A stretch of 64,000 nucleotides of DNA from Hyphomicrobiales bacterium. Its GTDB lineage: Bacteria; Pseudomonadota; Alphaproteobacteria; Rhizobiales; Rhizobiaceae. A program made the position numbers and the translations under genes. Each line of letters opens with the position of its first letter. The stretch's first letter is position 1. Shown piece by piece: positions 1-64,000 of the stretch. The stretch is taken from positions 1 through 64,000 of the forward strand of contig UBZP01000013.1 in NCBI GenBank assembly GCA_900469965.1, read 5' to 3'. The notes below the pieces were generated by a model. That model made no database searches, had not been told where the DNA came from, and was given only the letters and a program-made list of their open reading frames with translations.

Positions 1-1
1 A

Positions 2-21
2 GGGGGAGGGGAGGGGAGGGG
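2..21 (+). repeat. G-quadruplex-like GGGGA tandem tract
   Basis: The window opens with four runs of four or five G separated by single A residues, then a fading GGAGGAG tail. Four G-tracts with one-base loops fit the standard intramolecular G-quadruplex pattern. The tract may continue left of the window, so its true length is unknown. Confidence 0.6.
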
Positions 22-851
22 AGGAGAAGCGTGCCACGGCGAGGCGACTGAGACACTGGCAATGCCGTCGACCTGAACATTGGCAGCCTAATCCGGTCAT
101 ATCGTCAGTCATGCGCGAATAGTGCGGGCGACGCAGTCGCCTCGGCTCACCGGCTCCCAGTAGTGCACGTCACCCTAAGGTCACTCTAAGCGTCACCCTC
201 TAGCGACCGCCACCGGCATCGTGAAGTTCCCCGCCTGCCGGGCGAGCGAGGGTATCGGCCACCGTCATTCATATGCAAAATCTCGAGCTTCCTGGTTGTT
301 TTTGCGTATGATCTACCGATGCCGTCTTTGGACGATTTACAGAAATGGCTTGCAAGCGTACTCGACCTTCACACACGAAAGGGCTTTGACCGAGCTGCCG
401 CTCAACACCGTCGGCTACACCCAAGCATTGATGCGGCAAATTTCCAAAAAGAAGTTAGCCAATCCTAGCCACGGACTTTAAAACATCCTGCGGCCCGAGG
501 ACAGGATCGCTGGCGCTCACAGCACCTGGATCGACCTGTTGATGAAATATCTGGACGCTAATACTGGATAGCCGTCTTACGAGCGGCGACCGTGCACAAT
601 TGGTCGCACAAGGCTGCGATGCTGTTTCAGATCGTCCAGCAGCAGTTTCGTTCAATCGTAGCCGGCCGCGCCACCTCATCCCGTTCATCTACTTGGCACC
701 TGGCAACTTTTAGCACAACCGAAAGCAATCGCCGACATCACTGACGCGCCGATGAACAGCAGAAATTGAAGAAGACCAATGTGTGTTCAGGCCATGAAAT
801 CCGGAGTACCGTCAGCGGGTCAGCGCAGCCCAAGGCCAATACAACGGTGGG
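22..851. other. Decayed, gene-free stretch
   Basis: No reading frame here has a convincing start, ribosome binding site or recognisable product. Short protein-like segments (around 319-480 and 482-570 on the plus strand) change frame and stop quickly. This suggests old coding DNA that has degenerated next to the IS3 remnant. Confidence 0.4.
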
Positions 852-1684
852 TCAGATCGTGACCTCGGGATCTGAACCCCTCGGTCTGAACCGGCGAGGC
901 GCTTCGAAAGAAGCTGCCTGCTGGGCGAGTTGGGTTTCAAATTCTGCTGGCGATCGATAGCGAAGGGCTGAGTGCACCCGCGTGGCATTGTAGTCTTCCT
1001 CGATGAACCGCGGCAATCGCTCGGCGACGTCTGCGAAGATCTCGTAGCCGGCGGTATAGGCGTCCTCGACTCTCAAGGTCTTCATAAAGCGCTCCACCCA
1101 CGCATTGTGATAAGGGTTGCCGACGGCACTCATCGAGCCTCTCAGCCCCGCTGCATCAAGCCTCGGCGATAGGTCTCGCTTGCATATTGTCATCGCGGTC
1201 GGTGTGGTGAAGCAGCCGATAGGAGACTATCGGTTCTCGAACGCGGGTCGCAAAGCTGCCAATTCCAGCGGCGTGTCCAGGCGGTTTGACAGTCCATGGC
1301 CAACGACTTCCGACTGCTGGCGCCGAGAATGACGGCCAGATAGCAGAGGCCGACTGTGATGCGGACGTGCGTGAAGTCGGCCACCCAGACCATAGTGGGC
1401 CGCGCCGGGATCAAATTGCGATAAGGGTTCGGGTAGACCGGGGAATGGTGGCTGCTGTCCGTCGTGCGAACATACCCCTCGCGAGGCTTGATTCCGAGGC
1501 CACTGGCTCGATGACGCGAGCGACACGCTTGTGGTTGACCGGGTGGCCTCTCCGCTGAAGCTCTTGCGGTACGCGTCGGTATGCGTAGCAGGGCTGTTCG
1601 CCTGGATGTCCTCAATGTTTTCAACGAGTTCGCCCACCGAACTTTAAGGCTCTCGCGGTGCTTTTTAACCAGGGCCAGCTCCAT
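852..1684 (-). pseudogene. IS3-family transposase OrfB, frameshifted remnant
   Basis: The catalytic half of an IS3-type DDE transposase is spread over at least three frames. The upstream part (1190-1684) reads like the start of the rve domain, with IPARPTMVWVADFTH carrying the first catalytic Asp. A middle piece (VVGHGLSNRLDTPLELAAL) is in another frame. The C-terminal part (852-1193) contains the NPYHNAWVERFMKTL region with the catalytic Glu and the FIEEDYNATRVHSALRY tail. Because the frame changes repeatedly, no functional protein can be made. Terminal repeats were not identified. The element is one of several mobile scraps next to repC. Confidence 0.85.
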
Positions 1685-2040
1685 CGTGAGCTGGCCGACT
1701 TTGCGTTCGAGCGCCGTCCTGACAAAGCTGCAATGTGAACGGCGTCGAATGGCGTCGAGATGGACCTCGGGACTTCATGAGCCTGCTCCGATTGAGGCCC
1801 GCAGACCGTATCAGTTTGTCCGTGTCCCGTGGTCCAGCCCGAGGGGTAAACTCCAGGAACAGAACTGATGGACAGAAAGGTGACGCTATTTGAGCCCGAC
1901 CGGCTGAGACTCTCGGGTACATGGTGGCGCCCACTAGACTGGCCAAAGCGCCTCGATTAGTTTGCGATGAGGAGCGAAGTCGGTCCGTATAGCTCCAGGG
2001 CAATTTATGGTCCCGAAGCAGACCATTGCGTGATAAGGCG

Positions 2041-2262
2041 CTCGTTGCAGCGCGAGGAACTCAAGGCAAACTCCGGTGAAGACGAAGTGGCCGCGGTGAC
2101 CGCAGAACGCTTCAGCTTGTCAAAGCCCTCGAACGCCGCATCCGTCACACAACCCCTACGTATTCCGCGTCGGTGGAAGGTGATTCAAAACGTGCGGGAG
2201 AAGTTCTCTTGCCGCGAGGGCGAGAAGATGACGCGGCCGAGCTCGACGGACTGGCGCAACCT
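2041..2262 (+). pseudogene. Possible IS66-family TnpC fragment
   Basis: A short in-frame segment reads RRWKVIQNVREKFSCREGEK. This resembles the zinc-finger-proximal part of IS66 TnpC transposases, where a KVI-x-x-VR-x-K-x-x-C-x-x-C pattern is usual, but here the second Cys is replaced by Gly. The flanking sequence does not continue the family in any frame. It is probably a scrap of a decayed element. The rest of 1685-2417 holds nothing I can assign. Confidence 0.35.
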
Positions 2263-2417
2263 GTGTGGGAGCGAACACAAAATCTGTGATGCCGATTGTG
2301 CAGACGATGATGCCGAGGGAATCTCCGACATATCATGAGCGCAACACCAGAAGAAGCGCGGGTGGAGTAACGCCCGACGGCTCTCGTCTCGGCTTCCGCC
2401 ACTTTCAGCTCTATGGC

Positions 2418-3632
2418 TCACCCCGTTCTCGTGTTCGTCTGACCACTCGCCCTCAACAACGCCATTATCACCGGGCCGAGAGAGAACTCCCCACGCTCAG
2501 TACGCCGTGTCAGATCTCGAAGGTAGCCCCCTGGTGAATTGATAAAGTTGGCACGCTCCAAAATGCAGGCGATTGTTGCCGCAGCATTTTCAGGACCCAT
2601 CGCCTCGCAGGCGTCCTGGTACGCCGATGGACTTATTCCCAGCATAGACCTAACAACCACCGCGGCCGACCTCAAATCCCGCCAGCTTGCAATGCCGCCG
2701 CCCGGCCCATAGTCGCAAATCGAAGGACAAGCCTTCAGGACGATTCCAAGGGGAAAGGCCTTTATGGTCTCACCGTTGAGCCTGTTGGTTGTCGCCGCCC
2801 GCGCCCCTGGCTCCCTTTCGGAGCGAGGTTCAAGTTCAATGTTAGAGTCGGGGTTTGAATTCTGTATGTGACGCTCAATTTGAGCATCATTGCCGCTCAT
2901 TTCCTCCGCATTTTCCTGCGTTTCCAGGCAATTGACGACGTCGGCGCGAAGCGCCTGCATCTCCCCCAGGATTGATGTGGCCACGTCGGTGGTCAAAACT
3001 CGCGGAATTCGACGCACAAGCGCGAGGTAGGTCGCCTCGGCTGTTTGCCAATCGCCCGGAGCTCCCTCCTCTATCGCCGCGGTGATCAATTTGCGGATGT
3101 CGCGACGGCAGATCGTCAAGGCCTCTTTTGCCGCTCTGAGTGCTGATCGGTCCTCTGCCACTTTCTGGGCCAGCATCGCCAACTCTTCCGACCTTGCGAG
3201 GAGGGGCGACAGATCAAATCCGAAGGCGTTCTCAATTTGCCCGGTGCCGTCCTTACGCGCGTACCGCTTGCCGTTCGCACTGTCTTTCCGAACGATTAAC
3301 CCGGTTTCTACGAGGATTGCGAGGTGTCGCCGCAACGTCGCGCCAGACATTCCGTGTGCTCGAAGTGCGAGCTGGATATTGGACGGAAACACAATCAGCG
3401 GCGCATCCTGACGCAGCTCATTGTTGGGATAGAAGCTCAGCAGAGCGTTGAGAACCGCGAGACTATTCGACTGGATACCGAGCAAGTCCATCGCTGCGCA
3501 GGCATCCCTGAACACCTGCCACTTGTCGGCGGTCTTGCCTTCCCGTATTTCCGCGAGTTCCTTTTGGCGCCGCACGAGCGCAAGCGAAATCGACCGCCGC
3601 CCAAAGGGCGTCGTCACCGTTCCCGTCACCAT
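2418..3632 (-). CDS. repC: RepC replication initiator
   Basis: RepC starts replication of repABC plasmids, binding an origin that in this family lies inside the repC coding sequence. The 404-residue product is of usual length. Its N-terminal half has the winged-helix DNA-binding region (VFPSNIQLALRAHGMSGATLRRHLAILVETGLI). A variable polar linker follows (about residues 235-285), then the conserved C-terminal domain with CPSICDYGPGGGIASWRDL. It is the last gene of repA-repB-repC. A 153-bp gap separates it from repB and carries the antisense RNA that normally limits RepC synthesis. The gene appears intact, so the replicon should be functional. Confidence 0.97.
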   Translation of the reverse strand: MVTGTVTTPFGRRSISLALVRRQKELAEIREGKTADKWQVFRDACAAMDLLGIQSNSLAVLNALLSFYPNNELRQDAPLIVFPSNIQLALRAHGMSGATLRRHLAILVETGLIVRKDSANGKRYARKDGTGQIENAFGFDLSPLLARSEELAMLAQKVAEDRSALRAAKEALTICRRDIRKLITAAIEEGAPGDWQTAEATYLALVRRIPRVLTTDVATSILGEMQALRADVVNCLETQENAEEMSGNDAQIERHIQNSNPDSNIELEPRSEREPGARAATTNRLNGETIKAFPLGIVLKACPSICDYGPGGGIASWRDLRSAAVVVRSMLGISPSAYQDACEAMGPENAAATIACILERANFINSPGGYLRDLTRRTERGEFSLGPVIMALLRASGQTNTRTG

Positions 3633-3691
3633 CCGTCTTCACCCTTCAGCGGGCAAAGCAAAATCACTCACCCAAACGGTGCCAAAGACTC

Positions 3692-3720
3692 TTGACGAGG
3701 ATTCGAGGAAATGCGATTCT
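3692..3720 (+). promoter_or_regulatory. Promoter of the counter-transcribed RNA
   Basis: TTGACG (3692-3697) and GATTCT (3715-3720) are separated by 17 bases. They face away from repC and toward repB, the orientation expected for the repABC antisense RNA. The predicted start is near 3727, ten bases before the terminator hairpin begins. Confidence 0.6.
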
Positions 3721-3726
3721 GTCCTT

Positions 3727-3777
3727 GCTAGAGAGACAAAAGGGCTTCCGCGACGGCGACGTTGTGGGGGCTCTTTT
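3727..3777 (+). ncRNA. repABC counter-transcribed RNA (ctRNA, incompatibility RNA)
   Basis: In repABC plasmids a small RNA from the repB-repC gap, antisense to the repABC mRNA, represses repC translation and acts as an incompatibility factor. Here the gap has a plus-strand promoter and, near repB, a hairpin with a 17-bp stem. AAAAGGGCTTCCGCGAC (3738-3754) pairs with GTTGTGGGGGCTCTTTT (3761-3777) when G-U pairs are allowed, across a six-base loop. The G-U pairs make the hairpin stable only in the plus-strand RNA. The 5' end is inferred from the promoter, giving an RNA of about 50 bases. Confidence 0.8.
3738..3777 (+). terminator. Intrinsic terminator of the ctRNA
   Basis: A 17-bp stem (Watson-Crick plus G-U) with loop GGCGAC ends in four T residues at 3774-3777. 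It lies just downstream of repB on the opposite strand, the usual place for the ctRNA terminator. Confidence 0.8.
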
Positions 3778-3785
3778 CCTTTGCG

Positions 3786-4808
3786 TTACTCTCCCTGTTT
3801 GCCTTGCAGCTTGTCCCGGTGCGCTTGATACAGCGCCGGCAATTGTTCGAGCACGAAGGCCGCAAAATCAGGCGTTGCCCTCTTGTCGATGATAATCTCG
3901 AGCTTTGCCTTGCTTTGTGCCACCTGGGCAATTCTCTTGCCGTCTGGAGTAGACATCACACCTGGAAGCCCGCGGGCCACACGGTTGGGCTTCAACGCCA
4001 ACATGAGTGACTTGAACCTTTCGGCAGATGGCAAGGCCTGAACTTCATCGGATAAAACATGGCTCAGCGCGTCGGTTGAGGTTGACGCCTTCTCGAGCAG
4101 TTCCACCAGTTGTTGCCAACTCGGCCGTCCGACACCCGGAGCGGGACCGATCGCATCAATGAGTTCCGATGGCAGGGCATCCACAAGCAGAAGCATCTTC
4201 GACAGGTTGCTCTTGTCGAGCGACATTGCTGCGATGACGATCTCACGAGGAAACTGCTTGTTCAGATGATGAGCGAAGCGCGCTTTCTCGATGAAAGTCA
4301 GGTCTTCGCGTTCGTTGTTCTCCTGCCCCTGTGCGACAACGAGCTGCTCATCCGTCAAATCGCGAACGACCGCCTTTACCGGACGCCCCAGTTCCGAGAG
4401 CGCCCGTAACCGCCGGTGCCCGAATGCGACCTGATAGCGGGCGGACTTTTCCGGATGAGGCCGGACAAGAATCGGAACTTGCTGGCCCTGCTCTCGAATT
4501 GACGCCAGCAAACCGTCAATATCTCCTGGCATTCGGTCACGCACGAAAGAGGGCTCAATCGTGGCTGGCTCAAGCTCAACGACCGACTGACCCTCGGCAA
4601 GACGGCGCTCAATCTCCTCGGCGCGGCTGAGGCGATCGTTCTGCTCGCGAAGAGCATTGCCAATGTTCGCTGTCAGTTTGGTCGCCGGATCGCGTTCTTT
4701 CCTCGTCACGCCAAGCAGCGGCATGGAGCGGCTCTTCGGGAGACGGCCGTCTCCCGAAGTTGGTTCATGGATGTCCGGCGACAGGCCAAGGATGTGCTTC
4801 CGACTCAC
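3786..4808 (-). CDS. repB: RepB, ParB-type partition protein
   Basis: RepB binds the centromere-like parS site and works with RepA to segregate the plasmid. The 340-residue product has a ParB/Sulfiredoxin-type N-terminal domain including the YQVAFGHRRLRA box and the ENNEREDLTFIEKA segment. A KorB/HTH region and a RepB-type C-terminal domain follow. The start overlaps the repA stop by four bases (ATGA), so translation is probably coupled. I looked for the repABC parS consensus (GTT-N4-GC-N4-AAC) around the operon and did not find a clear copy. Confidence 0.97.
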   Translation of the reverse strand: MSRKHILGLSPDIHEPTSGDGRLPKSRSMPLLGVTRKERDPATKLTANIGNALREQNDRLSRAEEIERRLAEGQSVVELEPATIEPSFVRDRMPGDIDGLLASIREQGQQVPILVRPHPEKSARYQVAFGHRRLRALSELGRPVKAVVRDLTDEQLVVAQGQENNEREDLTFIEKARFAHHLNKQFPREIVIAAMSLDKSNLSKMLLLVDALPSELIDAIGPAPGVGRPSWQQLVELLEKASTSTDALSHVLSDEVQALPSAERFKSLMLALKPNRVARGLPGVMSTPDGKRIAQVAQSKAKLEIIIDKRATPDFAAFVLEQLPALYQAHRDKLQGKQGE

Positions 4809-6031
4809 GAGCGTCTACCCCATGCTTTTTTAATCAGGCCTTCGATTTCGTCGTTGACCGCATTCATCGCCTCGAGGGCTCGATCGTAGGTCGAGCGCGT
4901 AAACTGGCTGCGTTCGACCTCAAAGAGCGTCTGGTTGGTCAGACCGGCATCGGAAACGGCGGTCGTTTTCAGCATGGGAAAATTGAGGACATTTTCCCCG
5001 AAGATCGATCTCAGATAGCCGACCATCTGGTTTTGTGGCCCGTCGCTCGGCTCAAAACGGGTGATCAGGTAGCGCATCCAATTAAAGTTGAACTGAGCGC
5101 CCGCGTTCTCAATCTCCCGCAGCAGGTTCGACGTCATCGCCAGGAACTGGTTCATTGACATCACATCCAGCATCTGCGGATGGACGGTCACCAGGATCGA
5201 CGTTGCAGCGGTGAGGGCGGAAAGCGTCAGGTAGCCGAGTTGAGGCGGGCAGTCGATCACAACGACATCGTAGTTATCCGCAATGTCTTCAATGACTTTG
5301 CTGATCCGACCATAAAACAGCGTATCACCCTCCTTGCGCTGCATCAGTGCGCGCGGCGTGTCGTGCTCGAATTCCATCAATTCGAGGTTACCCGGGATCA
5401 GGTGAAGGTCGGGAATGTACGTCCCGCGAACAACCTGCTCGACCGGTACCTGTTCGTCATCGTAGCGGATGGCGCCGTAGAGGGTCTCATTCGGACCGAC
5501 ATCCGTCTCGGGCTGACTGCCGAAGAGCGCTGAAAGGCTTGCCTGCGGATCGAGATCGATTGCTAGCACGCGGTATCCGCGCATTGCGAGGTATTGAGCC
5601 AAGTGCGCAGCAGTCGTCGTCTTTCCCGATCCGCCTTTAAAGTTCATCACCGAGATGCATTGGAGTTGTTCATCGCCCCGGCGGTGGGGGAGGTAGCGAC
5701 GAGTGCCCCTGCCAACCTGGTCCAGATGCCTGCGAATGGCGTGGATATCGTCTATCGAAAAGGTCCGCCGGCCGCCGGGGCTGATGCTGACGTTCAGCTC
5801 TGGCATTTCGGATGCCGTTTGCCGCAGATAGGACTCGCCAATCCCCAGAAGCTTCGAAGCCTCCGAGGGAGCGAACGTCCGAATCCCCTTCTCCGCAGTC
5901 GGAGGGAACACCTTGACATGATGTGCCTGAAGTTGAGTAGAAAGTGCATCGGCATGACGCTCCATCAAGGCGGTCAGGCCTTCGCTTTGAGGTGCATGTT
6001 TTACGGCGGCCTTCGCCATCTCAAAACCCAT
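4805..6031 (-). CDS. repA: RepA, ParA-type partition ATPase and operon repressor
   Basis: RepA is the Walker-type ATPase of the RepAB partition system and usually represses its own operon. The 408-residue protein has an N-terminal helix-turn-helix region (about residues 50-110: FAPSEASKLLGIGESYLRQ). The deviant Walker A motif KGGSGKTT is at residues 132-139, followed by AIDLDPQASLS and the VVIDCPPQLG Walker B region. A second ATG lies four codons in (6019), so the exact start is uncertain. The promoter and a 13-bp inverted repeat lie directly upstream. Confidence 0.97.
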   Translation of the reverse strand: MGFEMAKAAVKHAPQSEGLTALMERHADALSTQLQAHHVKVFPPTAEKGIRTFAPSEASKLLGIGESYLRQTASEMPELNVSISPGGRRTFSIDDIHAIRRHLDQVGRGTRRYLPHRRGDEQLQCISVMNFKGGSGKTTTAAHLAQYLAMRGYRVLAIDLDPQASLSALFGSQPETDVGPNETLYGAIRYDDEQVPVEQVVRGTYIPDLHLIPGNLELMEFEHDTPRALMQRKEGDTLFYGRISKVIEDIADNYDVVVIDCPPQLGYLTLSALTAATSILVTVHPQMLDVMSMNQFLAMTSNLLREIENAGAQFNFNWMRYLITRFEPSDGPQNQMVGYLRSIFGENVLNFPMLKTTAVSDAGLTNQTLFEVERSQFTRSTYDRALEAMNAVNDEIEGLIKKAWGRRS

Positions 6032-6034
6032 TTC

Positions 6035-6085
6035 TCGTCAGTGGCGATATTTTGCGCGAAAGCAGTAATCTTTCGCCACTGACGA
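6035..6085. promoter_or_regulatory. 13-bp inverted repeat upstream of repA (operator candidate)
   Basis: TCGTCAGTGGCGA (6035-6047) and TCGCCACTGACGA (6073-6085) are perfect inverted copies separated by 25 bases. The inner end lies four bases from the repA start codon and overlaps the leader. In repABC plasmids RepA with RepB represses the operon from such sites, so this is a likely RepA operator. It could also fold in the mRNA and affect repA translation. Confidence 0.65.
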
Positions 6086-6116
6086 TAGTGCTGATTCTGA
6101 GATTCGGGCAAGAGCT

Positions 6117-6145
6117 TTTAAGTTAACGAAACCTTAACGCATCAA
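6117..6145 (-). promoter_or_regulatory. repABC promoter candidate
   Basis: On the minus strand TTGATG (6140-6145) and CTTAAA (6117-6122) are separated by 17 bases. They lie about 90 bases upstream of repA and just outside the inverted repeat, a sensible arrangement for a RepA-repressed sigma-70 promoter. Confidence 0.5.
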
Positions 6146-6328
6146 ATTCGGGGGAGAGCATTCAAAAGACTTGATCTTTGTAATCAGGCACTTGACCGGC
6201 AATGTGCGATAACGGCGGTTGCTGTCATCCGTGCAGGTGCCACAGCCCTGAGGGAACCGACTGGAATAGGACAGCACCCGCTCCATGGCCACACCGGCAC
6301 GTGACTTCTGCTCCACCCCCAAGGGCAC

Positions 6329-6570
6329 TCACCTGCCGGACCCATACTCCACCTTAAGCTGCAGAACAAGTTTTGCAACCCGATGCAGGTTCTCGTCGAA
6401 AATCTCAATCCAGATCGGCTGGTCCTCGGCCGTCGGTATCCCGTCGAGCGCCATTTCCGCCAGAACTTTCCTTGCCTCGTCAAGTGCCGCTTCCAAGTCG
6501 GCAAATTGGAACATGCGGTCAGATGGAGTGGCGCGTCCTCGTCTTTTGTCACAAACGCAAAGTCTGGCAT
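6329..6570 (-). pseudogene. DUF6894 protein, frameshifted
   Basis: A GGAGG ribosome binding site precedes an ATG at 6570 that opens MPDFAFVTKDEDAPLHLT. The family pattern then continues in a different frame as FADLEAALDEARKVLAEMAL and WIEIFDENLHRVAKLVLQL to the stop at 6329. DUF6894 proteins are short alphaproteobacterial proteins of unknown function with a PxLxxARxEA-like core, which FADLEAALDEA matches. A single-base indel around 6505-6520 would restore one ~80-residue protein. A general-stress promoter match lies at 6668-6692. Confidence 0.7.
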
Positions 6571-6667
6571 CGTCGCCTCCATCTCTGCAAAAGACCGCAG
6601 CCCTGCAGAATTGACGCCCTCGATGGTCTGCCGTCTCCCACCTCTCGTGTGAGGCGATCTTCCGGGA

Positions 6668-6692
6668 AATTTTCGGGGCGCCCAAAGGTTCC
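6668..6692 (-). promoter_or_regulatory. EcfG/RpoE2-type promoter candidate (loose)
   Basis: On the minus strand GGAAC (6688-6692) is followed after 18 bases by TT (6668-6669). This fits the looser GGAAC-N18-TT form but not CGTT. It lies about 90 bases upstream of the broken DUF6894 gene. Confidence 0.35.
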
Positions 6693-6843
6693 GAACATTT
6701 TGTGTGTGTGCACCGCAGAGTAGAACTGAGCACACCGCACCTGGGTGCGCGTTAGACCGGCCACAATGGACACGCCCTGCTTGCGAACGTGGGACGATGT
6801 GGCGGAGCAATCCGGGCCGGGCGACGCGTGAAGCAAAGAAAAG

Positions 6844-6868
6844 GGAACTTCTAAGCTATAAAGGGATT
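6844..6868 (+). promoter_or_regulatory. EcfG/RpoE2-type promoter candidate (loose)
   Basis: GGAAC (6844-6848), 18 bases, then TT (6867-6868). The downstream gene starts about 170 bases later at 7042, so the link is weak. Confidence 0.25.
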
Positions 6869-7041
6869 AATTGAGACAGCGGAAAACGTTACGCGGTTTC
6901 CATAATCCCGGCAAGCAATGGGATTTGGCCTTGCTCGGGAGCAGCGGGATAAATGCTTGGACATCCTTCGAGACCACCTTCAGGTCCGTCCACATCTCGT
7001 CCCACTGACATCGTTGATGAGACGCGGAGTGGAAGTGACCG

Positions 7042-7701
7042 ATGCGGTTCTTGAGAGACAATGGATTGACGATCGTGCTTCTCGCGTTCACCCTTTGTGC
7101 GATTGCAGCTATGGTTTTGACCGGCTGGCTCGTATTGAATGAAGAGCTGGCCCAGCACGGCAGTCGACCGCTCCCCCTGTTCCGTTACGCGGCATCTGGC
7201 CATTTCCTTTCGGCTCTGTTCGAAAACTGGGAAAGCGAGTTTCTCCAGATGTCGGCCTACGTCATGCTGACGGCGTTCTTGTTCCAGCGGGGATCGGCAG
7301 AATCAAATGATCCAGACGAGACCTCTCGCCAGAACGAGGCGAAGCCAAATGACTGTGATAATTCTGACGCTCCCTTGCCAGTCAAAATTGGCGGGCTCGC
7401 CCGGATCTTGTATAGCTATTCCTTGGGCATTGCTCTGGCACTGCTTTTTGTGGCCAGTTTTGTTTTGCACCTGACATACAGCACGCAAGCCGCCAATGCC
7501 GAAGCCTCGCTGCACAGCGAGGCCGCAGTGTCCATGTTTGCCCATCTTGGAAGCGCAGAGTTCTGGTTTGAGTCTTTTCAGAACTGGCAGTCCGAGTTTC
7601 TGTCCACCGCGGTCATCGTCGTTTTGTCGATTTTCCTTCGGTTCAAGGGATCTCCGGAATCGAAACCTGTCGCCGCACCACACGCCCAGACGGGGTCGTA
7701 G
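7042..7701 (+). CDS. DUF6766 family membrane protein
   Basis: This 219-residue protein has two membrane segments (about residues 9-32 and 123-144) and two copies of a similar unit. LFENWESEFLQMSAYVMLTAFLFQRGSAES (about 59-88) and the FQNWQSEFLSTAVIV...FKGSPES segment (about 179-205) are internally repeated, with N-W-x-S-E-F-L at the core. That duplicated NWQSE unit is typical of the DUF6766 family, found widely in rhizobia and of unknown function. The ATG at 7042 opens a hydrophobic N-terminus. The gene converges with ugpC. Confidence 0.75.
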   Translation: MRFLRDNGLTIVLLAFTLCAIAAMVLTGWLVLNEELAQHGSRPLPLFRYAASGHFLSALFENWESEFLQMSAYVMLTAFLFQRGSAESNDPDETSRQNEAKPNDCDNSDAPLPVKIGGLARILYSYSLGIALALLFVASFVLHLTYSTQAANAEASLHSEAAVSMFAHLGSAEFWFESFQNWQSEFLSTAVIVVLSIFLRFKGSPESKPVAAPHAQTGS

Positions 7702-7754
7702 TTGTACATGCGAGACGCGTGAGCGGCGTGACCGGGTCCAGACTTCCCCTCCAA

Positions 7755-8807
7755 TTAAACCCGCTTACCGTCACTGCCGAAAAAATGGAGCTTTTCTTGG
7801 CGGGCGTACGTCCGCAACTGATCGCCGGGCTTGATCTCGACGCGCCCGGGTACTCGTACGACCATGCGCTCGCCGCCGACACGGCAGTAGACGAAGCTTT
7901 CCGCTCCCACCGGCTCAACGCCCTCGACTTCGACCAACAGGCGCAGCGCGCCGTCGGCCACAGCGTCGGCGCCTTCGGTTCGGATCTCGCAGTCTTCGGG
8001 ACGGAAACCGAGTGTCGATGCCGATGCTGGGACGGGCGGAAGCGTCACCGCACCCTCGAGGTGGCCGCTGCGGAGCGGCAGCAGGTTCATCGGGGGTGCA
8101 CCGATAAACGAGGCCACGAATGTCGAGGCCGGTTTCTCGTAGATGTCGAGGGGCGACCCTGACTGCTCGACCAGACCGGCATTCATCACCACAAGAATGT
8201 CAGCCAGGGTCATTGCTTCCAGCTGATCGTGGGTGACATAAACGGAGGTGACGCCAAGACTACGCTGCAGATTCTTGATCTCGACCCGCATCTGCCCGCG
8301 TAGCTTGGCGTCGAGATTCGACAATGGCTCGTCAAAAAGGAAAACTTTGGGGTTGCGGACAATGGCTCGGCCCATGGCGACGCGCTGACGTTGGCCGCCG
8401 GAAAGTTCGCGCGGACGGCGCTCGAGCAGATGCTCGAGTTCAAGGGTTTTCGCCGTGGAACGCACCCGCGCGTCGATCTCGTCCTTGGGTGTGCCCCGGT
8501 TGCGCAGACCATAGGCCATGTTGTCGTAGACCTTCATGTGTGGATAGAGCGCATAGTTCTGGAACACCATAGCGATGTCCCTTTCTGTGGGGCCGATTGT
8601 GTTGACGACCTTCCCGTCGATGGCGCAACTGCCGGCCGAAATGGTTTCCAGACCTGCGATCATGCGCAGAAGCGTTGACTTGCCGCAGCCCGACGGGCCA
8701 ACCAGAACGCACAATGCCTTGTCGGGAATGGCAATGGAGACACCTTTGACGGCTTCGACTCCACCTGCATACACTTTGCAGACATCCTTGAGATCCACAG
8801 TTGCCAT
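7755..8807 (-). CDS. ugpC: sn-glycerol-3-phosphate ABC transporter ATP-binding protein
   Basis: This is the ATPase subunit that powers uptake of sn-glycerol 3-phosphate and glycerophosphodiesters through UgpA-UgpE. The 350-residue protein has Walker [10 protein letters not shown] at residues 37-45, the LSGGQ signature at 135-139, Walker B LFDE at 157-160 and the H-loop His at 193. A C-terminal regulatory TOBE-like region of about 110 residues follows. It is the last gene of ugpB-ugpA-ugpE-ugpC. Its ATG overlaps the ugpE stop by one base (TAATG), so translation is coupled. Family-level assignment relies on operon context, since sugar ABC ATPases (MalK, UgpC) look alike. Confidence 0.93.
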
Positions 8808-9703
8808 TACTTCTCCGTTTCAATGAGTCCGCGGACGAACCAACGCTGCATCAGCACCACCACAAGGATGGGAGGAAGGATCGCAAGCATGGAGGTGACC
8901 ATCACAAGATGCCATTCAGTATCGGCATCGGCAAACGAGATCATCTTTTTCAGTGCAATGACGATGGTATTCATGTCATTGCGGTTGGTGACGAGCAACG
9001 GCCAGAGATATTGCGTCCAGCCATAGATGAAGAGGATTACAAAGAGCGCGGCAATGTTGGTCCGCGACAAGGGTAGCAGGATGTCTTTGAAGAAGCGCCA
9101 GGGACCGGCGCCATCCACGCGGGCCGCCTCGACAAGTTCTCCCGGTATCGTAAGAAAGAACTGACGAAAAAGCAGTGTCGCGGTGGCTGATGCAATCAGC
9201 GGCACGATAAGACCTGCGTACGTGTCGATGAGGCCGAGATCGACCATGACCTTGTAGGTTGGCAAGATGCGCACTTCGACAGGCAGCATCAGCGTAATGA
9301 AGATCAGCCAGAAGAAGAACATTCGCCCGGGAAAGCGAAAGAACACAATGGCATAGGCCGACAGGATCGAGATTATAATCTTTCCTATTGCAATACCAAG
9401 TGCCACGATGGTCGTGTTGACGAGCAGTGTCGCCACGCTGACCCCGCCGATGCGACCAACCCCGCCAAACAACGCCTCAGAATAATTTTCGAAGAAGCGT
9501 TCACCGGGCAGTAGCGGCAGGGGCGGGCGCAGTATCGTTTGCAGCGAATGGGTCGAGGCGACAAAGGTGTAGTAGATCGGGAACGCCACGATCAGGACAC
9601 CAAGGGTCAAAACCACATGCGCCAGATAGATACCGGCAGACGACTGGCCGATCATGAGCTTGTCATGTCCACTTGCGGGTGGAAGCTTTTCCGGCTCAGC
9701 CAT
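8807..9703 (-). CDS. ugpE: sn-glycerol-3-phosphate ABC transporter permease UgpE
   Basis: This inner-membrane permease forms the pore with UgpA. I chose the ATG at 9703 ([11 protein letters not shown]...) because AAGGAAGG lies seven bases upstream. Longer in-frame readings have no such site. The 298-residue protein shows the usual six membrane segments and the EAA loop that contacts UgpC ([20 protein letters not shown]). It ends IETEK. The start overlaps the end of ugpA by eight bases. Confidence 0.93.
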
Positions 9704-10583
9704 AGTGCACCTTCCTTTCCACATAACGGAACTGGATCGCAGTAAGCGCAATGACGATAACCATCAGAATCACGGATTGGGCCGCCGAATCGCCGAGGAT
9801 GAGATTAACGAACCCATCGTTGTAAACTTTGTACACCAGGGTCTCGGTGGCCTTGCCCGGGCCACCGCCGGTAACAGCGTGGATGATGCCGAACGTGTCG
9901 AAAAAAGCGTAAACCGTATTGATCACCAGCAGGAAGAACGTCGTAGGGGCAAGCAATGGAAATACGATTGTCCAGAAGCGCTTGGTCTCGCCGGCGCCGT
10001 CAATTGCCGCAGCTTCGATCAGGGACTTGGGAATGGCCTGCAGACCGGCCACGAAGAAGAGGAAATTGTAGCTGATCTGCTTCCAGGCTGCCGCTGCCAC
10101 GACCAGAACCATCGCCTGCCTCCCGTCGAGCAGGGGATCCCAGTTTATGCCAAGCCAGCGCATGCCGTAGGCGAGCGAGCCGATTGAAGGGTTGAACAGG
10201 AACAGCCACAACATGCCGGCAATCGCCGGTGCCACGGCGTAGGGCCAGATCATCAGCGTTCGATAGATGGCCCGACTGCGCACAACCTTGTCAGCCATGA
10301 CTGCAAGCAGAAGCGCTGTGCTCAGGGCTACCGCGGCAGTGGCAGTGGAAAAGACCATAGTTACCTCAATCGAATTGAGATAGTTGGGGTCCGACAGCAC
10401 TTTCCTGAAATTCGCGAACCAGACGAACCTCGAGGAAAGGCCGAAGGGGTCCTCCCTGAGCATGGACTGGTAGAGCGCCTGACTGGCCGGCCAGTAGAAG
10501 AAAACGAGCGTAATTGCCAGCTGCGGGGCGACCAGTAGATAGGGCAGGAACGTGTTCGGAAAAACGACGCGTGGGGACAAATG
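9696..10583 (-). CDS. ugpA: sn-glycerol-3-phosphate ABC transporter permease UgpA
   Basis: This is the partner permease of UgpE. The TTG at 10583 gives [20 protein letters not shown], matching the start and the 295-residue length of the classical UgpA, and an AGAGG sequence precedes it. An ATG at 10634 would add 17 charged residues not seen in the family. Features include six membrane segments, the [15 protein letters not shown] periplasmic loop, [19 protein letters not shown], and the EAA loop [17 protein letters not shown]. The ugpB-ugpA gap is 182 bp, so an mRNA hairpin or a secondary promoter between them is possible, though none is obvious. Confidence 0.92.
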
Positions 10584-10765
10584 AGAGCCTCTTCGGCGGC
10601 TAGAATGGTGGCGATGTTCGAGCGGCGCTCGCACGCACTGGCCCCGGCCCGATGATCGATGACCGATGACAGAGCCGTGTCAACGCTACGGCACCTCGAT
10701 CCGCTGGACTTAAGCGGCAAGCGCGGCGCCCGAAATGCGGACGTCGCGCGGATGCTCTGCCACTG

Positions 10766-12076
10766 TCAGTTATTCAGCGCGTTCCGGATCGCCTCATTGC
10801 CACGCTGGACGGTGTTGTCGAGAGCCTGCTGCGCAGTTTGCTGCCCGGCGAGCATCTTTTCGAGCTCCTCGTTCTCGATGTCACGAACTTGTGGCAGGTT
10901 GACAAGACGGACGCCCTTTGAGTTTTCGGTTGGCGCTTTGCCCATCATCTGCTTGATCGGGATTTCGCGGCCAGGATTTTTCTCGTAGAAACCTGACTTC
11001 TTCGTTTCCTCATAGGCGGCTACCGTGACCGGGAGATAGCCCGACACCTGGTGCAGGCGCGCCTGAATCGGCGTCTGCGAAAGGAAGTTGAAGAAGGCAG
11101 CCACGCCCTTGTACTGCTCGTCAGACAGACCAGCAAACACCCACAGCGACGCTCCGCCGGGGATCGTGTTCTGCGGGGCGCCCGCGGCGCCTGCCTCGTA
11201 GGGCAGTTGGCCAGTGCCATAGTTCATGCCCGACTTGACGATATCGCCGAGCCCGCCGGAGGATTCTGTGAACATGCCACATTCACCGGCGAGGAAGATC
11301 TGCTTTGCTTCCGACGTGCGGCCGCCATATTTGAACGTTCCGTCCTTGGCGAGATCGGCGAGTTCCTGGAAGTGCTTGACGAAGATCGGCGTGTTGATCT
11401 TCAGTTCGACGTCCGTGCCCGCGATGCCATTCTCATTGGTCCCATAGGACAGGTTGTTCCAGGCGGCAAAATTCTCGGTATGGATCCAGGTCAGCCACGT
11501 GGAGGTAAATCCGCAAGGGGCAGCGCCACTGGTCTTGATTGTCTTAGCCGCGTCCCACACCTCACTCCAGGTCTTGGGCGGATTGTCGACGTCGAGACCG
11601 GCCTTCTGGAAAATATCCTTGTTGTAGTAGAGGATGGGCGAGGAAGAGTTGTATGGGAATGACAGCATCGTGCCGTCTGGCTTGGAATAGTAGGCGACGA
11701 TGCCCGGCAGATACTGGCTCTTGTCAAAGGCGTGGCCGCCCAACGGAAGGATCTCGGCAACCGGCTTTATGGCACCCTCCGCTGCCATCATCGTACCCGT
11801 ACCCGCGTCGAAGACTTGCATGATCGCTGGCGGCTGCTTGGCGCGGAATGCGGCGATACCGGCATTCAGCGTTTCAGGATAAGTGCCCTTGAATACCGGC
11901 ACGACCTTGTACTCGGCCTGGCTCTCGTTGAACTCCTTGGAAAGCTCCTCGACCACCTCATTGTTGGCGCCCGTCATCGCGTGCCACCACGAAATTTCGG
12001 TGACCGCATATGCGGACGTGCTGGACAGCAATGCACATGTGGCGGCAATGCCCACCACGAATCCTAAGCTCTTCAT
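10766..12076 (-). CDS. ugpB: sn-glycerol-3-phosphate ABC transporter substrate-binding protein
   Basis: This periplasmic protein captures glycerol 3-phosphate and delivers it to UgpAE. The ATG at 12076 is supported by GGGAG upstream and opens a signal peptide (MKSLGFVVGIAATCALLSSTSAYA) followed by the mature start VTEISWWHAM. The 436-residue length fits UgpB. The ligand-domain signatures SFPYNSSSPILYYNKD and GGASLWVFAGLSDEQ are present. It leads the operon ugpB-A-E-C, which is complete and intact. I saw no full Pho box upstream, although ugp operons are usually phosphate-starvation controlled; only one TGTCAT half-site lies near 12290. Confidence 0.93.
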   Translation of the reverse strand: MKSLGFVVGIAATCALLSSTSAYAVTEISWWHAMTGANNEVVEELSKEFNESQAEYKVVPVFKGTYPETLNAGIAAFRAKQPPAIMQVFDAGTGTMMAAEGAIKPVAEILPLGGHAFDKSQYLPGIVAYYSKPDGTMLSFPYNSSSPILYYNKDIFQKAGLDVDNPPKTWSEVWDAAKTIKTSGAAPCGFTSTWLTWIHTENFAAWNNLSYGTNENGIAGTDVELKINTPIFVKHFQELADLAKDGTFKYGGRTSEAKQIFLAGECGMFTESSGGLGDIVKSGMNYGTGQLPYEAGAAGAPQNTIPGGASLWVFAGLSDEQYKGVAAFFNFLSQTPIQARLHQVSGYLPVTVAAYEETKKSGFYEKNPGREIPIKQMMGKAPTENSKGVRLVNLPQVRDIENEELEKMLAGQQTAQQALDNTVQRGNEAIRNALNN

Positions 12077-12145
12077 GTCTCGCTCCCGTTCTAATTGGCG
12101 AAATGTCGGGTTTCGCGTCGAGCAGTATTGTCGGATTATGGCGGC

Positions 12146-12164
12146 CACACAACAGCATTGTGTG
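12146..12164. promoter_or_regulatory. Inverted repeat upstream of ugpB
   Basis: CACACAA (12146-12152) and TTGTGTG (12158-12164) flank a five-base spacer about 70 bases upstream of the ugpB start. This could be a repressor or activator site for the ugp operon, or a leader hairpin. Confidence 0.35.
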
Positions 12165-12799
12165 AACAGCAGGAGCCTCCCGCTCATGGCTTCACCCTGG
12201 CCGCCTGCGCCCTGGCGCGAGACGACCTTCTCCCCGCTATGGCTGGGTGCGGGCTGAGGGTAAGGATTGTTCCGGCGCCAAATCACCAGTGTCATTATGC
12301 AATCGAAATTCATGTGCCTGGATTGTGCGACCTACCCATTGGTAGTTCAAGTTCCCTCGGAAAATGAATCGCCAATGACCGAACTCTCTCTTCCTTCCGC
12401 TGAGGAAAGCCGCCACCTACTACTGTGGCCAGGGCTCGCGGCGCTCCTCGTTCATCGGCTTCTCTTACGCCAACCAGGAAGCAAACGTCATGCTTCTGTT
12501 TTCTGGCGAACGTTGATTTCGGATCTGATCCTTCTGCCCTGCACCTTGATGGGCGGACCGAGAATATGCGCGGCCAAAGATCAGGCACTGTTCGGCGTCA
12601 TGGCGGCGTTTCTTTATTTCGGAGGTCTGGCTCGCGATGGAGCAGAAGGTTCCCGCCCGGCTGGTCACACTGATTGCAGACCCTGAACTACAAAGAGCAA
12701 GCAATTCCGCAGCGCGTCGCCGAGAACAATCTGCCTCCCAAAACGTTGATGAGTAACCTGCCCTGAGCAGGGCGCTTCCCAACCGTTCATGGAGGACAT
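12165..12799. other. Gene-free stretch between ugpB and the SDR gene
   Basis: Around 12210-12265 there is a short GC-rich sequence (CTCCCCGCTATGGCTGGG...) like the degenerate extragenic repeats common in rhizobia. A plus-strand reading frame (12267-12686) has no ribosome binding site or recognisable product, though parts look like degraded coding DNA. The last bases hold the GGAGG of the next gene. Confidence 0.4.
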
Positions 12800-13588
12800 A
12801 TGAACACCGGTACACTTTCGGGAAAGGTCGCACTGGTCACCGGTGCAAGCTCGGGGATCGGCCGTGCGTCGGCGGTGGCGTTAGCCGGGCAAGGCGCACG
12901 TGTCGGTCTTCTCGGCAGGAGCCTTGAAGAACTGGAAAAAACCGCGTCCGAGATCGCCTCCATTCCCGGTTCGGCGGTTTCGCTGGTTGCCGATATCTCA
13001 AATGACGTACAAGTCGAGTCGGCAGTAGCAGATCTCATTGCTCGTTTCGGACGCCTCGATATCCTCGTCGCGAATGCAGGGATTAACGGGGTGTGGGCAC
13101 CAATCGACGATCTCGCCCCGAACGAGTGGGACAAGACACTGGCGGTCAACCTCCGAGGAACATACTTGTGCATTCATTTCGCCGTGCCGCACATGAAAGC
13201 AAACGGCGGCTCCATCGTGATCGTGTCATCGATAAACGGCACCACAACCTTTACCAGTCCCGGGGCGACTGCCTATGCGGTGTCAAAAGCTGGGCAGCTA
13301 GCGATGACCAAGCAATTGGCCCTGGAACTGGCTCGTCATCGCATCCGCATCAACGCAATATGCCCCGGCGAAATAGAAACCAACATTGACGCGAGCACGC
13401 GCGTACGCGGCGAGAAAGAGACCGCCATTCCGGTTGTCTGGCCCGAAGGGCAGGTACCAATAACGGGCGGAAAACCAGGCAAAGCGGCGGATGTCGCCGA
13501 GGCGGTTATCTTTCTCGCCTCTGATCGGTCCAGACACATAACCGGCTCACCGCTGTGGGTGGATGGAGGGCAGGGATTGCTCAGGTAG
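12800..13588 (+). CDS. SDR family NAD(P)-dependent oxidoreductase
   Basis: This is a classical short-chain dehydrogenase of 262 residues. The cofactor motif TGASSGIG is at residues 14-21, NAG at 92-94, the catalytic Ser at 143/144, and YAVSK with Tyr159 and Lys163. It ends with the usual SPLWVDGGQGLLR segment. The substrate cannot be read from the sequence. Glucose/ribitol-type dehydrogenases and 3-oxoacyl-ACP reductase-like enzymes share this pattern. A good GGAGG lies upstream. It stands alone on the plus strand. Confidence 0.9.
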   Translation: MNTGTLSGKVALVTGASSGIGRASAVALAGQGARVGLLGRSLEELEKTASEIASIPGSAVSLVADISNDVQVESAVADLIARFGRLDILVANAGINGVWAPIDDLAPNEWDKTLAVNLRGTYLCIHFAVPHMKANGGSIVIVSSINGTTTFTSPGATAYAVSKAGQLAMTKQLALELARHRIRINAICPGEIETNIDASTRVRGEKETAIPVVWPEGQVPITGGKPGKAADVAEAVIFLASDRSRHITGSPLWVDGGQGLLR

Positions 13589-13687
13589 ACGCGGCTAGGT
13601 GGATCGGGCCGGTCGCTTGTCCGAGCCATTGGACGCACCCGGAAACCTCACCGGAGTTTGTGCAACCGTACACCGGTGCACTGCACG

Positions 13688-14134
13688 TTAAAGCTGCACT
13701 GGCCTTATTGTGGCCACCGAGACGTCTCCCAGTATTACACCCCTTTGCACATCTGTTCGTCCTCGCTCAATTTCGACGACTGAATAGAGCTTCTCAGAGC
13801 GAAAGGCGCTTGCTGAGGTGGTCGTTACATCTTCCGCAGGTGCAGCATCGACTTCCATAAAGTCCAGTTCGCGTCCAGCGGCTACGATCCTGGCATCGCC
13901 AGCCGTTCGTGCCGCCACAACAACCTCACCTTGAAAAGGGGAATTCTGCCACCGGGGATCGTCCATTTGCGCTGTCGGAACGAGCCTGTAGATATTGAGC
14001 GGCTCGCCAAAGTCGGCAGAACCAATGATCTGGGCATCCGTTCTTTGCCCTTTGCTCTCCACCGAGGTTCCGAACGTGGTCCCGCTCGTACCCGTGTCGT
14101 CAGATTCGATTCCAATTCCCGATTCATTTGACAT
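13688..14134 (-). CDS. Conserved hypothetical protein
   Basis: A 148-residue soluble protein. It has a low-complexity Ser/Thr/Gly-rich start, then a compact domain with NIYRLVPTAQMDDPRWQNSP, GEVVVAARTAGDARIVAAG, and FRSEKLYSVVEI. Similar short proteins, with DDPxW followed by a VVARTAxDARxVA helix, are frequent in rhizobia and have no assigned function. AAGGAGA precedes the ATG. A GGAAC-N18-TT stress-type promoter match lies 30-55 bases upstream, divergent from the one for the cysteine hydrolase gene. Confidence 0.7.
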   Translation of the reverse strand: MSNESGIGIESDDTGTSGTTFGTSVESKGQRTDAQIIGSADFGEPLNIYRLVPTAQMDDPRWQNSPFQGEVVVAARTAGDARIVAAGRELDFMEVDAAPAEDVTTTSASAFRSEKLYSVVEIERGRTDVQRGVILGDVSVATIRPVQL

Positions 14135-14165
14135 CCGACATTCTCCTTAGGGCTTCTGCAACAAT

Positions 14166-14190
14166 AATTGTCTCGGCTCGCTGTAGTTCC
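14166..14190 (-). promoter_or_regulatory. EcfG/RpoE2-type promoter candidate (loose)
   Basis: On the minus strand GGAAC (14186-14190) is followed after 18 bases by TT (14166-14167). Transcription would start about 25 bases upstream of the hypothetical gene at 14134. Confidence 0.45.
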
Positions 14191-14304
14191 AATTTGCTTC
14201 AGCGTTCGTATCGTCGGCCCGTCTTAGGCCCTAGGACGCTTTCTGGTGCCAGAACCCTGCCGGGGTGAGGCAAGACGCCTGTCTCTCAATGTCCGGTGTC
14301 TCTT

Positions 14305-14329
14305 GGAACTCTGCACCACGGCAGCCGTT
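14305..14329 (+). promoter_or_regulatory. EcfG/RpoE2-type promoter (perfect)
   Basis: GGAAC (14305-14309), 16 bases, CGTT (14326-14329). This is the full consensus for the alphaproteobacterial general-stress sigma factor, about 40 bases upstream of the cysteine hydrolase start at 14372. Confidence 0.75.
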
Positions 14330-14371
14330 TTCGATGCATTCAACACGCAAATCGCTCTGGAAGGCAGAACT

Positions 14372-14959
14372 ATGCTCACAGCCAAGTGGCTTCACTTATG
14401 CGTGGACGTACAGCGCATGTTTGCCGAAAACACACCGTGGCGGGTTTCTTGGATGCCCAAAGCGCTGGACGGAATTCTCGAGGTCGCATCGCGCTTTCCC
14501 GAACGGACCGTGTTCACCCGCTTTATTCCACCGCCTTCGTCGGCCGATGCACCTGGGATGTGGTCAACCTACTATGAGAAATGGCCGATGATGACCCGCA
14601 CGCGACTGGAGCCAGCCCTCGTGGATCTCGTTTCCGACTTGCAGCGTCTGGTGCCGCCGGCGCGCATTTTCGACAAGGCCACTTACTCACCTTGGACCAA
14701 CGGACGCCTGCATAGCACCTTGTCCCAGCAAGGTATCGGCACAATCGTGCTCACGGGCGGTGAAACCGATGTCTGCGTTCTAGCCGCCGCGCTGGGAGCG
14801 ATTGACCTCGGATACAAGGTGATTTTGCTGAAAGATGCAGTATGCAGCACGGCCGATCACACGCACGACGCTGCCGTAGAGCTTTTGGGTGGACGATTTT
14901 CCGTGCAGGTCGAACTCATGCTGGTCGAGCAATGGCTATCGTCTGTGCAACGCTCCTAG
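14372..14959 (+). CDS. Isochorismatase-like cysteine hydrolase
   Basis: This isochorismatase-fold hydrolase of 195 residues probably cleaves an amide or similar bond. The triad is visible as Asp12 (CVDVQ), Lys102 (FDKATYS) and Cys135 (ETDVCV). The ATG at 14372 is preceded by GGAAGG and places the first beta strand at the N-terminus. Longer readings (from 14246) add residues unlike the family and would include the promoter. The substrate is unknown; nicotinamidases, N-carbamoylsarcosine amidases and ureidoacrylate hydrolases share the triad. The perfect stress promoter at 14305-14329 suggests general stress control. Confidence 0.88.
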   Translation: MLTAKWLHLCVDVQRMFAENTPWRVSWMPKALDGILEVASRFPERTVFTRFIPPPSSADAPGMWSTYYEKWPMMTRTRLEPALVDLVSDLQRLVPPARIFDKATYSPWTNGRLHSTLSQQGIGTIVLTGGETDVCVLAAALGAIDLGYKVILLKDAVCSTADHTHDAAVELLGGRFSVQVELMLVEQWLSSVQRS

Positions 14960-15079
14960 AGTCCGAGGGGCAAGCGACGCTTTCGCGGCAGCAGCCAGAC
15001 CCCATAGGCGCGCGTTTCAGGCGCCGGACAGATGTCTTGCTAGATATCTGCATCGATGCGCCATGCCGCAACGCAAAAT

Positions 15080-15101
15080 GCCGGCGGTATTCGCCGCCGG
15101 C
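15080..15101. other. GC-rich hairpin in a gene-free stretch
   Basis: GCCGGCGG (15080-15087) and CCGCCGGC (15094-15101) form an 8-bp stem about 120 bases downstream of the cysteine hydrolase gene. No T-run follows, so it is not a standard terminator. The rest of 14960-15278 shows no gene. Confidence 0.4.
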
Positions 15102-15278
15102 AAGTTGTCCTCATACTTGCCGATCGGGGCCGATCAGCCGAGCGAGAACATTGTGATGGGACGTTTGTTCCGCAGGCGGCGGGAGGTCAGACTTTGGTCT
15201 GGCGAAAGGTCGACGAAGGTCCCTCTGAGGAACCCCAACATGGGATCAGGCTTTATCTGGGTGGAAAGGAGTTGCCTA

Positions 15279-15604
15279 ATGATGAAGACGATTGCGCTAT
15301 CTGCGGCTCTGTTTGCCGCTGTTTATTCCGTCCCCGCCGTTGCAGATGATGACAATGACGGTGCCGTTACCGGCGCGGCCGGAGGTGCCGTTACGGGAGC
15401 GATTGTTGGTGGGCCAGCTGGGGCGGCCGTCGGTGGAGCAGTGGGGGCGGTCGCGGGCGCCGTCCTTGACCCACCTCCGCCCAAGGTGGTGACCTACGTC
15501 GAGCAACAGCCGGTGCCGGCTAACCCGGTTATTATGCCGTGGTTAACGAGAGACGGGTCATTGTCGATCCGAAGACTTATACGGTCGTTCAGGTCCTCAA
15601 TTGA
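15279..15604 (+). pseudogene. DUF1236-like glycine-zipper secreted protein, frameshifted
   Basis: GGAAAGGA precedes ATGATG at 15279. The product has a signal peptide (MMKTIALSAALFAAVYSVPAVA), then a Gly/Ala-rich zipper (GGAVTGAIVGGPAGAAVGG) and PPKVVTYVEQQPVPA. The usual C-terminus then continues in another frame, as YYAVVNERRVIVDPKTYTVV to a stop at 15602-15604. That VVNxRRVIVxPKT tail is typical of DUF1236-containing periplasmic proteins. One base lost or gained around 15490-15535 splits the gene. As written, the frame runs on to 15647 with an unrelated tail. Confidence 0.75.
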
Positions 15605-15716
15605 CCCGCGTGCGCCTGCCCCTGCCGGCAACGGGGCAGGCGCGTGAGGGAACCAAAATGCGGACCCGGCGTTTGTCCATCAAACAAATTCCCCGTCGCG
15701 GACGCGGGAGGAACGT

Positions 15717-17156
15717 GTGCTGTCAGGCGCGGATCTGCACGACAACTACTTCTCCCGGCAAAAGGTGGTGCCACCTGTAGATGACCGGGGCTACACGTTG
15801 GCTGGCCGATTTTTCATCGTGGGCAGCATATTTTCGCTCTGCGCAATGGTGCTTGTTGGCGTTTTCGTGACGAAACTGATTGAAGAAATTGTCACGCGTA
15901 ATGCCGCTTCTTCCACCGCGCTTTATGTAGACAGCATCATTGCCCCCCTGCTTCCCGACATGGCAAAAGCTGAAAAGCTTGACGAGGTCAGCTCGCGCGC
16001 GCTCGACGAAACCCTGTCCCAGGGCGCCCTTCGAAGGCGGCTCCTTGCCTTTCGCATTTGGGGAAGCGACGGCAAGATCCTTTACTCGAACGACAATGGC
16101 CGCGTCGCGCGGCAGCATGTCGCGCCAGACGATGGCCTGAAAGCAGCGCTTGCCGGGCACCTTGTCGCGCAATTCGAGCCCGAGATGTCGTTTTTCAGCC
16201 AGCATCAAAGTGACCTTCCGCTCCTCGAAATCTACAGTCCGGTGCTGCAACCCTGGTCCGGCGAGGTCGTTGCAGTTACCGAGTTCTATGAGCGCGCCGA
16301 AGAGCTTCAGAGTGATCTCTTTCGGGCAAGATTGCAGAGCCTTACCGCCGTGGCTGGCGTAACGGTGTTGTTCTTTCTCGGCTTGTCCACGATTGTCGTT
16401 CGAGGAAGCCGCACGATAACCCAGCAGAGTGTCGAGTTACGCCGGCGCATCGATGAACTTTCGCTTCTGCTCGCTCAGAACACTGCGCTGAAGGCGCGAA
16501 TCCAGCGAGCTTCGGCGGCCACGACGACGCTCAACGAGAGATACATGCGCCAGCTGGGTGCGGATCTTCATGATGGGCCCGCCCAACTCATCGCATTGGC
16601 GGCGCTTCGTCTCGACGGCGGCGCCCTTTTCGATCCCAACACGCCGGCCCAACGCCGAAACAAGGAACTGAACATTATCACGAGCAGCCTCGACGAAGCA
16701 TTGCGCGAAATTCGTGACATCTGCACGGGCCATGTGCTGCCCCATGTTGAAGCCGCGGGCATGACAGAAATCCTGCTGGATCTGGTAAGTTCTTATAAAG
16801 AGCGAACCGGCCACCCTGTCGAACTTCGCTGCATGGCCGGACCCGAGGGGCTGCCCACCGCAGCAAAGATCTGCATCTACCGCTTCGTTCAGGAAGCATT
16901 GAACAACGGATTGAAACATGCCGGGGGCAAAGGCCAATGGCTCAGCGTTAACGGCGATGCATCATTCGTAAGTGTGAGGGTAGGGGATGAAGGATCCGGT
17001 ATATCACCGGAGGCGGCCCGCGACAAAGGTATCGGCCTCAGAGGCATGAGAGACCGGGTGGAAAGCTTGGGTGGCAGGTTCTCCGTGGCGTCAGACAGCA
17101 CTGGAACTGTCGTTACGATGACATTGTACCTTGAGGAGATGGAGAAGTATGAATGA
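15717..17156 (+). CDS. NarL-family sensor histidine kinase
   Basis: This membrane sensor kinase has a periplasmic input domain between membrane helices at about residues 31-52 and 209-229. It then has a HisKA_3 dimerisation domain with the phosphorylated His285 in RQLGADLHDGPAQL, and a HATPase_c domain (FVQEALNNGLKHAG, GDEGSGIS, GIGLRGMRDRVESLGG). Its length, 479 residues, is normal. It starts with GTG (GGAGG six bases upstream). The stop overlaps the start of the response regulator by four bases, so the two form a cognate pair. The signal is unknown. Confidence 0.92.
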   Translation: MLSGADLHDNYFSRQKVVPPVDDRGYTLAGRFFIVGSIFSLCAMVLVGVFVTKLIEEIVTRNAASSTALYVDSIIAPLLPDMAKAEKLDEVSSRALDETLSQGALRRRLLAFRIWGSDGKILYSNDNGRVARQHVAPDDGLKAALAGHLVAQFEPEMSFFSQHQSDLPLLEIYSPVLQPWSGEVVAVTEFYERAEELQSDLFRARLQSLTAVAGVTVLFFLGLSTIVVRGSRTITQQSVELRRRIDELSLLLAQNTALKARIQRASAATTTLNERYMRQLGADLHDGPAQLIALAALRLDGGALFDPNTPAQRRNKELNIITSSLDEALREIRDICTGHVLPHVEAAGMTEILLDLVSSYKERTGHPVELRCMAGPEGLPTAAKICIYRFVQEALNNGLKHAGGKGQWLSVNGDASFVSVRVGDEGSGISPEAARDKGIGLRGMRDRVESLGGRFSVASDSTGTVVTMTLYLEEMEKYE

Positions 17157-17794
17157 CCTACATTCGCGTTGCGATCGTGGACGATCATCCAATTTTCCGG
17201 GAAGGCGTGGCAAGATGCCTTGGTGAGATCGGCGGCTTTGCGATCGTCGGCGAAGGCAATTGTCACAACGACGCTGTCTTACTTGCCGAACGGGTGGCGC
17301 CCGACATCATGCTGATAGACATCTCGATGCCAGGCGGTGGCCTTGATGCTGTAGCCACGATATTGACACGGCGACCAGAGCAGAAGATTGTCTTGCTCAC
17401 TGTGTCTGAATGCAGAGCCAACCTGGCGCTAGCACTTAAGTATGGCGCCAAGGGCTACATCCTTAAGGGTGTCGGGGCCCGAACGCTCGCGGGAGCTCTC
17501 AGGGTGGTACAGGCGGGAGAAATATACCTTTCGCCCAGCCTTTCCGCGCGCATGGTCACAAGTCTGCTGCTCGGCGAGAATGGGGCCACACCTCGAATCC
17601 AGAAGCTGAGCAAACGCGAGCAGGAGGTTCTGAGACTTGTGGCCGACGGTCTCAGCAACAAACACATCGGCCGAAAATTGGGCCTACACGAAAAGACTGT
17701 TAAGCACCATATGACGCGAATCTTCGCCAAACTGGAAGTCCGCAATCGGACAGAGGCGGCGATGGTTCTGCGTGATACGATTCAAGCCGCCTAG
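17153..17794 (+). CDS. NarL/FixJ-family response regulator
   Basis: A 213-residue DNA-binding response regulator. The receiver domain has Asp10/Asp11 (IVDDHP), the phospho-acceptor Asp56 (MLIDISMPG) and the conserved Lys in YILKGV. The LuxR-type HTH is at about residues 146-205 (LSKREQEVLRLVADGLSNKH...). It is coupled to the kinase just upstream. It converges with the Gly/Asn-rich gene, leaving only 7 bp between them. Confidence 0.93.
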   Translation: MTYIRVAIVDDHPIFREGVARCLGEIGGFAIVGEGNCHNDAVLLAERVAPDIMLIDISMPGGGLDAVATILTRRPEQKIVLLTVSECRANLALALKYGAKGYILKGVGARTLAGALRVVQAGEIYLSPSLSARMVTSLLLGENGATPRIQKLSKREQEVLRLVADGLSNKHIGRKLGLHEKTVKHHMTRIFAKLEVRNRTEAAMVLRDTIQAA

Positions 17795-17801
17795 CTCTTT
17801 G

Positions 17802-18575
17802 TCAGTGTGTTACCTGCTTCAACCAGAGACGGAGGCGATCGAGTCCCGTGGCGGGACGATCAATAATAGTACGGCCCTTGGCATCCTTCATGGTAAATCG
17901 ACCCCTTTCTACCTGCTCTAGGAAGCCGTTTTCGTACCGGACCTGCACAGAATCGTCTTTTACCTCCTTGGCCACGACGGAATCTCCTGGCTTTTCGGCA
18001 GCTGGGCGACGACCATCCCCAACGCCATTCTGCGGCCCACCGGTCTTGCCCTTTCCCTGGTTCCCGGGGTTATTATTGCCGACGTGGTCGCTCTTTCCGG
18101 GACTATCACCACCGCTCCCGACACCTTTACCGCCGCCCTGATTTCCTCCGCCATTGTTATTGCCGTTGTTTGCGTTCTTGGCATGGGCAAAATCAAGAGA
18201 CAGCAAGGGAGCCGAAACCCGCACCGGGGCTGCCGCGGCAAAAAGGGCGATCAGAAAAAGTGTCGCGGGTTTCCCACTTTCCATGGCTCTACTCGCAGAC
18301 TTTGAACCAGGACTATAACGCGCACCGAGCGGTTTGTGTTCGATCATCGGGACTTTAGTCCCATCCCGCAGGAAATCTGGGCAGCCGAGCGTCGCGGCGG
18401 CAGTTCCGAGAGACTGCAATTCGTGAGCCGTCACGATGACATCTCTCCGTGACAAGAGCGATTTGTCTTCGAACCAGAGCGAGGGCCACTTTCGTGTACG
18501 CAATTGCCCGGAGAACGTGACGCTATCGCTCCGGACCGCCAACGGATCAATGACCGGACCGTTTGGTTGCGCCAT
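17802..18575 (-). CDS. Gly/Asn-rich protein with an internal signal-like segment
   Basis: The C-terminal part (from Met at 18284) looks like a known rhizobial type of exported protein. It has a hydrophobic segment (ATLFLIALFAAAAPV), a Gly/Asn/Lys-rich stretch (NNGNNNGGGNQGGGKG), then VQVRYENGFLEQVERGRFT and RTIIDRPATGLDRLRLW. The frame stays open upstream for about 97 residues to an ATG at 18575 that has a strong GAGGAATAAG site, giving 257 residues. If 18284 is the true start, the upstream part is either a separate fused gene or leader. If 18575 is right, the hydrophobic segment is internal. I cannot decide between them. A perfect stress promoter lies at 18885-18909. Confidence 0.65.
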   Translation of the reverse strand: MAQPNGPVIDPLAVRSDSVTFSGQLRTRKWPSLWFEDKSLLSRRDVIVTAHELQSLGTAAATLGCPDFLRDGTKVPMIEHKPLGARYSPGSKSASRAMESGKPATLFLIALFAAAAPVRVSAPLLSLDFAHAKNANNGNNNGGGNQGGGKGVGSGGDSPGKSDHVGNNNPGNQGKGKTGGPQNGVGDGRRPAAEKPGDSVVAKEVKDDSVQVRYENGFLEQVERGRFTMKDAKGRTIIDRPATGLDRLRLWLKQVTH

Positions 18576-18884
18576 CTTATTCCTCGAGCGCACGGCCGCC
18601 AAATCACGAAGCTAAGTGAACACTCAAGCCCATAGGCGGCACGCCAACGTTGAGCGGCTTGCGATGCGGGTTTCGGCTCTGACCAAGGTATTAGGGATCC
18701 AACCTGGCAAAACACAGGGTTGTTATAGGGTTGCCCTGCGCTATTCAATCCGCTGCCAGCGGGATCAATTGGGCCTCCTCCCACTGGCAGCGCGGGCTAC
18801 GTGCCATTGCCCACTGCGACACATCAAAAACGGGTGTCGCATTACCGGGTCGGCCGATGGGGGTCGCCGCTCCGGCAGACTTCT

Positions 18885-18909
18885 AACGAGTTAAAGCGTC
18901 GGAGGTTCC
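18885..18909 (-). promoter_or_regulatory. EcfG/RpoE2-type promoter (perfect)
   Basis: On the minus strand GGAAC (18905-18909), 16 bases, CGTT (18885-18888). The next minus-strand gene starts near 18575, giving an unusually long leader of about 300 bases unless an unrecognised short gene or RNA lies between. Confidence 0.65.
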
Positions 18910-19002
18910 CTCAAAATGCAAACATTTCTGCTCCGCATATGGGGCTGCTTTTGTGCGCAGACTACCCCTTGCGCCGTTACGGCACCGTTCCGCACCCGGT
19001 CA

Positions 19003-19027
19003 GGAACTTACGATCGCCCCAAGGATT
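19003..19027 (+). promoter_or_regulatory. EcfG/RpoE2-type promoter candidate (loose)
   Basis: GGAAC (19003-19007), 18 bases, TT (19026-19027), about 28 bases upstream of the start at 19055. Confidence 0.4.
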
Positions 19028-19054
19028 AAGGTGATTGAAGTTGGAGGAACCCTC

Positions 19055-19480
19055 ATGCCTGAACATACCGACATCTCACCGGCGGTCCAGTCGTTGACAC
19101 GAGAAAGGGCACGCCCCGCGTCCGAAAAGGACGAACTTGAACGAGGGTTGGAAGATACCTTCCCGGCCTCGGATCCCGTCTCAATAACTTTGCCGACCCC
19201 CAACGAAAAAGATGCGTACAGGACGGAGGAAAATGCGGCTGTGAACGAACATTCGCATGCCATCAGTCTTAGCGACGAAATAGCTGCGATGCGCCGAGAA
19301 TTGGACCAGTTGAAAGAAGTTATGTCCCATCTCGGACCGACGTCCGTTCGGATCGCGAAGTCCGGCGCCTCCGATATTGCAGATAAGGCGCGATCGACAG
19401 TGCGACTGAGGCCACTTTGCTCGATCGCCATCTCTGCTGTCATTGGATATTTGTGGGCATTGAAGCGTGCTCGCAGCTGA
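19055..19480 (+). CDS. Small membrane-anchored ElaB/YqjD-like protein
   Basis: A 141-residue protein whose start at 19055 follows TTGGAGGAAC. The N-terminal part has the short motif ERGLEDTFPASDPVSIT, common in rhizobial stress proteins. A coiled-coil-like segment (SDEIAAMRRELDQLKEVMSHL) comes next. The C-terminus is a single membrane helix with positive flank (LCSIAISAVIGYLWALKRARS). This architecture resembles the DUF883/ElaB/YqjD ribosome- or membrane-associated stress proteins, but the match is structural rather than close. Confidence 0.75.
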   Translation: MPEHTDISPAVQSLTRERARPASEKDELERGLEDTFPASDPVSITLPTPNEKDAYRTEENAAVNEHSHAISLSDEIAAMRRELDQLKEVMSHLGPTSVRIAKSGASDIADKARSTVRLRPLCSIAISAVIGYLWALKRARS

Positions 19481-19874
19481 CCCCGCCGAGGGCCAACAAA
19501 AGGCACGACGCTGGGTCCAACCCCGAAAGGGCCTAGCGAAGACGAAATTATATGGTTCCGTGGTCACTCAAGTTTCTACGCCGCGGAACTAAGCCCTTTT
19601 CTGGCTTTCGTCCGGGTTTGGCAATGGCGTCTCATCCGGAGATCCGGTGGGACCGGCTCTTTAACGGGCTTAGGGTCGAACGGAGGTGGCGCGGGATGAA
19701 GGGGAGGTCATCTCCAGGATTCACGGTTAGGCTCATCGGGAAACTCCTTCTGAAAAAAAATCACGTAGCCGTTCAGATCTTCCCCAAAGCGTTCTAATGA
19801 AAGAATGTCTTGCGGGCTCCCGCAAAACTCCACGATCACTGCCGTGGGCGTAACGTCAGAGCCGCCGCACAAGG
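19481..19874. other. Gene-free stretch
   Basis: No supported gene. Reading frames on both strands lack ribosome binding sites and recognisable motifs. No hairpin or repeat stands out. Confidence 0.4.
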
Positions 19875-20108
19875 CTATCGTGCGTCGCCGAACAGCCCCT
19901 GTTCGGCTGTGCCGGCCATGGCGAGGAGCTTTTCACCATCTCTGATACCTTCTTGATAAAGGCTGATCAGTCTGCCAGCAAGCGCATGTGCCGGCTCAGT
20001 ATCTGCCTCGATTTGGCGTTGTCGACATATTTCGTCAAAGACGTGCCCCAATATCGAAAGGCCAGCAGGATCGACGAAACTTTCCCTTGGAAGGTGACGA
20101 TGGATCAT
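19875..20108 (-). CDS. Small conserved hypothetical protein
   Basis: A 77-residue soluble protein. The ATG at 20108 is chosen because GGAG lies seven bases upstream. The sequence is helical, with LSILGHVFDEICRQRQIEAD and AHALAGRLISLYQEGIRDGEKLLAM. Short proteins with an FDExCRxR helix followed by LAxxLLxLYxxGI are frequent in rhizobia and uncharacterised. It stands alone and no stress-type promoter was found upstream. Confidence 0.6.
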   Translation of the reverse strand: MIHRHLPRESFVDPAGLSILGHVFDEICRQRQIEADTEPAHALAGRLISLYQEGIRDGEKLLAMAGTAEQGLFGDAR

Positions 20109-20452
20109 GACGGTTCTCCACATCGGACGCGCCTACCCGTTGCGCTCCGGCAAACGGTGCTAAGATGAGAAAAGACCGTTCGGATTTCAAGATCTTCCCA
20201 GTTCACGGCCTGCACGACCATTTGGCGGTTAAAGCAAACACCCGTCGCGCATAACTGCATGCGTCAATATGGGCAGGCAGCGGTGTTCCGATTGCGGCAG
20301 GACCAGGAGTTGACGCTGTCGAGCTCATTCTGCCCGGATTAAGATTCCAAGTGCCCCCTGGCCCTATGGAAAACGTACTTCGATGATCTAATTCATTTCG
20401 AAGGGACGTAGCCGTTGCACAAGCGGGCGGTCTGCGAAGGATACAAGCGTAG

Positions 20453-20575
20453 ATGTCATTGAATGACCCGTACAGAATTTTCGAAGGCAGCCACATCGAG
20501 GCTCGAGGGGTGGTCAACCCCATCAACCAGCCGGTCGTTGTTCTCGACGACAATCTCTGTGTCACGACCGCGTGG
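20453..20575 (+). pseudogene. Possible PAS-domain fragment of a histidine kinase
   Basis: A short reading frame contains DPYRIFEGSHIEARGVV and INQPVVVLDDNLCVTTA, which looks like the beginning of a PAS domain of HWE-type sensor kinases. After that the frame loses similarity and stops. If correct, this is the truncated partner of the single-domain response regulator just downstream. The evidence is one motif only. Confidence 0.35.
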
Positions 20576-20773
20576 ATCCGGGATACGACCGAGGGCGGCC
20601 GACGTGGTCTGCATTGTGAATGGCAAGACGAACCGGGACGACCGCATCGCCGCCATAGCAAGCAGGTTGAGGAACCGCGCGAATTGAAAGAGCCTCCGTC
20701 CATCCGGAGGAAAAGAACCAGAGCATCACGGGCGCGCTGATCTCAGAGCGACAACATAAACCCCGGTAGCAGC

Positions 20774-21160
20774 ATGACTGGACCACCTGGAGCATCCTTG
20801 CAGAGTAGTTTCAATGTCCTCGTTGTTGAGGATGAGTTCTTCCTCGCGCTGGAGATGGAACATGCACTCGTCCAGGCGGGCTATCGCGTTCTCGGACCGG
20901 TCTCCACGATTGGAAATGCCCTTGATCTGCTCGGCCGTGAGCTCCCCGACGCCGCAGTACTTGATGTCCGCCTTGGGAGCGAGAGGGTCACACCGGTTGC
21001 TATTCAACTGAAGGCGCTGGGTATCCCGTTTTTTCTTGCCAGTGCCAGTAGCGATGCCGAATTGGCCGCCGATAACATCCTTGCCGAGGTCGTCAATTTC
21101 GGAAAACCTACGGACTTGAAGCGTCTTATCGGCGCAATAGACGCTCTTCGAAGCGGATAG
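20774..21160 (+). CDS. Single-domain response regulator
   Basis: A stand-alone receiver domain of 128 residues with no output domain. It has the acidic pair Glu19/Asp20 (VVEDEFF), the phospho-acceptor Asp64 (AAVLDVRLGSE) and the conserved Lys112 (FGKPTD). Such proteins often relay phosphate between kinases, including HWE kinases of the general stress pathway. The decayed PAS fragment upstream hints at such a kinase. Its partner here is unknown. Confidence 0.88.
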   Translation: MTGPPGASLQSSFNVLVVEDEFFLALEMEHALVQAGYRVLGPVSTIGNALDLLGRELPDAAVLDVRLGSERVTPVAIQLKALGIPFFLASASSDAELAADNILAEVVNFGKPTDLKRLIGAIDALRSG

Positions 21161-21513
21161 ACGGGATACGCCAGCCACTGTCGACGGCGCGCCAATCTGC
21201 TGGGGATTGTCGCACCCGCTGTCCGAAGCTCCGTACCTGAACCAGCCGCGCCGCGACTACGACGTCGCCCTAACACTCAACCATCAGCAAGCAATTCTCG
21301 CCAGATGTGCGCGACGTTTGTGCCCACGTGTTCATTGCGATCGCAGTTCGCCTTCGCCCGGAGATAGGCGTGTCAGCCCGCCGACAGTGAGAACTGCAGG
21401 TTCGATGGTTGCAGGCTGGATGCAGCCAAGGCGTGCACTCGCAGTCGAATCTGCTCGCCGGTTCCATCGGCATCTCGGCGCGTAGCGCCTCGGCTCGTGA
21501 GTGTCAAAGTCAG
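21161..21513. other. Gene-free stretch
   Basis: No supported gene or clear element. The frames found here have no start signals and end in the treZ region. Confidence 0.4.
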
Positions 21514-23276
21514 TTAAAATGGAGAGCATTCCGGAGAGAATGCAAGAACAAATCCGTGCGGTGCAAGCAGGACGGAATCGTAATTCCACTCCTGCAAATT
21601 ACAAGCATGCAAAGGCGCGCCCGATCGGATTGGTTGCTTGCTGACGCTGTCCTCGAAATTTGCACGCATCTGCAAAACGCCTTCGTCGAGTGGCCAATCC
21701 ACTGCAATTACACCATCATTCTCGAATGGAACTGTGCCTCTTCCCAAATTCTTCAAAGTGGCACAATTCTATCATGTCTGAGTGCGATCAAATCTCTAAT
21801 CTTGTGCCAAAGCGAGTTTTTTGTCGGAAAGCCCAGCTTAGACCTGTAGAACGTCAAAGGATCATTCGCATCGGGCATATCGGCCATCGATTTGCCCGGC
21901 GGAAAGCCGCCGAAGTTACTTGCCTCCCTCTTACGTCCCACACCGATCGCCTTTGCGCGATCTTCGGTCGTGTCCACAAAAAAATGAAAAGGTCGGTTTT
22001 CGCCATAGTCGTCACCTTGAAACAAAAGCGGAATTTGCGGAGATAACAATAGTACCTGAAGCCATAGACTATAGGTGTCCTCTTCAATCAGACTGATCAG
22101 TCTTTCGCCAAACGCCCTATTGCCCGTCTGATCATGATTTTGCAGATAGTGGACGAAAGCAGTTGGCGGGGGAGGGGCGAGCGGAGTAGGCATTCGCAAC
22201 AGGGGGCGTCCAGGCAACACATAGCCTTCTGCGAGCGCTTTATTTACGTGCCGCCAAGGCGACTCGGAGAACGGCTGATAGTGCCCCGCCGTTTCCCCGG
22301 TTGCAGCTACATGCATCGCATGGTGAAAATCATCGTTCCAATCTGCATCGAACAGCGGGCTATGAGACCGGCTTAGCAGTTCTATGCTATTCGCCGGGTT
22401 CTCAGTAATGAGGTACCGCGAAGGCCCAGCGACCCGCCGGACAGCCTCAGAAAGTTCTTCCAGGATGTGAAAAGCGCCATCATCCTTCATTTGATCCACC
22501 GCATCCAATCTCAGCCCGTCCAGGTGGAATTCAGTGAGCCAGTACTTCGCGTTCTCAACGAAGTAGCTTCGCACCTCGGGGCGCCGGAAATCCATCGCGG
22601 CTCCCCACGGTGTGCTGTCCTTGCAAAAGAACTCAGGCGTATAAGATTGAAGATGATTTCCCTCCGGGCCAAAGTGGTTGTAGACAACGTCGAGTATCAC
22701 CATCAGGCCCAGCGCGTGGGCCTCATCCACTAGAGCTTTGAGGTCGTCCGGTGTCCCGTATCGCCGATGCGGTGCATACTGCAGAACCCCGTCATATCCC
22801 CAGCCACGAGCGCCGGAAAACTCTGCGACGGGCATGATTTCAAGCGCCGTTATTCCTAATTCAGCAAGTTGCTTGAGGCGCCTGCTGGCAGCGTGGAACG
22901 TACCTTCCTCTGTGAAAGTACCTATGTGAACCTCGTAAATGACGGCTTCCTCCCAGGCCCGCCCTTCCCAGCCGGAGTCTTGCCAAGGATACATCTCTCT
23001 TGCCGGCACCAATGACAGGCTGTCGACCCCTCCTGCTTGTCCTCTTGATGCCGGGTCCGGAACGATCCTCCCGCCGTCCAGCTGAAAACCATAGGGGTCG
23101 CCTGGCTCCGCAGTGGCTACAAGCCAATGCCACCCCCCTGATCCATCTACCATTGGATGACTTGTCCCCTTAAGGTGAAGCCAAATTCTCTCCTGTGAGG
23201 GAGCCCATAGCTGGAACATAATTCGTCCATCGGGCTGCCAAGCGGGTCCCCAATGTCCCTCGTGACTATTTATCAT
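21514..23276 (-). pseudogene. treZ: Malto-oligosyltrehalose trehalohydrolase, frameshifted near the end
   Basis: TreZ releases trehalose from maltooligosyltrehalose in the TreY-TreZ pathway. The first 507 residues are intact. They include an N-terminal beta domain, YEVHIGTFTEEGTF, the barrel motifs DVVYNHFGPEGNHL, DGLRLDAVD (nucleophile Asp), ITENPAN and HNHD-like YLQNHDQTGNRAFGE. Translation stops at 21753, but the C-terminal beta domain continues in another frame to 21514 (DGVIAVDWPLDEGVLQM...APHGFVLAFSP). Adding one T to the short T-run at about 21756-21758 restores a ~587-residue enzyme of normal size. No treY lies nearby. It is a single-base lesion or a base-call error. Confidence 0.85.
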
Positions 23277-23639
23277 TGTTATTCACCTGTGCCAGGCCCT
23301 TCACTGCAGCGGCCGCCGCCGGGCCTAAACGACGCAAATCCCGGATGGTTCCTGGCGTCAGATTTGGCTGGCCTTGTTGAGCGAGCTGGCTCCCCCCGCA
23401 ACTCACAGTGATGCAGCCCTGCCTCCCGCCACATCACCGGCATACACTGATATGGACCACCGGTGGCAGGGCTGCTGCGCTGGCTCGATGGACCGCGTCA
23501 TGGTCCCGGGCGAGCCAGGCTGAAGGCAACAAATGGTGTTGACGTCAACGAGCGTGTCTCTGCGGCCCGACGAGCTGATTTCACGAAAAAAGGCGGAACT
23601 CGAAGGCTTCGCTGTCAATCGGCGTCGTAACGGGACCCC
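23277..23639. other. Gene-free stretch between treZ and the IS21 element
   Basis: No supported gene. A plus-strand frame (23533 on) lacks a clear product. The CCCC at 23636-23639 abuts the insertion sequence and may be one copy of its target duplication. Confidence 0.4.
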
Positions 23640-23755
23640 TTATCGGCTCCCAAAAGGGACCCCTGCCTCTGGTTGCATCGGGTCAGCGTGCGTAGGCCCG
23701 GAGCTCTCCATTTAGCGCAGGGGCCTGCGGGCGCGGGTTGTTTGTCTTTTCGGCT

Positions 23756-24490
23756 TTAGCTTTGAGAGCGGTTTTTAAAGCGCCAGGATTCGTTCCCGGT
23801 TTCCACGATCTCGCAATGGTGGGTGAGCCTGTCGAGCAGAGCGGCGGTCATTTTGGCATCGCCGAATACGGCTGGCCACTCGCCGAAGGCCAGGTTCGTC
23901 GTGACGATGATCGATGTCCGCTCATAGAGCCTGCTGATGAGATGGAAGAGGAGCTGGCCGCCGGCCTGAGCAAATGGGAGATAGCCCAGTTCGTCCATGA
24001 TGACGAAGTCGAGTCTGGTGATGAAGTCGGCCAGCCGCCCCTGCTTTCCGCTGCGTGCCTCCGTTTCGAGCCGATTGACGAGGTCGACGACGTTGAAGAA
24101 GCGGCCACGTGCGCCGTTGCGGATTAGGGCGCGTGCGAGCGCGATGGACAGGTGGGACTTCCCCGTGCCGGTTCCGCCGACCAGAACGATATTGTGCTGC
24201 TCGGCGAGGAAGGCTCCTGTCGCAAGCTGGCGCACGAGCCCTTCGTTGACCGGCGTGTCGGTGAAGTCGAAGTCGTCGATGTCCTTGGCCAGCGGCAGCT
24301 TGGCCACGGTGATCTGGTATTTGATGGAGCGCGCCTGCTTCTCGGCGATCTCCGACTGAAGCAGGTCACCGACGATGCGCGGCGGTTCGTGCTGTCGCTT
24401 GATGCCGGAGGCCATGATCTCGTCATAGGCGCTGCGCATGCCGAACAGCTTCAACGCGCCCATCATGTCGAGGATTTGGGATCGTTCCAT
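23756..24490 (-). CDS. istB: IS21 helper ATPase IstB
   Basis: IstB is the AAA+ helper that assists IstA in IS21 transposition. The 244-residue protein has Walker [19 protein letters not shown], a Walker B region ([19 protein letters not shown]), and the sensor region STIITTNLAF-like ([19 protein letters not shown]). It is close to the usual family length and intact. It sits one base downstream of the istA C-terminal fragment. Confidence 0.95.
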
Positions 24491-24491
24491 A

Positions 24492-25990
24492 TCAGCTTGC
24501 CCTCCTGAGGCTGTCGTAACGGGCGCAATCGGCCAGAGGCTCGTGGGTCAGGCGAAGCGCATCGGGAATGGAAAGGATGGCGGCCGGCTGCGGGTCACGC
24601 TTGCGGGCCAGAATGTTGATGATGACAGCGGCCGAGAACACGCCCTGATCGAGCGCCTCCTGGCAGGCCGCTTCGACGGCGGGGAGCCCGTCCAGGCCCA
24701 CACATTCGAGGATCGACACCATCTGCCGGTCGCCGTCATGCATGGCCTTCAGCCGGCGGCGCACCTTCTCCATGGCGGCGGGCAAACCCAGTCGTGGAAA
24801 GGCGCACCATTGCGCAGGGCTCCCGGCTTGCGGGTCAGGACCGGCACGTAATGCCAGGGATTATAGATCGTCTCGCCACGGCCGAAGCAGCGATCGTGCT
24901 GGCCAATCTCCACGCCATCCTGCCGGATGATGATGCGATCGGCATAGGCATGTATCTCGGCCGGACGACCGACTGCCGTGGACAGCACGGAGTATTTGTT
25001 GTTGTCGAAACGCACGAGGCAGGTCTTGCCGATCGAGGCCTGCACTGCGTGGAAGCCGTCGAATTTGCCGGGATAGCCGACCAGGTGCGGCCGCTCCGCA
25101 TCGAACACCTCCCAGATCGTGCGCTCCGTCTGATCGACGTGCTTATGAGCGCGGGCGTAACTGATGCACTTGTCCAGCAACCAGCCATTCAGTTCATCGT
25201 AGGATTTGAAGCGCAGCCGCGGCGTGAAGAAGCGTTCGCGCACCAGATTGACCTGGTTCTCGACCTGGCCTTTCTCCCATCCCGACGCCGGCGTGCAGGC
25301 CACCGGTTCGATCAGGTAATGGCTGCACATCTGTAGGAAGCGGCGATTGTATTGCCGTTCCTTGCCGACGAAGACCGTCTCCACCGCGGTCTTCATATTG
25401 TCATAGATGCCGCGCGTGCAGGCCCCGCCGAAGAAAGCGAACGCCCTGTCATGGGCGTCGAAGACCATCTCTTGCGTCTCGCGCGGATAGGCTCTCACAT
25501 ACATCATCCGGCTGTGGCAGAGCCGGATATGCGCAACCTTCACCGTCGTCGTCACGCCGTTCAGCACGACGATCTCGTGGCTCCAGTCGAACTGGTAAGC
25601 TTCGCCCGGCGCATAATAGAGCGGCACGTAGGCTTCCGCCGTTACGGAGCCGCGCTCCTTCGCCCAGGTTCGGGCGTAACGCCGGACTGTGTCGTAACCG
25701 CCCTCGTAGCCGAGGTCGCGCAAGTCCTCGAATATCCGGATCAGTGTCAGCCGTTCGCGAGAGGATTTGGCCTCATTGGCGAGCAGCATTCCATCGAGTT
25801 GATCGCGCCAGGGGCCGAGCTTCGGCTGAGGTTGACGGGTCCGCTCGTATTTGAACTCCGTCTCATCGGTGCGCAAAACCTTCCGCACCACTTTCCGCGA
25901 CATGCCCAACTCCCGGCAGATCGCCTTGATCGACTTGCCCTGAACATGGGCTAGCCGCCGTATCTTCAGAATTGTTTCCACAATAAGCAT
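24492..25990 (-). pseudogene. istA: IS21 transposase IstA, frameshifted
   Basis: The first 400 residues (from ATG 25990) include an N-terminal HTH (SIKAICRELGMSRKVVRKVL) and the rve DDE domain (PGEAYQFDWSHEIVVLNG, GIYDNMKTAV, KGQVENQVNLVRERFF). At about 24784 a base is missing: DWV is followed by CPPPW instead of LPAAMEKVRRRLK. The tail continues in the next frame to 24492. Restoring one C gives a single protein of about 500 residues. As written the protein is truncated after the catalytic domain, losing the IstB-interacting tail. Confidence 0.88.
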
Positions 25991-26000
25991 CCAAACAAAA

Positions 26001-26023
26001 AGCCTCCGATGAAACCGGAGGCT
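26001..26023. terminator. Hairpin in the IS21 leader
   Basis: AGCCTCCG (26001-26008) and CGGAGGCT (26016-26023) form an 8-bp stem with a seven-base loop between the right end and istA. It is preceded by AAAA on the plus strand, which is UUUU after the hairpin on the minus-strand RNA. It may therefore stop transcription entering from outside, a common insulation device in insertion sequences. Confidence 0.5.
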
Positions 26024-26426
26024 GTTGTAACCCCATCGCAGATGGGGGTCCCGTTTGGACGCCGATCACCCCATGTGCGGGGTCCTTATTCCATGCCTAA
26101 TCACACTTGAGGAGCGTTTAAATCACGGTATGAGGATCTCGATAGAACCACGATGGGCGAGCAGTTGGGATCTGCAGTCGGCTCTTACGTGAGGATTTAA
26201 CGTGGACATGGCGTGAACGAACTGACCATTGAAGGGTATGCACTGGTGTCCTGCTGTCCAGGAACCCGCGAGGCGCTGCTTGAGCGTTATACGCCTACGT
26301 GATATTTTTCGACCGCGAACTGCTCCTAGCTGAGCGCGCAGGGGCAGGTATATATCCTTACGAGGCTGCAACCAAACGATCGAACCGGTTTAGCAGACAG
26401 TCACTCCTTGACGGAAGGTTTCTTCG

Positions 26427-26657
26427 GTGGAAAACAAGACCTTACGAGAAGCACGCGAAAATCAGGCTGAGGAAAAGGTCCGAAACCTTCTGCAGGACAT
26501 CAGACAGGAAGAGATTCCGCCGCAGCTTCTGGAACTGGCCCAGGCCTTGCAAGGGGCCCTAGATGCCCTCCCAAATGAAGAACGGAAACCCGACATGTAC
26601 GGTCCTGACGCATTCCCTGCGTCAATGCAGTCGAGACGCCGCTCCCGCGGATCTTGA
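26427..26657 (+). CDS. NepR-like anti-sigma factor
   Basis: NepR proteins hold the general-stress sigma factor EcfG inactive until phosphorylated PhyR removes them. This 76-residue protein has the NepR core pattern: a charged N-terminal helix (LREARENQAEEKVRNLLQDI), then IPPQLLELAQALQGALDAL, matching the x-(V/I)-P-x-x-(L/F)-x-x-L-x-x-x-L segment of the family. The tail is short and basic. It begins with GTG, eight bases after GGAAGG. No phyR or ecfG lies beside it, unlike the usual chromosomal locus. The similarity is by pattern, so other small helical proteins are possible. Confidence 0.55.
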   Translation: MENKTLREARENQAEEKVRNLLQDIRQEEIPPQLLELAQALQGALDALPNEERKPDMYGPDAFPASMQSRRRSRGS

Positions 26658-26790
26658 TCGCGGACGCTGCGAACTGAGACTACGTTCACAAAGCACTGTA
26701 TAGATATCTAATTCCTGCGGAATCTCCTGCCGAAGCAATTGCGACGGAGGCAGCGAGAGAACATGCTGGTTATGGTGCTGACAACAGCGA

Positions 26791-26818
26791 GTTAGGCCGG
26801 CACACAGGCCGGCCTAAC
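26791..26818 (+). terminator. Strong intrinsic terminator
   Basis: GTTAGGCCGGC (26791-26801) and GCCGGCCTAAC (26808-26818) form a perfect 11-bp stem with loop ACACAG, followed by CTTTTG. It lies about 130 bases after the NepR-like gene and may end its transcript or that of an unrecognised small RNA in 26660-26790. Confidence 0.75.
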
Positions 26819-27114
26819 CTTTTGTCGAGCACTGCCGCAGAGCCAGTTGCAGTTGCCGCGGCAGCGAGCGAAGTGCGTCGCTATAGGCGCCCGGGAAGGA
26901 CGGGCACTATCTCTCTCGACCAACCGAGTCTGATTCCGCAGGCTTCTCGCCAGATCGATGTACTCTAACCCAAGCCCCCACCGATTGTTCCCTCTGCCGG
27001 TGCAATAACTGAAGAGGTGTATGCACCGCAGTGACATCCGATTGGCCCGTTGGCCGGCGAGGTGACAGCTGAGCTTCGTTGAGATTGGCCTGACCGTCGA
27101 CCGGAACGGCCGTC
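26819..27114. other. Gene-free stretch
   Basis: No supported gene. Minus-strand frames across it have no start signals. Confidence 0.35.
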
Positions 27115-27189
27115 TTATCGAAATCCAAAGAATGCAAGCACGGCGAGCACAATGACGACCAACCCTACAATGTAGATGATCTGGTTCAT
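27115..27189 (-). CDS. 24-residue membrane peptide
   Basis: A very short gene encoding MNQIIYIVGLVVIVLAVLAF plus four more residues ending FGFR. It is a single membrane helix with a short cytoplasmic or basic end. GGAG lies six bases upstream of the ATG at 27189; another ATG two codons earlier is too close to that site. A GGAAC-N16-TGTT stress-type promoter ends about 35 bases upstream. Peptides of this kind (MN-x-IIYIVGLVVIV...) recur in rhizobial genomes, usually without annotation. Function is unknown. Confidence 0.75.
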   Translation of the reverse strand: MNQIIYIVGLVVIVLAVLAFFGFR

Positions 27190-27223
27190 TTTCATCTCCA
27201 CTTCTGTTTTTTGACGGAATGAC

Positions 27224-27248
27224 AACAATACAGCGGGCTATTAGTTCC
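27224..27248 (-). promoter_or_regulatory. EcfG/RpoE2-type promoter candidate
   Basis: On the minus strand GGAAC (27244-27248), 16 bases, TGTT (27224-27227). It fits GGAAC-N18-TT and places a transcript start about 28 bases upstream of the 24-residue peptide gene. Confidence 0.5.
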
Positions 27249-27509
27249 GGCCCGGCGCCTGTTGACCTGATGATGGCAGGCATGCGTCCGTCCGCTGAAC
27301 GTTCTCTGGAGGAAAACCAGGGCAGATCAGATATTACAGTCACTCAATTGTTCGAGGCGGCTCGGGTGTGGTCTGCCTTTCCACAAAAAACGCTAGGACA
27401 AAGTTATGAACCGCGGTTCATTATGGCTGCGCTTCTCAGCGCTATGCGATCCCATTGTGAATTGGCCCCCAAAGGCTCGGCGGCGGGTTAAGTGCAGAGT
27501 TTCTGCGCG

Positions 27510-27758
27510 TCAACCTTCGACGTGGACGTGTGCCTCTTTGGCAGCCCTGATGAACGACTTGCGTCCCTTTTCTGCGGACCGCTTGCCTTCCAGAACCTTG
27601 AGGCAAATCTTGCGAGCTTTGGCAAGCCTCCTGCCACGGCTGAGCGGCCAACGGTTCTGAAGGATCAAAATTGCTTCAGCAGCGCTATCCACCACCCGCC
27701 ATTCGCCAGTGAGGGCGCTCTCATAGCAAAGTGGTTTATTCCAGAACTTCGGATCCAT
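27510..27758 (-). CDS. DUF982 family protein
   Basis: An 82-residue protein of the DUF982 family, which is nearly confined to Rhizobiales and has no known function. The usual pattern is present: W-x-x-P (FWNKPLCYES), a V-x-S/D-x-x-E-A core (RVVDSAAEAILILQNRWPL), and a C-terminal helix pair ending in a basic AAKEAHVHVEG. AGGAAAACGCG precedes the ATG at 27758. It follows a second DUF982 gene by 23 bases, in one transcript. Confidence 0.85.
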   Translation of the reverse strand: MDPKFWNKPLCYESALTGEWRVVDSAAEAILILQNRWPLSRGRRLAKARKICLKVLEGKRSAEKGRKSFIRAAKEAHVHVEG

Positions 27759-27781
27759 CGCGTTTTCCTCAGGTTCCTCGG

Positions 27782-28024
27782 CTAGCGTAACACGAGCTTG
27801 CATTGGTCCGCCGCGCTTACGAAAGCCTCACGCGCTTCGCCGGGGGTGAGCCGGCCCGCAAGTGCTGCTTTGCAAGCAATCTTGGCGCGCGTGTACTCGG
27901 CGTCCGTCCGTTTCGGCCAGATATCCTCAAGGCAGATCAGCGCCTCAAAGGCGCTGGTTACCGTACGGTTTCCGCCGAGGCCAAATCTAAGTTCGACGGG
28001 AGGGGACCAAATTCCTCTTTCCAT
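27782..28024 (-). CDS. DUF982 family protein
   Basis: The first of two tandem DUF982 genes, 80 residues. It has WSPPVELRFGLGGNRTV, the T-S-A-x-E-A-L core (TSAFEALICLEDIWPKR) and AREAFVSAADQCKLVLR. It is about as divergent from its neighbour as family members usually are, so the pair is an old duplication. A GGAAC-N16-GGTT match lies 40-64 bases upstream, so both genes may be stress induced. Confidence 0.85.
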   Translation of the reverse strand: MERGIWSPPVELRFGLGGNRTVTSAFEALICLEDIWPKRTDAEYTRAKIACKAALAGRLTPGEAREAFVSAADQCKLVLR

Positions 28025-28063
28025 CGCAGTCTCCCTGTATCAGGTTGTCGAGGTCGTCCATTA

Positions 28064-28088
28064 AACCGCGAGCGTGGCCACGAGTTCC
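28064..28088 (-). promoter_or_regulatory. EcfG/RpoE2-type promoter candidate
   Basis: On the minus strand GGAAC (28084-28088), 16 bases, GGTT (28064-28067), about 40 bases upstream of the DUF982 pair. The -10 element differs from CGTT at one position. Confidence 0.5.
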
Positions 28089-28166
28089 CTCCCAAAAGAC
28101 TGCGGTGTTCAAAAAGACGCGTGCTCGGATTTCCGTCAGCCTTGTGACGCGGCGCCTCTTGCACGA

Positions 28167-28358
28167 TTAAACATGTTCTGGCGTCGGCTCCTGATCAACT
28201 TGGGTAGCAGGAGACGTACTGACGATCTTTGCGTAGGTGGGACGGGAGGTATCCATCGGGCAATAGTCACTTTTGACTTCGCCCATAGGCGGGGGACGGC
28301 GGTAGGTGCCGATGCCTCGTGCTTTCGCGTAGATCCGCATGACTTGGATCTTGTCCAT
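28167..28358 (-). CDS. Small basic hypothetical protein
   Basis: A 63-residue protein beginning MDKIQVMRIYAKARGIGTYR. The ATG at 28358 has AAAGGAAGC upstream. It is basic at the N-terminus and polar/Pro-rich later, with no membrane segment and no recognised domain. A perfect GGAAC-N16-CGTT promoter ends 33 bases upstream. That regulatory signal is the best evidence that the gene is real. Confidence 0.65.
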   Translation of the reverse strand: MDKIQVMRIYAKARGIGTYRRPPPMGEVKSDYCPMDTSRPTYAKIVSTSPATQVDQEPTPEHV

Positions 28359-28390
28359 CTTATCGCTTCCTTTCAGGGTTCTAAAACTTG

Positions 28391-28415
28391 AACGATTGCA
28401 AAGCGGCAAGGTTCC
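28391..28415 (-). promoter_or_regulatory. EcfG/RpoE2-type promoter (perfect)
   Basis: On the minus strand GGAAC (28411-28415), 16 bases, CGTT (28391-28394). The predicted start lies about 25 bases upstream of the gene at 28358. Confidence 0.75.
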
Positions 28416-28696
28416 TCGTTACCGGCCAACTGAGGGTCGCCTCGGCTCGTTGCACGGCTGCATGCGACCGGGGCAGGAGCGGGCGGGGATCTTCTCGGCT
28501 CTAAGGGCCGGTTCAGCCGGAAGATAGAAACGCTGGCCCCTTTCGGTCGCGCGGCGAAGCAGCAGGCCCTTGCAAGACAGCGCAATTTTATTTTCATTTT
28601 TCGAGCCGCGAGCGCATAATTCCCAATCATCGGCAAACTGAGCGGGCGCCGGCGACAGGGAGTTGGCTTCTTCCGCCCCAATGGAAGGAGATCGTA

Positions 28697-29188
28697 GTGG
28701 ACTCCCAAACCCATCTAGTCGTTGATCCCCAAGAACGAGACGCAGTTCTTGCGGGTCTTGTGGATGAAATCGCTTCGCATTCCTGGTTTGGATCCGAACC
28801 CTCGGAAAGACTTTGGCTGCGCCAATATCTCAAAAACCTCTATGATCGGGGGCTCGTCTACGGTGACAAGTTGGCGAGCGTGGGAATGGCAGCCGCCAAA
28901 CATCGGAGGCGAGCGACACCGTTTGACGACAGTAGGCGCCGCCAAGGCACCTTCATGCCTGATGATATCAGCGTGATGCGCTCTGTCTTTGACCTTGCCA
29001 ATCAAACCCCGCGGCATCACCGGGACAGTGAAGAAGCCCGCGCATTGGCGCGCCGAATTATCCATCTGTTCAGAAACGGTTGCGATGATCCGGCAAAAGC
29101 GCTCGCGATCATTGCGGCAATGCGGATAAACCCCGCCGATCTCGTCGAAGGGCAGAGGCGCGGAAGGCGGCACCAGGAGAGGGGATGA
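28697..29188 (+). CDS. Conserved hypothetical protein, paralogue of 52558-53019
   Basis: A 163-residue soluble helical protein starting with GTG after GGAAGGAG. It shares long near-identical stretches with the gene at 52558-53019, including ASVGMAAAKHRRRA and DDISVMRSVF and RLFLRN-like HLFRNGCDDPAKAL. WFGSEPSERLWLRQYLKNLYDRG is the most conserved part. The ribosome-binding and start regions of the two copies are also nearly identical, indicating a fairly recent duplication. I do not recognise the family. Confidence 0.75.
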   Translation: MDSQTHLVVDPQERDAVLAGLVDEIASHSWFGSEPSERLWLRQYLKNLYDRGLVYGDKLASVGMAAAKHRRRATPFDDSRRRQGTFMPDDISVMRSVFDLANQTPRHHRDSEEARALARRIIHLFRNGCDDPAKALAIIAAMRINPADLVEGQRRGRRHQERG

Positions 29189-29240
29189 CACGGGTCGGCT
29201 TTACGTTTGCGACCGCAGCGTCAAGCGGATAGTAGGTGGG

Positions 29241-29498
29241 TCACGGCAGAACGGTAACGCCCGACCGCCACGCCCCAAGCAACAACATGACGCCCCCGGC
29301 GGCAATCATCGCGAACCCAGGCCAGTTTCGCGCGAGCCCCAGGAATCGCAGGGCCTGACCTTTGGGTTCAAGCGTCGGCTCTCTCGCTGACGGTGAAGGG
29401 CTTCGTAGATCGCTTAGCGGCCGTCGCCGGATTGCTCCCCGAAACAAGAACAGAACCCCACAGAAGACAAGGGCTGCACCGAACAAGATCGTTGACAC
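29241..29498 (-). CDS. Small two-helix membrane protein
   Basis: The GTG at 29498 follows AGGAGGA by six bases and gives an 85-residue protein. It has two membrane helices, STILFGAALVFCGVLFLF near the start and FAMIAAGGVMLLLGAW near the end. They are joined by a basic, Ser/Pro-rich loop (RRRPLSDLRSPSPSARE). No family was recognised. It stands between the hypothetical gene at 28697 and the broken methyltransferase gene. Confidence 0.6.
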   Translation of the reverse strand: MSTILFGAALVFCGVLFLFRGAIRRRPLSDLRSPSPSAREPTLEPKGQALRFLGLARNWPGFAMIAAGGVMLLLGAWRSGVTVLP

Positions 29499-29762
29499 AA
29501 CAATTCCTCCTGACAAAGTGGCGCGAGGCTCCTCATCAACTCCGTGCCGCCCCCCCGGGAGCGACATTGGGAAAATAGGGCGCGGCAGCAAGTTGAACAG
29601 GTGCTCTGCCGTTGCCCGAAAGGTTCGCCGGCAAGCCCGATGGTCGTTTCGTTGAAAGTCGAGGCCCTGAACTGTCGCGTTCAGGAAGAAACCGGTAGCA
29701 TTCCATGTCTGCCAGCGCTATCCCCATGAGTGCAGCGCTGTAGAGATAAGAGAATTATCGGC

Positions 29763-30411
29763 TTATCCGGCCTTCTTCAGACGGATCAACTTGAAAAAGC
29801 CAGCGGGAGCAAATGAATGGATCTCGGCGACCTCTATGTCGCAACGGGAGTTCGCCCAGTCGATGATCGTGGAAATCTGAAATGCTGAACTCAGGCCGAG
29901 ACAGTGCGCCAGCGGCTCTATTGCTTTTGCGATCCTGGCCTGAACCCAGACCGCTGCTCAGCCTGCTTGCAATGACAATCTGACCGCCTGGGCGAAGGAC
30001 GCGCGCGCACTCGTTGAGCGCGAGCTCCGGATCGGCAAGGAGAGTGAGCACAAATGGAAGGGTGACTGCATCAAACGAGTGGTCAGGAAACCCCAGTTCG
30101 TGTGCGTCCATGATTTTCAGACTTCGAACCTGCCTTATGTCTTTTCGTGTAACTTTTTCCCGTGCTTTGGTGATCATTTCGGCGGAGACATCAATTCCAT
30201 CAATTTTGCAATGGGCTGCATAGTGGGGTAGGACAAGGCCAGTTCCCACACCGATTTCCAGGATATCGCGGCCGGCATCGGAGGAAGAGGCTGCAATCGC
30301 CCGATGCGCGGCCCTCAAAAGCCGAGCGTAAAGGACGTCGTAAACCGGCGCCCAACGTCGATAGATCTTCTCTTGCCGCACAGCGGTGTCTGTGATGCTC
30401 AACATGATCAC
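29763..30411 (-). pseudogene. Class I SAM methyltransferase (PmtA-like), frameshifted
   Basis: The N-terminal 150 residues form a Rossmann-fold methyltransferase: YRRWAPVYDVLYARLL, motif I ILEIGVGTGLVLPHY, then IDGIDVSAEM, and FDAVTLPFVLTLLADPE. This resembles the rhizobial phosphatidylethanolamine N-methyltransferase PmtA. After SRLSSGLGS (about 29960) the natural C-terminus continues in another frame (ISTIIDWANSRCDIEVAEI and FAPAGFFKLIRLKKAG, stop at 29763-29765). A single-base change near 29945 restores it. As written, the frame ends at 29755 with an unrelated tail. If a second pmt gene exists elsewhere, this copy may be dispensable. Confidence 0.75.
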
Positions 30412-30526
30412 TTCCGAAACAAGAGCTACACTCTAAAGTCGGCGACCATTTCCGGAAGGAACCCGTCGATGCCTTTGCCAAGGCCATGGAGCTTGCCGCG
30501 CGACCAGTGCTCGGCCGAAGTTTTAT

Positions 30527-31435
30527 CTAAAGGTGACGGGTTCCGATGTCCGACAGCACTACATTGCGCTTGGTGCCGAACATTCCACCAAACCAGGCAG
30601 CCACAGCGCCAAGCACAAGAGACACGAAGCCCAGGAATGCACCGGTCGAAACTGCGGCTGTCGCCGTTTCTGCAGCTTCGGCGGCCCGCTGCTTGGCAGC
30701 CTCCAGATTATCACGATAGGTCTGTTCGTACTGCTCAACCTGCGTGCGCGCCTGATCGAGAGGAATTCCCTGCGCCTTTGCAAGGGCGTCCGCAGCCCGG
30801 CCACGAGCTTCTTCTGCCTGGGCTTCGTCGCCGCTCACGAGAGCCTGGAACGAAGCAACGGCCGCGCTCTGAAGCGCCTGCGGGTCGCTGCCGGTAGACG
30901 AGCGGATCTGCTGTTCAATTCCCGCCATCGGGTTGGCCGAATTTGCGAGCGCTGGGGCAGCCGTCGCAGCAGCCGTCGCAGCGGTCTGGCCGATACCGCT
31001 GACTACGTTGGTCAATCCACTGAAGGCCCCGCCTATGAGCGTGCCGACGGACGTGGTAAGCAGGTAAACCACAATAAGGGTGGCGACCGCCCACGTAGTC
31101 AGCCCATGATAGCCACCGGTGGAATTACTCGGGCGGCCGGATAGGCGGCTGGCGACGTATCCGCCGATAAACGATGCAACAACACCGGAGGCTACGAACC
31201 AAATGCCCCCGCTGATGGAAAATGTACTGGCTTCCGGATTATCGTAACCGGACGGATCCAGCACGGCGGCTCCGATGCCGACGCCCAGGAGATTCAGTAG
31301 GACCTGGGCAGCCAGAGCGATGGCAACGCCGGCGAAGACTGCTCCCCAGGAGACTTTGTTCAGAGTAGCCGTGTCGGAGACCGCGACCGTGGCGGTGCTT
31401 TCGTGGGGAAGGGTGGAAGAAGCGGGCGTAGTCAT
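30527..31435 (-). CDS. PhnA-like multi-helix membrane protein
   Basis: The ATG at 31435 follows AAGGA and opens MTTPASSTLPHESTATVAVS. Hydrophobic segments follow: WGAVFAGVAIALAAQVLLNL, SGGIWFVASGVVASFIGGYVA, TWAVATLIVVYLLTTSVGTLIGGAF, and near the end GAFLGFVSLVLGAVAAWFGG. Between them lies an Ala/Gln-rich, probably helical region (about residues 150-260). Proteins with the WGAxFAGVxxAL...GGYVASRL pattern are annotated in rhizobia as PhnA-like and often sit with stress genes. A GGAAC-N16-AGTT promoter match lies 40 bases upstream. Confidence 0.8.
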   Translation of the reverse strand: MTTPASSTLPHESTATVAVSDTATLNKVSWGAVFAGVAIALAAQVLLNLLGVGIGAAVLDPSGYDNPEASTFSISGGIWFVASGVVASFIGGYVASRLSGRPSNSTGGYHGLTTWAVATLIVVYLLTTSVGTLIGGAFSGLTNVVSGIGQTAATAAATAAPALANSANPMAGIEQQIRSSTGSDPQALQSAAVASFQALVSGDEAQAEEARGRAADALAKAQGIPLDQARTQVEQYEQTYRDNLEAAKQRAAEAAETATAAVSTGAFLGFVSLVLGAVAAWFGGMFGTKRNVVLSDIGTRHL

Positions 31436-31474
31436 GGCAGATCCTTCCATTTGCAGGTGCCTGTGATGGTCTTG

Positions 31475-31499
31475 AACTGTTTTCCGCCACACTTGTTCC
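31475..31499 (-). promoter_or_regulatory. EcfG/RpoE2-type promoter candidate
   Basis: On the minus strand GGAAC (31495-31499), 16 bases, AGTT (31475-31478). It fits GGAAC-N18-TT and lies 40 bases upstream of the PhnA-like gene. Confidence 0.5.
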
Positions 31500-31802
31500 A
31501 AGATGCAGGTCTGCTTGGAATACTACATCGCCTACCGAAGCGGCTCACTTGCGGATGAACCGGGTACGACCGGCCGCCAAGTCGCCGCATTGCCTCCAAC
31601 TTAATGCGTGCCGCCCGGCATATGCGCGCTCAAGGCAGACATTCTGAAACCAGAGGTGCGCGAGACCTGGGAGACCGGCGGAGATGATGACTGTTGGGGG
31701 GGTGCCCGGCGCAATGAGTAACACGCAGAGCCGAACGGCACTGGCAAAACGCGGCTGATGATCCCATTCCATCTGCACGGAGATGGAATGGGATCCATTT
31801 GC

Positions 31803-32408
31803 TTAGGCTATTGGCCTGCGCCAGCGCGCGCGCTCTGCGTCGACTTCATCCGGAGAATATGGATCGAGTGATGCATCGAACCCGGTCCAGCCTTCCTGCG
31901 CATAGGCAGATCGACGGCGATCGACATCGACACGGTTGGCTGCACGCATTATGCCCTCTGCTTCATTCACTCGGCTCTCGTCGACCCGGGCCACCACCAT
32001 GGTGCCGCCCCGTCGCACACCCTCGGCATAAAAGTGTGCGTCTTCTTCAGAGACACCCGAATCGATCATCGCCCCGATGATGCCACCCGCCGCTCCGCCG
32101 GCCACGGCTCCTGCAGCCGCACCCGCCGCCATGGCTGCCAGCCAGCCAGCTGCGACAACTGGTCCGACCCCGGGAATGGCGAGCATGCCGAGCCCGGCGA
32201 GAAGCCCGCCTGTGCCGCCTGCAACCGCACCCAGCCCCGCACCGGTACCAGCACCTTCCGCTGCTTTGGTATCATGCTCTGGCTGGCGGCTGCGCTCATG
32301 CGATACAATGCTGATGTCATTTGACGGAATGCCGCTTGATTCTAACTGGTCAACTGCGCGGCTTGCATCATCGTAGTTATCGAACAATCCTGTTACCGTT
32401 CTCATCAT
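31803..32408 (-). CDS. Glycine-zipper stress protein with YflT/DUF1269-type domain
   Basis: A 201-residue protein. It begins with a YflT-like fold (MMRTVTGLFDNYDDASRAVDQLESSGIPS) as in the general stress protein 17M family. It then has a long Gly/Ala-rich membrane-associating stretch (residues about 53-118, GAGLGAVAGGTGGLLAGLG...). The C-terminal part is a BON- or ferredoxin-like segment (EEDAHFYAEGVRRGGTMVVARVDE). It follows the PepSY gene at 32424-32741 by 15 bases, so both probably share the promoter at 32785-32809. Confidence 0.8.
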   Translation of the reverse strand: MMRTVTGLFDNYDDASRAVDQLESSGIPSNDISIVSHERSRQPEHDTKAAEGAGTGAGLGAVAGGTGGLLAGLGMLAIPGVGPVVAAGWLAAMAAGAAAGAVAGGAAGGIIGAMIDSGVSEEDAHFYAEGVRRGGTMVVARVDESRVNEAEGIMRAANRVDVDRRRSAYAQEGWTGFDASLDPYSPDEVDAERARWRRPIA

Positions 32409-32423
32409 TTTGTCCTTCCTGCG

Positions 32424-32741
32424 TTAGTTGGCGACAACATTGCCCTGGAAATCGAGCGCGACGGCTACCGACTTGCCCTCTTTCATGGCTGTGCCACGCC
32501 AGACACCGCTTTCATCCAGCTTGAGGGCGGACACTTCACGGTATCCGGCCTCAGCGATCCGTTCTCTCGCTTGTTCTTCGGTGAAACTGTTCTCGCCAGC
32601 CACCGGCGCCGCCGGATTCTGCTCTGCAGGAGTGGCCACGGCCGGCGTGTCGCCTGAAGTTGCCGGTGGGGTTTCCTGAGCAAGCGCAACTGTGGACGCG
32701 AGCGCAATGGCGATGCCGCCCAAAATAACCTGTCTTTTCAT
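32424..32741 (-). CDS. Periplasmic PepSY-type small protein
   Basis: A 105-residue exported protein. It has a signal peptide (MKRQVILGGIAIALASTVALA), then a Pro/Ala/Thr-rich linker, and a C-terminal PepSY-like unit (FTEEQARERIAEAGYREVSAL...WRGTAMKEGKSVAVALDFQGNVV). PepSY units may bind or inhibit proteases or sense ligands in the periplasm. The gene leads a two-gene operon with the glycine-zipper protein. Confidence 0.82.
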   Translation of the reverse strand: MKRQVILGGIAIALASTVALAQETPPATSGDTPAVATPAEQNPAAPVAGENSFTEEQARERIAEAGYREVSALKLDESGVWRGTAMKEGKSVAVALDFQGNVVAN

Positions 32742-32784
32742 CGGTGTTCCTCACTTTCATGCCCTTGTTGGGCACCGAGAAAGG

Positions 32785-32809
32785 AAGCATCGAAGCGCCC
32801 AATTGTTCC
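32785..32809 (-). promoter_or_regulatory. EcfG/RpoE2-type promoter candidate
   Basis: On the minus strand GGAAC (32805-32809), 16 bases, GCTT (32785-32788). Spacing to the PepSY gene start is about 44 bases. GTTCCG/CGGAAC at 32805-32820 also makes a small palindrome over the -35 element. Confidence 0.45.
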
Positions 32810-33029
32810 GTAATCGGAACACGAGAGAGTTGTTTGAGGCGCAAGTCATCCCGAACCCACCATATCGGCACCGTCAAGGTCGAAAGCCCGTACTTCTACT
32901 AAAGCTTTGGCGAAGGGGAGGGACGTTTGCCTCTCCTTGAGCGCTCAGGAACTGGGCTGATCGGACCGTAGCGTGAGGAAATGATGAGGAGCCATCGCGA
33001 CCGACGACCCCCGTCACCATTTCAGATTC

Positions 33030-33064
33030 CGCAATAAAATCGAAACTGTTGGCGCAATTGTTAG
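33030..33064. promoter_or_regulatory. GCAAT-type operator, copy 1
   Basis: A 35-base element starting GCAATAAAATCGAAAC and ending GCAATTGTTAGC. It matches the element at 42217-42251 at 29 of 35 positions. It lies about 80 bases upstream of the alpha/beta hydrolase gene. Repeated GCAAT/ATTGC half-sites fit a LysR-type binding site. Confidence 0.65.
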
Positions 33065-33142
33065 CGCCATATGCTTGCGGCACTATCAGCCCGTCAGACG
33101 AACTCAGTGTCGCGTCGACGAAGAAGCCGCAGGTAGAAAAAA

Positions 33143-34123
33143 ATGACGCAGACCTTTTCTTCCATGACATGCAGGAGCGCACTTCGTTCCGCCGGTGGCG
33201 CCATCGCAGCCATGGCGATTTCACCGTCTCTCAGTCTGGCAGCCGAGACTGCATCAGCATCCAGCTCAACCGAAGGAACCAACACAATGGCATATGTAAC
33301 CTCCAAGGACGGCGTCGAAATTTTCTACAAGGACTGGGGTCCGAAGGACGCTCAGCCGATCGTGTTCCACCACGGTTGGCCGCTGTCGTCGGACGACTGG
33401 GATGCCCAGATGCTGTTCTTCCTGTCGAAAGGTTATCGCGTCGTTGCGCATGATCGCCGTGGTCACGGACGTTCCGCTCAGGTTTCCGACGGCCATGATA
33501 TGGATCACTATGCCGCGGATGCCTTCGCCGTCGTCGAAGCGCTCGACCTTAAGAATGCCGTCCACCTCGGTCACTCCACCGGCGGCGGTGAAGTCGCTCG
33601 CTACGTCGCCAAGCACGGCCAGCCAGCCGGCCGCGTCGCCAAGGCGATTCTCGTTTCCGCAGTACCTCCACTGATGCTCAAGACTGAAGCGAATCCAGAA
33701 GGTCTGCCAATGGAAGTCTTCGACGGCTTTCGCTCGGCACTTGCCGCCAACCGCGCGCAGTTCTTCCGTGATGTTCCGGCTGGTCCGTTCTACGGTTTCA
33801 ATCGGGATGGCGCGACGGTCCAGGAAGGCGTGATCGAGAATTGGTGGCGCCAGGGCATGATGGGCGGCGCGAAGGCGCATTACGACGGCATCAAGGCGTT
33901 CTCTGAAACTGACCAGACGGAAGATCTGAAGGCAATTGCCGTTCCAACCCTCATCCTGCATGGCGAAGACGACCAGATCGTGCCGATCGCAGATTCCGCA
34001 CTGAAGTCTTCCAAGCTCTTGAAGAATGGCACGCTCAAGACCTATCCCGGCTTCTCGCACGGCATGCTGACCGTCAACGCCGATGTCCTGAATGCCGATC
34101 TCCTGGCCTTCGTGAAAGCCTGA
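33143..34123 (+). CDS. Secreted alpha/beta hydrolase (non-haem haloperoxidase type)
   Basis: A 326-residue alpha/beta hydrolase. From Met at 33287 the sequence is a standard cofactor-free haloperoxidase/arylesterase: [29 protein letters not shown], nucleophile Ser in [26 protein letters not shown] and the catalytic His in PGFSHGML. The start at 33143 adds a 48-residue signal-like N-terminus ([19 protein letters not shown]), seen in many homologues. AAGGA precedes 33287, so a cytoplasmic form may also be made. It leads RidA- and ChaC-like genes on the same strand and has the shared GCAAT operator upstream. Confidence 0.88.
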
Positions 34124-34216
34124 TCGATCCGACGGCGGGTGGGCCTCCCGCATCCGTCGCCACCATGAACACGCGTGCCTACCCGGCGCGCCATCATTCG
34201 ATAGAGGGAACCTACG

Positions 34217-34666
34217 ATGACGAACAGCAACCCGTCCAAGAAAGTGGAGAACCATGGCGTCGCCTGGGAGCGCGCCTTCGGATACGTTCAGGCCGTGCAG
34301 GTCAAGGATACGATCTATGTCTCGGGCCAGTTGAGCCATGATGGCAACGGCAAACTTGTCGCTCCGGCGGAACTCGATGAGAATAAGCGGCCTGCAGACT
34401 TCTCGCAGATGGAGAGCCAGATCCGCCAGACCTACGTCAATGCAAAGACTCTGCTCGCCAGATATGGTGCGACGCTAGACGATGTTGTCGAAGAGACACT
34501 GTACGTGCTTGATGTTCCCAGCGCGTTTGCAGCTGGATCCAAGGTGCGCAAGGAAATGTACGGTACGGATGTGCCTCAGTGCGCCAGCAACCTGATCGGG
34601 GTTTCGGCGCTGGCTTTCCCTGAGCAGATCGTCGAAATCACGTTCCGGGCAATCATATCCCGCTGA
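34217..34666 (+). CDS. RidA family protein
   Basis: A 149-residue RidA/YjgF-type protein. Classical RidA hydrolyses reactive enamines/imines from amino acid metabolism. Members of the wider family act in catabolic operons. Visible features are VKDTIYVSGQLSHD, ADFSQMESQIRQTYVNAKTLL, and a C-terminal YGTDVPQCASNLIGV...PEQIVEITFRAI with the family Cys in place. The usual RidA arginine near PxR is not obvious, since the segment reads PQCASN, so it is a non-classical member. It lies 93 bp after the hydrolase gene. Confidence 0.85.
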   Translation: MTNSNPSKKVENHGVAWERAFGYVQAVQVKDTIYVSGQLSHDGNGKLVAPAELDENKRPADFSQMESQIRQTYVNAKTLLARYGATLDDVVEETLYVLDVPSAFAAGSKVRKEMYGTDVPQCASNLIGVSALAFPEQIVEITFRAIISR

Positions 34667-34688
34667 TTGATCGGGCGGCAGCCACTCC

Positions 34689-35462
34689 ATGAACCGCCGG
34701 AGACGATGGGCCTCGGGCGGCAAACCCGTTGAATCGGTTCACACCATGCCAAAAACACCGGCCGCCAAGGCGCCCGCGCCTGGTACCATGGAACTCACCC
34801 CCGACCTCGTCGCCACAACCATCAGAATTGTCGAAGACGAGGGACCGGAACCCAATTGGAATCCGATCTCGCCCGAGCAGCTCGACGATCTCGTCAGCAA
34901 GGTTGAGGAAGAGGCTGATGACGAGGAGATATGGGTGTTCGCGTACGGATCCTTGATGTGGAACCCGGGTTTCGAGGTGGCCGCCAGCGAAAAGGCGGTC
35001 GCTTACGGCTGGCACCGTGCGTTCTCGTTGAGGATCGAACGCCTCAGGGCAACCTCTGACGCGCCCGGTCTCATGCTTGCGCTTCGGCCAGGAGGAAGCT
35101 GTTCAGGTCTTGTCCTGAAGCTTCCGTGCACCACCAAGAGGGATCATCTGCGTACTCTTCTGGCGCGAGAGATTCGGTATGACGAAGTGTGCGACATGCT
35201 GCGTTGGGTTTCGGTGAAGACACCGACCGGTGTCCGGCGGGCGCTCACGTTCTGGGCGAGTGGCAGGCAATCTCCGCTCACGGAGAAGATCCCCCTCGAA
35301 GAGGCGGCAAGGTTGATCGCCCAGGCATGTGGACCTGCCGGATCTTGCGCGGAATACCTGCATCGGACGGTTTCAGATCTGGCGGATCGCAAGATCTATG
35401 ATCGAAACCTGTGGCAGCTCCAGCAACTAGTCGCAGCTAGGCTTCGAGCATTCCAAGCATGA
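34689..35462 (+). CDS. ChaC-like gamma-glutamylcyclotransferase
   Basis: ChaC enzymes cleave glutathione to 5-oxoproline and Cys-Gly. The substrate-binding motif YGSLMWNP is present (FAYGSLMWNPGFE), followed by GWHRAFSLRI, and the GLVLKLP region. It ends with YLHRTVSDLADRKIYDRNLWQLQQLV, as in bacterial ChaC. Total length is 257 residues if the ATG at 34689 is used. A start at 34746 or 34788 is also possible, as neither has a strong site. It is the third gene after the hydrolase and RidA genes, which suggests a thiol or electrophile theme. Confidence 0.85.
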   Translation: MNRRRRWASGGKPVESVHTMPKTPAAKAPAPGTMELTPDLVATTIRIVEDEGPEPNWNPISPEQLDDLVSKVEEEADDEEIWVFAYGSLMWNPGFEVAASEKAVAYGWHRAFSLRIERLRATSDAPGLMLALRPGGSCSGLVLKLPCTTKRDHLRTLLAREIRYDEVCDMLRWVSVKTPTGVRRALTFWASGRQSPLTEKIPLEEAARLIAQACGPAGSCAEYLHRTVSDLADRKIYDRNLWQLQQLVAARLRAFQA

Positions 35463-35511
35463 TCGAATTTGAAACGGGTGGGCGAGATCATGTGACGGGC
35501 ATTTGCGTGCG

Positions 35512-36411
35512 TCAGTCCAACATGACCATCTTTGCCGCGACCTGCTCCTCGAAGAACTTGGAGAATGACGCAATCCTTGGCGGGAGGGCTTGGTAGGGCG
35601 GGTAGAACAGCGTCAGCCACAGGTCAGGAGGCGCCCATCCCTTGAAGACGTGGACAAGGCGACCGCTACTGATGTGATCGGCGATATTGAATCCTGGAAG
35701 CAGCGCGACACCCGCGCCATCGGCGGCCATGTCCGCCAGGACCTCTCCGCTGTTCGCGCTGAAGGCTCTGCCTGCCGAAATCGTGATGCTTGACCCACCG
35801 TCCGAGAGCACCCAGTTCTCACGCCGGCTTTCGCCGCTGTAAGCGAGGCAGTCGTCGGGTTTCAGTTCGTTCGGGTGCTGCATGTCGGCGAAACTGGTGC
35901 CGGGAGCGGCGACCAGGATGCGCGGCACCACCCGGATCTTTCTCCAGATCGTGAACTTGTCCGAAGGCTGCGACGAGATGCGAATCGCCAGGTCGTAGTC
36001 GTCGTCGACGATGTTCACCAATCCATCCGACAGCGAGATCTCGAAGCTCATCTTTGGATAGCGTTCCTTGAACCCACACAGGATCGGCGGCAGCACCGTC
36101 TTGCCGAACCATGTCGGCGCACTGATACGCAGCCGACCCTCGTCCGCCTTGTGTGCGTTCATGACTTCGCGCCGCGCGTCTTCAAGCGTCTTCACCGCGG
36201 GCTGGATCTGCGCGGCAAAGATTGCGCCGTCGGTTGTCAGCGATACCTGTCTCGTCGTGCGAACGAAGAGCTGCACGCCAAGTTCGGCCTCGAGGGCGGC
36301 GATTGCCCGTGTGACGGCTGCTGGCGTCATGTCCAGTTCGCGGGCGACCTGGGCAAAGTTCCGCTTCTCAGCGGCGAGTAGAAAGGTTCGGAGAGCTTTG
36401 TAGTCGTTCAT
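35512..36411 (-). CDS. LysR family transcriptional regulator
   Basis: A 299-residue LysR regulator. It has an N-terminal winged HTH (KALRTFLLAAEKRNFAQVARELDMTPAAVTRAIAALEAELG) and a periplasmic-binding-protein-like effector domain. The start at 36411 (MNDYK) is preferred over an ATG nine codons upstream because it begins at the family's usual position. It is divergent from the VOC dioxygenase gene across 111 bp that contain a GCAAT-type operator. It is therefore the likely regulator of that gene and perhaps of the whole 33-44 kb cluster. Confidence 0.92.
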   Translation of the reverse strand: MNDYKALRTFLLAAEKRNFAQVARELDMTPAAVTRAIAALEAELGVQLFVRTTRQVSLTTDGAIFAAQIQPAVKTLEDARREVMNAHKADEGRLRISAPTWFGKTVLPPILCGFKERYPKMSFEISLSDGLVNIVDDDYDLAIRISSQPSDKFTIWRKIRVVPRILVAAPGTSFADMQHPNELKPDDCLAYSGESRRENWVLSDGGSSITISAGRAFSANSGEVLADMAADGAGVALLPGFNIADHISSGRLVHVFKGWAPPDLWLTLFYPPYQALPPRIASFSKFFEEQVAAKMVMLD

Positions 36412-36429
36412 CTCATTATTTCGCAAAGC

Positions 36430-36454
36430 GCAATTCAATCAAAAGGAATATTGC
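36430..36454. promoter_or_regulatory. GCAAT-type operator, copy 2
   Basis: An imperfect palindrome starting GCAATTCAATCAAAA and ending ATATTGC lies between the divergent LysR and VOC genes. It shares GCAATT-AATC-AAA with copies 1 and 4. Confidence 0.6.
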
Positions 36455-36522
36455 AATTCCGAGCGGCGATCAACGGCTCTACATTCTTATCAACACCGAA
36501 CCACAAAACGAGAGGCTTCAAG

Positions 36523-37455
36523 ATGATCAAGGACATCAAGGGACTGCACCACGTGACATCCATGGCATCGGACGCGCGGCAGAACAACCGCTTCTTCACC
36601 GACACGCTTGGTCTTCGTCGTGTCAAGCAGACTGTCAACTTCGACGACCCGAGCGTCTATCACCTCTACTATGGTGACGAGACGGGCTCGGCCGGGACGG
36701 TGATGACCTCCTTTCCGTTCCCGAACATGATGCGTGCCCGCCCCGGTGTCGGTGAAGTCGGCGAGACCCAGTTCGCCGTTCCCGAGGGATCGCTGAAGTT
36801 CTGGCAGGATCGCTTTACAACCCACGGCGTGGACGGTCTGGAACGCGATACTGTCTTCGGCGTCGAGCGACTCCGCTTCATGGGACCGGACGGCGACAGC
36901 TTTGCGCTTATCGAGTCCGCTGACGACAAGCGTGCTCCATGGCTCGCAGATGGAATTCCAGAAGATGCGGCCATCCGCGGTTTCGCGGGCGCACGCTTCA
37001 GCCTGCACGACACCGCTGCAACGGAGGAGCTTCTCGGCTTCATGGGCTACGAGCGGGCCGAGAAGGAGGACGATGTTGTACGCTTCATTATACCCAACGG
37101 CAACGGAGCGGACACGATCGATCTACTGGCATTGCCAAAGACGCCGTTTGCGCGACAGGGTGCAGGTTCGGTGCACCATATCGCATTCGCCGTCGACACC
37201 CGCGAGAAGCAGCTCGAGGTGCGCAAGGCGCTGATGGACACCGGCTATCAGGTCACCCCCGTCATCGACCGCGATTACTTCTGGGCGATCTACTTCCGCA
37301 CGCCGGGCGGCATCCTCTTCGAGGTCGCCACAAACGAGCCCGGATTCAACCGCGACGAGGATACAGCCCATCTCGGAGAAGCGCTCAAGCTACCGGGCCG
37401 ATATGAAGCTTTCCGCGATCAGATCCAGGCGAATCTCGAGCCATTGGCTGCCTGA
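36523..37455 (+). CDS. VOC-superfamily ring-cleaving dioxygenase
   Basis: A 310-residue two-module vicinal-oxygen-chelate protein, annotated in this family as ring-cleaving dioxygenase or glyoxalase. The metal ligands are expected in LHHVTS (His9/10), GSVHHIAFAVD and FEVATNEPG. RFFTDTLGLRRVKQTVNFDD is typical of the hydroquinone-type (LinE/MhqO-like) branch. Start at 36523 follows GAGAGG. Function on quinones or catechols is plausible but not proven. It is divergent from the LysR gene. Confidence 0.88.
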   Translation: MIKDIKGLHHVTSMASDARQNNRFFTDTLGLRRVKQTVNFDDPSVYHLYYGDETGSAGTVMTSFPFPNMMRARPGVGEVGETQFAVPEGSLKFWQDRFTTHGVDGLERDTVFGVERLRFMGPDGDSFALIESADDKRAPWLADGIPEDAAIRGFAGARFSLHDTAATEELLGFMGYERAEKEDDVVRFIIPNGNGADTIDLLALPKTPFARQGAGSVHHIAFAVDTREKQLEVRKALMDTGYQVTPVIDRDYFWAIYFRTPGGILFEVATNEPGFNRDEDTAHLGEALKLPGRYEAFRDQIQANLEPLAA

Positions 37456-37527
37456 AAAGACCACTCAGAACTGATGGCATTTCGAATTTTGGACGTCTCA
37501 CACATAATTCTCGATGGAGAGATGGCA

Positions 37528-38445
37528 ATGGATCAATTGGGAGCGATCAGAGCCTTTGTTCGTGTCGTCGAGGCGGGATCCTTTGCAAAGGCTGCAGACA
37601 CGATGGGTGCGCCACGCTCGACCGTGAGTAAGCTTGTCCAGGATCTTGAGGCAAGCTTGAGCCTCAAACTGATCGAACGCACGACACGTTCAGTCAACGT
37701 GACACCTGAGGGAGTTGCTTATTACGAGCGCGCCATTCGCCTGATCGCCGATTTCGACGATATGAACAATGAGGCGACCCGTGGGCGCCTAGCCACCAGG
37801 GGAAAACTTCGGGTTGACGTAGGAGGAACCTTCGCGAATTCGATTTTGATCCCTCGGCTCCCGGAGTTTTACGCGCTCTATCCAGAGATCGAGTTGCATC
37901 TTGGTGTAACAGAACGTCAGGCCGACATCGTCGAAGAGGGCATAGACTGCGTTATCCGTGCCGGCGATCTGCCCAGCGCATCTCTCGTTGCGAGGAAATT
38001 ATGCAGCGTTGAGATAGTGACCTGCGCAACACCGCTGTACCTCGAAAAACACGGCGTGCCTTCTTCGCCATCGGATCTGCAGCGTGACCATATTGTCGTG
38101 CAGTACTTTTTTGCACGTAGTCTGAAGGCTGCACCCGTCCGACTGATGAATGGCGATCAGAAAATAGAAATCTACAGCCCCATTAAGCTCTCCACCAGTG
38201 ATGCGACGGCGCATTTGCATGGAATTTTAGCAGGACTGGGTATCGGGCAGACGTTTGAATTCTTGGCACGGCCCCATATCGCTCGTGGCGCCCTGGTACC
38301 AATCTTGAGAGATTGGGCGCCGCCACGTTACCCTGTCCACATTGCAAGACCAGCGGGTCGGTTTCCGAGTGTCAAGTATCAGGTCTTTGCAGACTGGGTT
38401 GCGGGTGTTTTTTCTGCCTACGACGATGAGACCGGCACACGCTAG
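37528..38445 (+). CDS. LysR family transcriptional regulator
   Basis: A second LysR regulator, 305 residues from ATG 37528 (GGAGAG six bases upstream). It has an N-terminal HTH (GAIRAFVRVVEAGSFAKAADTMGAPRSTVSKLVQDLEA) and is of the CrgA/DsdC-like class by its LKLIERTTRSVNVTPEG segment. It lies on the plus strand just after the VOC gene, with a 72-bp gap. The C-terminal ligand domain (VGGTFANSILIPRLPEFYALYPEIEL) is intact. A palindrome at 38452-38469 follows the stop. Confidence 0.92.
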   Translation: MDQLGAIRAFVRVVEAGSFAKAADTMGAPRSTVSKLVQDLEASLSLKLIERTTRSVNVTPEGVAYYERAIRLIADFDDMNNEATRGRLATRGKLRVDVGGTFANSILIPRLPEFYALYPEIELHLGVTERQADIVEEGIDCVIRAGDLPSASLVARKLCSVEIVTCATPLYLEKHGVPSSPSDLQRDHIVVQYFFARSLKAAPVRLMNGDQKIEIYSPIKLSTSDATAHLHGILAGLGIGQTFEFLARPHIARGALVPILRDWAPPRYPVHIARPAGRFPSVKYQVFADWVAGVFSAYDDETGTR

Positions 38446-38451
38446 TGGCTT

Positions 38452-38469
38452 TATCCATATGCATGGATA
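38452..38469. other. Perfect 18-base palindrome
   Basis: TATCCAT and ATGGATA flank ATGC, six bases after the stop of the second LysR gene. It could be an RNA hairpin that ends the transcript or a binding site. No T-run follows. Confidence 0.45.
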
Positions 38470-38914
38470 GTCACTCTACAATGACGGGCTTCTCCGATCT
38501 CTCATTTGTCCTGTATGGGAGTGTGCAGTGACATGGCGCCCGTTTCCTGGTTCGGCATAGATCGAACCATGAATTTGGAGCAACGGGTGTTGAGAGCATG
38601 CAGAAGACAAAGTGATCGCGACATGGAACCCCCGCGCTTACAGAGTGCTCACCATCTAGTCGCGTCAATGCTCAATGGCAGGCTGCCACGCATTTCGCGG
38701 CTCATATGCCGCTCTCCTGTTGTCCATGGGCTGTCTCGCCTTAGCGCAGTCAGCCAAATCGCTCCACGCCGAATATGCGTGAACAGCGACACTGCAAACT
38801 ACCTCAGGGCCGCCTGTTCGAATGGAATTTTCTTGAGCAAATTTTGGACTGAATGGTCGCGTTGCGTAGCCTCGTGTGACGTCCGCAGGTCAACCGAACT
38901 TCAGAGTAATTATT

Positions 38915-38950
38915 GCAATAAAGGCAACTCATTCGCAATTAATATTGCCA
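38915..38950. promoter_or_regulatory. GCAAT-type operator, copy 3
   Basis: GCAATAAAGGCAACTC followed by GCAATTAATATTGCC, about 180 bases upstream of the isochorismatase-like gene. It resembles copies 1 and 4 with small gaps. The rest of 38470-39131 shows no supported gene. Confidence 0.5.
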
Positions 38951-39131
38951 TTTTGCACAAGCGCAAATCAGACTACGTTTCCTTTCAGAAGCCGTGGCAA
39001 CGAGGGAATGAAAGCATCGGTTTCGACCTACACAGGGCCTTATAAGCCCTGTTCCAGGACGTTCGTCCGACAGGCCCTGCCCAATTTAACCCGCCGCATT
39101 CGCGGTCCAAACAACCGAAGAGGAAAATCTC

Positions 39132-39821
39132 ATGTCCAAGCTCGAAGTTCTCACTCCCGCCAACAGCCAGCTCATCTTCATCGACCAGCAACCGCAGATG
39201 GCCTTCGGCGTGCAGTCGATCGACCGCCAGACGCTAAAGAACAATGTCGTCGGCCTCGCCAAGGCCGCCAAGATCTTCAATATTCCGACCACGATCACTA
39301 CGGTCGAGACGCAATCCTTCTCTGGTAACACGTATCCCGAGCTGCTTGCTGTCTTCCCGGAGAACGACATTCTCGAACGCACCTCGATGAACTCCTGGGA
39401 CGACCAGAACGTGCGCGATGCGCTCGCGAAGAACGCTGCCAACGGTCGCAAGAAGATTGTCGTCTCCGGCCTCTGGACCGAGGTCTGCAACACGACGTTC
39501 GCCCTCTCCGCTCTCCATGACGTTCCGGATTACGAGATCTATATGGTCGCGGATGCTTCCGGCGGCACCTCTTCGGATGCACACAAATACGCGATGGATC
39601 GCATGGTGCAGGCGGGGGTGATCCCGGTCACCTGGCAGCAGGTTCTGCTCGAATGGCAGCGCGACTGGGCACGGAAGGAAACCTACGATGCGGTCACCAC
39701 GCTTGTGAAGGAGCATTCCGGCGCGTACGGCATGGGCGTCGACTACGCCTACACGATGGTTCACGGCGCAGAGGAACGTGTCAAGCACGGCAAGCGCATC
39801 GGCCCGAACCCCGCAAAGTAA
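39132..39821 (+). CDS. Isochorismatase-like (YcaC-type) hydrolase
   Basis: A 229-residue isochorismatase-fold protein of the YcaC branch. Asp18 (IFIDQQ) and the catalytic Cys119 (LWTEVCN) are present. The position usually held by Lys is Arg83 (ILERTSMNSWDD), as in several YcaC-like proteins. The C-terminal extension (about residues 185-229) is typical of this branch. It leads a three-gene run with XapX and amidohydrolase genes. A good AGAGGAAAATC precedes it. The substrate is unknown. Confidence 0.88.
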   Translation: MSKLEVLTPANSQLIFIDQQPQMAFGVQSIDRQTLKNNVVGLAKAAKIFNIPTTITTVETQSFSGNTYPELLAVFPENDILERTSMNSWDDQNVRDALAKNAANGRKKIVVSGLWTEVCNTTFALSALHDVPDYEIYMVADASGGTSSDAHKYAMDRMVQAGVIPVTWQQVLLEWQRDWARKETYDAVTTLVKEHSGAYGMGVDYAYTMVHGAEERVKHGKRIGPNPAK

Positions 39822-39887
39822 GAGCCCGATCAGGCCGCTCCGATAACCCCGTCGGTGCGGCCTTTCGCTAACCGTGGAGGACATCCC

Positions 39888-40175
39888 GTGAAAATCTATC
39901 TTCTTTCTCTCGGTGCAGGCCTGCTTGTGGGCATCGTCTACAGCCTCCTGAACGTCCGCTCGCCGGCTCCGCCTGTCATTGCCCTGGTCGGCCTTCTCGG
40001 CATCCTGGTCGGCGAGCAGATCCTCCCGCTCGCGAAGTCGCTTTGGGCAAAGGAGCCGGCGGCCATTTCGTGGATTTATCAGATTAAACCGCACGTATTC
40101 GGCCACATGCCGAAGGGCGGCGATCTTATCGACCTTGCCGATCAGGCGAAGGCGAATGTGGAGGAGCGGAGCTGA
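39888..40175 (+). CDS. XapX domain membrane protein
   Basis: A 95-residue protein with GTG start (GGAGG ten bases upstream). The XapX domain occupies residues 1-50: MKIYLLSLGAGLLVGIVYSL, then LNVRSPAPPVIALVGLLGILVGEQ, two membrane helices around RSPAPP. The C-terminal half is soluble. XapX proteins accompany catabolic gene clusters and their function is unknown. The stop overlaps the amidohydrolase start by one base. Confidence 0.9.
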   Translation: MKIYLLSLGAGLLVGIVYSLLNVRSPAPPVIALVGLLGILVGEQILPLAKSLWAKEPAAISWIYQIKPHVFGHMPKGGDLIDLADQAKANVEERS

Positions 40176-42157
40176 TGACGACGCGGCGATCCTTTCTTGG
40201 AGGCGCGTCGGGCCTGGCGTTCTCGAAGCTCTTCTCCTCCGCAAAAGCCGCCGATCCCAACCAGACCGGAGTAGACACCATGCATCCCGACCTGATCCTC
40301 CACAACGGCCGCGTAACGACCCTTGACCGGACCAATCCGAATGCGACGGCGATCGCCATCAAGGATGGCCTGTTTCTCGAAGTCGGATCCGACAGCGAAA
40401 TTTTGGCGCTGGCTGGTTCTGGCACTAAGATCGTTGACCTTAGGGGCAAGCGTGTTCTGCCCGGATTGATCGATAACCATACCCACGTCGTTCGCGGTGG
40501 CCTGAACTACAACATGGAACTGCGCTGGGATGGTGTTCGCTCGCTAGCGGACGCGATGGACATGCTGAAGCGCCAGGTGGCGATCACGCCCGCCCCGCAG
40601 TGGGTGCGCGTCGTCGGCGGCTTCACCGAACATCAGTTCGCGGAAAAGCGTCTGCCGACCATCGAGGAGATCAACGCTGTCGCGCCCGATACGCCCGTGT
40701 TCCTTCTGCACCTTTATGATCGTGCGCTGCTCAACGGCGCCGCTCTGCGCGCAGTCGGCTACACCCGTGACACGCCGAACCCGCCCGGCGGCGAGATCAT
40801 GCGCGATGCCAGCGGAAACCCCACGGGCATGCTTCTCGCCAAGCCGAATGCAGGCATTCTCTACTCGACACTTGCGAAGGGTCCGAAGCTTCCTCTCGAC
40901 TATCAGGTCAACTCCACTCGCCACTTCATGCGCGAACTGAACCGCCTTGGAGTGACAGGCGTAATCGACGCGGGTGGTGGTTTCCAGAACTATCCGGACG
41001 ACTACGAGGTCATCCAGAAGCTGTCTGACGACAACCAGATGACGGTCCGGCTGGCTTACAACCTCTTCACCCAGAAACCGAAGGAAGAGAAGCAGGACTT
41101 CCTCAACTGGACGCAATCGGTCAAATACAAGCAGGGCAACGATTACTTCCGCCACAACGGTGCCGGCGAGATGCTTGTCTTCTCCGCAGCCGACTTTGAA
41201 GACTTCCGGCAGCCTCGTCCGGAGATGGCCCCGGAGATGGAAGGCGAGCTTGAAGAGGTCGTCCGCGTCTTGGCGGAAAACCGTTGGCCATGGCGTCTGC
41301 ATGCTACCTATGATGAGACGATCTCTCGCGCCCTCGACGTATTCGAGAAGGTCAACAAGGACATTCCGCTCGAAGGACTGAACTGGTTCTTCGACCATGC
41401 CGAAACCATCTCGGATCGCTCGATCGACCGTATCGCCGCACTCGGTGGTGGCATCGCCACGCAGCACCGCATGGCCTACCAGGGCGAATACTTCGTTGAG
41501 CGGTACGGTCACGGCGTGGCTGAGGCTACCCCACCGATCCGTCGCATGCTCGACAAGGGCGTGAACGTATCGGCCGGCACCGATGCCACCCGCGTTGCTT
41601 CTTACAATCCGTGGGTTTCGCTGTCGTGGATGATCACCGGCAAGACGGTCGGCGGAATGCAACTCTATCCGCGAGCCAACTGCCTCGACAGGGATACTGC
41701 GCTGCGCATGTGGACTGAGAAGGTCACGTGGTTCTCCAATGAAGAGGGCAAGAAGGGCCGCATCGAGAAGGGTCAGTTCGCCGATCTGGTGGTGCCGGAC
41801 AGGGACTTCTTCTCCTGCGCCGAGGACGAGATTTCGTTCCTCACCTCGGAACTGACCATGGTCGGCGGCAAGATCGTCTATGGTGCAGGCGATTTTAAGA
41901 CGCTCGACGAGAACGACATCCCACCCGCGATGCCCGACTGGTCTCCCGTACGCAGGTTTGGCGGCTACGCGGCCTGGGGCGAACCGGAGGGCGCGGGCGC
42001 TCGATCCTTGCGCCGCACCGCCATCTCCACATGCGGATGCGCCAGCGATTGCGGCGTGCACGGCCACGACCATGCCGGAGCCTGGACATCCAAGCTTCCG
42101 ATCGCCGACCTCAAGGGGTTCTTCGGCGCACTTGGTTGCTCCTGCTGGGCCGTCTGA
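40175..42157 (+). CDS. Exported amidohydrolase family protein (YtcJ-like)
   Basis: A 660-residue metal-dependent amidohydrolase. It begins with a twin-arginine-type leader (MTTRRSFLGGASGLAFSKL). It then has LILHNGRVTTLDRTNP, the metal-binding NHTH in PGLIDNHTHVVRGG, ATYDETISRALDVFE, FDHAETISD, and late Asp in SAGTDATR. The C-terminal 60 residues are Cys/His-rich (TCGCASDCGVHGHDHAG), unusual for YtcJ and possibly metal binding. It overlaps the XapX gene by one base. It may act with the preceding hydrolase in degrading an amide or cyclic compound. Confidence 0.88.
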   Translation: MTTRRSFLGGASGLAFSKLFSSAKAADPNQTGVDTMHPDLILHNGRVTTLDRTNPNATAIAIKDGLFLEVGSDSEILALAGSGTKIVDLRGKRVLPGLIDNHTHVVRGGLNYNMELRWDGVRSLADAMDMLKRQVAITPAPQWVRVVGGFTEHQFAEKRLPTIEEINAVAPDTPVFLLHLYDRALLNGAALRAVGYTRDTPNPPGGEIMRDASGNPTGMLLAKPNAGILYSTLAKGPKLPLDYQVNSTRHFMRELNRLGVTGVIDAGGGFQNYPDDYEVIQKLSDDNQMTVRLAYNLFTQKPKEEKQDFLNWTQSVKYKQGNDYFRHNGAGEMLVFSAADFEDFRQPRPEMAPEMEGELEEVVRVLAENRWPWRLHATYDETISRALDVFEKVNKDIPLEGLNWFFDHAETISDRSIDRIAALGGGIATQHRMAYQGEYFVERYGHGVAEATPPIRRMLDKGVNVSAGTDATRVASYNPWVSLSWMITGKTVGGMQLYPRANCLDRDTALRMWTEKVTWFSNEEGKKGRIEKGQFADLVVPDRDFFSCAEDEISFLTSELTMVGGKIVYGAGDFKTLDENDIPPAMPDWSPVRRFGGYAAWGEPEGAGARSLRRTAISTCGCASDCGVHGHDHAGAWTSKLPIADLKGFFGALGCSCWAV

Positions 42158-42216
42158 CGAGCCTGAGCTCGGGTGACTGGATGCCACCCGAGCATCACCT
42201 CATAATTGTGCATTTT

Positions 42217-42251
42217 GCAATTGAATCGAAACTATTGCTGCAATTGTTGGC
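42217..42251. promoter_or_regulatory. GCAAT-type operator, copy 4
   Basis: A 35-base element beginning GCAATTGAATCGAAAC and ending GCAATTGTTGGC, about 70 bases upstream of the DoxX gene. It is 29/35 identical to copy 1 at 33030-33064. Confidence 0.65.
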
Positions 42252-42318
42252 ATGGCGGTTACCGGCCAATATCGCTCCATCAAAAGCAGCCGGTCGCGGC
42301 GAACATGCAGGAGCTGAA

Positions 42319-42762
42319 ATGACCTACCACTCTCATACGTCAAATCCGATCCGGAGCAATCTGGCACGCGTCATCGGCTCTCCGGTCACTCGGACGGTGT
42401 CACTGTTGGCTCTTTGCGCAGCCTACGTTCAAGGCCCACTCACCAAAATCTTCGACTTCAATGGTGCCCTGGCCGAAATGGATCACTTCGGTCTCCAACC
42501 GGCCCCTTTCTTTGCAGTCTCTGTCATCGTCTTTGAGCTGACGGCCTCCGCCATGGTGATCTCGGGCTTGTTTCGCTGGATCGGAGCGCTGGCGCTCGCT
42601 GGCTTTACGCTCATGGCAACGCTCATCGCCCTCCGTTTCTGGGAGATAGCTCCCGGCATGGACCGCATGATGGCGACCAATGCCTTCTTTGAACATGTTG
42701 GCCTCGCTGGGGCATTTCTCTTCGTCGCCGCATTCGACCTCACCAAGGGAGCAGGCAAATGA
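42319..42762 (+). CDS. DoxX family membrane protein
   Basis: A 147-residue four-helix membrane protein of the DoxX type. It starts at 42319 after CAGGAGCTGAA. It has RTVSLLALCAAYVQGPLTKIFD, PAPFFAVSVIVFELTASAMVI, WIGALALAGFTLMATLIALRFWE and FEHVGLAGAFLFVAAFDL. DoxX proteins occur in electrophile, thiosulfate and redox stress operons. The stop overlaps the MFS start by four bases (ATGA). Confidence 0.9.
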   Translation: MTYHSHTSNPIRSNLARVIGSPVTRTVSLLALCAAYVQGPLTKIFDFNGALAEMDHFGLQPAPFFAVSVIVFELTASAMVISGLFRWIGALALAGFTLMATLIALRFWEIAPGMDRMMATNAFFEHVGLAGAFLFVAAFDLTKGAGK

Positions 42763-44357
42763 GCGCTGCAAAAGCATCCGGCGGAACCTTCGCGCCACTC
42801 GCACAGCCTGTGTTTGCGGTTCTCTGGAGCGCCACCGTCCTTGGCAATACCGGAAGCTTCATGCGGGACGTCGCAAGCTCCTGGCTGATGACGGATCTTT
42901 CGGCATCACCGGCCGCGGTCGCCATGGTTCAGGCGGCCGGAACCCTGCCGATCTTCCTGCTTGCTATTCCCGCGGGAGTTCTCACCGACATCCTCGATCG
43001 CCGCAAGTTCCTGATCGCTGTCCAGGTGCTGCTGGCCTTCGTCAGTATCTCCCTGATGGTCCTCTCGCAGACGGGAATGCTCTCGGTCAGCGCGCTGATC
43101 GGCCTGACCTTCCTTGGCGGGATCGGTGCGGCGCTCATGGGGCCGACCTGGCAGGCAATCGTTCCGGAACTGGTGAAGCGCGAGGACGTGAAGAGCGCAG
43201 TCGCTCTCAATTCGCTCGGCATCAATATCGCCCGATCCATCGGGCCTGCCGCGGGCGGTCTCCTTCTTGCCGCCTTCGGAGCCGGGATCACCTATGGGGC
43301 GGACGTTGCCAGCTACATCGTGGTCATTGCTGCTCTCGTCTGGTGGCCTCGTGCGAAGAATGCCAATGACGCGCTTCAGGAGAATTTCCTCGGTGCCTTC
43401 CGCGCAGGACTTCGCTACACCCGCTCCAGCACGCCGCTGCACGTGGTCCTCCTGCGCGCCGCGATCTTCTTCGCCTTCGCCAGCGCCGTGTGGGCGCTCT
43501 TGCCGCTCGTTGCCCGCCAATTGCTCGGTGGTGATGCCGGCTTCTACGGGATACTCCTTGGTGCTGTCGGAGCAGGCGCAATCGGCGGTGCGCTGGTCAT
43601 GCCGAAACTGCGCGAACGCCTGAGTTCCGACGGTCTTCTTCTTGGTGCGGCGGTGATCACTTCCATCGTCATGAGTGTCCTGTCGCTTGCTCCGCCGAAA
43701 TTTGTCGCGCTCACAGCACTTCTTTTCCTCGGAGCCGCATGGATCACCGCCCTGACGACACTCAATGGCGCCGCCCAGTCCGTCCTTCCCAACTGGGTGC
43801 GCGGTCGCGGTCTTGCCGTCTACCTGACCGTCTTCAACGGTGCGATGTCGGCCGGAAGCCTCGGCTGGGGTGCGGTCGGCGAGGCTGTCGGCATCCAGTC
43901 CGCCTTGGTCATCGGGGCCATCGGCCTGCTCATCGCCGGGGTCCTCATGCATCGCGTGAAACTGCCGACCGGCGACGCCGACCTCGTGCCTTCGAACCAC
44001 TGGCCTGAGCCTCTTGTCGCCGAACCCGTCGCACATGACCGTGGTCCGGTTCTGATCCTGATCGAGTACAAGGTCGAGAAGCAGCACCGCAGCGCATTCC
44101 TCCACGCCATCGATCATCTTTCCAACGAGCGCCGGCGCGATGGTGCCTACGGCTGGGGTGTCACCGAGGACTCGGCTGATCCGGAGAAGATGGTCGAATG
44201 GTTCATGGTGGAATCCTGGGCCGAACATCTTCGTCAGCACAAGCGGGTCTCCAATGCCGACGCCGACCTGCAGCGCAAGGTGCTGGCCTACCATGTCGGT
44301 CCCGAGAAACCTGTTGTCCGTCACTTCCTGACGATTAATCGGCCTGGTGCCGCATAG
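42759..44357 (+). CDS. MFS exporter fused to a C-terminal ABM-like domain
   Basis: A 532-residue protein. Residues 1-410 form a twelve-helix MFS exporter of the EntS/MFS_3 type (VLWSATVLGNTGSFMRDVASSWLMT, DILDRRKFLIAVQ, YLTVFNGAMSAGSLGWG). The last ~100 residues are soluble: VLILIEYKVEKQHRSAFLHAI, then YGWGVTEDSADPEKMVEWFMVESWAEHLRQH. This is an antibiotic-biosynthesis-monooxygenase-like (dimeric ferredoxin) fold typical of the family. It is coupled to DoxX and ends the 33-44 kb cluster. It probably exports a toxic product or substrate. Confidence 0.9.
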   Translation: MSAAKASGGTFAPLAQPVFAVLWSATVLGNTGSFMRDVASSWLMTDLSASPAAVAMVQAAGTLPIFLLAIPAGVLTDILDRRKFLIAVQVLLAFVSISLMVLSQTGMLSVSALIGLTFLGGIGAALMGPTWQAIVPELVKREDVKSAVALNSLGINIARSIGPAAGGLLLAAFGAGITYGADVASYIVVIAALVWWPRAKNANDALQENFLGAFRAGLRYTRSSTPLHVVLLRAAIFFAFASAVWALLPLVARQLLGGDAGFYGILLGAVGAGAIGGALVMPKLRERLSSDGLLLGAAVITSIVMSVLSLAPPKFVALTALLFLGAAWITALTTLNGAAQSVLPNWVRGRGLAVYLTVFNGAMSAGSLGWGAVGEAVGIQSALVIGAIGLLIAGVLMHRVKLPTGDADLVPSNHWPEPLVAEPVAHDRGPVLILIEYKVEKQHRSAFLHAIDHLSNERRRDGAYGWGVTEDSADPEKMVEWFMVESWAEHLRQHKRVSNADADLQRKVLAYHVGPEKPVVRHFLTINRPGAA

Positions 44358-44501
44358 CGAAGACTTGAGCAGGCGGCGGCTTCAGCCGCCGCCCTTTATG
44401 CCGCCACGCGCGTTGCTCTCTTCGTCAGCACGTCAGGTGCCGAACCCGATTGACACAAACCGGGAGTCAGAACTTTTCAGTTTTTTACAGAGGATACTGA
44501 G

Positions 44502-44903
44502 ATGGACATTGGTAGTGAAGCGAGCGGTCTCGCCAACCTGATCGCTACCGTGTTGAAACCGCTTGCAACCGGGCTCGAATTTTTCGGAGTCGGCGTAATC
44601 CTGATCGGCGTGGCCGTGGCAACGGCCGGTTACATCCGGGATCTGCTCTTGTCCGGACAACGCGATGCCTATGAGCGCTATCGCGCCAATCTCGGGCGGG
44701 GGATATTGCTTGGGCTCGAAATCCTGATAGGGGCCGATATCATCGCCACTATCATTGCTCCTCTGACGTGGGAAAGCGTCGGCCTTCTCGGGCTCATCGT
44801 CCTCATTCGAACTTTCCTGAGCTTTTCGCTCGAGGCCGAGATCGATGGTCAGTGGCCGTGGTCGAGGAATGCCCAGCGTGGGAGCGGACGATTGGCTCCG
44901 TGA
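44502..44903 (+). CDS. DUF1622 family membrane protein
   Basis: A 133-residue membrane protein of the DUF1622 family, whose function is unknown. It has three helices: LATGLEFFGVGVILIGVAVATAGYI, GILLGLEILIGADIIATII, and SVGLLGLIVLIRTFLSFSLEAEI. RYRANLGRGILLGLEIL and RTFLSFSLE are family signatures. GAGG precedes the ATG. It stands alone after the MFS gene with a 144-bp gap and has no GCAAT operator. Confidence 0.9.
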   Translation: MDIGSEASGLANLIATVLKPLATGLEFFGVGVILIGVAVATAGYIRDLLLSGQRDAYERYRANLGRGILLGLEILIGADIIATIIAPLTWESVGLLGLIVLIRTFLSFSLEAEIDGQWPWSRNAQRGSGRLAP

Positions 44904-45237
44904 CTGATTCCTAGTAGCGGCGGGCTGCGAACAAGTTGCTCACGTTGAACACTTTCATCGGCATTGCTGATGAGCGCTGAAATTCGCTGCTTTGGCCCCG
45001 AATTTTCTGGCACTGGTGAATTGGCGATGGTCAGGTCTAGTCTTCCTCGGTCGTAGACGTATTTGCCCTGATCGACTGCCGAACAGGTCACTTCAGCAGC
45101 ACAGTGCCGTACGGCTCGTGGCGGCTTTCCTGGCAATGTACCGCCGGTCGACTGAGGAGGGCGCATCGCGGTTTTCGTGCAATGCTGGAGAGCCACTTTC
45201 GGGGCGGCGGCGTCGGTTGTCGCAACCGAATCACGGC
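44904..45237. other. Gene-free stretch
   Basis: No supported gene, repeat or hairpin. A long plus-strand frame (44992-45708) is antisense to the acetyltransferase gene and has no family resemblance. Confidence 0.4.
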
Positions 45238-45756
45238 CTACATCAGGCGCAGCACCATGATCACCTCCTCGTTCTCGCGACCATGGCCCAGGAAGCCATT
45301 TGGGATACGGCCAGTCTCGACGAACCCATGCCGTTGATAGAAGCCAATCGCCCTCGCGTTCTCAGAATTCACCGCCAGTTCCAGCTGCAGAACGCCACGG
45401 TTTCGCGCATGCTCTGTAACCTCGTGCAAGAGGCGGGCCGCTACCCCGGTCCCGCGCGCGCCCTTCCGCACATAGACGCTCACAAGTTTTGCACGATGGG
45501 CCAGTTTCCTTGCATGCTCAAACCTGAGCCCCATCATGCCGACGGGCACCCCGCTCAAAAACGCGACAAACACAGGTTGGGCCAGGTTTTGGCGCCATTC
45601 CCGGTCGGTGAGGCGGACCCAATCGCCAAAGACACTCGCAAAGGAGAGTGGTTCGTGCGACAGCGCCTCCAGGCGCATGTGGCGAAGCACGTCTACGTCT
45701 TTGCTTGACAGGCGCCTGACCGTCACCTTCTCTTCGACAGGCACATCGATCTCCAC
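45238..45756 (-). CDS. GNAT family N-acetyltransferase
   Basis: A 172-residue acetyltransferase with the CoA-binding motif A (LVSVYVRKGARGTGVAARLLHEV, R-x-x-G-x-G) and motif B (NSENARAIGFYQRHGFVETG). VFVAFLSGVPVGMMGLRFE is the central strand. GTG start at 45756; a second GTG nine codons in is also possible. It lies 96 bp downstream of the quorum-regulated operon on the same strand and could be co-transcribed with it. Confidence 0.9.
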   Translation of the reverse strand: MEIDVPVEEKVTVRRLSSKDVDVLRHMRLEALSHEPLSFASVFGDWVRLTDREWRQNLAQPVFVAFLSGVPVGMMGLRFEHARKLAHRAKLVSVYVRKGARGTGVAARLLHEVTEHARNRGVLQLELAVNSENARAIGFYQRHGFVETGRIPNGFLGHGRENEEVIMVLRLM

Positions 45757-45852
45757 CAGTGTACGCAGTTCAGTTTGATCACGCCAACTCTCGGGAAGCC
45801 AGCAATGGCTGCCGAAGCACTCCGGCCAACACCGCGCAGCTTCCCGGATCGC

Positions 45853-47256
45853 TCAAGAACCAGACAATTGCCACTCGACGGCCTCCAGGGCGATATCGCC
45901 ACTGGCAATGCGCCTCGACAGATCCGCCCACATGGGATCCCTGGTGAAACTGCCAAGATCTCCGCTCGCCCGTACCAGGGGCATCCGCGCATATTTTGAA
46001 AGACTAACAGCAGCACCACGGTCGATCTCCCGCAACGGATAGCCGTTGGCAGGCTTCAAGACACGATGGCCCCAGACCCCGGACCGGTCGTCTTGCCGAA
46101 GTTCCGTCAGGAGGCCGTTTTCGTTCGATTGCTGAAGGCCGAGCGCTGTGAGGTAGCGCATCAGCGGATAGTAGATGGTCTGCCGACATCCACCGAGCGC
46201 TCTCACACCTGGCAAAATGGAAATTACCAGGAACGCGATGTACAGGCTGGGCACGATCACACGCGCGCGTAGCGCGGCTGCAATGGTGTCGGGACGGAGC
46301 TTCACTTCGAAGGCCGGCAAGTTGCCAGCCCTTAGGATCTCGCCCTCAAGGTGGAGCGGAACAATTCTGCCTTCTTGCAGTCCCCAGAAAAAGTCGGTCG
46401 TTCGGCGGACCCACCCTTGCCAGGGGCCCGTATTCAGACGATCGATCGCCTGCAAGCGGTTCCGTGCAACGCTGCCGTCTGCGAAGAAGCGAGCCGACAA
46501 CCAGGATGCTGCCTCGTCGAGATGGGCGGCGACAAGGTCGGCGATGTCGAAGTCATCCAGTTGAAGCAGCCTGATGGGGCAGGGCATCTTACGACGCCAC
46601 AGCACTTGATTGGCCGCCCTGATAGCTTCGGCGGCTGAGGCATATTCCTGCCCGGAAAGGGCATCGAGGAGACCGGCGGCTGATTTGTTTGGCGGGCGTT
46701 TTCCCGTCGCATTGGTGAAAGCGAAGCGATACGGACCATTCAGGCCACATATGCTGAACGAATCCATCCGGCTTCGCGCAAGGCCGAAGACATTGAGAGG
46801 CTCGCCTTCGAGCCAGAGCCAGCCGGGACCCTTCTTGGCCTTCTCCGTAAAGCTGACCGTTGAAGCGTGGTAGGTGATGTACCATTCCAAGCCATGCGCC
46901 TTCAGACCTAGCAGGCTGAACAGATGCGTGTAGTATGCGTCTGGCTCGATCAGCAGCAGGCAATGCGGGCCCGTCTGAAGCGCCGGTGACGCCGCCAACT
47001 GACGGCTCGCACTCCTCGCTTCCTCCTGTCGATAGCCGGATCGACACGCAGCGCCCTCGATGCACGAGCAAAGAAGGTCCATGGCATGACGACGCACCGG
47101 GTTATCGGAACGGAAACGCTCGACATTGTAAACAGCCGACGCATAGTCCGAAAGCGGACGGCGCCAGTACGGAGCAAGATACGGCATCAATGCTGAGAGC
47201 GCACTTTGCACCTCGGTTGGGCTGCAATGTTCGATGGCTTTCGGAGGCACCGACAT
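45853..47256 (-). CDS. Unknown 467-residue protein, second gene of the lux-box operon
   Basis: I do not recognise this protein. The ATG at 47256 comes one base after the stop of the preceding gene (TGAGATG), so it is translationally coupled. A TTG at 47283 is less likely. The sequence appears soluble, with one possible hydrophobic segment (VPSLYIAFLVISILPGV, about residues 340-356). Notable parts are CLLLIEPDAYYTHLFSLLGL, YHASTVSFTEKAKKGPGW, NVFGLARSRMDSFSICGLNG, and GCRQTIYYPLMRYLTALGL near the C-terminus. Asp- and Cys-containing motifs could be catalytic, but no known signature is visible. Context suggests a biosynthetic enzyme acting with the methyltransferase-fold protein under LuxR control. 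Confidence 0.7.
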   Translation of the reverse strand: MSVPPKAIEHCSPTEVQSALSALMPYLAPYWRRPLSDYASAVYNVERFRSDNPVRRHAMDLLCSCIEGAACRSGYRQEEARSASRQLAASPALQTGPHCLLLIEPDAYYTHLFSLLGLKAHGLEWYITYHASTVSFTEKAKKGPGWLWLEGEPLNVFGLARSRMDSFSICGLNGPYRFAFTNATGKRPPNKSAAGLLDALSGQEYASAAEAIRAANQVLWRRKMPCPIRLLQLDDFDIADLVAAHLDEAASWLSARFFADGSVARNRLQAIDRLNTGPWQGWVRRTTDFFWGLQEGRIVPLHLEGEILRAGNLPAFEVKLRPDTIAAALRARVIVPSLYIAFLVISILPGVRALGGCRQTIYYPLMRYLTALGLQQSNENGLLTELRQDDRSGVWGHRVLKPANGYPLREIDRGAAVSLSKYARMPLVRASGDLGSFTRDPMWADLSRRIASGDIALEAVEWQLSGS

Positions 47257-47257
47257 C

Positions 47258-48325
47258 TCATGCAGCCAGACGCTTGGGCGCAACCAGCATCATGGTCGTC
47301 GGGCAACGCCACGCCAGACTCGGCGCCAATGGGTGAACATCGGTGTCGATGACGACGGTCGGCAACTGCGCATAGCAATAGCCAGGGGGAATAGCCGGTT
47401 TCAGCATCATCGAGGTCAGTTCCAGCACGGACGCCCGGGAATTGGACGACACGAACGTGTAAAAGTTCCCGCTGTTCCAGGTCAGCACGGAGTACCGGAA
47501 GAATGATCTCAGAGCGGCTACTGTGGCCGACAGATCGACCTGAAGCTCCGCCATCGTGTCGAGGACTTCATCCTTCTTCTCCGATATGTGCCCTGCGGAG
47601 AAGTACCTGGACTTGAAAATCTCGTCCTTCTGCCGCTCGCGTTCGTGGTAAATCTGGGGGTCAGGATGAGAGAGCTTTTGCACTTGGACGAGGAGACCGC
47701 CCGGTCGGATCCGGGGACAGATGAACTCGAGCTGGGCGCGCCGGTCACGGTCGTACATCTGAAACGTCGTGTCCTCGAAAAGCACGTCAAATCCACCCTG
47801 AAATGGCCGTAGATCCTGGTCTGTGGCGTAACGCCCGTCATCCAGCTCGAAGAACGGCCCCTGGAAGAAGTGTGCGTGATCGCTCCCCCGTTTCGCAAAG
47901 AACGATGTCCGGTTGGCTGCCGTTGGGCTGCAGCACAGGGACTCGATGCGACCATTGCCAAGCGCGGCAAGCGTTCGCGCAAGGCATCCAGTGCCAGTGC
48001 CCAGGGTGTAAATGGTCGACGGGGAGCCGCTGCGTGCCCAGGTCCTCAAGCAGAAGGAATATATCGCAGCCCCCAGCCGGCATTCCTCTTCGAGCCGGTA
48101 GGGAATGCTTGCAAAGTAATGGCCGTCAAAGGGGCCCCAGAGGCGTCGGTGCGTATCCGCGAGAACCGCACCTTCGAGATCGAAATCGAGCAGTCCCATA
48201 TCAGGTTGTGGGTCGGCAAGATCCGGTGCTCCACCCTGTCCGCTTGCAGTCCTTTCGAAGAACGCGGCGAAGGATGTGAGCCTTGGAGCGTTTCGCCACC
48301 GTTCAATCACCTCACGATCCACCAT
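47258..48325 (-). CDS. SAM methyltransferase-fold protein, first gene of the lux-box operon
   Basis: A 355-residue protein with a Rossmann methyltransferase core. Motif I is TIYTLGTGTGCLARTLAAL; GRIESLCCSPTAANRTSFF follows, and FDVLFEDTTFQMYDRD, then FICPRIRPGGLLVQVQKL as the post-II strand. About 100 residues precede the core and about 110 follow, with SSNSRASVLELTSMM near the end. The methyl acceptor is unknown. GGGAG lies seven bases before the ATG. It is preceded by a lux-box-like palindrome at 48452-48473 and coupled to the unknown gene downstream. Confidence 0.75.
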   Translation of the reverse strand: MVDREVIERWRNAPRLTSFAAFFERTASGQGGAPDLADPQPDMGLLDFDLEGAVLADTHRRLWGPFDGHYFASIPYRLEEECRLGAAIYSFCLRTWARSGSPSTIYTLGTGTGCLARTLAALGNGRIESLCCSPTAANRTSFFAKRGSDHAHFFQGPFFELDDGRYATDQDLRPFQGGFDVLFEDTTFQMYDRDRRAQLEFICPRIRPGGLLVQVQKLSHPDPQIYHERERQKDEIFKSRYFSAGHISEKKDEVLDTMAELQVDLSATVAALRSFFRYSVLTWNSGNFYTFVSSNSRASVLELTSMMLKPAIPPGYCYAQLPTVVIDTDVHPLAPSLAWRCPTTMMLVAPKRLAA

Positions 48326-48451
48326 AGCAAGCTCCCAGTATTCTCACAGATGGCGCTTGTCCGACATTCCCTCGAGACAATTGCCTGCCGCTAGTGCGGA
48401 CGGCTCATTAGTTTCAGGTCTTCATCTGTGAACCCGTAGGAGGCGACAGCC

Positions 48452-48473
48452 AACCTGCCGAATTCGGCAAGTT
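48452..48473. promoter_or_regulatory. lux-box-like palindrome
   Basis: The 22-base element has halves AACCTGCCGAA and TTCGGCAAGTT, which are inverted copies except at one pair. This has the size, dyad and CTGCCG core of binding sites for LuxR-type regulators. It lies between luxR (ends 48521) and the methyltransferase-fold gene (starts 48325), about 127 bases upstream of that start. Confidence 0.75.
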
Positions 48474-48520
48474 GACTTTCCAGGACCGAGGGGGCCGTCT
48501 CACCTCGAGAGCGAGCGCCA

Positions 48521-49303
48521 TCAAAATGCGATCAGTTCGAGCAGGCTTGCCTTGGCAACCGCGTGATGGCTTGTAGAAGCGCCAAGTTTGAGCCGCGCCG
48601 ATCGAAGGTACAATTTGACGGCGGTTTCGGAGATGCCCAGATCAGCTGCGATCTGTTTGTGAATCCGGCCTTTAGCAAGCAGGTCAAGGCACTGATATTC
48701 GCGCCTGGAGAGGCCTCGATAACCGTCATCCTGTCGCAGACCCCTCACCGCCAGCACTGTTTCATGGATATGGTGGGCGAGGATATGAAGCTCATGCATG
48801 CTTGAGGCAAGCAGACGCGACCAATCACGTTTGGGCAAGTTCGACGCCGCGGAAAACAGACTGCGCTCGCCCTTCGGGCCTCTGACAGGGATGGTCAAGC
48901 CATGAGGGCCGATGTTGTAGGACCGTGCTTCCTTAAACAACCGCCAGACCTGTGCGGACTGCCGATCCAACGAAGACCAGTCCACCGGCAGAAGCGCCCA
49001 TCGCATGACCCCGATAACCGGGTCGATTTCGAAGTACCGATTATGGGCATAAGTTTTCAACCAGGCGTCGGGATAGGTCGTGCAGTAATAGGGGTACCGG
49101 TCTGCTCTGCCTCCACTGCGAACAACAAGGAGTGTCATGTGCGACAGCCCGTATCGTGCGCAAAGTTCGTGCAGCGTGGGATTCAGCGCCTCGTTACTTT
49201 TTGCCGCCTGCAGCGTCCGCAGGGACGCCGCCAGTCTACGGTGGTCGAAGATGTCAGGAATGTTACGGTTCGCTACCACGTCGCCGGATCCTGTTAGGTC
49301 CAT
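48521..49303 (-). CDS. LuxR-type quorum-sensing regulator
   Basis: A 260-residue LuxR regulator with an N-terminal autoinducer-binding domain and a C-terminal HTH (LSRREYQCLDLLAKGRIHKQIAADLGISETAVKLYLRSARLKL). The AHL-pocket residues conserved in TraR/LuxR align by spacing: Trp81, Tyr85, Asp94-Pro95, Trp109 and Gly135. This indicates binding of an acyl-homoserine lactone rather than a non-AHL solo. No luxI-type synthase is present in the window, so the signal must be made elsewhere or by other cells. It is followed by a lux box and a two-gene operon on the same strand. Confidence 0.92.
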   Translation of the reverse strand: MDLTGSGDVVANRNIPDIFDHRRLAASLRTLQAAKSNEALNPTLHELCARYGLSHMTLLVVRSGGRADRYPYYCTTYPDAWLKTYAHNRYFEIDPVIGVMRWALLPVDWSSLDRQSAQVWRLFKEARSYNIGPHGLTIPVRGPKGERSLFSAASNLPKRDWSRLLASSMHELHILAHHIHETVLAVRGLRQDDGYRGLSRREYQCLDLLAKGRIHKQIAADLGISETAVKLYLRSARLKLGASTSHHAVAKASLLELIAF

Positions 49304-49536
49304 TCCGCGACCCGAACTCTAGCGGCAGCGTGCCGACGAGCACATTGTAGGAAATACCACAGCCGGCTCTCGCCCTGGTCCTTGTCGATACACGGCGTCA
49401 TCAATTCGCCCTGCCTGAATTCGATCTTGCGCGAGGGGAGCGTGCGCGTTTGCTGCTTATTCACGTGGCATTCTGCCTATCGGAGTAGGCAAACGTGCCG
49501 CAAGCGACCAAGGACCTTGCCAGCGACATTCGAGCA

Positions 49537-50140
49537 AGATCCTGGTCTGGATCGCCGCCGGCGGGCTCCTGGCGGGGCTCGCATTGTCGGGGCAGGCTGC
49601 CAGCCGCTCTCATCTTGTCTGGACGGCAACGACGCTGGTGGTCCTTACCAGCTTGTTCATTCAGGTCCTCGGCGCCCTCCGACGAGGCGATGTCGGGCTC
49701 GATATCGTAGCAGCGCTTTCCATGTCTGCGGCCATCGCTTTCGGAAAGTCGCTTGCCGCAAATGTTGTGGCGTGATGTACGCGGGTGGCCCGTTGCTAGA
49801 GTCTTACGCCAAGGGACGTGCGCGCCGCGAAATTATGGCCCTGCTGGGATGCATCTCCCATTTTGCGATGCGTTACGGTCAGACTAGACTCGAGGAAGTC
49901 CAGATTTCGGCGACCGGCTGTTGATCCGACAGGGTGAAGTGCTCCCGGTCGACGGAATCGTCTTCGGCGATCCTCATCGTCAGAAGTCGCCGGAGTCGTG
50001 CTTCTTGTCGACGAGCTTGCGCGGTTGGCAAAGGCGATCGCGATTGCGCGCAGATGTCGTCGGACCGCGCTTCAGAGTGTGCACGTCGGCCTCACGCTGT
50101 CGATCGCCGTATTCCCGCTTGGTTTGGTGGGCCAAGCCGG
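49537..50140 (+). pseudogene. Heavy-metal P-type ATPase remnant
   Basis: Pieces of a P1B-type ATPase lie in several frames. AASRSHLVWTATTLVVLTSL and GDVGLDIVAALSMSAAIAFG belong to the first membrane region. Next comes MYAGGPLLESYAKGRARREIMALLG, then LLIRQGEVLPVDGIV from the actuator region. A C-terminal piece follows (VDELARLAKAIAIARR, QSVHVGLTLSIAVFPLG). The phosphorylation and nucleotide-binding domains are missing between the last two pieces. The gene is clearly dead and internally deleted. Confidence 0.7.
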
Positions 50141-50291
50141 CGCCCCACGCAGCAGAACGCCGGAAGAAGACATTTGGAAGAACGGTTGCTCAGGCCGCCC
50201 CTCTAATGCCTCCCTGCCCAAGAAGGAAGCTAGCAGAGGCCGAGCTTCTTGCCAGTGCGAATGACTTGGACGGCTGTCATTGCGCTCACGC

Positions 50292-50378
50292 TCATTGTAG
50301 GAGATTCAGAACTCCCAACACAAGAAACGCGAGTGTACCGACGACCAGTATCGTTTCGATGAACTTTGCGCTACCCAT
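50292..50378 (-). CDS. 28-residue membrane peptide
   Basis: A short gene encoding a peptide that starts MGSAKFIETILVVGTLAFLV and ends LGVLNLLQ, a single membrane helix. GAGG precedes the ATG at 50378. A perfect GGAAC-N16-CGTT promoter ends 25 bases upstream, which strongly supports expression under general stress. Like the 24-residue peptide at 27115-27189, it would normally escape gene finders. Function is unknown. Confidence 0.75.
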   Translation of the reverse strand: MGSAKFIETILVVGTLAFLVLGVLNLLQ

Positions 50379-50402
50379 GACCGTTCCTCGATCGACATCA
50401 AC

Positions 50403-50427
50403 AACGATTCTTGCTTTCAAATGTTCC
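50403..50427 (-). promoter_or_regulatory. EcfG/RpoE2-type promoter (perfect)
   Basis: On the minus strand GGAAC (50423-50427), 16 bases, CGTT (50403-50406). The predicted start is about 18 bases upstream of the 28-residue peptide gene. Confidence 0.75.
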
Positions 50428-51014
50428 AAGCTTGCCGCATAGCAGCAACGCTGCTGATCAGGTCACAGCGACGGTTCACTTGCGTTGTGCTGCCGTGCTG
50501 ATCCTCTATCCGCAATCAGCCGTCGTCGGCGACCGGCCCTTTTACTGTCCAGGCCGGGCGGTCATCTCTGGGCCGTTGCGGACTATGGCCCCGCCGATGT
50601 CGACGACTCGACACGCCTTACCGATAAGGCCCGTTGCGGCATGGACGTGTTCTGGAACGACGGTGTCTGCGATAGGATTTCCACCCATGACGGCGGCTTG
50701 ACGCATCGAAGCGAGCTGCGCCCGTCAGATCCGATCTCGGACGTAACCTCCGTGCGCGGTCACGCTCTCGAGTTCTCTGTGACGCACGGCGGCGCAACTC
50801 GCACCTCGGGCGATCAGCAGTAACACGCATGCGGCGTTCGACATGGACTGGCGGCCAGAACGTGCCTGCGTGCCGGCATCGTCCCGAACTTGTACTCCGT
50901 CACCGGCGGCCATGCGTTTGCGATGTGAATTATTGCAGGCACGAACGAACACTATCAGCATCTTGATCAACACGCGCACAGCGCGTCGGCGCGATCACCG
51001 CCCATCCGAAACAC

Positions 51015-51049
51015 GAAGGGCTCCGAACCTCATACCTTCGGAGCCCTTC
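51015..51049. terminator. Perfect 13-bp hairpin, possible terminator
   Basis: GAAGGGCTCCGAA (51015-51027) and TTCGGAGCCCTTC (51037-51049) pair fully across a nine-base loop. No long T-run follows on either strand. It is the only clear structure in 50428-51486, where no gene is supported. Confidence 0.5.
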
Positions 51050-51491
51050 TATGTCCGTTGCCATTCCTGCACTCTTCTAGGGCGGGAGTGGCAATGGGCC
51101 TACAACCCAATTACACCGAAAATCAGCGCGGGTTTCAAGACCAGCAAGTTACCCATTTCGGATGAACGCTAGCGTTCCTAGTCAGAAGCGACCACCCAAT
51201 GTGCCCGGCGCCACTCGCCAGCCATGGTAGCCTCCGTTCACATCCGGCGTCGCGGCTTGCTACACCTCGATCCCTTGCAGCCGCACCGCGTTGCAGCGAC
51301 GACCCGCTAGCTGAAACTCGCGCAAAACGTCCGTCCCAGCCACGGGACTACTTGAAGGTTCAGTGCGGCATCGTTAGCGGCCTGAGCGACACGCAGGTAC
51401 TGGCGATCAACGTCACCGATCATCAGATCAACCTGTCGAAACTCGTTAGACATAAGCCTATGCTCGAGCCCTGAGCCTTCCTGCTTATGCT

Positions 51492-51545
51492 GAGTGCCTG
51501 GTCGGAAGTGGGCAGCTCAGAGTGTCTGGTCGAAAGTGGGGGCAG
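51492..51545. repeat. Short imperfect tandem repeat
   Basis: GAGTGCCTGGTCGGAAGTGG (51492 on) and GAGTGTCTGGTCGAAAGTGG (from about 51520) are adjacent near-copies, placed directly before the calcium-binding domain fragment. It may mark a recombination or deletion junction. Confidence 0.5.
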
Positions 51546-51792
51546 TTCTGACGGAAAGGCTGGTGACCGGATCAATCTTTCGAAGATCGACGCGATCTCG
51601 GAGACGGCGAACAACGTCGCCTTCACCTTTATCGGCACAGAGAAGTTGTCCAAGAAGGCGGGAGAATTGCGCTATAGCAAGAAATTGTCGAACACCCATT
51701 TCTATGGGAATATCAATGGCGACGGCCAAGCTGACCTCGCCGTCCACCTCGACGATCCAACGACGCTTGCGATCAACTACTTGGTCCTCTAG
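51541..51792 (+). pseudogene. C-terminal fragment of a serralysin/RTX calcium-binding protein
   Basis: The frame contains GDRINLSKIDAISETANNVAFTFIG, then KAGELRYSKKLSNTHFYGNINGDGQADLAVHLDD. This is the end of a Peptidase_M10_C/RTX domain as found in secreted type-I substrates, with the usual D-x-N-G-D-G-x-A-D pattern. Nothing of the GGxGxD repeats or catalytic part lies upstream, only a tandem repeat. It is a 3' remnant left by deletion. Confidence 0.7.
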
Positions 51793-51885
51793 ATGAATCC
51801 AGACGTCATGTACTGGGCCAATCCGGGTGAGCCCCAGCATGCTTAGCGAGACTTGCATCTTTCGGTAGAAGCTTGAAACGCTATG

Positions 51886-52197
51886 CTAGGTATCTGAAAC
51901 GAGCACAATTTCTCTGCGTCGTAGCGTCTGCAATTTGGCTTCCACCTCATCCGACAAGATTCGGTAGATTTGCCGAAGTGCATCAGCGGCTTCCAGATAT
52001 GGCTGTGCCATGCCATCATCTCGCATTTGTCGACTGATATCCTCGATATTCTGAGCCCCCTTCTGGATAATACGCCCAAGGAGAAGTGCCTGGTCTAAAG
52101 TCAGTTCCCGGCGCCCGAGAATATGTTGAGCCTGGGCCTGGAGGTGCTGAGCTGTCTCTCCTTGTTTCTGCAGTACCTGCATCCATTCATTGCTCAT
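51886..52197 (-). CDS. Small helical hypothetical protein
   Basis: A 103-residue protein, mostly helical and Gln-rich (MQVLQKQGETAQHLQAQAQHI), with RIIQKGAQNIEDISRQMRDDG and ALRQIYRILSDEVEAKLQTLRR. GGAGAG precedes the ATG. No domain recognised. It is the last of three same-strand genes (53019, 52525, 52197) spaced 32-46 bp apart, probably one operon. Confidence 0.65.
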   Translation of the reverse strand: MSNEWMQVLQKQGETAQHLQAQAQHILGRRELTLDQALLLGRIIQKGAQNIEDISRQMRDDGMAQPYLEAADALRQIYRILSDEVEAKLQTLRRREIVLVSDT

Positions 52198-52243
52198 GTG
52201 TTACTCTCCGCCACTTATTGAGGGTGACGCCGCAGAAGCAAAG

Positions 52244-52525
52244 TCAGGAGAGATCGGCGATCAAATCGAGGTCCCCGATGAGACTTGCCACCACCAGTAG
52301 TGCACCGGCAATCAACACGGCGTAGAGCCACCACGCATCACGCAAGGCACCCTCTCGGCCGTTCGTATTTCGGGACTTCGGCCGATGCTCCATACAGAAC
52401 CAGTCAATCGCTCCCTGGCCTCCATCGTAGCCGTAGGGGGCCCACTTCTTGCAACCCGGGTGCTGGCACCAGTGTTGTTTGTGGTCGCTGGTTGACTTCC
52501 CGCCGTTTGTCTTTTTGTCGCTCAT
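52244..52525 (-). CDS. Small membrane protein with a Cys/His cluster
   Basis: A 93-residue protein. Its N-terminal part is a likely zinc-binding cluster (HWCQHPGCKKWAPYGYDGG...DWFCMEHRP: two Cys, His, Cys, His). A C-terminal membrane helix follows (WWLYAVLIAGALLVVASLIGDLDLI). The layout resembles short rhizobial proteins with an N-terminal zinc ribbon next to the membrane, but no family name is known to me. It is the middle gene of the 53019-52197 group. Confidence 0.65.
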   Translation of the reverse strand: MSDKKTNGGKSTSDHKQHWCQHPGCKKWAPYGYDGGQGAIDWFCMEHRPKSRNTNGREGALRDAWWLYAVLIAGALLVVASLIGDLDLIADLS

Positions 52526-52557
52526 CGTGTGGTCAATCCACGGTCTCGTCCGCCAGA

Positions 52558-53019
52558 TCATCGGTAAGAGGAGGTCGGCGGCCTCCTGCGTTGCGCTGCC
52601 GCTATGATGTCGAGCGCCTTTAGCGGGTCCTCGCAACCGTTTCGGAATACAAACATTACGCGGCGAGCCAATGCCCGTGCCTCATTGCTGTCCACCGGAT
52701 GCCGTGCGCCCTTATTCGCAACACTAAACACACTTCGCATCACGCTGATATCCTCCGACGTGAAGACCCCTATCCGACGTCTGCTGTTCCCAGCCGGTGC
52801 CGCGCGCTTTCGATGCTTGGCGGCCGCCAAGCCGACGCTCGCCAGTTGGTCTCCGTAGACGAGCCCTCGATCATAGAGGTCGTTGAGATAATGGCGCAGC
52901 CAAAGGCGCTCGGATGGTAAAGATCCAAACCAGGCCTGTGAGGCAATCTCGTGCACTAGAACCGCAAGAACGGAATCTCGATCGCGTGCATCAATGATGA
53001 GATGAGTTTGGGAGTGCAT
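52558..53019 (-). CDS. Conserved hypothetical protein, paralogue of 28697-29188
   Basis: A 153-residue helical protein starting with ATG after GGGAGGAG. It is a duplicate of the gene at 28697. Shared parts include WFGSLPSERLWLRHYLNDLYDRG, ASVGLAAAKHRKRA, EDISVMRSVF and the FRNGCEDPLKAL segment. The C-terminal residues differ (RRRPPTSSYR). The start region is nearly identical in both copies (AGATCGTA then the start codon and CACTCCCAAAC-like sequence). Function unknown. It leads a three-gene group. Confidence 0.75.
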   Translation of the reverse strand: MHSQTHLIIDARDRDSVLAVLVHEIASQAWFGSLPSERLWLRHYLNDLYDRGLVYGDQLASVGLAAAKHRKRAAPAGNSRRRIGVFTSEDISVMRSVFSVANKGARHPVDSNEARALARRVMFVFRNGCEDPLKALDIIAAAQRRRPPTSSYR

Positions 53020-53660
53020 TACGATCTCCTCCCGTGGGGGGAAGAAGCCACCTCCCTGTCGTCGACGCCCCTATAGTTTGCCGACGATATCCGTACTATG
53101 CGCTCACGCCCGGAAGACACAACGAAATAAAACTGTGATGACGGGAGCGTTGTCAACGTGGCATTCTCCTCGCCAGGAACGGCTCTTCCGCCGAGACGTG
53201 CGCCGGGCGCTTTTCCGCTGCAGTCTTGACGTGCGGAACGCCTTTGACCTTCTGCATGTCTCTATCAGCACTCCGCCTTCGGGGTACCAAACTTCGGCGC
53301 AGTTTTCTATCGCCACACGTGGCCAGCGGAGGCCCGGTGTTGGTCCTCCGCTGGCTTCGCGGGCATCACGCCTGCGCCGACGCCAAGGGCGCCGGTGGGC
53401 CGGACGGGGGCATCGGGCCCAAAGCGGGAAACTTTTCTCTGGCACAGATGTTCCGCCACAGAAAAAATGTGTGGTCTAGCTTCTCGGCTATCGTCGCACC
53501 GAATTGAACTGCGGAATGCTGGTACATTGCTTGCTCCGGAAGCACTGGCAGTTTGCACGTTGAGTGGCCTGCGCATGGCGGGGTGTCGGTGCTTTGAAAA
53601 CCGTGGGACAGTGGTCTTGGCTGGGTTGCTGCCCCAACACACGTGTGTACAATTTCCGCC
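53020..53660. other. Gene-free stretch
   Basis: No supported gene. Frames on both strands have no family resemblance. The last 15 bases form the leader of the small HhH gene. Confidence 0.4.
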
Positions 53661-53861
53661 ATGGCGAATCTCAACGCGAGAATTTCAGACATCGGCCTGA
53701 GACCCGGTCTCGTGGCGGAGCTTAATCAAAGAGGTTTCGATCGTGTTGCTGACATGATCGACATGCCCAACTATGAAATCCTTCGTATCCCCAACATGGG
53801 AGGGACCTGTTATCGTCGTCTCTGCGCTGCCATGGGACGCGAGCCACATTCGAAAAAGTGA
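53661..53861 (+). CDS. Small helix-hairpin-helix protein resembling the RpoA C-terminal domain
   Basis: A 66-residue protein with a single domain. LRPGLVAELNQRGFDRVADMI and EILRIPNMGGTCYRRLCAAM match the pattern of the RNA polymerase alpha C-terminal domain: L..R..N.L...GI.T...L, then LL.IPN.G..S..EI. The core has NMGG and the buried hydrophobics, though not the full DNA-contact residues. It may bind DNA or a transcription factor. The ATG at 53661 begins MANLNARISD; an upstream in-frame ATG at 53643 is also possible. Confidence 0.6.
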   Translation: MANLNARISDIGLRPGLVAELNQRGFDRVADMIDMPNYEILRIPNMGGTCYRRLCAAMGREPHSKK

Positions 53862-54844
53862 GTTGCCGTCCCAGCAAGCGTTGGTCAACCGAAGATTTCG
53901 GCACTTAACGCTCAATGCCTCCAGAGAGGGCTCCTGAAACCGCAAAGCCCGACGTTGTCATGGCCCAAGCCCTTACATTGGGTATAGCGTTTCGGCGAGG
54001 TTCACGGCCTGTGGCCGGATACGGCTTCGACATTCGGAAAGTTCCGCAGAGCTCGAACAGCCGGGGCACTCGATCGTGTGGAAGGCCGTGGAAGTGCAGG
54101 GTCTTTGATGTCGAGCAAGAGGCAGGACAGCGTAAATGAAAACCCCGATCGATTTGCTGTCATAAGGGAATATCGGTGTATCACACGCGTCATGGCATTA
54201 GCCACCCGCAAAGCCTCGATGGGCAAATCGCGCCCACGTGGTTGCCGATTTTCTCACCTGGGTACTTATCCCGGGCGAGAACGCGGCCATGCTCGGCAAC
54301 GAGATTCGCGCACTTCATACGCGTGATTTCATCCTAACGCCTGGTCGAGAAGGTCCGACGACGCGACGCATGGGCAGCGCGTTCGGGTGGCGCGTCTCGC
54401 GATCGTCATAATGCAGCATCGGCGCGTCGAGCTCTTCGACGGTCGGGCGCCCGTCGCATTGCGTCCATCAGGATGTTAACCCAAGACGCTTCAGCAATAC
54501 CGTGGCGTCAGCCATGGCGGTGCGATCAAGATCCAGGTCCGAGCGGGTTGCGATCGCGATCGCACTTGCGAGATAGTTGCCCATCGTACTGAGGGTCCGA
54601 CGCGACCTTGCATAACTTGCAAGGCCCCATCCTGGTTCTCAATTCTATAGCCGTGTCCGAATACGGCAGCCGTATAGAGTTTACCGCAACGGGCCGAAGA
54701 CGAAGCTTGGGGTCGCACCAGAAGACACGGATCGCTTCACCCAATGGCGAGCAACTTGCATTCCCATGGCTGCGGTGGCACTGCCTCGATGAGAGGTCCG
54801 ACTTTCATGCCGTGCCTTCGGCCCTAATGTATGCGATTAAAAAT
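53862..54844. other. Long gene-free, decayed stretch
   Basis: Nearly 1 kb without a supported gene. Short coding-like pieces occur on the minus strand (near 54150-54230 and 54530-54720) in changing frames, but I cannot assign them. It looks like degraded accessory DNA. Confidence 0.4.
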
Positions 54845-56284
54845 TCAGTCCGCCTTATTGACCGGTGGAAGTGTCCAGGAGCCGTTGATGATGGACGGAT
54901 CATTTTCATCGGGCCAATAGAGGCGCATCATCAGGTAGAACTTTCCCTTGGGCGCCGGGAGCCAGTTTGCCTCCTTGCCCGCGCCAGGCGACTTGTGCTG
55001 GATGAGGATGTCGACGGACCCGTCGGCATTCGCCTTGAGGTCCTGGCGGGCGCTGATCGAGTAGCGATTGATGGGATTGTCGACGAAGAAGTAGTTCTCG
55101 TCGTACATGGTGATCGACCAGAAGCCCTTGACCGGCGGGAGCTGCCCTTTCTTGAAAGTCACGATATAGGCGCTTGCGCCATTGTAGCTGCGAGCGAAGA
55201 CGCCGTCGCCGTCCCTTCGAGACGTCGGATAGACGGCGTCCTGCGGCCGATTGGCACCAAGTCCGATGGCGGTAACGAGCGCGCGCTGAATATAGTTCGT
55301 GCCGTAGACGCCGGTCTTGGTCGTAAATCCCCAGCCGTTGGTGTTCTGGACATCCCCATCGCTCATTTTGAAGTGCAGCATGATGCGCGCGAAGCCGATC
55401 TCGGGGACATGTCTTTCGAAGGCGGGATCGAACTTGGATTTGTTGAAAGGCTGGCCGGGAACGAGACCGATCGCCGCGAACCTTTCGAGAGCTGGTGCGT
55501 CGACCTCGGCCGGTTGATTTCGCGTCATGAGCTCGCTGAGCAGGGTGAAATACTCGATGGCCGTCATGCGATTGACCTGATCCCGGACCGCCGTTTTCAT
55601 GTCTACGGACGGATCGACCTTTCCCGCAGGCGGAGTGTAGTCCGTACCCCAGGTCGACAGCGGCTGCAGCTTGCAGGCGTCTTGGATCTTATGTACGGCG
55701 GCATAGTCATCGGGCGTGCCGGTGCAATAGATGCGACCAAGGAGCCAGACGATAGCGGTCGGTGACTTGTATTCCGTGACACCTTCCGGAAGGGAGCCGG
55801 ACCAGCCTGGTCCGGTGATGGCGAAGGTTTGTGCCGTCCCACCAGTGGTTCTCGAACCCGGCACTTGGAATACATTGGTCCAGCCGTCGAGCATCGGGAA
55901 AAGGAAGTACCGATCGCCCATGTCCGGGAAGGAAAAGACCCAGGGCTCGTCGCCGACGTCGATGAATGTTGTCGTATAGAGCGTGTCAGCATTGGGGGCC
56001 GTGACGTCTCGGAAGGACGCATTCGGGTATTCGCGGAGCTTGATGAGATGTCCCATTGGTCCGCGCGTCCCCTTGACCTCGGCGACATTCGTTATGACGC
56101 GTCGCGTCATTTCCATGGTCACCAGCGGATAACCATAGATATAGGCGTCGACAGCCGTCCAGAAGTCCTCGGAACCTGTGACCAGATCTGTGAGCGGCCC
56201 GTCAAAGGCATTTGCTGGGCGAACGGCCGTGGATGCGAGAAGGCTGGTGCCGCCGACGATCGCGGCGCGGCGTGTGATATTCAT
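54845..56284 (-). CDS. DUF1254 domain-containing exported protein
   Basis: A 479-residue exported protein with a twin-arginine-like leader (MNITRRAAIVGGTSLLASTA). A DUF1254 domain comes first (YGYPLVTMEMTRRVITN, NADTLYTTTFIDVGDEPWVFSFPDM), then DUF1214 (GFWSITMYDENYFFVDNPINRYSI). Such proteins occur alone or in pairs in many proteobacteria; the function is unknown though the fold is known. The start at 56284 follows GGGAGATC. A broken partner gene lies 13 bp upstream in the same direction. Confidence 0.9.
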   Translation of the reverse strand: MNITRRAAIVGGTSLLASTAVRPANAFDGPLTDLVTGSEDFWTAVDAYIYGYPLVTMEMTRRVITNVAEVKGTRGPMGHLIKLREYPNASFRDVTAPNADTLYTTTFIDVGDEPWVFSFPDMGDRYFLFPMLDGWTNVFQVPGSRTTGGTAQTFAITGPGWSGSLPEGVTEYKSPTAIVWLLGRIYCTGTPDDYAAVHKIQDACKLQPLSTWGTDYTPPAGKVDPSVDMKTAVRDQVNRMTAIEYFTLLSELMTRNQPAEVDAPALERFAAIGLVPGQPFNKSKFDPAFERHVPEIGFARIMLHFKMSDGDVQNTNGWGFTTKTGVYGTNYIQRALVTAIGLGANRPQDAVYPTSRRDGDGVFARSYNGASAYIVTFKKGQLPPVKGFWSITMYDENYFFVDNPINRYSISARQDLKANADGSVDILIQHKSPGAGKEANWLPAPKGKFYLMMRLYWPDENDPSIINGSWTLPPVNKAD

Positions 56285-56296
56285 AGCTGATCTCCC

Positions 56297-56738
56297 TCAT
56301 TCGTTGGCTAGTAGGGCAAAAGGGGCAGGTAGTTTGGGTCGGGCGGCGCCCGCAAAGGACACCGGCGTACATGGCAACTCAATGATGTCGATGAAGACAG
56401 AGGTCTGCCCGTCGGCATTAGCCGGAATTTCGCCTTCGAGCACAGCGACATCGAAGTTGATGCGACCGCCGGCGGCCTTGGCGACTTCAGCATCGCCACC
56501 TCGACCTTCACGCTCGGGCCGTCCTTTGCGAACATCGCGACGGCCGCGCTCGGTCCTTTGAAGAACTGTCGGACCCCTCGTCCCGCGGCTCCAGTAGATG
56601 CGCGCTCAGCGCGTGGCCTGCCGCTGGAACCGGCCGATCGGCCAAGATGATTGCGTTGGGCGCGGCGCCGTCCAGGATCAACTTGCCGGCTTGCAGTTTC
56701 GCGCCGGTTGCGTTCATCACGATGAGCGAAGGCTGCAT
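56297..56738 (-). pseudogene. Partner of the DUF1254 gene, multiply frameshifted
   Basis: In other genomes a short exported protein often accompanies DUF1254 genes. Here its pieces read in three frames: MNATGAKLQAGKLILDGAA...IILADRPVPAAGHALSAHLL, then FFKGPSAAVAMFAKDGPSVKVEVAMLKSP, and last VFIDIIELPCTPVSFAGAAR to a stop at 56297. At least two indels separate them, so the gene is dead while the DUF1254 gene stays open. Confidence 0.6.
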
Positions 56739-56952
56739 CTGGGGCTTGTGAGCACCGGTGCCGCAGAGAGGACGAGTTCGTCGCACACGTAAAGAAGCGC
56801 TCGCTGACCTCGGCGAGTGTCTCAGTGTCCCGTGTCCTGTCCGGAAAGTGCCGGACCGCTGCCAGCATCCATCAGTCCTAATGCTTGCCACGACCAACTC
56901 CGACCTCAGTGTCGCCCTTGGCTGGTTTTATAGGGTGACAGCTCGCAACTTC

Positions 56953-56968
56953 TGCGTAACATTACGCA
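56953..56968. promoter_or_regulatory. Perfect inverted repeat before the TPR regulator gene
   Basis: TGCGTAA and TTACGCA flank CA, 20 bases upstream of the ATG at 56989. This is a good repressor- or activator-site candidate between the divergent TPR gene and the broken DUF1254 partner. Confidence 0.5.
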
Positions 56969-56988
56969 AAGTTTGGGGTAACATCGCC

Positions 56989-58758
56989 ATGAGCAGTTAT
57001 TTGGGAAGCGTACGGAGCGTTCGTGGGTCACGCGTGCCGCTCGTTGGTCTCGCCGGGACGACGAGTGGGGAACAGACGGCGGCGAAGGATACCACGTCCT
57101 TTGGACGTTCGGCTCGGGAGGCGCTCGATCGCATCCTGCAGAGCCCGGACTTCCATGCTACGCCGCGATCTCGCCGCTTCCTTACCTATGTGGTCGAAGA
57201 GACCCTTGCCGGCCGTGCCGAGCGCATCAAGTCGTTCTCAATCGCCACGGACGTGTTTGGCCGCGGCTCTGATTTCGACGCCCACTCCGACCCCATTGTT
57301 CGCCTTGAGGCCGGCCGGCTGCGCCGTGCGCTCGAACAGTACTACCTCAAGGCGGGGCGCGAAGACCCGCTCATCATATCGATTCCCAAAGGGGGGTATG
57401 TCCCGCTTATTCTGCCCCGCACCAAGGTGGAAACAGGTGCGCGGCGTGCTTTGGCCAAGCCCAGGCCCATCTTACTCGGGGCCGTGGCGGCGCTCGGCCT
57501 GGCAAGCGCGGTATCCGTGGTCATGTCGCCGCCCTGGCGCAGTGATCCCACTGTACCTGCCGTGCCGCGCCTCCTCGTCCGGCCGTTCGAGGATCTGTCT
57601 CGGTCGGGCAACTCGGCCGCCTTCACTGCAGGTCTGACGCACGAGATCATCGGTCAGGTGGCGAAATTCAAGGACATCGTTACCGTCGAGGGCCGGGAAG
57701 CCACCAGTTCCGCGGGCGATAAGGCGCGCTATGAGCTTTCGGGAAATGTCAGCCTGGGCGAGGATACAGTCCGTTTGCAGGCGCGCGTCTTGAAAACAGA
57801 AGATTCCAGTGTTCTCTGGGCGCAGTCTTACGAGGCGGACTTCGAGCCTTCACAGGTGATCACGATAGAAAAGGAGATCGCGAACCAAATTGCCACAGCG
57901 CTCGGACAGCCCTACGGGGTGATATTCAGGGCCGATGCGGAGCGCGTGGTGGCACATGCACCCGACGACTGGGCTGCCTATTCGTGCACACTGTCATACT
58001 ACGCCTACCGTGCCAACATCGATGCCAGGACCCATCCCGCCGTCCGCCAATGTCTCGAAGATGCAGTGGCGCGCTTTCCGAGCTATGCGACCGCCTGGGC
58101 ACTTCTGTCGCAGACCTATATCGACGAGATCCGGTTCGGCTACCCCGTTGGTTCGTCGATGTCACCCACATCTCTTGATCGTGCCTTGGCCGCTGCGCGT
58201 CGTGCCATGGAGATCGACCCACAAAATGTGCGCGCCCTAGAAGCCGAAATGTTCGCACTCTACTTCAGCGGACAGGTTGACGCGAGCCTGTCTCTGGGCA
58301 AACACGCCCTCGCGACCAATCCGAACGACACAGAACTGATGGGAGAGTACGGTTCGCGCCTCGCCGTGTCGGGACATTGGGACGAAGGTTGCAGGCTCAT
58401 CGCTGAAGCGCGCGGCCGCAATCCGGGCCCGCTCGGCTACTATGAGGCTATCCTCTCGGTTTGCGCCTATTTTCGTAACGACTACAAGACTGCCGCGATG
58501 TGGATAGGAAAGTCGGGCGCCATTGACAATCCCGCCTATCACCTGATTGCGGCTGCCGTGCTCGCGGAAGCCGATCCCACGGGAAAAGCGGCAGAATGGG
58601 AGCGGGACTGGCTGATGGCCAACGCTCGCGGCCTCGTCGAGAATATCTGGACATGGACGGCCCTTCGTTACGCAAGGACGGAAGATCGGGAGCGCTTTGT
58701 CGGGTCGCTGCGCAAGGCTGGTCTTCCAATTCCCACTCGACCGGCCGTGCCACGCTGA
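56989..58758 (+). CDS. TPR protein with N-terminal OmpR/ToxR-like domain (adenylate-cyclase-type regulator)
   Basis: A 589-residue protein from ATG 56989. An N-terminal domain of about 100 residues has REALDRILQSPDFHATPRSRRFLTYVVEETLAGR...SDPIVRLEAGRLRRALEQYY. This pattern is common in rhizobial proteins labelled adenylate-cyclase-like. It is followed by a membrane helix (ILLGAVAALGLASAVSVVM), then a TolB-like region (VRPFEDLSRSGNSAAFTAGL), and TPR repeats (RAMEIDPQNVRALEAEMFAL, KHALATNPNDTELMGEYG). No cyclase catalytic domain is present. It may be a membrane-tethered regulator. Confidence 0.8.
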   Translation: MSSYLGSVRSVRGSRVPLVGLAGTTSGEQTAAKDTTSFGRSAREALDRILQSPDFHATPRSRRFLTYVVEETLAGRAERIKSFSIATDVFGRGSDFDAHSDPIVRLEAGRLRRALEQYYLKAGREDPLIISIPKGGYVPLILPRTKVETGARRALAKPRPILLGAVAALGLASAVSVVMSPPWRSDPTVPAVPRLLVRPFEDLSRSGNSAAFTAGLTHEIIGQVAKFKDIVTVEGREATSSAGDKARYELSGNVSLGEDTVRLQARVLKTEDSSVLWAQSYEADFEPSQVITIEKEIANQIATALGQPYGVIFRADAERVVAHAPDDWAAYSCTLSYYAYRANIDARTHPAVRQCLEDAVARFPSYATAWALLSQTYIDEIRFGYPVGSSMSPTSLDRALAAARRAMEIDPQNVRALEAEMFALYFSGQVDASLSLGKHALATNPNDTELMGEYGSRLAVSGHWDEGCRLIAEARGRNPGPLGYYEAILSVCAYFRNDYKTAAMWIGKSGAIDNPAYHLIAAAVLAEADPTGKAAEWERDWLMANARGLVENIWTWTALRYARTEDRERFVGSLRKAGLPIPTRPAVPR

Positions 58759-58801
58759 TCTGGCCGGCGTGTTCGACGCCGGGCCTTGTGGCTGGACAGC
58801 T

Positions 58802-59998
58802 CTAGTCTACTGTTCCGAACTTCCGCAACAGACCCGCAATTGCTGAAAACACTACAATCAACGCACAGTAGCCCAGCGTTGTCAGGGTCAGGCCAACAGC
58901 ACCGACCATCACCCCTGCCAACAGGGTCGGCAATCCGAAAGCGAGATAGCTGAGCGTGAATAGCGAAGCGAACAGCTCGCCACGCTCATCCGGGCGCACC
59001 AGCGGAACGATCGAGCGCAGCACGCCATAGAAGCATGTTCCAAAGCCCGTTCCGGCGATCATCAGTGCTGCCAGATATGCGGGCAGGGACGGCCAGACAA
59101 TTGCAGCAAGCGTCAACGCTGTGCCGATCGAGAGCGCCAAGGTGCCGTAAAGTGTCACCCGCCGCGAGGAATGGCCCCGCGCGGCATGGCAGGCGGTGGC
59201 ACCTGAGGCGCAGAGCAATACGATCACGCTTGCCTGGGTGAGGTGATCCTCCGCATTGAAGATGTGCCGGACAATCGGTGCTCCGAGCGACAGATAGAGA
59301 CCGCCCGTTGACCAACCCGCGATTACGGCCGGTGCGCTGCGCCAGAATGCCCTGGCTGCCGTCGCCGGTACGCCGATCCTCGGGCGAAGGGAGGCCCACA
59401 CACCCTCGTGTCGCGGCGCGGTCTCAGGAATGAACCAGATCACGACGGTAAACAATGCATAGGTTGCCACCAGCGTGCCAAATACGTCGGCTTCCGCCAA
59501 CTCGGTGACGTCCATCAGCACGCCCGCCACAAGAGCACCCATCGCAAGACCGCTCAAGGGAACGACGGAATTCCATACCGAAGCGCTGCCTGGTCTGTCC
59601 TTAGGCTCGAAATCGACCACTGCCGCCGAGAGTGCGGAGAGCGTTAGCCCAACCGCCACACCTTGCAATGTACGCGCGGCGAGCAAGCCTGCCACGCCAT
59701 CTGCTTGCCAGAAAAGCAGCATGCTCAATGCCAGCAACCCAAAGCCTGCCGATATGACTGGACGCCTGCCGACATGGTCCGACAAAGATCCCGTAACAAG
59801 CAGCGACGCAAGTAGCGCTACAGTATAGACGGCAAAGATGCTTGTCAGGGTCGCCGCGGAAAAGCCGATCTGCTGCTGAAGAATGGGATAAAAAGGCGAG
59901 GGTGCGCTAGCACCGGCCATCATCACGGCCATGCCGGCGAGTGTGACGCGAAAGCCCGCGAGGCCGCTGAGCGGTAGGGGGAGCGTCGTGAAAGACAT
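58802..59998 (-). CDS. MFS transporter (DHA-type)
   Basis: A 398-residue exporter with twelve predicted membrane segments. Motif A is SLSDHVGRRPVISAGFG (after helix 2), and RTLQGVAVGLTLSALSAAVVDF matches helix 4. No antibiotic specificity is visible. It is divergent from an ArsR-type regulator across 76 bp that carry TTCGAA repeats, so it is probably repressed by that regulator. Confidence 0.9.
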   Translation of the reverse strand: MSFTTLPLPLSGLAGFRVTLAGMAVMMAGASAPSPFYPILQQQIGFSAATLTSIFAVYTVALLASLLVTGSLSDHVGRRPVISAGFGLLALSMLLFWQADGVAGLLAARTLQGVAVGLTLSALSAAVVDFEPKDRPGSASVWNSVVPLSGLAMGALVAGVLMDVTELAEADVFGTLVATYALFTVVIWFIPETAPRHEGVWASLRPRIGVPATAARAFWRSAPAVIAGWSTGGLYLSLGAPIVRHIFNAEDHLTQASVIVLLCASGATACHAARGHSSRRVTLYGTLALSIGTALTLAAIVWPSLPAYLAALMIAGTGFGTCFYGVLRSIVPLVRPDERGELFASLFTLSYLAFGLPTLLAGVMVGAVGLTLTTLGYCALIVVFSAIAGLLRKFGTVD

Positions 59999-60011
59999 GG
60001 GTCACCCGATT

Positions 60012-60073
60012 GTTCGAATAATTTCGAACCAATTAGTACTATCCTTTCTCTAAGGGTTCAACTAAATTCGAAC
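60012..60073. promoter_or_regulatory. TTCGAA operator repeats between the MFS and ArsR genes
   Basis: GTTCGAA (60012-60018) and TTCGAAC (60023-60029) form an inverted pair with spacer TAAT. A third TTCGAAC (60067-60073) lies directly before the ATG of the regulator. This looks like an autoregulatory ArsR-type operator acting on both divergent genes. Confidence 0.65.
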
Positions 60074-60074
60074 C

Positions 60075-60401
60075 ATGGCGTCTGAGGTTGCAGAACTCCC
60101 ACATCCCGCTCGCAGCGAGCTTAAGCTGACCGACGTGCTCTTTGCGTTGAGCGACCCCGAGCGACTGGCGATCGTACGCCAACTGGCGGGTGGTCCGCTG
60201 GAAATGGCACAGTGCCACCTCTCAGACCCTTCGATGCCGAAGTCGACAAAGTCGCATCTCATGAAGGTGCTGCGAGAAGCTGGTGTTATCCGCAACGAGC
60301 CCCTCGGGCGTGGTCGCCGCCTTACGCTCCGTCGCGAGGATTTGGAGACCCGTTTCCCAGGCTTGATTGGTTCGGTGTTGTCCACCTTTGGTGAGAAATA
60401 A
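60075..60401 (+). CDS. ArsR-type helix-turn-helix regulator
   Basis: A 108-residue winged-HTH protein of the ArsR/HTH_20 type: LFALSDPERLAIVRQLAGGPL, then the recognition part MPKSTKSHLMKVLREAGVI and wing NEPLGRGRRLTLRREDLETRFPG. No Cys cluster for metal sensing (a single Cys in MAQCHL). It is divergent from the MFS gene and flanked by TTCGAA repeats, so it probably represses the exporter in response to an unknown drug-like ligand. Confidence 0.88.
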   Translation: MASEVAELPHPARSELKLTDVLFALSDPERLAIVRQLAGGPLEMAQCHLSDPSMPKSTKSHLMKVLREAGVIRNEPLGRGRRLTLRREDLETRFPGLIGSVLSTFGEK

Positions 60402-61010
60402 CTCAGCCGAAGCCTGTGGCAGGCTTTTGCGCGAGCCGGCGTCGCCAAGATAGAAAGCTGGGCAGCAGGCTACCCTGTTCCTTCAGCGTCCCCGCGCGAC
60501 AGGGGACATACGCAATTTGTCGCGGCAGGGAGGATGTTGTGGGGGCCCTCGTTTCAATCGATGGAACTTGGCGCTGGACTGTTCCACTCTATATCGATAC
60601 GCCGGACCAGCTGAGAAAAATGGGCGCCTCTCCTCCTCGCGGCGTGTGGGGAGGCGAAAAATCAAGTTACGGAACTTTCCTGCGGAGCCGAAAATGGGAC
60701 TTCAGTCGGTCGTGTTCACCTAATATTCAGAGCTTGGGCGCATATTTGGTTGGGCGCCGGCCTGTCACTACGTACGCTCACCTTCTGCATGGGCTCGCTT
60801 CGGCGGGCCATTTTTGTGAGATGGGGAGCCCCAGAGATACTATTTACGCCAACGCAGCCATGGAGACGCTGCGTGCGGATTACCGTCACCTCCGGCAGCA
60901 GCGCTTGAGCCGCGCGCATCATGAGCCCCGGTATGTTGTCCGGACCGTCGCCCAGCTGCGAGCGCGACGGGGGCTGGCGTTCCGTAGGGGGAAAGGAGTC
61001 GCCCAGTGGG
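60402..61010. other. Gene-free stretch
   Basis: No supported gene. A long plus-strand frame runs into the DUF3008 gene, but only its end (from 61061) is coding-like. Confidence 0.45.
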
Positions 61011-61035
61011 GGAACCACCGCGCTCGCCCAAAGTT
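61011..61035 (+). promoter_or_regulatory. EcfG/RpoE2-type promoter candidate
   Basis: GGAAC (61011-61015), 16 bases, AGTT (61032-61035). It fits GGAAC-N18-TT and lies 26 bases upstream of the DUF3008 gene. Confidence 0.5.
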
Positions 61036-61060
61036 ATCTCCCCAAACAGGAGGAAACAAC

Positions 61061-61246
61061 ATGCCGGCAAAATCGAAAGCTCAGCAAAAAGCAGCAGGTG
61101 CGGCTCTTTCTGCGAAGCGTGGAGACACGCCCAAGAGCAAGCTAAGGGGCGCCTCCAAGCAGATGGCCGAATCCATGACCGAGAAAGAATTGGAGGAGTT
61201 TGCCTCGACCAAGCGGAAGGGCAAACCGGAACACGTATCGGACTGA
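61061..61246 (+). CDS. DUF3008 family small protein
   Basis: A 61-residue basic protein, MPAKSKAQQKAAGAALSAKR at its start and EKELEEFASTKRKGKPEH near the end. This is the whole DUF3008 pattern (P-A-x-S-K-x-Q-Q-x-A-A-G-A-A-L-x-A-K-R, M-x-E-x-E-L-x-x-x-A-x-T). AGGAGG lies upstream. DUF3008 proteins are small, widely spread in alpha- and gammaproteobacteria and often stress induced. Function unknown. Confidence 0.88.
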   Translation: MPAKSKAQQKAAGAALSAKRGDTPKSKLRGASKQMAESMTEKELEEFASTKRKGKPEHVSD

Positions 61247-61558
61247 GCGGGCACTTCAGGCTTGAGATCAACTGGAGCAACGATGCGCGGTGCCTTGGCG
61301 GGTGCACGGATGGGCGTCCGTACGATTTGCAAGCTTCCGAGTCCGCCCGGCGCGCGGGGAGCCGCCGCCTTCGGCAACTATCGCCCTCGCGCCGCCATCA
61401 GGCGTGAGCTCGGCGGCCGAAGTCGACGTGGACGGTGGGTCGTTTTTTATTGCCCAGCCAGATTTTGGGAGACCGGAGCCAACTAGCTTTTCACGCCGCC
61501 CACACGCTCACTGGGGGTTATGGCCACCATCAAAGGCGATAAGGCTAGCACTCGCGCA
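61247..61558. other. Gene-free stretch
   Basis: No supported gene or terminator with a clear stem. The DUF3008 and YihY genes converge across it. Confidence 0.4.
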
Positions 61559-62647
61559 CTAAGGCACGGGCTTGCCAATGTGATCCGCCACAAACGCACC
61601 ACGATCACCCAAGGGCAGTGGCTGCCCAGTGGTTGAATCGCACACCGTCTGGTGTTCAAGTTCCGCATTCAGTTCCGCGCCGACCAGTATGATCAAGACT
61701 GAGAGCCACATCCAGATCAAAACGCCCACAAGGCCTCCGAGGGCACCATATGTGGCTTCGTAGTCGGCGACGTTGTCGAGGTACCAGGAAAAGCCCAATG
61801 TCATCACAAGCCAAGCGAAGGTGGATAGAGCGGCACCCCAAGTCAGCCATCTGACTTTGGCTGGCTCCCGGCTCGGCCCTAATCGGTAGATCGCCGTCGA
61901 TGCCGCGAACATCAGCAGCAAGAGGAAGGGCCATCTTGCAAAGAGCGCTAAGTTCTCCTTCAGGGGATCGAGCCAAACGTACGACAAGGCGATTGGCAAG
62001 ATCCCAAGGGCAGCAATCACAGCGAGTGCAGCCAGCATTGCGCCAAAGGTGAACGCAAGCGCAATCACGTTCAGCCGAACGAACCCGCGCTTCTCTACTT
62101 CGTCATAGGCTACGTTCATTGCATCGAACATCGCCAACGTGCCATTGTGGGCACTCCACAGGGCCACAACCAGTCCGACGAGGAAGGCTGCTCCTAAGGC
62201 GCTTTGCCGGCTTTGAATGAGCAAATGCAGTTGATCCGAAAAAACCCCGTATGCCTCCCCCGGCAATACGCTGGCCATTGCCTGTACGTGCTGGCTGATG
62301 TCGGTCGGATCTGCAAGCAAGCCGTACAGCGAAACGGTGGCGGCTAGCCCGGGAAAAAAGGCGAGGAGCAGGTAGAAGGTAACGCCTGCCGCGACCAGTG
62401 TAACCCGGTCGGTCGATAGCGAATCTATGACCCTCCAGAATACATCCCGCAGTCCTCGCGGAGGAATCTCTGCTGGTCTCTGGGCCAACCGTCCGCGGTC
62501 TTTGACCTTGCCGGCATCAAGTTTGGCAACACCCGGCCGAGAACGCCCGCCAAGGGCGCGGCCCGAAATGAGCGCGCCCGCCAGGACGGAAAGCCCGATC
62601 AAGGCCAAGGTTGCACGATCGCGTGAGCCACTCTGTCTGCGCGACAT
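61559..62647 (-). CDS. YihY/virulence factor BrkB family membrane protein
   Basis: A 362-residue membrane protein of the YihY (BrkB) family, function unclear. The ATG at 62647 (MSRRQSGSR) has GGAGG upstream. It has one helix near the N-terminus (ATLALIGLSVLAGALISG), a polar linker, then the family core VTLVAAGVTFYLLLAFFPGLAA, LWSAHNGTLAMFDAMNVAYDE, and helix-rich C-terminus (VRWLTWGAALSTFAWLVMTLGFSWYL...YGALGGLVGVLIWMWLS). It ends polar. Length is normal. Confidence 0.9.
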   Translation of the reverse strand: MSRRQSGSRDRATLALIGLSVLAGALISGRALGGRSRPGVAKLDAGKVKDRGRLAQRPAEIPPRGLRDVFWRVIDSLSTDRVTLVAAGVTFYLLLAFFPGLAATVSLYGLLADPTDISQHVQAMASVLPGEAYGVFSDQLHLLIQSRQSALGAAFLVGLVVALWSAHNGTLAMFDAMNVAYDEVEKRGFVRLNVIALAFTFGAMLAALAVIAALGILPIALSYVWLDPLKENLALFARWPFLLLLMFAASTAIYRLGPSREPAKVRWLTWGAALSTFAWLVMTLGFSWYLDNVADYEATYGALGGLVGVLIWMWLSVLIILVGAELNAELEHQTVCDSTTGQPLPLGDRGAFVADHIGKPVP

Positions 62648-63181
62648 GCTTGCCTCCATCTCCTCCAAAGGCGTAATGCTCGACCTTTAAAAATGATGCA
62701 GTTCGGCAGAAGAGACGTCCGGCGGCGGCCGAGCCACCGCAATCTCCCGCCAGCTGCCGTGTTGTCGTATCGGCTTGGTCCCGATTCCATCGTCTGCCCC
62801 ATCGAGGCAGGCCAGGTTTTGCGGCGGCAACGCGGTAGAAACGAGTCGATCTCCTTCCGAGCGCTTTTCCAACGGTTGTTTTTGCCGCGACCATCTATGG
62901 CAACTCGCGAGGTATCGAGGGGACACGCGGGCTTCGTTCTGAGGACGAGGTGGGCACATCTGAAATTTCTGACCTCGCCAAGAGTGTTCGTAACCCTACT
63001 ATCCCCCCGCGGCGTACGCCAGCCGATAGCAGGTCTACTGCGATCATGGGATGCCGCTTCACAAGGCGCATGATGACCCGTGCAATTGCTGCAGTCACTG
63101 CTCGACTTTTCACGGTCTTGCTGAGACGGCTGACGATGAAAGTCTCAACCCAACTTGTTTGGATAGCGGGCGACGCCGTAG
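62648..63181. other. Gene-free stretch
   Basis: No supported gene. A short minus-strand frame (62895-63113, MKSRAVTAAIARVIMRL...) has a plausible basic start but no ribosome binding site and no known family. Confidence 0.35.
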
Positions 63182-63571
63182 TTAATGTACGACGGCGCCG
63201 TGGCGAGGGCCCGTTTTTTTTCGGAGCTCCCTCCGTCGCTCATTCGCCGCTTTTCTCATCTTTTTTGGTAGTGCATCGTTTGCGCTGTTGCGCACCACGT
63301 CGCTCACCGCATGTGCTGCGCTTCGCATCGCCTCTCCGGCCAATCCTGCCACCTTCACGCCCTTTCGAGCACCTTTTCCGGTGGCGTCGGCAATCTCGTC
63401 ACGTTCACTTAGCAGTACTGCAGCTGCGGCTCCTGCGCCTGCAGTGAGTGCATTCGCCAAAATCCCGCGCCCAATATCACTTTTGAGCAAAGCATTCAGG
63501 ATCGATGATTTTCGGATGACCTTTGGCACCTTGTACCCACCGACTTTTTTCGGAATCTTGTTCTTCGCCAT
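63182..63571 (-). CDS. Basic, Ala-rich small hypothetical protein
   Basis: A 129-residue very basic protein. The ATG at 63571 (MAKNKIPKKVGGYKVPKVIR) follows AGGAGGA. A hydrophobic Ala/Gly stretch (ILANALTAGAGAAAAVLLSERDE) lies at about residues 35-57, and the C-terminus is Arg/Lys-rich. It resembles short rhizobial proteins with a KKxxGxKVPKxxRK start, of unknown function. A perfect stress promoter ends 24 bases upstream, divergent from the one serving the gene at 63761. Confidence 0.7.
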   Translation of the reverse strand: MAKNKIPKKVGGYKVPKVIRKSSILNALLKSDIGRGILANALTAGAGAAAAVLLSERDEIADATGKGARKGVKVAGLAGEAMRSAAHAVSDVVRNSANDALPKKMRKAANERRRELRKKTGPRHGAVVH

Positions 63572-63595
63572 GACGAATCCTCCTGTCGGGCGGGA

Positions 63596-63620
63596 AACGC
63601 AGAAAACCATGAGCTGTTCC
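63596..63620 (-). promoter_or_regulatory. EcfG/RpoE2-type promoter (perfect)
   Basis: On the minus strand GGAAC (63616-63620), 16 bases, CGTT (63596-63599), just upstream of the basic Ala-rich gene at 63571. Confidence 0.75.
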
Positions 63621-63681
63621 CGTTGCAACGAACGTCATCGCTTTAAAGCCACCGTCTCGGGAAAAATTTCTATCAAGGGCG

Positions 63682-63706
63682 GGAACAGGCGCAGACGTTA
63701 ACCGTT
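63682..63706 (+). promoter_or_regulatory. EcfG/RpoE2-type promoter (perfect)
   Basis: GGAAC (63682-63686), 16 bases, CGTT (63703-63706), 54 bases upstream of the gene starting at 63761. It is divergent from the promoter at 63596-63620, 61 bases away. Confidence 0.75.
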
Positions 63707-63760
63707 CGCATCATGGGTCCGCAAAAGACCTCAAGCAACCCCTTGCGGAAGGAAACGGCT

Positions 63761-64000
63761 ATGGCAAACGATTATTATCGTCGTCAGGAACAACGTGAAG
63801 CAGGGCGATTTGGCCGAGACCAGGATGATGACCGCGGTCGACGGCACTCGCGGTGGATGCCGTCCGAGGATGACGACAGAGAACCCCGCAGATTCAGCGC
63901 CGACTGGGACGATGACAGCAGGTCAGGGCGCGAATTTGGCGGTAGGGAACGCGAAGAAGGGGGGTATCGTGGCACCTCCTTCGGTGAGCGCGTCGGCGGC
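63761..64000 (+). CDS. Asp/Arg-rich hypothetical protein, cut by the window end
   Basis: The ATG at 63761 follows GGAAGGAAAC. The visible 80 residues (MANDYYRRQEQREAGRFGRD at the start) are highly charged and low-complexity, with clusters of D, R and G and no membrane segment. Such leaders occur in rhizobial SWFGD-type and BON-domain stress proteins, but the domain itself would lie past the window end. The frame is open at 64000. Confidence 0.7.
   Translation, partial: MANDYYRRQEQREAGRFGRDQDDDRGRRHSRWMPSEDDDREPRRFSADWDDDSRSGREFGGREREEGGYRGTSFGERVGG

Follow-up and report, generated by a model that had tools for sequence, protein, structure and literature searches.

The window analyzed here is a 64,000-nucleotide stretch of a plasmid contig (UBZP01000013.1) from a member of the Rhizobiaceae. 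It contains, on the reverse strand, a gene for a LuxR-type regulator followed by genes for a SAM-fold enzyme (hereafter MT), a protein of 467 aa (hereafter OrfB) and a GNAT-family acetyltransferase (Table 1). A palindrome is located between the LuxR and MT genes, 46 bases from the stop codon of the former and 125 bases from the ATG of the latter. The first-pass annotation described MT and OrfB as translationally coupled; the junction TGAGATG is indeed present, with one base between the TGA of MT and the ATG of OrfB, and an alternative TTG start at 47283 would yield a longer OrfB of 476 aa. The GNAT gene lies 96 bases downstream of OrfB. In all 24 comparisons (4 genes with 6 relatives each), pN/pS is between 0.21 and 0.50; the LuxR, MT and OrfB genes are confirmed to be intact and under purifying selection.

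Table 1. Coordinates of the features of the LuxR-MT-OrfB locus in the window
Feature	Coordinates	Strand	Basis
LuxR-type regulator, 260 aa, AHL-type ligand domain	48521..49303	-	Pfam Autoind_bind and GerE
24-bp palindrome, probable LuxR operator (lux box)	48451..48474		Shuffles, conservation
MT, CmoA/CysG-like class I SAM-fold enzyme, 355 aa	47258..48325	-	AlphaFold, Foldseek, profile
OrfB, 467 aa, predicted BshC-like fold, probable amide-forming ligase	45853..47256	-	AlphaFold, Foldseek
GNAT-family N-acetyltransferase, 172 aa, probable third member	45238..45756	-	Pfam Acetyltransf_1, locus counts

In the regulator, both the Autoind_bind domain (E = 3e-29, 101.8 bits, cut-off 23) and the GerE domain (E = 3e-12, 46.3 bits, cut-off 23.5) are recognized. 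The AHL-pocket residues listed in the first-pass annotation (Trp81, Tyr85, Asp94-Pro95 and Trp109) are all in place and are invariant in the 32 operon-linked LuxR proteins, the one from the window included; we take them to correspond to W57, Y61, D70, P71 and W85 of TraR. The domains and pocket residues are shared with LuxR solos and with rhizobial TraR and BisR, and the ligand is probably an AHL. The protein scores below the NCBIfam TraR equivalog cut-off (43.9 bits vs 250). In a midpoint-rooted tree that included six TraR sequences, the 32 linked LuxRs are separate from these TraRs: the smallest clade that includes all of them has 36 leaves, taking in four LuxRs that are not linked to the operon but no TraR. 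The linked proteins do not form a single pure clade, the largest such clade comprising 12. The window LuxR further differs from LuxR solos and rhizobial TraR/BisR in having a probable operator of its own in front of an enzyme operon.

That the window holds no luxI, as noted in the first-pass annotation, is correct, but the plasmid contig carries both a luxI gene (C13:173446-173979, the only PF00765 match in the genome) and a traR-like gene. The regulator resembles a LuxR solo in having no luxI next to it, the only luxI being about 124 kb away on the same contig, and the presence of luxI and the traR-like gene implies that it may read the plasmid's own signal. The plasmid also carries a Ti-type transfer region, with the tra genes about 106 kb from the operon. 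Elsewhere in the window, at 23756-25990, there is an IS21-like gene pair, recognized by eye. To our knowledge, few targets are known for unpaired LuxR regulators of rhizobial plasmids. Rhizobiaceae-specific LuxR solo subgroups are named in a review (PMC10134790), in whose main text the word 'methyltransferase' does not occur.

The 22-base near-perfect palindrome initially reported between LuxR and the operon is real: its core (48452-48473) was matched in none of 100 shuffles, and it extends to 24 bp with 11 of 12 pairs matching. A search of the 5.34-Mb genome with the IUPAC pattern (at most 2 mismatches) yields one occurrence. Absence of the palindrome from related loci had been named in the first-pass annotation as an observation that would speak against its reading; an operator was detected upstream of 31 of the 32 MT genes located directly behind LuxR (the sole exception is L018) and of none of the 37 AraC-type homologues, the former count being partly circular because the consensus was derived from the same loci, with the AraC group and the shuffles serving as controls. 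With 50 shuffles per region, one or more shuffled sequences attained the cut-off of 16 matches in four of these 32 LuxR-type regions and in six of the 37 of AraC type, and 31 of the 32 real LuxR-type sites outscore all their own shuffles. The operator is absent from both luxI-type loci. Among the 98 regions scanned, 27 were classed as 'other', and 14 of these have the operator, some being truncated copies of loci that enter the counts elsewhere (L001 represents the window itself); in another of them, L031, LuxR is present but further away. Seven others of the 14 (L032, L035, L038, L039, L056, L061 and L090) retain the operator with no LuxR found directly upstream, so the operator does not always go with a neighboring LuxR. 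Across the scanned loci, nothing matching the known sites in strength (scores of at least 24) turned up outside MT upstream regions, except for one extra site each in L032 and L061; weaker extra sites, scoring 12 to 20, were detected in L031, L039, L048, L050, L055 and L073 and, on the window's own contig, in L110. These observations support the conserved operator as the mark of the LuxR-type version of the operon, and the palindrome is a probable lux box.

The gene neighborhoods were analyzed in 80 loci, the best among 104 candidates retrieved by searching with OrfB, which is therefore present by construction; MT is encoded in 79 of the 80, counting MT anywhere in the fetched stretch and with near-identical R. 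phaseoli/etli loci and some same-genome pairs included. MT and OrfB thus belong together, and the order LuxR-palindrome-MT-OrfB recurs in divergent loci. The enzyme pair does not always stand under LuxR, given that 34 of the 80 loci show an AraC-type arrangement. The suggestion that GNAT (Acetyltransf_1, E = 1e-18) is a third member gained weight: a homologue is located within 400 bp after OrfB in 14 of the 26 LuxR-type loci, making it a probable member of the operon. The partners also occur apart. Of eight loci fetched from one relative genus, five have OrfB next to a GNAT without MT, and MT homologues are found with no OrfB nearby, so that a single shared pathway is not required. On plasmids of E. 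coli and Streptococcus, MT has a LysE exporter beside it; R. etli p42d combines MT, AraC, MFS and OrfB; and distant OrfB proteins of Bartonella kosoyi and, as a partial match, Streptomyces lie in clusters whose annotations include ATP-grasp, oxidoreductase and efflux genes. No exporter was recognized inside the window operon itself; the exporters beside the homologues favor an exported small molecule as the product.

In a further arrangement, found on pAtA6 and pAt15955, luxI overlaps MT. The traI(At_2) locus of pAt15955 (At15955_RS25205 to RS25220) encodes homologous MT, OrfB and GNAT proteins in the same order as the window, with a luxI homologue, which overlaps MT by 8 bases, in the place of LuxR; unlike in the window, the operator was not found there (the near-copy L013 was scanned). 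A biosensor detected no AHL from traI(At_2), which the authors placed in "an uncharacterized locus" (PMC7856919); the words 'methyltransferase' and 'GNAT' are absent from the main text of that article. In a limited literature search, no publication on the LuxR-MT-OrfB operon was found; PMC9601222, PMC13055273, PMC4294206 and PMC5372718 were among the articles consulted.

The AlphaFold model of MT (pLDDT 92.6) has the Rossmann-like class I fold, with Foldseek matches to CysG/BelI (E = 4e-11 to 7e-10), O-methyltransferases of beta-lactone pathways, and to CmoA (E = 7e-10), the carboxy-SAM synthase. The methyltransferase fold proposed in the first-pass annotation is thus borne out, with no Pfam methyltransferase model above cut-off (the best is Methyltransf_24, 20.3 bits vs 26.3). 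CmoA, of the tRNA wobble-uridine pathway, is also the best, if weak, PDB profile match (E = 0.0019, profile positions 187-297), and a PHROG match is labeled tRNA methyltransferase. Compared with CmoA, MT has about 45 extra N-terminal and about 55 extra C-terminal residues in the alignment. Class I SAM enzymes usually have an acidic residue after strand 1 and another at the end of strand 2. Both are missing in MT, where position 107 is T, S, V, I or L and position 131 is C, S, A or N in all 61 aligned sequences (picked by hand from 77 listed, window included); in the alignment, the two equivalent positions of E. coli CmoA are each occupied by D. MT retains a GxxxG turn and is set apart from CmoA and CysG/BelI by the motif EDTTFQM, invariant in 78 of 78 sequences. 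CysG has a His-His-Asp metal site (PMC11408123); the window MT lacks HH, which occurs anywhere in the sequence in 35 of 78 relatives. Neither MT nor OrfB is identified by PADLOC as a known anti-phage defense protein: among the five proteins scanned, the only model to match MT was mad2, over a methyltransferase region (E = 7e-5; 0.003 for the E. coli MT homologue), with no match for OrfB or GNAT. No relatives of MT or OrfB were found in the viral contigs searched.

OrfB, which the first-pass annotation could not assign, has no Pfam or NCBIfam match and may share its predicted fold with BshC, the cysteine-adding enzyme of bacillithiol synthesis. For the confident AlphaFold model (pLDDT 91.7, pTM 0.92), BshC is the sole structural match in PDB with E < 0.001 (4wbd, E = 4e-6, probability 1.00, but TM 0.41/0.36 and rmsd 26); the third neighbor is class I lysyl-tRNA synthetase (E = 0.06). 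By eye, a TG-Q/H turn near residue 95 and LP-G-G-Y near 350 occupy similar positions in OrfB and BshC. In contrast to BshC, PF10079 was absent from 16 OrfB proteins at E up to 1 and from five at E up to 10 (57 of 79 listed OrfBs, the window's included, were picked by hand for alignment), and PDB searches with OrfB alone and as profiles produced no convincing relative. A search for PF10079 across 200 genomes of the phylum gave 26 weak matches and none above cut-off, so BshC sequences were taken from plasmid records; the hhalign comparison with the resulting profile of only three sequences was not significant (E = 0.94 and 0.31, against 0.44 for an MT-profile control). Membership of both proteins in well-known pathways, another outcome named initially as contrary, was not seen: neither is so placed by structure prediction, Foldseek or profiles.

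The regulatory unit is well supported by its architecture and by the conservation and specificity of the site. Taking the evidence together, we favor, with a probability of roughly 55%, a signal-controlled, self-contained biosynthetic operon on a plasmid with a Ti-type transfer region. Under this model, LuxR, probably AHL-bound and perhaps with the product of the plasmid's own LuxI, would bind the dedicated 24-bp palindrome and turn on MT, OrfB and often GNAT. Judging from its fold and the LysE-type exporters beside lone homologues, MT may make or modify an amino-acid-like or carboxylate building block, to which OrfB, given its predicted fold, would add an amino acid via an amide bond. GNAT could then acetylate the product, for tailoring or self-protection, and the end product would be an exported small molecule.

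Because some loci lie inside plasmid-transfer regions, a role in conjugation has to be considered, with LuxR, MT and OrfB tuning transfer through, for example, a mating signal or modification of a transfer component. In 8 of the 26 LuxR-type loci, LuxR follows traH at a distance of no more than 400 bases, and it adjoins virB11 in a Shinella plasmid, but traH is not directly ahead in the other 18, and the tra genes of the plasmid studied here are distant, as noted above. As a raw count with no baseline, 121 of 150 OrfB plasmid records are typed conjugative, against 28 that are typed non-mobilizable, and some copies (L092, L158) reside on contigs about 6.3 Mb long. Given also that strong sites in the loci scanned occur only before MT, bar the two extra ones, we regard this role as unlikely. 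The rhizobial transfer-region genes RcgA/RcgR provide a precedent in the literature; compared by description only, these proteins (the putative alpha/beta hydrolase LPU83a_0146 and the six-TM protein LPU83a_0148) differ in fold from MT and OrfB, and the hypothetical genes of pRet42a, early suspects, are likewise described as different proteins.

Modification of a macromolecule, with MT as a CmoA-type RNA or protein modifier and OrfB as a transferase of the aminoacyl type with tRNA or protein as its target, is suggested by the CmoA and PHROG matches of MT and by the lysyl-tRNA synthetase neighbor of OrfB, albeit only at E = 0.06. We consider it distinctly improbable, since CmoA itself yields a small molecule, exporters adjoin MT homologues and OrfB homologues are found in biosynthetic-looking clusters. 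Self-cyclization of SAM to azetidine-2-carboxylate or another product, with GNAT as the detoxifier, appeared a strong lead from the GNAT and LysE neighbors and the GxxxG turn of this SAM-fold protein, especially as N-acetyltransferases and drug/metabolite transporters are often associated with such synthase clusters (PMC11794875). The signatures published there, PFNxxGN and RxxYYxxC, are present in none of the 78 MTs, all of which have EDTTFQM; on these motifs the azetidine-2-carboxylate synthase lead was rejected, and a product of SAM self-cyclization is very improbable. A chance assembly of neighbors on a mosaic plasmid, with no functional unit, might be read from the IS21-like pair and the separate occurrence of MT and OrfB but is hardly credible considering the recurrent gene order in divergent loci and purifying selection on all four genes.

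Within the favored reading of a biosynthetic operon, a bolder proposal, tentative and on balance doubtful, is that OrfB opens a new line of amino-acid ligases resembling BshC but working beyond bacillithiol synthesis, and that rhizobial plasmids deploy the LuxR-MT-OrfB-GNAT cassette at quorum to produce a novel metabolite with an aminoacyl group, which might be a thiol or a second signal. In mycothiol synthesis, MshC is a class I-type cysteine ligase and MshD a GNAT acetyltransferase; by analogy, OrfB and GNAT might work as such a pair. If OrfB is a BshC-type ligase, this fold would extend past bacillithiol, with a second system for its chemistry. MT and OrfB are found again on many plasmids, with other regulatory forms on R. 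etli p42d and pAt15955, and the locus described here supplies a context for traI(At_2). With its single receptor, operator and operon, the conserved unit is compact enough to be tested as a whole.

The locus reported here is real and conserved. It comprises genes for a LuxR-type regulator (260 aa), a methyltransferase-fold protein (MT), a second protein (OrfB) and a GNAT acetyltransferase. Across the comparisons of these four genes with six relatives, pN/pS was 0.21 to 0.50 in all 24 cases, which indicates purifying selection on each of them. OrfB starts one base from the MT stop codon (junction TGAGATG). Judged by these genes, the closest named relatives belong to Rhizobiaceae. The contig (C13) is 266,755 bases long, and repABC genes were recognised from translations at 2418-6031; an IS21-like istB/istA pair was noted by eye, also from translations, at 23756-25990.

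Features of the MT-OrfB locus in the window
Feature	Position	Strand	Placement
LuxR gene	49303-48521	minus	first in transcription order
24-bp palindrome	48474-48451		between LuxR and MT
MT gene (355 aa, methyltransferase fold)	48325-47258	minus	
OrfB gene (467 aa)	47256-45853	minus	
GNAT gene	45756-45238	minus	last in order

A profile search of a one-genome-per-species collection yielded 104 OrfB relatives, of which the best 80 were kept. Among these best 80 of 104, MT is also encoded in the fetched stretch in 79 loci (the exception is L087); the two genes are in tandem in 42 of the 80, and in 34 the locus includes an AraC gene and MT is encoded on the other strand. In Rhizobium etli p42d, which has the latter layout, the genes for AraC, an MFS protein and OrfB follow each other. 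A LuxR gene lies within 2.5 kb upstream in 26 of the 42 tandem loci, and GNAT, suggested in the first-pass annotation as a third member of the operon, is found within 400 bases downstream in 14 of these 26. OrfB has matches in 150 plasmid records and MT in 199.

The regulatory part of the locus is ordinary in kind. Both Pfam domains of LuxR score well above the cut-off, and the match to the NCBIfam TraR profile is far under it (43.9 vs 250 bits). The five AHL-pocket residues named at first pass were correctly placed and are invariant in 32 of the 32 LuxR proteins encoded directly before an MT gene. We infer that the regulator binds an acyl-homoserine lactone (AHL). When 42 sequences were placed in a tree, all MT-linked LuxRs fell within a clade of 36 leaves that includes none of the six TraRs, one of which is the traR-like protein of the same plasmid; the LuxR of the homologous locus L018 lies apart from the main group, together with an unlinked LuxR.

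For the operator, a 22-position consensus was used to scan the regions upstream of 98 MT genes (at most 300 bases each), at least 16 matches being counted as a site; because the consensus was derived from the same set of loci, the controls weigh more than the positive count. A site beating all 50 of its own shuffles precedes 31 of the 32 LuxR-adjacent MT genes. In the same scan, the site was found in 0 of 37 MT upstream regions of the AraC-type group, in 0 of 2 luxI-type loci and in 14 of the 27 other loci, seven of which have it without a LuxR gene found directly upstream. The architecture and operator of the locus can be considered shown.

The main rival explanation is a role in plasmid transfer. 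The traH gene is located just before LuxR in 8 of the 26 LuxR-type tandem loci. As for the signal, the single PF00765 match in the genome lies outside the window, at C13 173446-173979, so that LuxR is locally unpaired, although the same contig carries a LuxI/TraR-type system (traR-like gene, 162910-163590; traA-F-B-H, 155367-161017). Ti-type transfer genes, the traR-like gene and the sole luxI were all observed within C13:154000-174000. The IUPAC pattern with at most two mismatches occurs in one place only in the whole genome, and in the scanned loci the sites equal in strength to the known ones are upstream of MT, apart from one extra each in L061 and in L032, where it lies some 0.8 kb upstream of a LuxR gene. 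Strong sites being nearly all upstream of MT, the operator marks this operon and not the transfer genes. On plasmids pAtA6 (L013) and pAt15955 (L168:25453-29175), it is a luxI that overlaps MT, by 8 bases, followed by OrfB and GNAT, whereas in the window a LuxR gene precedes MT. By its locus tag (At15955_RS25205), the pAt15955 luxI is traI(At_2), which its authors assign to an uncharacterized locus lying about 20 kb away from trb; their biosensor detected no AHL for it (PMC7856919).

OrfB has no family match in Pfam or NCBIfam, and the only structural lead for it points to a fold that, to our knowledge, is known from one pathway; the enzyme pair is therefore less ordinary than the regulatory part. 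In a search of PDB chains with the predicted model (pLDDT 91.7, pTM 0.92), only BshC scored at E below 0.001 (4e-6, probability 1.00), with a modest TM-score of 0.41 and a large rmsd of 26; the next two matches, with E-values of 0.04 and 0.06, were an uncharacterised protein (probability 0.07) and class I lysyl-tRNA synthetase (probability 0.94), respectively. Comparison of the OrfB profile with one built from three BshC sequences was not significant and no better than the control. Given this and the modest TM-score, OrfB may work like a BshC, the enzyme that joins cysteine to glucosaminyl-malate (PMC5372718), which is not to say that it is one.

The methyltransferase fold assigned to MT at first pass is supported by its predicted model (mean pLDDT 92.6), the best structural matches being CmoA and the O-methyltransferases CysG and BelI of cystargolide and belactosin biosynthesis (PMC11408123). 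The profile match to CmoA has an E-value of 0.0019. The acids that CmoA carries after strands 1 and 2 are both missing in 61 of 61 aligned MT relatives. Together with the EDTTFQM motif, present in 78 of 78 MT sequences, this suggests unusual SAM chemistry or another ligand.

Each gene also occurs apart from the other. On plasmids of E. coli (two small mobilizable, one conjugative) and on one of Streptococcus, MT without an adjacent OrfB neighbors a LysE-type exporter. These two-gene cassettes (L014, where the exporter gene spans the record start, L170, L171 and L015) seem suited to making and exporting an amino-acid-like compound. In Sinorhizobium medicae, MT without OrfB adjoins an alanine-racemase-type gene; on a Leuconostoc plasmid (L022), an MT-homolog fragment was seen near CrcB and chloride-channel genes. 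Conversely, of 8 loci fetched from one related genus, 5 (L157, L158, L160, L161, L164) carry OrfB beside GNAT but no MT, these OrfB proteins being about 26 to 30 percent identical to that of the window. Distant or partial OrfB matches were found in a Streptomyces cluster (L021) and on a Nitratidesulfovibrio plasmid, and Bartonella kosoyi pTLV-1 (L020) encodes a distant homolog with annotated ATP-grasp, aminotransferase, oxidoreductase and MATE exporter genes. Both L020 and L021, whose annotated genes include ATP-grasp, an oxidoreductase or dehydrogenase, and efflux functions, resemble hitherto undescribed biosynthetic clusters. Genes for CapA, PepT, alanine-racemase-type proteins and amino-acid-type ABC transporters recur near the pair in L011, L018, L019 and other loci, as though the product were taken up or broken down.

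Two further explanations, that the pair modifies a macromolecule or synthesizes an azetidine, are weaker than a transfer role, and azetidine synthesis is contradicted by the motifs. The best-supported reading is an operon for an exported small molecule, amino-acid-derived or aminoacylated, under a dedicated LuxR, with the ligand, activation, reactions and product all putative.
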